A stretch of 15,946 bases of DNA. It comes from Acidobacteriota bacterium. Its GTDB lineage: Bacteria; Acidobacteriota; Terriglobia; Terriglobales; Acidobacteriaceae. Both the position numbers and the translations under genes were made by a program. Of this stretch, positions 1-15,946 are shown piece after piece (position 1 is the stretch's first letter; every line of letters starts with the position of its first letter). Location of the stretch: positions 1 through 15,946 of the forward strand of contig JAJZAL010000115.1 of the NCBI GenBank assembly GCA_021799405.1. Direction: 5' to 3'. A model generated the notes under the pieces. The model had not been told where the DNA came from and ran no database searches. It saw nothing but the letters and a program-made list of their open reading frames with translations.

Positions 1-1
1 C

Positions 2-415
2 ACACAAATCCGTTTTCATGCGGTGCTGGCGTTAGCTGCTCTCATTGCCGCTCCGGCGCTCGCGCAGGCGGGTGGCCAGTCTCGCCTCTATAATCCTTCT
101 ACTGAAACCACGCTGCAGGGCACGGTCAGCGCTGTGACGAATCCAACGGGAAGACGCGGATGGAGCGGTATCCACCTGAGCGTGCAAAGTGGCGGACAGA
201 CATACGATGTGCACGTCGGACCGTCAGCGTACGTGACCGACAGCGGGTTCGCATTTGCCACTGGCGACAAAATCCAGGTGACCGGATCAAAGATTCAGCT
301 CAATGGAGCTGATGCCCTGATCGCCCGCGAAATCACCAAGGACGGCAAAACACTTACTCTGCGCGACAAGCAAGGATTCCCGAAATGGTCTGGCGGACGA
401 TGGGCCGCGCAATGA
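2..415 (+). CDS. Small exported OB-fold-like protein, 5' end outside window
   Basis: The reading frame is open from the left edge, so the true start probably lies upstream. Visible residues begin TQIRFHAV and run into an Ala/Leu-rich hydrophobic stretch ending PALAQA, which is a signal peptide with an A-x-A-type cleavage site. A GTG at 23 is an internal alternative but would leave no basic n-region. The mature part (about 115 residues) has a short beta-rich pattern: LQGTV, then GIHLSV, YDVHVGP, GDKIQVTGSK, IAREITKDGKTLTLRD and a PKWSGG tail. This resembles small periplasmic OB-fold proteins that are often labelled DNA-binding without evidence. The export signal makes a periplasmic role more likely. 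No catalytic residues are visible and the function is unknown. The gene is followed by a stem-loop and appears independent of the next operon. Confidence 0.6.
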   Translation, partial: TQIRFHAVLALAALIAAPALAQAGGQSRLYNPSTETTLQGTVSAVTNPTGRRGWSGIHLSVQSGGQTYDVHVGPSAYVTDSGFAFATGDKIQVTGSKIQLNGADALIAREITKDGKTLTLRDKQGFPKWSGGRWAAQ

Positions 416-455
416 TGCCTGCTGCCTTCACAGCTTAGATCTCTTCGGCAGAGCA

Positions 456-484
456 GCCGGAATGGATAATTCATTCCTTCCGGC
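456..484 (+). terminator. Possible stem-loop terminator after the exported protein gene
   Basis: GCCGGAA at 456-462 is the exact reverse complement of TTCCGGC at 478-484, with a 15-nt loop. Within the loop, GGAATG and CATTCC can form an alternative inner stem. It lies 40 nt past the stop of the first gene and before the next promoter. No clear T-run follows, so termination is inferred only from position and stem. Confidence 0.35.
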
Positions 485-500
485 CGCGCCCGGAGATGAT

Positions 501-512
501 CTTTGGCCAAAG
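501..512. promoter_or_regulatory. Perfect 12-bp palindrome upstream of the operon promoter
   Basis: CTTTGGCCAAAG reads the same on both strands. It ends 14 nt before the predicted -35 box of the ORP-like operon, a typical place for an activator or repressor half-site pair. The cognate regulator is not in the window. A 12-bp palindrome in GC-rich DNA can occur by chance. Confidence 0.3.
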
Positions 513-526
513 CGCGACTTCCGGAC

Positions 527-556
527 TTGACGAAGTTTGCAGTTCTCCATCACAAT
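527..556 (+). promoter_or_regulatory. Predicted sigma70-type promoter for the ORP-like operon
   Basis: TTGACG at 527-532 matches the -35 consensus in 5 of 6 positions. CACAAT at 551-556 matches the -10 consensus in 4 of 6, with an 18-nt spacer. Transcription would start near 563, giving a leader of about 40 nt to the start at 606. The leader contains a small GATGC-ATTC-GCATC hairpin (576-589). This is the best promoter-like match in the 190-nt gap. Confidence 0.45.
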
Positions 557-605
557 AGATGTAGATTGCACCTATGATGCATTCGCATCTGTCATGGAAA
601 TTATG

Positions 606-962
606 ATGAAGATTGCCATCAGTTCAAAAGGAGCAGCGCCCGAAAGCGAAGTTGATCCGCGCTTTGGCCGCGCCGCGTTTCTTCTCGTCTTTGATACGGA
701 AACCGGCTCGTGGAGCGCCCTCGACAACGCGGAAGCGCAGGAGCTTGCTCATGCCGCCGGCATTCGCGCCGCGGAGGCTGTATGCCGATCGGGTGCAAAA
801 ACTGTCCTCAGCGGGCACGTGGGGCCGAAAGCCCTGGCTGTTCTCGCAACAGGTGGTGTTCAGGTTTTCCATTGCGGCGCAATGAGTGCGCTCAGTGCAG
901 TGGAGGCTTTCCGCAACGGCCGCCTGGCAGAGCAGCAGGATTCCGGCAGCGCGCCGGCTTGA
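606..962 (+). CDS. NifX/NifB-type (ORP-like) iron-molybdenum cluster-binding protein, copy 1
   Basis: This 118-residue protein opens MKIAISSKG and has the family layout of small dinitrogenase FeMo-cofactor-type domains (NifX, NifB C-terminus, MTH1175, orange protein). There is an N-terminal beta strand, then a DPRFGRA segment near residues 17-23, FLLVFDTETG, a helix rich in Ala (AHAAGIRAAEAV), a strand with VLSGHVGPKAL and a final helix. ATG codons at 594 and 603 are also in frame. I prefer 606 because MKIAIS matches the family start and a GGA lies 7 nt upstream. In Desulfovibrio the homologous orange protein carries a Mo-Cu-sulfide cluster encoded with MinD-type ATPases. The same neighbours follow here, but the cofactor of this protein cannot be read from sequence. 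It is the first gene of the operon. Confidence 0.85.
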   Translation: MKIAISSKGAAPESEVDPRFGRAAFLLVFDTETGSWSALDNAEAQELAHAAGIRAAEAVCRSGAKTVLSGHVGPKALAVLATGGVQVFHCGAMSALSAVEAFRNGRLAEQQDSGSAPA

Positions 963-980
963 GAAGAAGGAGTTACGAAA

Positions 981-1253
981 ATGCCATTCATGGATGGAAC
1001 CGGGCCGTTGGGCAATGGGCCGGGCTCGGGACGTAGATTTGGGCAGTGCGCCGGAGCGCAGGCGGATTTAGGCTCTGCGACGCAACAGCGGCTGCAAGGC
1101 CGGGGAATGAGAATGCAGCGCCGGTTGAGAGGCCGCGCAGCCGCGGAGCAGATGACCGCGCTCGAACAGGAAGCAGGTTGGCTGGAAAGGCGCCTGGATT
1201 GGATCCGGCAACAGACGTCTGGTTTGGGCGGAAAGAGAGAGCAGCAATCATAA
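981..1253 (+). CDS. DUF5320-type Gly-rich small protein
   Basis: This 90-residue protein starts 18 nt after the previous stop, with a strong GAAGAAGGAG ribosome site. Its N-terminus, MPFMDGTGPLGNGPGSGRR, is the Gly/Pro-rich signature of DUF5320-type proteins (typically MPxGDGTGPxGxGPxTGR). The second half is charged and predicted helical (EQMTALEQEAGWLERRLDWIRQ), possibly a short coiled coil. Usual members have a Cys in the GxGxC segment, and here FGQCAG near residues 20-25 keeps it. Such proteins are usually encoded beside NifX-like proteins and Fe-S ATPases in anaerobes. Their biochemical role is not established, and I assign none beyond probable participation in the same metal-cluster system. 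Confidence 0.8.
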   Translation: MPFMDGTGPLGNGPGSGRRFGQCAGAQADLGSATQQRLQGRGMRMQRRLRGRAAAEQMTALEQEAGWLERRLDWIRQQTSGLGGKREQQS

Positions 1254-1304
1254 TGATGCCTGTCCGGTTTTCAGGCACAGAGTAAAGAAAGAGGATTTTT
1301 GCGC

Positions 1305-2153
1305 ATGATGCGCATTGCGGTGGCGAGCGGAAAGGGCGGAACCGGCAAGACCACGGTAGCAACGGGGCTTGCGCTCTATCTCTCGCGCCGCCAATCCGTC
1401 CACGTTATCGATTGCGATGTCGAAGCGCCCAACGCCGCGCTGCTGCTGCATCCGGCAATTTTTCTTGCTGGTCCGGTGATGCGTCCCGTGCCCGCGATTG
1501 ACGAGTCCCGGTGTGACCACTGCGGCAAGTGCAGTGATGCCTGCCGCTTCAACGCCATCGCCGTGACCGCATCCAGGGTGGTTCTCTTCCCTGAAATCTG
1601 TCATTCCTGCGGAGGATGCACTGAGGTCTGTCCGCGCGGAGCGATCACTGAGCGACCGCGGGCGATCGGAGAATTTGCCGATGGATCAGTCGGGAAGATC
1701 CGGTTCACCCAAGGATCGTTGAACGCGGGCGAAACCGCGACTGTCGCTCTGATTCGCGCCGTCAGGCAGATGGAGCGTGAGGCCGATGTCCTGCTCCTCG
1801 ATGCCCCGCCCGGCGCTAGTTGTCCGATGATCGCAGCCGCGGAAGACACCGATTGTGTTGTTCTAGTGACGGAGCCAACGCCGTTCGGTCTCAACGACCT
1901 GCGCATCGCGGCCGAGGCCGTCCGGCGGATGGATCTGCGCGCCGGCGTTGTCATCAACCGCGACGGCATCGGCGACGCTCGCGTGGACAGGTTCTGCGCG
2001 TCTGCCGGTCTTCCCGTTCTTGGACGGATCGCCGACGATCGTGCCATCGCTGAAGCGTACTCCCGTGGCGAGCATCCTTTCGAGACAGTGCCTGCCTTCC
2101 GCGCCGCCATGGCTGCAATTGCTCAATCACTGGGAGCAGAGGCATCGGCATGA
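1305..2153 (+). CDS. MinD-type P-loop ATPase with inserted ferredoxin domain, copy 1
   Basis: This 282-residue protein belongs to the MinD/Mrp/NifH-like ATPases. The deviant Walker A motif GKGGTGKT is at about residues 9-16. A two-cluster ferredoxin insert sits around residues 66-110, with CDHCGKCSDAC and CHSCGGCTEVCP. The Walker B-like DAPPG follows (LLLDAPPGASCP), then a VINRDGIGD strand in the usual nucleotide-base position. I start it at ATG 1305 because GAGGA lies about 9 nt upstream; ATG 1308 is equally possible, and a TTG at 1299 is less likely. The stop overlaps the start of the next gene (ATGA), so the two are translationally coupled. Orange-protein complexes of sulfate reducers contain two such ATPases. 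The likely role is ATP-driven assembly or redox handling of a metal-sulfur cluster. Confidence 0.9.
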   Translation: MMRIAVASGKGGTGKTTVATGLALYLSRRQSVHVIDCDVEAPNAALLLHPAIFLAGPVMRPVPAIDESRCDHCGKCSDACRFNAIAVTASRVVLFPEICHSCGGCTEVCPRGAITERPRAIGEFADGSVGKIRFTQGSLNAGETATVALIRAVRQMEREADVLLLDAPPGASCPMIAAAEDTDCVVLVTEPTPFGLNDLRIAAEAVRRMDLRAGVVINRDGIGDARVDRFCASAGLPVLGRIADDRAIAEAYSRGEHPFETVPAFRAAMAAIAQSLGAEASA

Positions 2154-3046
2154 AAGAGATTGTGGTCCTGAGCGGCAAGGGCGGCACTGGCAAAACCAGC
2201 CTCACCGCGGCATTTGCCGTCATGATGCGCAATGCTGTCATCGTCGACTGCGACGTGGATGCATCCAACCTGCATCTGCTGCTTAATCCACTCGTGCGGC
2301 AAAGCTACGACTTTCGTGGAAGCGCGAAGGCGCAGGTGGACGCCGCGATCTGCAACGGCTGCGGGGCCTGTATGGCAGCATGCCGCTTCGGTGCAATCCA
2401 TTTGAATGGGTGCGCATTCATCAATCCGATGCGCTGCGAGGGATGCGGTGTATGCGCGCGGCAATGTCCGCTGAACGCGATCTCATTGGAACGTCACGTC
2501 TGCGGCCGCTGGTTCATCTCCAGCACCCGCTACGGCTCCATGATTCATGCTTTTCTGGAACCAGGTGAGGAAAATTCCGGAAAGCTGGTGTCGGTCTTGC
2601 GGCAGTCAGCCAGGAAACTCGCTCGCCAGCAGGGCGCATCCTGGATTCTTGCGGATGGCCCGCCCGGAACCGGCTGCCCGGCGATCTCGTCGCTGACCGG
2701 AGCCGACTACACGGTGATGATCGCGGAGCCTTCTCTGTCCGGATTTGCCGATCTCCAGCGCGCGCTCAAACTCGCTGGCCACTTCGGCATTCCTACCGGC
2801 ATTGTCATCAACAAAGCGGACATCAATGCAGAAATCACAGCCCGGATTGAAGCATTTGCGCTGGAATCTGGCTGCGCAGTCCTGGGCCGGATCGACTACG
2901 ATCCCGTCTTTGTCCACTCCCAACTGAAAGCTGTTCCGGTCGTCGATGTCGCCGGCAATGAGTTGCGCTCCCGCCTTGAAAGGCTCTGGCGCGCCATCGA
3001 GGACGCAGTGCATGAACGCAGTTCTCCGTTGGCAACAATTCCATAA
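2150..3046 (+). CDS. MinD-type P-loop ATPase with inserted ferredoxin domain, copy 2
   Basis: This 298-residue paralogue of the preceding ATPase overlaps it by 4 nt, with an AGAGG ribosome site 7 nt before the ATG. Deviant Walker A GKGGTGKT lies at residues 9-16. The two [4Fe-4S] ligand sets are CNGCGACMAAC and CEGCGVCARQCP, at about residues 68-110. Walker B-like DGPPGTGCP follows, then IVINKADINAE. Both copies keep the catalytic and signature lysines, so both look active. Their side-by-side conservation suggests a heterodimer, since the family dimerises to close the ATP site. The C-terminal 20 residues are polar and differ from copy 1. It is most like the paired ATPases of ORP loci and is not a cell-division MinD, which lacks the ferredoxin insert. 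Confidence 0.9.
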   Translation: MKEIVVLSGKGGTGKTSLTAAFAVMMRNAVIVDCDVDASNLHLLLNPLVRQSYDFRGSAKAQVDAAICNGCGACMAACRFGAIHLNGCAFINPMRCEGCGVCARQCPLNAISLERHVCGRWFISSTRYGSMIHAFLEPGEENSGKLVSVLRQSARKLARQQGASWILADGPPGTGCPAISSLTGADYTVMIAEPSLSGFADLQRALKLAGHFGIPTGIVINKADINAEITARIEAFALESGCAVLGRIDYDPVFVHSQLKAVPVVDVAGNELRSRLERLWRAIEDAVHERSSPLATIP

Positions 3047-3073
3047 CCAGACTTTCAACGAAAGGAAAAATTC

Positions 3074-3418
3074 ATGCCCATGCGCATTGCAATTCCCGTG
3101 ACTGGCAACCTTCTTGAGCAACATTTTGGACACTGCGAGAAGTTCTTTTTCGCCGACATTGATCTCGCGACAAAGCAGGTGATCGCCACTGGGGAAACAC
3201 AGGCTCCCGAACACCAGCCCGGTCTTCTTCCACCATGGCTCAAGGAGCGCGGTGTGACCCACATCATAGCGGGCAACATGGGAGCTCGTGCACGCTCGTT
3301 ATTTCAGGAAGCCTCGATTGATGTCCTCACGGGCGCGCCCCCTGAGAGCGCTACGGAGCTTGTACGCCAGTATTTGGACGGATCGCTGGCCACCGGCGAG
3401 AACACCTGCGATCACTGA
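3074..3418 (+). CDS. NifX/NifB-type (ORP-like) cluster-binding protein, copy 2
   Basis: This 114-residue protein lies 27 nt after the second ATPase, behind an AAAGGAAAAA ribosome site. It begins MPMRIAIPVTGN and has EQHFGHCEKFFFADID at about residues 15-30. A HIIAGNMGARA strand/turn near residues 72-82 and a short acidic tail ending in TCDH follow. The FGHC segment replaces the FGRA of copy 1, and both His and Cys are possible soft-metal ligands. The fold is the NifX/MTH1175 type of alternating beta and alpha. It could carry the cluster or deliver it. Having two non-identical copies in one operon implies a division of labour, such as scaffold and carrier. A second in-frame ATG at 3080 gives MRIAIPV, which is also family-like. 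Confidence 0.85.
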   Translation: MPMRIAIPVTGNLLEQHFGHCEKFFFADIDLATKQVIATGETQAPEHQPGLLPPWLKERGVTHIIAGNMGARARSLFQEASIDVLTGAPPESATELVRQYLDGSLATGENTCDH

Positions 3419-3466
3419 GTACAGCCGAATCGCTGCCTCCGGCGGGCCAATTTTTGATGGAGAAGC

Positions 3467-5122
3467 ATGAGCAGGAAACGAGTGGTGATTGTCGGCGGCG
3501 TCGCGGGCGGGGCAACCTGCGCGGCGCGTTTGCGGCGGATGGATGAGAACGCGGAGATCCTTTTACTCGACCGCGGTCCCTATGTCTCCTTTGCCAATTG
3601 TGGTTTGCCTTACTACGTAGGAAACGTCATTCACGACGAGGCAAAACTGCTGCTGGCTACGCCCGCCTTATTTCGCGAGCGATTCAATATCGAAGTCCGC
3701 ACGTGCAATGAAGTCGTGAGCATCGACCGCGCGGCGCGCACCATCGCGGTTCATGATCTCGATACCGGACGCGAGTATCGCGAGCACTACGATGCTCTGG
3801 TGCTTTCACCCGGCTCCGCTCCGGTCCGTCCGCCGTGTTGCGGAATCGATCTGCCCGGCATCTTCACTCTGCGCAGTATCCCCGACAGCCGCGAGATAAG
3901 AACCTGGATCGATTCGAAAGACCCGCGCAAAGCCGTGGTGGTTGGCGGAGGCTTCATCGGGCTGGAGATGGCCGAGAACCTGGCGCATCGAGGCATTGCT
4001 GTGACCATCGTCGAGCTGGCGGATCAGATCATGCCGCCGCTCGACCGGGAGATGGCGGAGTATGCGCGCGAGCAACTCATCGCCCGCGGAATCCGCCTTC
4101 GCATGAGCGATGGCGTCGCATCCTTCGAGCAGCCGCCGAGTGGAGGCCTGATTGTGCGCACCCAGGGCGGGGCGGCGCTGGATGCGGATATCGTGGTGCT
4201 TGCGATCGGTGTGCGCCCTGAAGCGAAGCTCGCGCGCGAGGCAGGCCTGGAGATCGGCAAGCGGGGCGGCATTCGCGTCGATTCCCGGATGCGCACCAGC
4301 GACCCGCACATCTGGGCGGTTGGAGACGCTGTCGAAGTGCAAAACCGTCTCACTGGTCAATGGGAGCTGATTCCCCTGGCGGGGCCGGCGAATCGTCAGG
4401 GACGCGTGGCAGCCGACACGATCTGCGGGCGCGATGCGGAATTCGACGGTGTCCTGGCGACCGCGGTCTGTGGCTTCTTCGGCCTCACCGTGGCGCTCAC
4501 GGGCGCAACCGAAAAGTGCCTTCGCCGCGCCGGCATCGACGATTTTCAGTGTGTCTATCTGCATCCCAATCAGCATGTCAGCTATTACCCCAGCGCGCAT
4601 CCCATCCACATCAAGCTTGTCTTTCGCAAGAGTGACGGCCGCGTGCTGGGCGCGCAGGCCATTGGAGAAGCGGACGTGGCGCGTCGCATTGACGTGATCG
4701 CCACGGCTATTCAGATGAACGCCACGGTCTTCGATCTCGAAAATGCGGAGCTTTGCTATGCGCCCCAGTTTGGCGCCGCCAAAGATGCGGTGAATCTGGC
4801 CGGCATGGCTGCCGCCAACGTGCTGCGCGGAGATGTCGCGCTTGCCCCTTGGCAGGAATTAGACGATACGGACGCGTATATTGTGGATGTCCGCGAACCC
4901 CACGAGTTCCATAGGGATTCGGTCGATGGAGCCGTCAATATTCCGCTCGGCCAGTTACGGTCAAAGATGGCCGGCCTGCCGCATGACCGCGAGATTTGGG
5001 TCAGTTGCGGCATCGGCCAGCGCGCCTACTACGCATGCCGGATTCTGACCCAGCATGGTTTTCGCGCGCGCAGCCTTTCCGGAGGCTATCAGACCTATCG
5101 CGTCATGTATCCGCTGGAGTAA
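3467..5122 (+). CDS. CoA-disulfide reductase-like flavoprotein fused to a rhodanese domain (CoADR-RHD)
   Basis: This 551-residue protein starts 48 nt after the previous stop with a GGAGAA ribosome site. The FAD-binding strand VVIVGGVAGGATCAA is at residues 6-20. The single catalytic-type cysteine C45 lies in SFANCGLPYY, the CoADR/NADH-oxidase pattern. The NAD(P)-binding GGGFIGLEMA is near residue 160, the second FAD contact WAVGDAVEV near residue 285, and a dimerisation domain follows. From about residue 460 there is a complete rhodanese domain (VDVREPHEF, then active-site loop CGIGQR with C514). Family members reduce CoA-disulfide, CoA-persulfide or polysulfide with NAD(P)H. The fused rhodanese points to persulfide chemistry and so to sulfane-sulfur supply or detoxification beside the metal-cluster genes. 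The enzyme is cytoplasmic and both active cysteines are intact. Confidence 0.92.
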   Translation: MSRKRVVIVGGVAGGATCAARLRRMDENAEILLLDRGPYVSFANCGLPYYVGNVIHDEAKLLLATPALFRERFNIEVRTCNEVVSIDRAARTIAVHDLDTGREYREHYDALVLSPGSAPVRPPCCGIDLPGIFTLRSIPDSREIRTWIDSKDPRKAVVVGGGFIGLEMAENLAHRGIAVTIVELADQIMPPLDREMAEYAREQLIARGIRLRMSDGVASFEQPPSGGLIVRTQGGAALDADIVVLAIGVRPEAKLAREAGLEIGKRGGIRVDSRMRTSDPHIWAVGDAVEVQNRLTGQWELIPLAGPANRQGRVAADTICGRDAEFDGVLATAVCGFFGLTVALTGATEKCLRRAGIDDFQCVYLHPNQHVSYYPSAHPIHIKLVFRKSDGRVLGAQAIGEADVARRIDVIATAIQMNATVFDLENAELCYAPQFGAAKDAVNLAGMAAANVLRGDVALAPWQELDDTDAYIVDVREPHEFHRDSVDGAVNIPLGQLRSKMAGLPHDREIWVSCGIGQRAYYACRILTQHGFRARSLSGGYQTYRVMYPLE

Positions 5123-5143
5123 GATGCCATGCGCGCACGGTGG

Positions 5144-5158
5144 CCGGCTGCAAGCCGG
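5144..5158 (+). other. Short perfect hairpin in the gap between CoADR-RHD and the thioesterase
   Basis: CCGGCT (5144-5149) and AGCCGG (5153-5158) form a 6-bp stem with a GCA loop. GACC-CATCC-GGTC (5159-5171) can form a second small hairpin directly after it. The 83-nt gap has no T-run, so it is more likely an mRNA processing or stability element, or a leader, than a terminator. It matches no riboswitch that I recognise. Confidence 0.3.
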
Positions 5159-5205
5159 GACCCATCCGGTCTCAGGCCAGCCAAGATGCGCGCAAGAGAG
5201 GGACC

Positions 5206-5640
5206 ATGCTGCAAGAGACGGAGGAAATCGCGGCGCAGCCAAGGCTCAGCGCCCTATCGCAATCGTCGTGCTTTGTCTGCGGGTGCGATAACCCGCGCGG
5301 ACTGCATTTGCGGTTCGAACAAACCAAGCCTGGAGAGATGACCGCCCCATGGACTCCGGACGCCGATATGGAAGGCTTCCGCGGCATCATTCACGGAGGA
5401 ATCATAAGCACTGTCTTGGACGAGTCCATGGCGAAGGCCGTGGCAGCCTCTGGACTGGAAGCGCTGACGGCCGAGCTGCGCATTCGCCTGCGCCAGCATG
5501 TCACCACCGGCAGCGCCATGCGCGTGCGCGGATGGATCGAGAGCCGGAATAAACGCATGATCAAGACAGAAGCGGTGCTGAACGGACCCGGCGGAACGGA
5601 ATTTGCTCACGCTTGGGCGATCTTCCTCGTGCTGAAGTAA
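5206..5640 (+). CDS. PaaI/YbgC-type hotdog-fold thioesterase
   Basis: This 144-residue protein is a single hotdog domain. CFVCGCDNPRGLHLRF (about residues 22-37) is the N-terminal signature of a common PaaI subgroup. The core motif is FRGIIHGGIISTVLDESMA, with H63-G64-G65 and the acidic pair D72-E73 expected at the acyl-CoA thioester site. The frame is open upstream to 4996, but that part overlaps the preceding gene. ATG 5206 has a GAGAGGG ribosome site 4-10 nt before it and begins the family-like part. The natural acyl-CoA is unknown. As the last gene of the operon after CoADR-RHD, it may deal with CoA thioesters, or it may simply be co-transcribed. Confidence 0.85.
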   Translation: MLQETEEIAAQPRLSALSQSSCFVCGCDNPRGLHLRFEQTKPGEMTAPWTPDADMEGFRGIIHGGIISTVLDESMAKAVAASGLEALTAELRIRLRQHVTTGSAMRVRGWIESRNKRMIKTEAVLNGPGGTEFAHAWAIFLVLK

Positions 5641-5656
5641 GAGCGGCTCCGCACCT

Positions 5657-5689
5657 GCGCAAGACCCTCCCCTTTTGAGGGCCTTGCGC
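5657..5689. terminator. Hairpin between convergent thioesterase and phosphorylase genes
   Basis: GCGCAAG at 5657-5663 pairs with CTTGCGC at 5683-5689, and CCCTC at 5665-5669 pairs with GAGGG at 5677-5681. There is a single A/C mismatch and a 7-nt loop that is T-rich. It begins 17 nt after the thioesterase stop and ends 22 nt before the phosphorylase stop on the other strand. No T-run follows on either side, so efficiency is uncertain, but its position suits a bidirectional terminator. Confidence 0.55.
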
Positions 5690-5710
5690 GGCGGGCTCCC
5701 TCCGCCCACC

Positions 5711-8239
5711 TCAGCGATACCAGAGAATGTGTGCCTCCTCGAGGGGAACGAATGCCTCGGGATGATACGCAACGATCCTCGGCGTATAGTCGCTCGCGGG
5801 CCGATCCGCGGGAACGCTCGCTGAAAAGCGCCATGCATTCTGGCCTACCAGCGCTTCTCCCCGCGTCATCACATGACGAACCGGTTCCCCTCCGTCGCGA
5901 CTTTCGGCGTAGAGCTCCACTTGAACCGCCTCGGGCCCTAATTCATCCAGGCAGACCTGTAACTGGAAGCAATGGGCTTCGTCCTCGGTCTCAACGCGCA
6001 GCGGGCCAAAGCGCAGCCTGGACCAGTGACTGGCAAGTTCGCGGCGCCAGTTCAAGAGGCTCTCTGCGATGCTGGTTCCATCCGAACTGCGCCGCCGGTA
6101 GGCAGAGGCCAGCGGAAGATAGTGCTTTTCGGTATATTCGCGCACGCAGCGCGTGGCCGAGAAGGCAGGCGTGAGGCGCGCCATGCTCTCGCGCATGCGC
6201 CGGATCCAGGCGACGGGGACGCCCGATGCGTCGCGATCGTAGAACTCCGGGATCACTTCCTGTTCCAGCAGCGTATAGAGCTGCTCGGCTTCGGCGGCGT
6301 CCCAGGCAGGATCATCGCCGTGCTCGCGGCCGTCGCCAAGCGCCCATCCCACCTCGGGCGTATACGCTTCCGCCCACCAGCCATCCAGCTCGGAGAGGTT
6401 CAGGCCGCCATTCACAAGCACCTTCATGCCGCTCGTCCCACATGCCTCCCAGGGCCGGCGCGGCATATTCAGCCACACATCCACGCCCTGTACAAGGTGC
6501 TCCGTCAGGCGCATGTCATAGTCGCTGAGAAAGACCACCTGCGAGCGGGCGGGCGTGCGGCGGATAAACTCGATCCACTGCCGGATCATCTCCTGCCCTT
6601 CGGTGTCTTGCGGATGCGCTTTGCCGGCGAGCACCAACTGCACAGGCCGCGTCTGATTCGTGAGAATTGCCATCAGGCGCTCGGGATTGTGCAGAAGCAG
6701 ATTGGGCCGCTTATAGGTGGCGAAGCGGCGGGCAAAACCCAGCGTAAGCGTATCTGATTCGAAGATCTTCTCGACCTGCGCAATCTCGTCTTCGGAACCA
6801 CCGTGCCCCGCGACCTGGCGCACCAGCCGCTTGCGGATGAACTCCACGAGCGATTTGCGGGCGACTTTGCGCATTCGCCACAGGTGCGCGTCGGGCACCT
6901 GCCGAATACCATCACCGAGCCTTGTCTCATCGGAGTCCCATCGCTGTGGTCCGCAGGCCTCGGTCCACAGATTGTCGGCCTCCGTCGAATCCCAGATGGG
7001 CACGTGCACTCCATTCGTCACGTACCCGATCGGCACTTCCGCCTCGGGCCATCGCGGAAAAACATTCTGGAAGAGGTGCCGGCTCACCTGCCCATGCAGG
7101 CGGCTGACGCCATTCACCGCGCCGCTACCGCGCATCGCAAGCAAAGCCATGCTGAACGGTTCGGAATCGTCACAGTGATTCTGCCGGCCCAGCGCCAGGA
7201 AATCGCGCATCGAAATGCGTAACCGCTCCTGGGCGTAGCCGCGAAATCGCCGCTCGACAAGGCTGGGAGCAAACCGGTCAAAGCCGGCTGCCACCGGTGT
7301 ATGCGTGGTGAAGAGGTTGCCGGCGCGCGTGATGGCAAGCGCCGTCTCGAAGGGTACGTTCGCCTCCTCCATGTAGTCTCGCGCTCTCTCCAGAACCACG
7401 AAGGCCGCGTGGCCCTCGTTGAGGTGACAGACCTCTGGCCTGAGACCGAGCGCGCGCAGCAACCGCCAGCCGCCGATTCCCAGCACCTGTTCCTGGATGA
7501 TTCGCAACTCAGGCCCGCCGCCATAGAGCTCGCCGGTGATGGGACGGTACTCAGGCAGGTTGGCCGGATCGTTGGTGTCGAGCAGATACAGCTTTACCCG
7601 CCCCACCTCCACCTCCCAGGCCCGCACCCATAGTCTGAAGCCAGGCAACTGCAAGGCAATCCGCAACCACTCACCCGAAACTTGACGCACCGGCCGGATG
7701 GGAAGTTGTCCGGGGTCGTTGAAGGGATAGAGCGCCAACTGCCGGCCCTCAACATCAATTCGCTGACGAAAATAGCCTACCTGGTACAACAATCCGACAC
7801 CGACCACCGGAACACCAAGATCGCTGGCAGCCTTCAGCTGATCGCCAGCCACATTGCCCAGGCCGCCGGAGTAGATCGGCAAGGCATCGCTCAACATGTA
7901 TTCCATGCTGAAGTACGCCACCGACTTGAATTGTGCCTCAGGATGGGTTCGGTCAAACCAACTCGCAGTCTCTTCGCGCCGCTTTCTCCGCGCCAGGATC
8001 TCATTGAGCTTCTCGCGGAACTGAACGTCAGCCGCCGAAGCCTCCAGCTTTTCATGCGACACCGTCTGCAGCATCGCCCACGGGTTCCGCGTCAGCTCCC
8101 ACATCTCCGGATCGAGCTGGCTCCACAAGTCATCCGCGGCGTGGTTCCATGACCATCGCAGGTTCATCGCAACCTCTGCCAATGCGGCCATCACAGAGGA
8201 TTCGGGCGTAGAGGCCCCTGAAGAAGAATCTGCTTCCAT
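5711..8239 (-). CDS. glgP: Alpha-glucan (glycogen/maltodextrin) phosphorylase, DUF3417-containing
   Basis: This 842-residue enzyme releases glucose-1-phosphate from alpha-1,4-glucans. The N-terminal segment with AMNLRWSWNHAADDLWSQLD is the DUF3417-like region of the short-chain-type bacterial family. Further along are YFSMEYMLSDALPIYSGGLG, CHLNEGHAAF, the THTPVAAGFDRF block, GYVTNGVH, and FARRFATYKRPNLLL. GTSGMK carries the PLP-binding lysine, K606 by my count. The last 100 or so residues are beta-rich and less conserved. The start is ATG 8239, preceded by GGAG at 6 nt; an in-frame TTG at 8251 is less likely. It is a single-gene unit, convergent with the upstream operon, and serves storage-polysaccharide turnover. 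The sequence shows no functional link to its neighbours. Confidence 0.93.
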   Translation of the reverse strand: MEADSSSGASTPESSVMAALAEVAMNLRWSWNHAADDLWSQLDPEMWELTRNPWAMLQTVSHEKLEASAADVQFREKLNEILARRKRREETASWFDRTHPEAQFKSVAYFSMEYMLSDALPIYSGGLGNVAGDQLKAASDLGVPVVGVGLLYQVGYFRQRIDVEGRQLALYPFNDPGQLPIRPVRQVSGEWLRIALQLPGFRLWVRAWEVEVGRVKLYLLDTNDPANLPEYRPITGELYGGGPELRIIQEQVLGIGGWRLLRALGLRPEVCHLNEGHAAFVVLERARDYMEEANVPFETALAITRAGNLFTTHTPVAAGFDRFAPSLVERRFRGYAQERLRISMRDFLALGRQNHCDDSEPFSMALLAMRGSGAVNGVSRLHGQVSRHLFQNVFPRWPEAEVPIGYVTNGVHVPIWDSTEADNLWTEACGPQRWDSDETRLGDGIRQVPDAHLWRMRKVARKSLVEFIRKRLVRQVAGHGGSEDEIAQVEKIFESDTLTLGFARRFATYKRPNLLLHNPERLMAILTNQTRPVQLVLAGKAHPQDTEGQEMIRQWIEFIRRTPARSQVVFLSDYDMRLTEHLVQGVDVWLNMPRRPWEACGTSGMKVLVNGGLNLSELDGWWAEAYTPEVGWALGDGREHGDDPAWDAAEAEQLYTLLEQEVIPEFYDRDASGVPVAWIRRMRESMARLTPAFSATRCVREYTEKHYLPLASAYRRRSSDGTSIAESLLNWRRELASHWSRLRFGPLRVETEDEAHCFQLQVCLDELGPEAVQVELYAESRDGGEPVRHVMTRGEALVGQNAWRFSASVPADRPASDYTPRIVAYHPEAFVPLEEAHILWYR

Positions 8240-8339
8240 CGCAGGCTCCAATGAATCTCAATTTTTGGCGGTAAATCGCACCTTCACTCCCTAAGATGCG
8301 CGCAGCGGGCAAAACGTGCCTTCTGATTTCCGGATTCCA

Positions 8340-8370
8340 GTTATAGAAAATTCATTCGCGCCCGACGCAA
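8340..8370 (-). promoter_or_regulatory. Weak candidate promoter for the phosphorylase gene
   Basis: Read on the minus strand, TTGCGT (8365-8370) and TATAAC (8340-8345) resemble -35 and -10 boxes, but the spacer is 19 nt. It sits in a locally AT-rich patch and would give a leader of about 90 nt. It is the only pair I could see in the 160-nt gap, and it may be chance. Confidence 0.25.
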
Positions 8371-8398
8371 CATTGCGCGCTGAACGGAGTCTATTCTT

Positions 8399-8890
8399 GT
8401 GTTGCGCTCTTTCAACGCCCGCAAGGAGCGGCTCAACAAATTGTCTGCAGGGAATCGAATCACGAATGTGAGAAGCGTCACGCTGAAAGCCATTTTCGGA
8501 ATGAGAATGCCGGCGCGAAGCACCCTCTCTTCGTTGCGGCGGACCTTCAGACCGTATTGCTTTGGACTCATCGCACTGGCAGCCGCCATCGTCTTTTGGG
8601 GAGCTGCCTCCAGGCTGTCCTACTATCATTTCCATCCCGACCGCGAGCAGCGCGCTTCGGTTTTGAGATTATGGATCGAGATCCGGTATGACTTCGGACC
8701 TGTCACATCAAGGCACGGAATCCGGCTTGCTCCCGTTACCTCACAGGCTCTCTCCATTCCTGCGCAGCTACGATGCAGCGTTGGCTGCGCCGACGCACTC
8801 GCTGTGCCCGTGTCTGTTCGCAGATTTTCGCTGTCTGCATCCCTGGTCCCGCTTCGTTCGCCTCCAGCCAGCCAGTGCCTTCGAGCCTGA
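8399..8890 (+). CDS. Doubtful small single-pass membrane protein
   Basis: An open frame of 163 codons starts with GTG at 8399, behind a GGAG about 9 nt upstream; ATG 8501 or 8507 would give a shorter form. The middle part looks protein-like: a basic stretch, then a helix CFGLIALAAAIVFWGAAS (about residues 55-72), then LSYYHFHPDREQRASVLRLW. After that the sequence becomes Ser/Pro/Arg-rich without pattern, as in non-coding frames. Another frame (8688-9047) is also open, so coding bias is weak here. Either a short membrane protein truly ends near 8690 and has been frameshifted, or the frame is fortuitous. No function is assigned. The next gene has its own strong ribosome site. Confidence 0.3.
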   Translation: MLRSFNARKERLNKLSAGNRITNVRSVTLKAIFGMRMPARSTLSSLRRTFRPYCFGLIALAAAIVFWGAASRLSYYHFHPDREQRASVLRLWIEIRYDFGPVTSRHGIRLAPVTSQALSIPAQLRCSVGCADALAVPVSVRRFSLSASLVPLRSPPASQCLRA

Positions 8891-8905
8891 GACGGCGTTG
8901 CGGCT

Positions 8906-8923
8906 GCGCCCATGCGTGGGCGC
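8906..8923. other. Perfect 7-bp stem-loop upstream of the rhodanese-like gene
   Basis: GCGCCCA (8906-8912), loop TGCG, then TGGGCGC (8917-8923). It lies about 60 nt before the start at 8987, within what would be its leader. No T-run follows, so it could be an mRNA structure or a protein-binding site. Confidence 0.3.
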
Positions 8924-8986
8924 GGAGACAGCATGCCGCGGAATCAACTGCACACTTCAGCCTTTTTTCTTGTGGAGGAGCACACC

Positions 8987-9502
8987 ATGGATACGCTTGG
9001 CTCCCTGTCACTTTGGTCTCTGTCTGCGATCGCCCTGGCAGGCGTGACCATTCCCATATGGCAGATTTCGCGAATCGGCAGACACAACTATTTCGACGAC
9101 TCCCAGGTCAATCCTCTGCCTTCCGCCGGCCGCACCCCTGTGCCCGCGCTGCCTGTGCAGGTCCCCGGTGGCTCTGAGCCTGCTCAGAAGCAGACCCGGC
9201 CGACAAAATGGATCTCCGTCGATGTGTTCAGGACTCTGCTTGGCGACGAGTCCAATCACCCGGTCGTCATCGATCTCAGACCGGAATCGCAGTGGACACC
9301 GTTTCCCATCCCGGATGTGTTCGTGCTGCGCCTCGCGCCACAAGATCTGATCGATGTACTGGCGTGGCTTCCACCTGACCGGAGCGTTGTCTTCTACGGG
9401 GCCTCCAACTTCTCCATCTTCCTGATTGAGATCAGCGGGTGCATGGAGGGTTCCGCGCCGCTCTATTTTCTGGAAGGTGATCTCTGCCGGGAAGCCGCAT
9501 GA
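8987..9502 (+). CDS. Membrane-anchored rhodanese-like protein lacking the catalytic Cys
   Basis: The start is ATG 8987 because GGAGGAG lies 6 nt upstream; the open frame extends further back without such a site. The 171-residue product has an N-terminal membrane segment (about residues 6-26, LSLWSLSAIALAGVTIPIW). A Pro-rich linker with many polar residues (about 40-75) leads to a rhodanese-like domain (about 75-165). The domain opens WISVDVFRTLL and keeps VVIDLRPESQW, the usual DxR strand. Where rhodaneses have the Cys loop (VVxYCxxG), this protein reads VVFYGASNFS, with Gly138 at the Cys position. Sulfur transfer by a thiocysteine is therefore not expected. A binding or regulatory role is possible. 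It stands alone, converging on the cytochrome operon. Confidence 0.8.
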   Translation: MDTLGSLSLWSLSAIALAGVTIPIWQISRIGRHNYFDDSQVNPLPSAGRTPVPALPVQVPGGSEPAQKQTRPTKWISVDVFRTLLGDESNHPVVIDLRPESQWTPFPIPDVFVLRLAPQDLIDVLAWLPPDRSVVFYGASNFSIFLIEISGCMEGSAPLYFLEGDLCREAA

Positions 9503-9680
9503 ACTGATCCTTGCGGGCTGCGCGTTCGCCGGCGCCCGTTCGGCTCGCTGCCCGGCTGTAGCAGATTCTGCGCGGCTGCAACGAACCTGGATGCCGAAGC
9601 ACGGTTCGGTCTTACAGCAAGAGCTGCCTCTCAGAACTTCGGGAGTGGCGCTGAAGCTCTGATCCTGCTCCAAGCAAAAA

Positions 9681-9722
9681 CAAGCCGGAATTCTGTTGCT
9701 CGTGCAACGGGATTCCGGCTTG
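9681..9722. terminator. Strong bidirectional intrinsic terminator
   Basis: A 19-nt arm at 9681-9699 pairs with 9704-9722 around a TCGT tetraloop, with only two T-G wobbles interrupting Watson-Crick pairing. The plus-strand stem is followed by AAATGTTTTT. On the other strand the stem is followed by TTTTTG (AAAAA at 9676-9680 on the plus strand). It is placed between the convergent rhodanese-like gene and the cytochrome operon and should stop both transcripts. Confidence 0.88.
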
Positions 9723-9753
9723 AAATGTTTTTGCCAGTGAGGTAATCCGGCAG

Positions 9754-11145
9754 CTACCAGTTGTCCTGCGACTTCTGTTGCTTTGACCAGAGGAACTCGA
9801 CAATCTGGTGAATGTCCTCGTCGCTGAGCAGGTTCTTCCACGCGGGCATATACAAGGGCGGTTGCGGTCCCTTTGTATTTGCCAGTGGTGGCACTCTGCC
9901 GTTGCGGATGATCTCAAGAACATCATCCTTCGAGTAGTCGCTTGCAAGGTGCAGCAGCGAAGGCACTTCTCCGCCTTGCGCGTTGGGATTCGGCACGCCG
10001 CCCTGGAGATCGGTACCGTGACAGCCTGCGCAGCCAAAACGCCCAAAGTCGAGCTTGCCCGCTGCAATCGCGGCATCTTCAGGAGTAGGGGCTTGCCCCT
10101 TGCCGGCCACGATCGCCTGCGCATCCGTCGCTGTGGCAGTCGCCAGAAAGGCGATTACAGCTTTTCGCTCGGTGGCCGGCATGTCAAACGCCGGCATGGA
10201 GCTGCCCGGATACACGAGCTGTGGATTCACCAGTTGTTCGTCAAGCCAATTGGTCGAGTGCCGCTTGGTGACGCCGAGAAGATCGGGTCCCACTTTTGCT
10301 CCCACGCCGCCAATCGAGTGACAAACGAGGCAGTCCTTTTGAACGAAAAGTTCGCGGCCGTAGCTGGGGCTGGGTATCAACGGCTCGCTCGCATAATAAG
10401 CCCCCATGTCCGCATTGGTTAGCGAGAGCATGTAGTACGTGAGCGCGCGCGCCTGGCCGCGAGTGAAGTGGAAGTTGGGCATCGCGGAGCCCGGAGAAAC
10501 CGCGCTGGGGTTCAGGAAATGCTGCTCCAGCCACTGCGGCGAGCGGAGGCTGGCGCCTTCTTCGCTGAGGTCCGGGCCGATGCTGCCGCCAATGCCGTTC
10601 AGTTTATGGCAGCCGCGGCATCCCTCCGTCTCGAAGAGCCGCCGCCCCTCGGTCAGCTCGGGAACGCCGGGAATATCGCCTTCCTTGTGGCATCGCCCGC
10701 AGGAGGCGCGCACGTAATCGGCCGGCAGCAGTGGCGTCTGCCAGAACGGCACGTTTCCGTGCGCATCCTTTACATCAGTAGCCAGCCCCTGGCCTCCATG
10801 GCAAATGGTGCAGCCAAATTTGGAAGGCACGTGGGGACCGAGCCCCTGGTGATAGTGGAAAGGCTCCGGCGCATTCTTCATGGTCGGATCTTCCACGCCC
10901 TGGTGGCATGTGGTACAGCGATCAACCCGCTGCAACCCCGGCAGCAGGATTTGCTGAATCTGCGGAGGCGTGTTGAGAACGGCGGCTTTGGTCACCGCGT
11001 TAGGCTCTCCCTGCGCCTCCATTTGCAGGTACTCATGCTGATACTTCTTCCACGAGGGAGTGCTGGCTTGCCACACCGCCGCTATGATCAGCACCAACGC
11101 GAACAAGCTTAGCGCGAAGAATATTTGCGGTAATCTGCGTCCCAT
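9754..11145 (-). CDS. Membrane-anchored hexahaem cytochrome c of a bc-type complex
   Basis: This 463-residue protein has its start (ATG 11145) sharing one base with the stop of the cytochrome b gene (TAATG). An uncleaved-looking membrane anchor is at about residues 7-25. There are six haem c motifs: CTTCH (77-81), CTICH (112-116), CGRCH (149-153), CRGCH (176-180), CLVCH (272-276) and CAGCH (372-376). The last three each head a class-I-like module with a plausible Met ligand in GSAMPNF (M222), SSMPAF (M317) and YMPAW (M433). The first three lie in a compact N-terminal region that also has several extra His residues. It takes the place of cytochrome c1/f as electron acceptor of the Rieske protein and is probably exposed on the periplasmic side. 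It is the last gene of the operon, before a strong terminator. Confidence 0.9.
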   Translation of the reverse strand: MGRRLPQIFFALSLFALVLIIAAVWQASTPSWKKYQHEYLQMEAQGEPNAVTKAAVLNTPPQIQQILLPGLQRVDRCTTCHQGVEDPTMKNAPEPFHYHQGLGPHVPSKFGCTICHGGQGLATDVKDAHGNVPFWQTPLLPADYVRASCGRCHKEGDIPGVPELTEGRRLFETEGCRGCHKLNGIGGSIGPDLSEEGASLRSPQWLEQHFLNPSAVSPGSAMPNFHFTRGQARALTYYMLSLTNADMGAYYASEPLIPSPSYGRELFVQKDCLVCHSIGGVGAKVGPDLLGVTKRHSTNWLDEQLVNPQLVYPGSSMPAFDMPATERKAVIAFLATATATDAQAIVAGKGQAPTPEDAAIAAGKLDFGRFGCAGCHGTDLQGGVPNPNAQGGEVPSLLHLASDYSKDDVLEIIRNGRVPPLANTKGPQPPLYMPAWKNLLSDEDIHQIVEFLWSKQQKSQDNW

Positions 11146-12431
11146 TACTCTGCCCCCGCAACAACGTGTACCCAAGGTGGAACAAATGCCCAGCCTGGGC
11201 CACGGAAGAAGGTTCCAATGACAATCAGAACCAGATTGATAACAACGAAGATGGTGAAGAGCCAGATCGCCCACTTCCGGTCAGAGGGCCTGCGGCTGGG
11301 GTTCCGGTCAAAGTACGGTATCACCAGCAGCGCCAGCACCATCAGCGACGGCGCAACCACTCCACCGATCAAGGCCGAGTGACTGACCAGTTCCTGGAGC
11401 CCCAGAAAGTACCACGGAGCCTTGGCTGGATTCGGAGTCTTGGCCGGATTGGCCAATTCTTCAAGCGGCGCATGCCAGAACAACGACGTCGCCATCACCA
11501 CCGTCACCGTTGCCATCAGAGCAATGGCCTCGCGGAAGAACGCGAACGGATACGAAAAGACCGCGTCTTCTTCCTCTTCGGGAGCGACCGTTTCGAAGAT
11601 GGGTTTGCCGGTGACGACCTCCATCAAGCCGTAGGTCTTATCGCTAGAAGCCGCCACTGCCTGCAGCGGCGCGGTTTGCGGTGTTGCGCCGATGGTCACC
11701 AGTTCTTCAGGCTTGTTCGGCTTCAGCTTCCAGATCGGCCGCGAGAGGCCGCCATCCTTGCGGATCCGCCAGAAGTGAACAATGGTGAGGAGAATGACGA
11801 GTGAAGGAAGCACCGCGACATGGAGAACATAGAAGCGAATCAGTGCTTCCTGCCCAACGGTATGCCCGCCCAGCAACAACTCTCGAATGTAGTTGCCAAC
11901 GAATGGAGCATAACCGCCGATGTTGGTCCCCACCGTAATGGCCCAGAACGCAAGCTGGTCCCAGGGCAACAGGTAGCCTGTGAATGACAGCCCCAGAGTC
12001 AGCAGCAGAAGAATCACGCCGACGACCCAGTTAAACTGCCGCGGTTTCTTATACGACCCCGTATAAAACACGCGGCACATATGAAGAAATACGCATATCA
12101 CCATGGCGTGCGCCGCCCAGCGATGCATGCTGCGTAGAAACGGGCCCATGAAGACGACAAACTGCAGGTCCTTCATGTCCTGGTACGCCACCGACGGATA
12201 AGGCCGGTAATAGCACATCAGCGCGATCCCGGTTGTGACCAGGACGAGGAACAGGAAGAAGGTGATGAAACCCAGGTAAAAGGTGTGGTTGAACTTGAAG
12301 TGCTCTTTCTTCACCTTGGCCGGATGAATGTGCAGCCAAACGTTGAGAAAGACCAGCTCCGACTTGCCCTTGTCAGTGGACAAGGGATCACGCCGGACAA
12401 TAGATTGCCAGATTTCCCGGATCAAATTCAT
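11145..12431 (-). CDS. Cytochrome b of a bc-type quinol oxidoreductase (b6 and subunit IV fused)
   Basis: This 428-residue protein has about seven membrane helices. Helix B carries H103 and H117, 14 apart. Helix D carries H204 and H219, 15 apart, the spacing of cytochrome b6 and not of mitochondrial cytochrome b. [13 protein letters not shown] (about 151-163) is the conserved cd/Qo region. A hydrophilic joint of about 65 residues (225-290, with EEEED) separates the b6-like half from the subunit-IV-like half. The Qo PEWY motif reads A338-P339-W340-Y341, so the Glu is missing. Variants of this motif are known in menaquinone-using complexes. The start lies 2 nt after the Rieske stop and the stop overlaps the hexahaem gene. 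It is the quinol-oxidising, proton-translocating core. Confidence 0.93.
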
Positions 12432-12433
12432 GG

Positions 12434-12889
12434 TTACACCATCAACCGGTAGCTGGCCGGCACGATTTTATCTTTATCGACGAGAAGTTGGCCGTCGCGC
12501 GCAAGCGTTACCTCAAACCAGTTCAGCGGCCTGGGCGCGGGGCCATGAACAACCTTGCCGCTTTCGGCAAAGATACTGCCATGGCAAGGGCAGTGAAACT
12601 GGTCGTCGTTCGTGAAGAACTTGACCGTGCAACCTAAATGCGTGCATACTGCGCTGGCCACTGAAAACCCCTTGTCCCGATCCCGAAAGACGTAAATCTT
12701 TTCGTCGGCCAGAAAGGTTGGCGCGCCGTAGGCGAAATCCAGGGGCTTGCCTATCTTGAACGTTTGCGGCGGCTCATAGAACACACTCGGAGTCATAAAC
12801 CGCACGACGGCGCCAAAACTCACCGCCATAGCTGAACCGAGCGTTGCCATGCCCGCCGTTCCCCAACTGAGAAAAGATCGTCGATTCAT
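12434..12889 (-). CDS. Rieske [2Fe-2S] protein of the bc-type complex
   Basis: This 151-residue protein starts [10 protein letters not shown], a short twin-arginine-like start, and continues into a hydrophobic segment (about residues 11-30) that would be an uncleaved anchor. The cluster ligands are C82 and H84 in CTHLGC and C100 and H103 in CPCHGS, with C87 and C102 for the disulfide. The remaining structure is short, as in b6f-type Rieske proteins. It lies 12 nt after the GltD-like gene and 2 nt before cytochrome b. It takes one electron from quinol at the Qo site and passes it to the hexahaem cytochrome, working in the periplasm. Confidence 0.93.
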
Positions 12890-12901
12890 TGCGCTGCTCT
12901 C

Positions 12902-14743
12902 CTATTCAAAAACTTCACGTTCTTTCCGATCCAAGGCCTCCATGGTGATGGCCTGCGTTGGGCACCGCTGGGCGCAAAGGCCGCATCGGATGCACTTTTC
13001 TTCGTTCTTGATGATGGCGCCAGCCTGGCCTGCCCGCAGTTGTGCGGCAGGCACTCCGTAGCGCCGCTCGATCAGCGCTTCGTAGCGCTCATCGCCGCTC
13101 ACTTGAACCAGATCCACCAGACGCAAACAACTCTCAGGACACACATCCACGCAGCCCGCGCAGAGAATGCATTTCGACCCGTCGAAGATCGTGTTCACCT
13201 GGCAGTTGAGGCAGCGAAGCCCTTCGGCGCGTCCCTGTTCCTCGTCAAAGCCCAACTCCACTTCCGCGATGCCGATCCGCCGGTTCGCCGCCAGGACCGG
13301 CATCTTCTGCCGGGGAATGGAGAGATAACCGCTCGGCATCCGCCAGTTGGGCAGAATGCGGAATCGGCTAAGCACCGTCTTCTTCGTCTTGCCGCTCAGA
13401 TAGACATGAATGGAGCGCGCCGAGCGGTGGCCATTGGCAACAGCCTCCACCAGAATGCGCGGTCCGAAGGCGACGTCGCCGCCCGCAAAGACACCGGGCG
13501 CCGTAGTCATCAAGTCTTCATTGATCTTCAGAATTCCGCGCGGCGTCGCCTGTACTCCATCTTCGTTTTGCAGGTATGACAAATCCGCCTGCTGGCCGAT
13601 GGCCAGGATCACGCTATCGCACGGAATAATCTTTTCTTCATCACTGAACGCCGGATTGAAGCGTCCCTTCTCATCGAAGACGCTGAGGCAGCGGCGAACC
13701 TTGAGGCCTGTAACGATCCCGTTCTCGCCTACAACCTCCTTTGGCCCCCATCCATTGTCGAGCACAATGCCTTCGTGCTCGGCCTCTTCGACCTCGCCCT
13801 TCCATGCCGGCATCTGCGAGCGCGATTCCAGGCTGACCATGTTTACCCGTTCGGCGCCCGAGCGCATGGCCAAACGCGCCGCGTCGAGCGCGGGCTGCAA
13901 GCTCTTGTCCGCCTCGGCTGAATCAGCCAAATCTCCAGCCGTCTCCTGCACCAGGCGTACTGCCGCGCGCGCCACGTCGATCGCCACATTGCCGCCGCCC
14001 ACCACCACTACGCGCTTGCCCAGCTCGATCTCAAAACCAAGGTTGACGTTGATCAGAAAATCGATGCCGTTGTAAACGCCCGTGAAATGAGCGCCGGGAA
14101 TATTTAACTCGCGGCCCTTGTTGAGGCCCGTCGACAGCAGAACCGCATCGTACTTCGACCGCAGCTCGCTGAAGGAGATGTCCCGCCCCACCGTCACGCG
14201 CGTGTGCAGCGTGACTCCCATGGCGAGGATGTTGTCCACCTCCATCTTGATGATTTCCCTGGGAAGACGGAACTGCGGAATGCCCAGGTACAGCATTCCA
14301 CCGGGGACGGGAGCGGATTCAAATACCTCTACCGAGTAACCCAGCAGCGCCAGATCGTGCGCGCACGTCAGGCCGCACACTCCGGCGCCCACGATCGCCA
14401 CACGCTTGTTCCGCTTGGGAGCGGGAGGCAGCGCCTTTCTTTCAGGGTCGTGGCCCATGCCCAGGTTGTGGCGTTCGGTCGCATAGCGCTTCAACGCGCA
14501 GATCGCGACGGGTTCATCGATCTTGCCGCGCCGGCAGTTGTCCTCGCAGGGATGCGCGCAAATCCTCCCCAGAACGTAGGCGAATGGATTGGGCGCGCGC
14601 GCCAAAAGGTATGCCTCTTCGTCTTTCGAAATTCCGATGGCCTGAACGTATCGCCCGCATTCGGTATGGATCGGACAGGCGGACTGACAGGGAATATTCT
14701 TCTCGAAATACTCCCGGTCCGGGACTGTAACGGAATAACTCAT
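12902..14743 (-). CDS. GltD-like NAD(P)/FAD oxidoreductase with C-terminal 2x[4Fe-4S] ferredoxin domain
   Basis: This 613-residue protein starts at ATG 14743, with AGGA 6 nt upstream; the frame runs on to 14857 without a better site. The N-terminal Cys-rich domain of the glutamate-synthase small-subunit type has C19, C23, C29 and C62, C66, C70 (CQSACPIHTEC and ICAHPCEDNC). The FAD strand is VAIVGAGVCG (G119, G121, G124), and the NAD(P) strand VVVVGGGNVAIDVARA follows. IFAGGD-like FAD contact GVFAGGDVAFG is near residue 465. The C-terminus has CILCAGCVDVCPESC and CIRCGLCAQRCP for two clusters. No glutamate synthase large subunit is adjacent. It sits directly before Rieske, so it probably links NAD(P)H to the quinone/Rieske complex on the cytoplasmic side. 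A link to Nfn-type bifurcating partners is possible but not shown. Confidence 0.88.
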   Translation of the reverse strand: MSYSVTVPDREYFEKNIPCQSACPIHTECGRYVQAIGISKDEEAYLLARAPNPFAYVLGRICAHPCEDNCRRGKIDEPVAICALKRYATERHNLGMGHDPERKALPPAPKRNKRVAIVGAGVCGLTCAHDLALLGYSVEVFESAPVPGGMLYLGIPQFRLPREIIKMEVDNILAMGVTLHTRVTVGRDISFSELRSKYDAVLLSTGLNKGRELNIPGAHFTGVYNGIDFLINVNLGFEIELGKRVVVVGGGNVAIDVARAAVRLVQETAGDLADSAEADKSLQPALDAARLAMRSGAERVNMVSLESRSQMPAWKGEVEEAEHEGIVLDNGWGPKEVVGENGIVTGLKVRRCLSVFDEKGRFNPAFSDEEKIIPCDSVILAIGQQADLSYLQNEDGVQATPRGILKINEDLMTTAPGVFAGGDVAFGPRILVEAVANGHRSARSIHVYLSGKTKKTVLSRFRILPNWRMPSGYLSIPRQKMPVLAANRRIGIAEVELGFDEEQGRAEGLRCLNCQVNTIFDGSKCILCAGCVDVCPESCLRLVDLVQVSGDERYEALIERRYGVPAAQLRAGQAGAIIKNEEKCIRCGLCAQRCPTQAITMEALDRKEREVFE

Positions 14744-14820
14744 GCGTTCCTCATTCTGGCCGTTTCTTGGCGGTAGTGGTTCAGACCGTTGACCCAAAGC
14801 TGGGTTGGTTGGAAATAAGT

Positions 14821-14851
14821 CCCCGGCAAGCCGGCCCAACGCTCGCCGGGG
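14821..14851 (-). terminator. GC-rich stem-loop between the cytochrome c and GltD-like genes
   Basis: CCCCGGC (14821-14827) pairs perfectly with GCCGGGG (14845-14851), with a 17-nt loop. Read on the minus strand it follows the monohaem cytochrome stop by about 35 nt and is followed by ACTTATTTCC. A second small hairpin (ACCCA/TGGGT, 14800-14813) lies next to it. It may act as an attenuator or RNA-processing site that lowers expression of the downstream respiratory genes relative to the cytochromes. Confidence 0.4.
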
Positions 14852-14886
14852 TTTCAAGTATTACTTCAATTCCAGACAGCCACTTG

Positions 14887-15291
14887 CTACTGTTGCGCCT
14901 GCAGCTTCTGGATCTCCTCATCCGAAAGCGCCTTGTAGAATTTCGACGGATTCTTGTCCTTGCGCGTCTGCTGGTCGTACCACAGGAACTCGAAAATCTC
15001 CTTGCCCTGGGCGTTGGTGATGCCCGAGTTTGGCTTGTGCATCATACGTTTGACGTACTGCTCCCACTCCATCCTCGTCATCGTCGTGTTGATAGGCCGC
15101 GCGATGGTGTGGCATTGAGAACACTTGTTCACAAACAGCTTGTATGCCTGTTGTTGCTCCGGCGGATACTTGGAGACATTGATTGTGGATGGCCCCTTAT
15201 CCTGCGGAAGTACGACGTTCTTGGTCTGCGCTGCCAGAAAAAGCGGCGCGCCTAAAAGTGCGACTGCGATCCATTGAATCGACTTATGCAT
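14887..15291 (-). CDS. Monohaem cytochrome c, copy 2 of a tandem pair
   Basis: This 134-residue exported protein has its start at ATG 15291, with GAGAGGTGG just upstream; the GTG 6 nt earlier is less likely. A signal peptide runs over about residues 1-22 (hydrophobic core WIAVALLGAPLFLAAQ). CSQCH at residues 57-61 binds haem c, and a MxxKP-type segment (M83 in RMMHKP) is a candidate sixth ligand. It matches the next upstream gene in the block KYPPEQQQAYKLF before the haem motif and in the IFEFL strand. It is separated from the GltD-like gene by 143 nt with stem-loops. It is a likely soluble or loosely membrane-bound electron carrier for the bc-type complex encoded downstream. Confidence 0.85.
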   Translation of the reverse strand: MHKSIQWIAVALLGAPLFLAAQTKNVVLPQDKGPSTINVSKYPPEQQQAYKLFVNKCSQCHTIARPINTTMTRMEWEQYVKRMMHKPNSGITNAQGKEIFEFLWYDQQTRKDKNPSKFYKALSDEEIQKLQAQQ

Positions 15292-15332
15292 TTCCACCTC
15301 TCTTTACCTCTTTGCCCGAATGCCTGGCATGA

Positions 15333-15361
15333 ACTATTTCCGGCAGCGCCCGCGATAGCAA
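15333..15361 (-). promoter_or_regulatory. Weak candidate promoter before the second monohaem cytochrome
   Basis: On the minus strand, TTGCTA (15356-15361) and AATAGT (15333-15338) are separated by exactly 17 nt, and each matches four of six consensus bases. It lies in the 209-nt gap between the two monohaem cytochrome genes and would give a leader of about 35 nt. It may allow the bc-type operon to be transcribed apart from the upstream genes. Confidence 0.3.
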
Positions 15362-15465
15362 CCTGGCGCGATCCTGTTCCCGGTTGAATACGGCGCCGAA
15401 CCCGCGTTCAACCACATCTCGAAGTCCAAACACTGTCTTCAAAAAATTCTTCGGTCTTGCCTCTT

Positions 15466-15482
15466 GGCATAACTGTCATGCC
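15466..15482. promoter_or_regulatory. Inverted repeat GGCAT-N7-ATGCC, possible operator
   Basis: GGCAT (15466-15470) and ATGCC (15478-15482) are exact inverted arms. A second copy of the same arms, ATGCC-T-GGCAT, lies at 15320-15330 in the same intergenic region. Between them is GGTTGAA/TTCAACC (15382-15388 and 15407-15413). The placement on both sides of the candidate promoter suggests a two-site operator or looping element, but no regulator is identified. Confidence 0.3.
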
Positions 15483-15500
15483 TGAACTTACTCGCAACGA

Positions 15501-15875
15501 TCACCAATTGTCCTTCGGCGGGTGAGCATGATAGTAGTTCAGGAATTCGATAATTCGCTCCGCCTGCCGGTCATTGAAATCCGCCGCCGGCTTCGCCTGC
15601 ATCACATAGACCCAATGCTTGGCCGTGGCGGGAGTGTCCGTTTGGCTTAACGCCCGGTTCAGGGTATGGCACTCAGAGCACGTATATCTGAACGTCTTGT
15701 ATGCTCGTTGAATATTGGCCGGATATGTAGAAACATCGATCGGCGCGTCCTTTTGGTTCCCGGTATAGGTGCCACCGTAAAATTGGGCATGTGCTGCCGT
15801 GCCGAGCATTCCCGCCACTAACAACAACCCCGCCATCCGCACTGCAATCATCCACGAAAATCTCTTAGGCTGCAT
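15501..15875 (-). CDS. Monohaem cytochrome c, copy 1 of a tandem pair
   Basis: This 124-residue exported protein starts at ATG 15875 after a strong AAGGAGGAAGTAT ribosome site. The signal peptide runs to about residue 30, ending GTAAHA before QF. The haem motif is CSECH at residues 66-70, and M92 in VMQAKP is the likely axial Met. It shares the YPANIQRAYKTF and IIEFL blocks with the downstream copy, and both keep an MxxKP motif, so they are diverged duplicates. The last four residues are KDNW. It sits directly after the likely outer-membrane protein, which suggests periplasmic electron transfer between the inner-membrane complex and another partner. The partner is not in the window. Confidence 0.85.
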   Translation of the reverse strand: MQPKRFSWMIAVRMAGLLLVAGMLGTAAHAQFYGGTYTGNQKDAPIDVSTYPANIQRAYKTFRYTCSECHTLNRALSQTDTPATAKHWVYVMQAKPAADFNDRQAERIIEFLNYYHAHPPKDNW

Positions 15876-15902
15876 ATACTTCCTCCTTATCTCTGCGCCC
15901 CT

Positions 15903-15946
15903 TTAGAAAAAGAACTGGACATCGGCCATGGCCGTACGGCTGGAAC
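15903..15946 (-). CDS. C-terminal end of a gene running in from the right, possible outer-membrane beta-barrel
   Basis: The minus-strand frame entering at the right edge gives SSRTAMADVQFFF and stops at TAA (15903-15905). An aromatic C-terminal Phe after alternating hydrophobic residues is the signature of the last strand of a beta-barrel outer-membrane protein. The stop is followed 27 nt later by the next start, with its own strong ribosome site, so the genes may be co-transcribed. Only 13 residues are seen. A porin is one option and an MtrB/PioB-like barrel another. The identity is not resolved. Confidence 0.45.
   Translation of the reverse strand, partial: SSRTAMADVQFFF

Follow-up and report, generated by a model that had tools for sequence, protein, structure and literature searches.

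The Mo-Cu-sulfide cluster of the orange protein (ORP) is a rare natural cluster, and to our knowledge the function of ORP is settled in no organism. The ORP complex of Desulfovibrio vulgaris Hildenborough (Orp3, Orp4, Orp5, Orp8 and Orp9) is encoded by two divergent operons, with a sigma-54-dependent promoter and its activator. According to PMC6345978, Orp3, Orp4 and Orp8 of D. vulgaris co-purify and receive Fe-S clusters from MrpORP (Orp9). The same paper states that the Mo-Cu-sulfide cluster is bound non-covalently by ORP and that IssA, a protein of the same family, binds thioferrate. Published thinking leans to a role in cell division, which has been proposed for D. vulgaris (PMC6345978, PMC4672049).

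We analyzed a stretch of 15,946 nucleotides of an acidobacterial contig (hereafter the window), in which positions 603-3418 almost certainly constitute an ORP operon. Five genes, all on the + strand and tightly packed (gaps of 18, 51, -4 and 27 bases), encode an ORP-type small protein, a DUF5320 protein, two MinD-type ATPases and a second small protein. The sequence-only reading had placed five consecutive ORP-like genes at 606-3418; profiles, motifs and a match to the solved structure 2wfb bear this out, the first gene starting at the ATG at 603 or at 606. The profile search proposed as a check gave two PF02579 matches and a DUF5320 match, all above their Pfam cut-offs, while the ATPases matched CbiA/ParA-type and Fer4 profiles.

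The first small protein (603-962, + strand) is of the ORP/Orp8 type, with a Nitro_FeMo-Co domain (PF02579, 61.5 bits) and a VDPRFGR motif, and its best solved match is 2wfb, the ORP of D. gigas (74 bits, E 8e-20). It is followed by the DUF5320 protein (981-1253, + strand; PF17253 42.4 bits, cut-off 27). The second small protein (3074-3418, + strand; PF02579 65.1 bits) corresponds to the C-terminal Di-Nase domain of MrpORP/Orp9 encoded as a separate gene. It matches positions 265-365 of NF041136 (MrpORP) with 112 bits, and it shares the HFGHCE and terminal CDH motifs described for MrpORP in PMC6345978, but the Cys that opens the C-X-HFGHCE motif is missing. Unlike MrpORP, which joins NTPase and Di-Nase in one protein, the window gene has no NTPase domain, which is why it falls far below the NF041136 cut-off of 450. 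We rejected the separate Di-Nase gene as a novelty: it sits in an ORF longer than 250 aa in only 6 of the 65 loci having the gene, and the separate form is therefore the usual one in this locus set. A separate Mrp-type NTPase (285 bits) is encoded in the nearest genome, G001, on contig C32, and may act in trans.

Both ATPases (ATPase 1, 1305-2153; ATPase 2, 2150-3046; both + strand) are Orp3/Orp4-like. As the sequence-only reading had it, they are MinD-type proteins with a two-cluster ferredoxin insert: each has CbiA/ParA-type matches, two Fer4 stretches, a GKGGTGKT P-loop and two intact CxxCxxCxxxC (4Fe-4S) motifs. The ORF of ATPase 1 as listed opens at TTG 1299, with an ATG at 1305. ATPase 2 was modelled with a pLDDT of 91, and MinD, FlhG and NifH chains were found within the best 50 fold matches.

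The window thus shares with D. vulgaris Hildenborough the ORP-type small protein, the two ATPases with two 4Fe-4S motifs each and the Orp9 Di-Nase domain. In contrast to the two divergent operons of that strain, it presents a single run in which the Di-Nase domain is split from its Mrp NTPase, a DUF5320 protein, conceivably equivalent to Orp5, is present, and a reductase and a thioesterase are attached. Nor did we find the sigma-54 control of D. vulgaris: the site TGG-N8-TTGC matched 5 times in the window (3.4 expected) and never in the gaps of the gene run, and the scan of the window genes showed no sigma-54 activator. In genomes G019 and G028, by contrast, an activator gene lies nearby.

The operon probably continues through the genes at 3467-5122 and 5212-5640 (both + strand), because a genome of another family, G644, keeps the seven genes in identical order, with about 1.15 kb separating its Di-Nase and reductase genes. 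The first of these two genes encodes a CoA-disulfide/persulfide reductase with a C-terminal rhodanese domain and the second, probably the last of the operon, a 4HBT thioesterase-type protein (PF03061 24.3 bits, cut-off 20.6; same place in G644). The sequence-only reading had correctly named a persulfide-type flavoprotein and a respiratory bc operon as the next genes; the bc operon lies on the opposite strand, past an alpha-glucan phosphorylase-type gene. The reductase has a Cys in SFANCG and another in the rhodanese loop SCGIGQR. It scores 471.9 bits against TIGR03385, the CoA-disulfide reductase equivalog, below the curated cut-off of 578.8, and the rhodanese domain is a better fit to NADH-dependent persulfide reductase (Npsr). 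A pyridine-nucleotide-disulfide reductase with a C-terminal rhodanese domain is common to all of these enzymes; Npsr is not tied to an ORP locus in the available part of PMC7969121, whereas the window enzyme, whose activity is predicted, adjoins one.

This vicinity is recurrent. Of the 35 reductase genes of this kind in 59 ORP genomes, 8 are no more than 6 kb away from an ORP ATPase, against 0.16 expected. The recurrence of ORP operons beside a gene for a persulfide-reducing enzyme is a new point, and the reductase is rather probably a working partner of the ORP system. Most ORP loci nevertheless have no reductase in the flanking DNA examined, since only 18 of 86 hold one. Upstream, at 2-415 (+ strand) and cut by the window edge, lies a possible further partner, suggested by its profile match, model and linkage: an OB-fold protein of the PF26390 (MamS-like) type whose start resembles a signal peptide. 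It matches NF040991 with 46.7 bits (cut-off 200), and its relatives are labelled PF26390 in Pfam.

The neighbourhood comparison called for by the sequence-only reading found ORP loci in 58 of the 395 Acidobacteriota genomes sampled, and the 80 named ORP loci are spread over many phyla. Among 86 loci, ATPase 1 was present in 81, ORP8 in 73, Di-Nase in 65, DUF5320 in 37 and all five genes in 28. The locus type is widespread and common to many oxygen-avoiding microbes. The orp genes have also been described, in the abstract of PMC3897727, as specific to anaerobes and not to Desulfovibrio alone.

The same reading had set the locus outside a sulfate-reducer context and in a different lifestyle, and this part is not supported. 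The nearest genome, whose ORP locus is 99% identical to the window, carries dsrA, dsrB, dsrM, dsrK, dsrP and aprA on contigs other than the ORP contig. G001 is a metagenome-assembled genome (MAG) of 340 contigs, rated 2% contaminated, from which we infer the host genes of the window's organism: very probably a dsr/apr-bearing, anaerobe-type acidobacterium of the class sampled as Terriglobia. A TGA within the G001 dsrA match is simply the stop codon that ends the gene, as the match extends 3 bases beyond ORF 86-1303. In the Terriglobia sample, dsrA was detected in 5 of 10 ORP genomes and in 15 of 389 others (odds ratio 25, p 4e-5). Over the 395 Acidobacteriota the odds ratio was 3.3 (p 0.009), and in the genus sample the proportions were 4/5 and 2/54 (p 1.6e-4 if an incomplete dsrA at the end of a G026 contig is included, p 0.003 if that gene is left out), all by Fisher tests that ignore relatedness between genomes. 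The association is real but partial. Strict dependence was rejected: in the 395 Acidobacteriota, dsrA is missing at E 1e-60 from 49 of the 58 genomes with an ORP locus, and 18 of the 27 genomes with dsrA lack an ORP match. ORP loci common in Acidobacteriota, tied to dsr in Terriglobia and recurring beside a rhodanese-type persulfide reductase provide a concrete partner for the question of ORP's role, and direct it towards sulfur handling.

Taken as a whole, the locus is probably a complete ORP operon of a dsr/apr-bearing acidobacterium, with ATP-driven, Fe-S-dependent loading of metal-sulfide clusters and an attached reductase. The loading mechanism itself is plausible, if slightly short of an even chance. 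The two ATPases would pair up and, through four 4Fe-4S clusters that an Mrp carrier from another locus would mature, supply ATP-gated low-potential electrons following a NifH-like logic. These electrons would serve to assemble or replenish a metal-sulfide cluster on the ORP-type protein. The Di-Nase protein is a putative docking factor or an additional carrier of clusters. The reductase could convert persulfide sulfur to sulfide nearby, and thereby feed the cluster or keep sulfane sulfur off it. For this explanation we count the domains and motifs, the ORP and MrpORP Di-Nase matches, the gene set recurring over 86 loci, the D. vulgaris co-purification, the dsr/apr host markers, the Mrp-type NTPase of G001, the reductase linkage and the NifH-type fold matches of ATPase 2. 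Against it count the low share of loci with the reductase, the missing Cys of the Di-Nase motif, the host genes taken from other contigs of a MAG and the cell-division leaning of the literature.

That leaning corresponds to a cell-division or positioning system, in which the MinD-type ATPases would place the septum or chromosome while the clusters and small proteins report redox state, for example stopping division when oxygen appears. ATPase 2 agrees with such a role in its MinD-like fold and in having the most strongly amphipathic of its 288 11-mers at the C-terminus, as in a MinD membrane anchor. The C-terminal stretch of ATPase 1, however, ranks only 12 of 272, the neighbours in the window handle sulfur (reductase, rhodanese) and are not division genes, and the cited paper itself calls the role a hypothesis awaiting confirmation; we consider it unlikely. 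A metal store or detoxification system, holding Mo, Cu or Fe as sulfides on the small proteins under sulfidic conditions while ATPases and reductase merely keep them loaded and reduced, would accord with the non-covalent ORP cluster and with IssA thioferrate (PMC6345978). Two cluster-bearing ATPases would be costly for a plain store, though, and the scan of the window genes revealed neither a transporter nor a regulator for metals, so that this option seems similarly improbable.

As for the host, the sequence-only reading rightly reported no sulfate-reduction gene nearby, and the scan of the window genes found none. Hosts of this kind exist, since G644 and G345 have related loci but give no match for dsrA at E 1e-60. 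That the ORP system assembles an uncharacterised cluster in a host without a sulfate-reduction lifestyle is still very improbable given the dsr and apr genes of G001. Those genes could be contaminants introduced by binning, and the association of ORP with dsr in Terriglobia a product of shared ancestry or anoxic habitat only, which would be compatible with dsr, apr and ORP lying on different contigs and with tests blind to relatedness. But G001 contamination is low, and G019 and G033 (100% complete; 1% and 0% contamination) have ORP, dsrA and aprA all together, which makes this quite unlikely. More speculatively, and at a rather low probability, the ORP system may use ATP to manufacture metal-sulfide clusters from sulfur that it supplies itself, having the rhodanese-type persulfide reductase as a genuine partner across phyla and the PF26390 protein as a further one in Terriglobia; in acidobacteria able to change from oxygen to sulfate respiration and back, it might restore or shield sulfur-cluster enzymes during the change.

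Two other readings were discarded. A link to nitrogenase (NifX/NafY/NifB cofactor genes) was rejected as none of the 6 related genomes searched, G001 included, contains PF00148, in line with the earlier observation that no nif gene is nearby. Plasmid origin was rejected as well, with no DNA match and 3 distant protein matches below 40% identity.

In a quick tree of ATPase 2, the window sequence stood on a long branch (1.31, median 0.35). With further relatives added the branch shortened and fell in a supported clade; this tree, like those of the remaining genes, was computed with FastTree only. The clade is well supported in that analysis, contains about 80 proteins and stands apart from the other sampled ORP ATPases.

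The five genes that the sequence-only reading had grouped as an orange protein (ORP)-like locus turned out, in a profile search, to be the first five of a run of seven genes on one strand (window 603-5640), separated by intergenic gaps of 18, 51, -4, 27, 48 and 89 bases. The identity and linkage of these genes are established; by profile matches they encode, in order, an ORP-type small protein, a DUF5320 protein, ATPase 1, ATPase 2, a Di-Nase small protein, a CoA-disulfide/persulfide reductase with a rhodanese domain, and a thioesterase. A motif scan found GKGGTGKT and two CxxCxxCxxxC motifs intact in both ATPases.

The small proteins at 603-962 and 3074-3418 are, by sequence comparison, of two different kinds. 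Among solved structures, the former matched best the D. gigas ORP (2wfb; 74 bits, E 8e-20), with MTH1175 lower (51 bits), and the latter scored better with 1t3v/1o13 (40.6 bits) than with ORP (weak, 20.9 bits). The latter also reached 112 bits with the C-terminal part of a MrpORP profile. It shows features named for the Di-Nase domain in the MrpORP paper, namely HFGHCE, a stretch rich in proline (PEHQPGLLP) and CDH at the C-terminus; a 3Fe-4S cluster is assigned to this domain there, and the authors ask for further work (PMC6345978). Compared with the MrpORP motif C-X-HFGHCE, the first Cys is replaced by Glu in the window. In the comparison of loci, HFGHC was present in 53 of 66 Di-Nase genes, the terminal CDH in 44, and the full C-X-HFGHCE in 9.

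The ORP locus of the window is of a standard type. The ATPase 2 profile matched 58 of 395 sampled Acidobacteriota (E 1e-30), and the window's ATPase 2 protein matched 10 of the 399 genomes of the class sample (Terriglobia; E 1e-60). Gene neighbourhoods were compared over 86 loci, many broken by contig ends: the window, five related genomes (L043-L047), and the best 80 (L050-L129) of 561 confirmed relatives in named genomes. These best 80 span Planctomycetota, Thermodesulfobacteriota, Myxococcota, Chloroflexota, Bacillota, Methanosarcinales and Kiritimatiellota, among others. Of the 86 loci, 81 had ATPase 1, 73 ORP8, 65 Di-Nase and 37 DUF5320, and 28 had all five genes. The Di-Nase domain lay within an ORF >250 aa in 6 of the 86, and a Mrp-like NTPase ORF was present in 38 of 89 loci. 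Neighbour clusters over the 86 loci, labelled from one annotated representative each, included radical SAM (22), metallo-beta-lactamase (21), sigma-54 activator (20) and, more rarely, zinc ribbon (12), ARMT1-like (10), thioesterase (10) and TrmO (7). A third, very divergent Nitro_FeMo-Co protein, often encoded ahead of DUF5320 in ORP loci, was detected at L044:7026-7670 (27.5 bits, cut-off 26.3), with similar weak matches in L046, L055, L061, L064, L097 and others; none was seen in the window.

The reductase is linked to ORP genes well beyond this window. Linkage was assessed in 59 Acidobacteriota ORP genomes, i.e., 57 of the 58 ATPase 2-profile genomes (G138 being omitted because of its fragment) plus G026 and G028. 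At E 1e-70, the reductase occurred at 35 places in 22 of these genomes, and 8 places (7 genomes) lay within 6 kb of ATPase 2, against 0.16 expected from genome sizes (P ~1e-11). Linked places made up 8 of the 23 matches extending through the rhodanese domain, against 0 of the 12 not extending (Fisher p 0.03). In G033, a weaker homologue below the E 1e-70 cut adjoins the ORP locus. Over the 86 loci, a reductase of at least 250 bits was found in 18, namely the window, its nearest genome G001, G033 and 15 named loci; related genomes are not independent here, yet genera of several phyla are included. No report of an ORP-reductase link was found among the open-licence papers searched, a scope outside which the main 2011 ORP paper falls. 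Rhodanese-bearing relatives are described as reducing persulfides and polysulfides with NADH (PMC7969121).

Because the ATPases have a predicted MinD/NifH-type fold with four predicted 4Fe-4S clusters between them and accompany a putatively cluster-carrying small protein, we infer that ATP-gated electron delivery and cluster loading is the likeliest chemistry: the ATPases would deliver electrons and load a cluster onto the small protein, and the persulfide reductase would set the sulfide supply. In D. vulgaris, Orp3, Orp4 and Orp8 are reported to co-purify and to receive Fe-S clusters from MrpORP in vitro (PMC6345978); a role of its ORP system in cell division stands as a proposal, not a demonstration (PMC6345978, PMC4672049).

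The suggestion that the locus lies outside a sulfate-reducer context is not supported by G001, a MAG (completeness 99%, contamination 2%) sharing 75% of the window's sampled 31-mers. Six of the seven run genes are 98.7-100% identical to it, and the DUF5320 gene is present in place. This genome carries dsrA (597 bits), dsrB, dsrM, dsrK and dsrP above cut-off, a second dsrK-like gene, a CobB-type amidase and aprA (801 bits), all of these lying outside its ORP contig, C2. It also encodes a separate Mrp-type NTPase (285 bits); nitrogenase (PF00148) was found in none of six genomes searched. Acidobacteria from peatland that combine dsr genes with an aerobic respiratory chain were already known (PMC6018796), and switching between sulfate and oxygen reduction was inferred from transcripts for one of them (PMC10564751). 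Neither "orange protein" nor "orp" appears in the main text of PMC6018796; in PMC10564751 "orange protein" is absent and the string "orp" occurs once.

ORP and dsr are associated, not dependent, in statistics that ignore kinship. In the class sample dsrA exceeded the cut-off in 20 of 399 genomes: 5 of the 10 with ORP (G001, G019, G033, G540, G766), compared with 15 of the remaining 389; Fisher's test gave p 4e-5, kinship ignored. In the phylum sample (E 1e-60), it was found in 9 of 58 ORP genomes against 18 of 337 others. Besides G001, aprA was present in G019 and G033; searches in G026, G028 and G345 gave no match.

A large protein search with ATPase 2 gave 7,855 relatives at E 1e-60 among 7,999 candidates, with identity from 78% down among the 120 matches listed. 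The FastTree phylogeny (227 rows) combined 112 ATPase 2 rows, minus one very long, with 116 of 119 listed relatives, three being removed for length. The window's ATPase 2 falls in a 75-row clade nested in an 81-row clade (support 99 each), apart from the named loci and the remaining Acidobacteriota ones, as far as the tree was inspected. In a separate quick ATPase 2 tree, the four other loci of the window's genus sample (G019, G026, G028 and G033) cluster elsewhere, with G345. A close relative (55% identity) occurs in G644, a genome of another family that keeps all seven genes in the same order (reductase 72%, thioesterase 60% identical to the window); there, ~1.15 kb separates Di-Nase and reductase and may contain an extra gene. 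The class thus appears to hold at least two ORP lineages, possibly through transfer.

The ORP genes of G019 and G028 are flanked by a gene for a DUF364 protein ("putative heavy-metal chelation") and by one for a sigma-54 activator with a PAS domain (L044:4277-5047, L047:10270-11061); D. vulgaris likewise has its own sigma-54 activator.

A second possible partner of the ORP system is the PF26390-type (MamS-like) protein at window 2-415, assigned by a below-cut-off profile match and by the Pfam label on its relatives. Its structure model is an OB fold (pLDDT 84), and the likeness holds at fold level only, because the best match has E 3e-4 and TM 0.44. In 38 chosen genomes (12 with ORP, 26 without), the protein occurred at 13 places in 9 genomes, 6 places being within 2 kb of ATPase 2 (G001, G019, G026, G028, G540, G766); the other six ORP genomes had no linked copy. 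Its only ORP-free carriers in this set, G163 and G205, have dsrA, and it was matched neither in G036 and G794 (ORP-free, dsrA-positive) nor, at E 1e-4, in the 80 named ORP loci. At the other end of the window, two minus-strand small proteins (14887-15297 and 15501-15875), without Pfam match at E 1e-6, present a CxxCH heme motif; their neighbours are a GltD-like flavoprotein of Fe-S type (12902-14857) and a run of Rieske, cytochrome b and cytochrome c genes.
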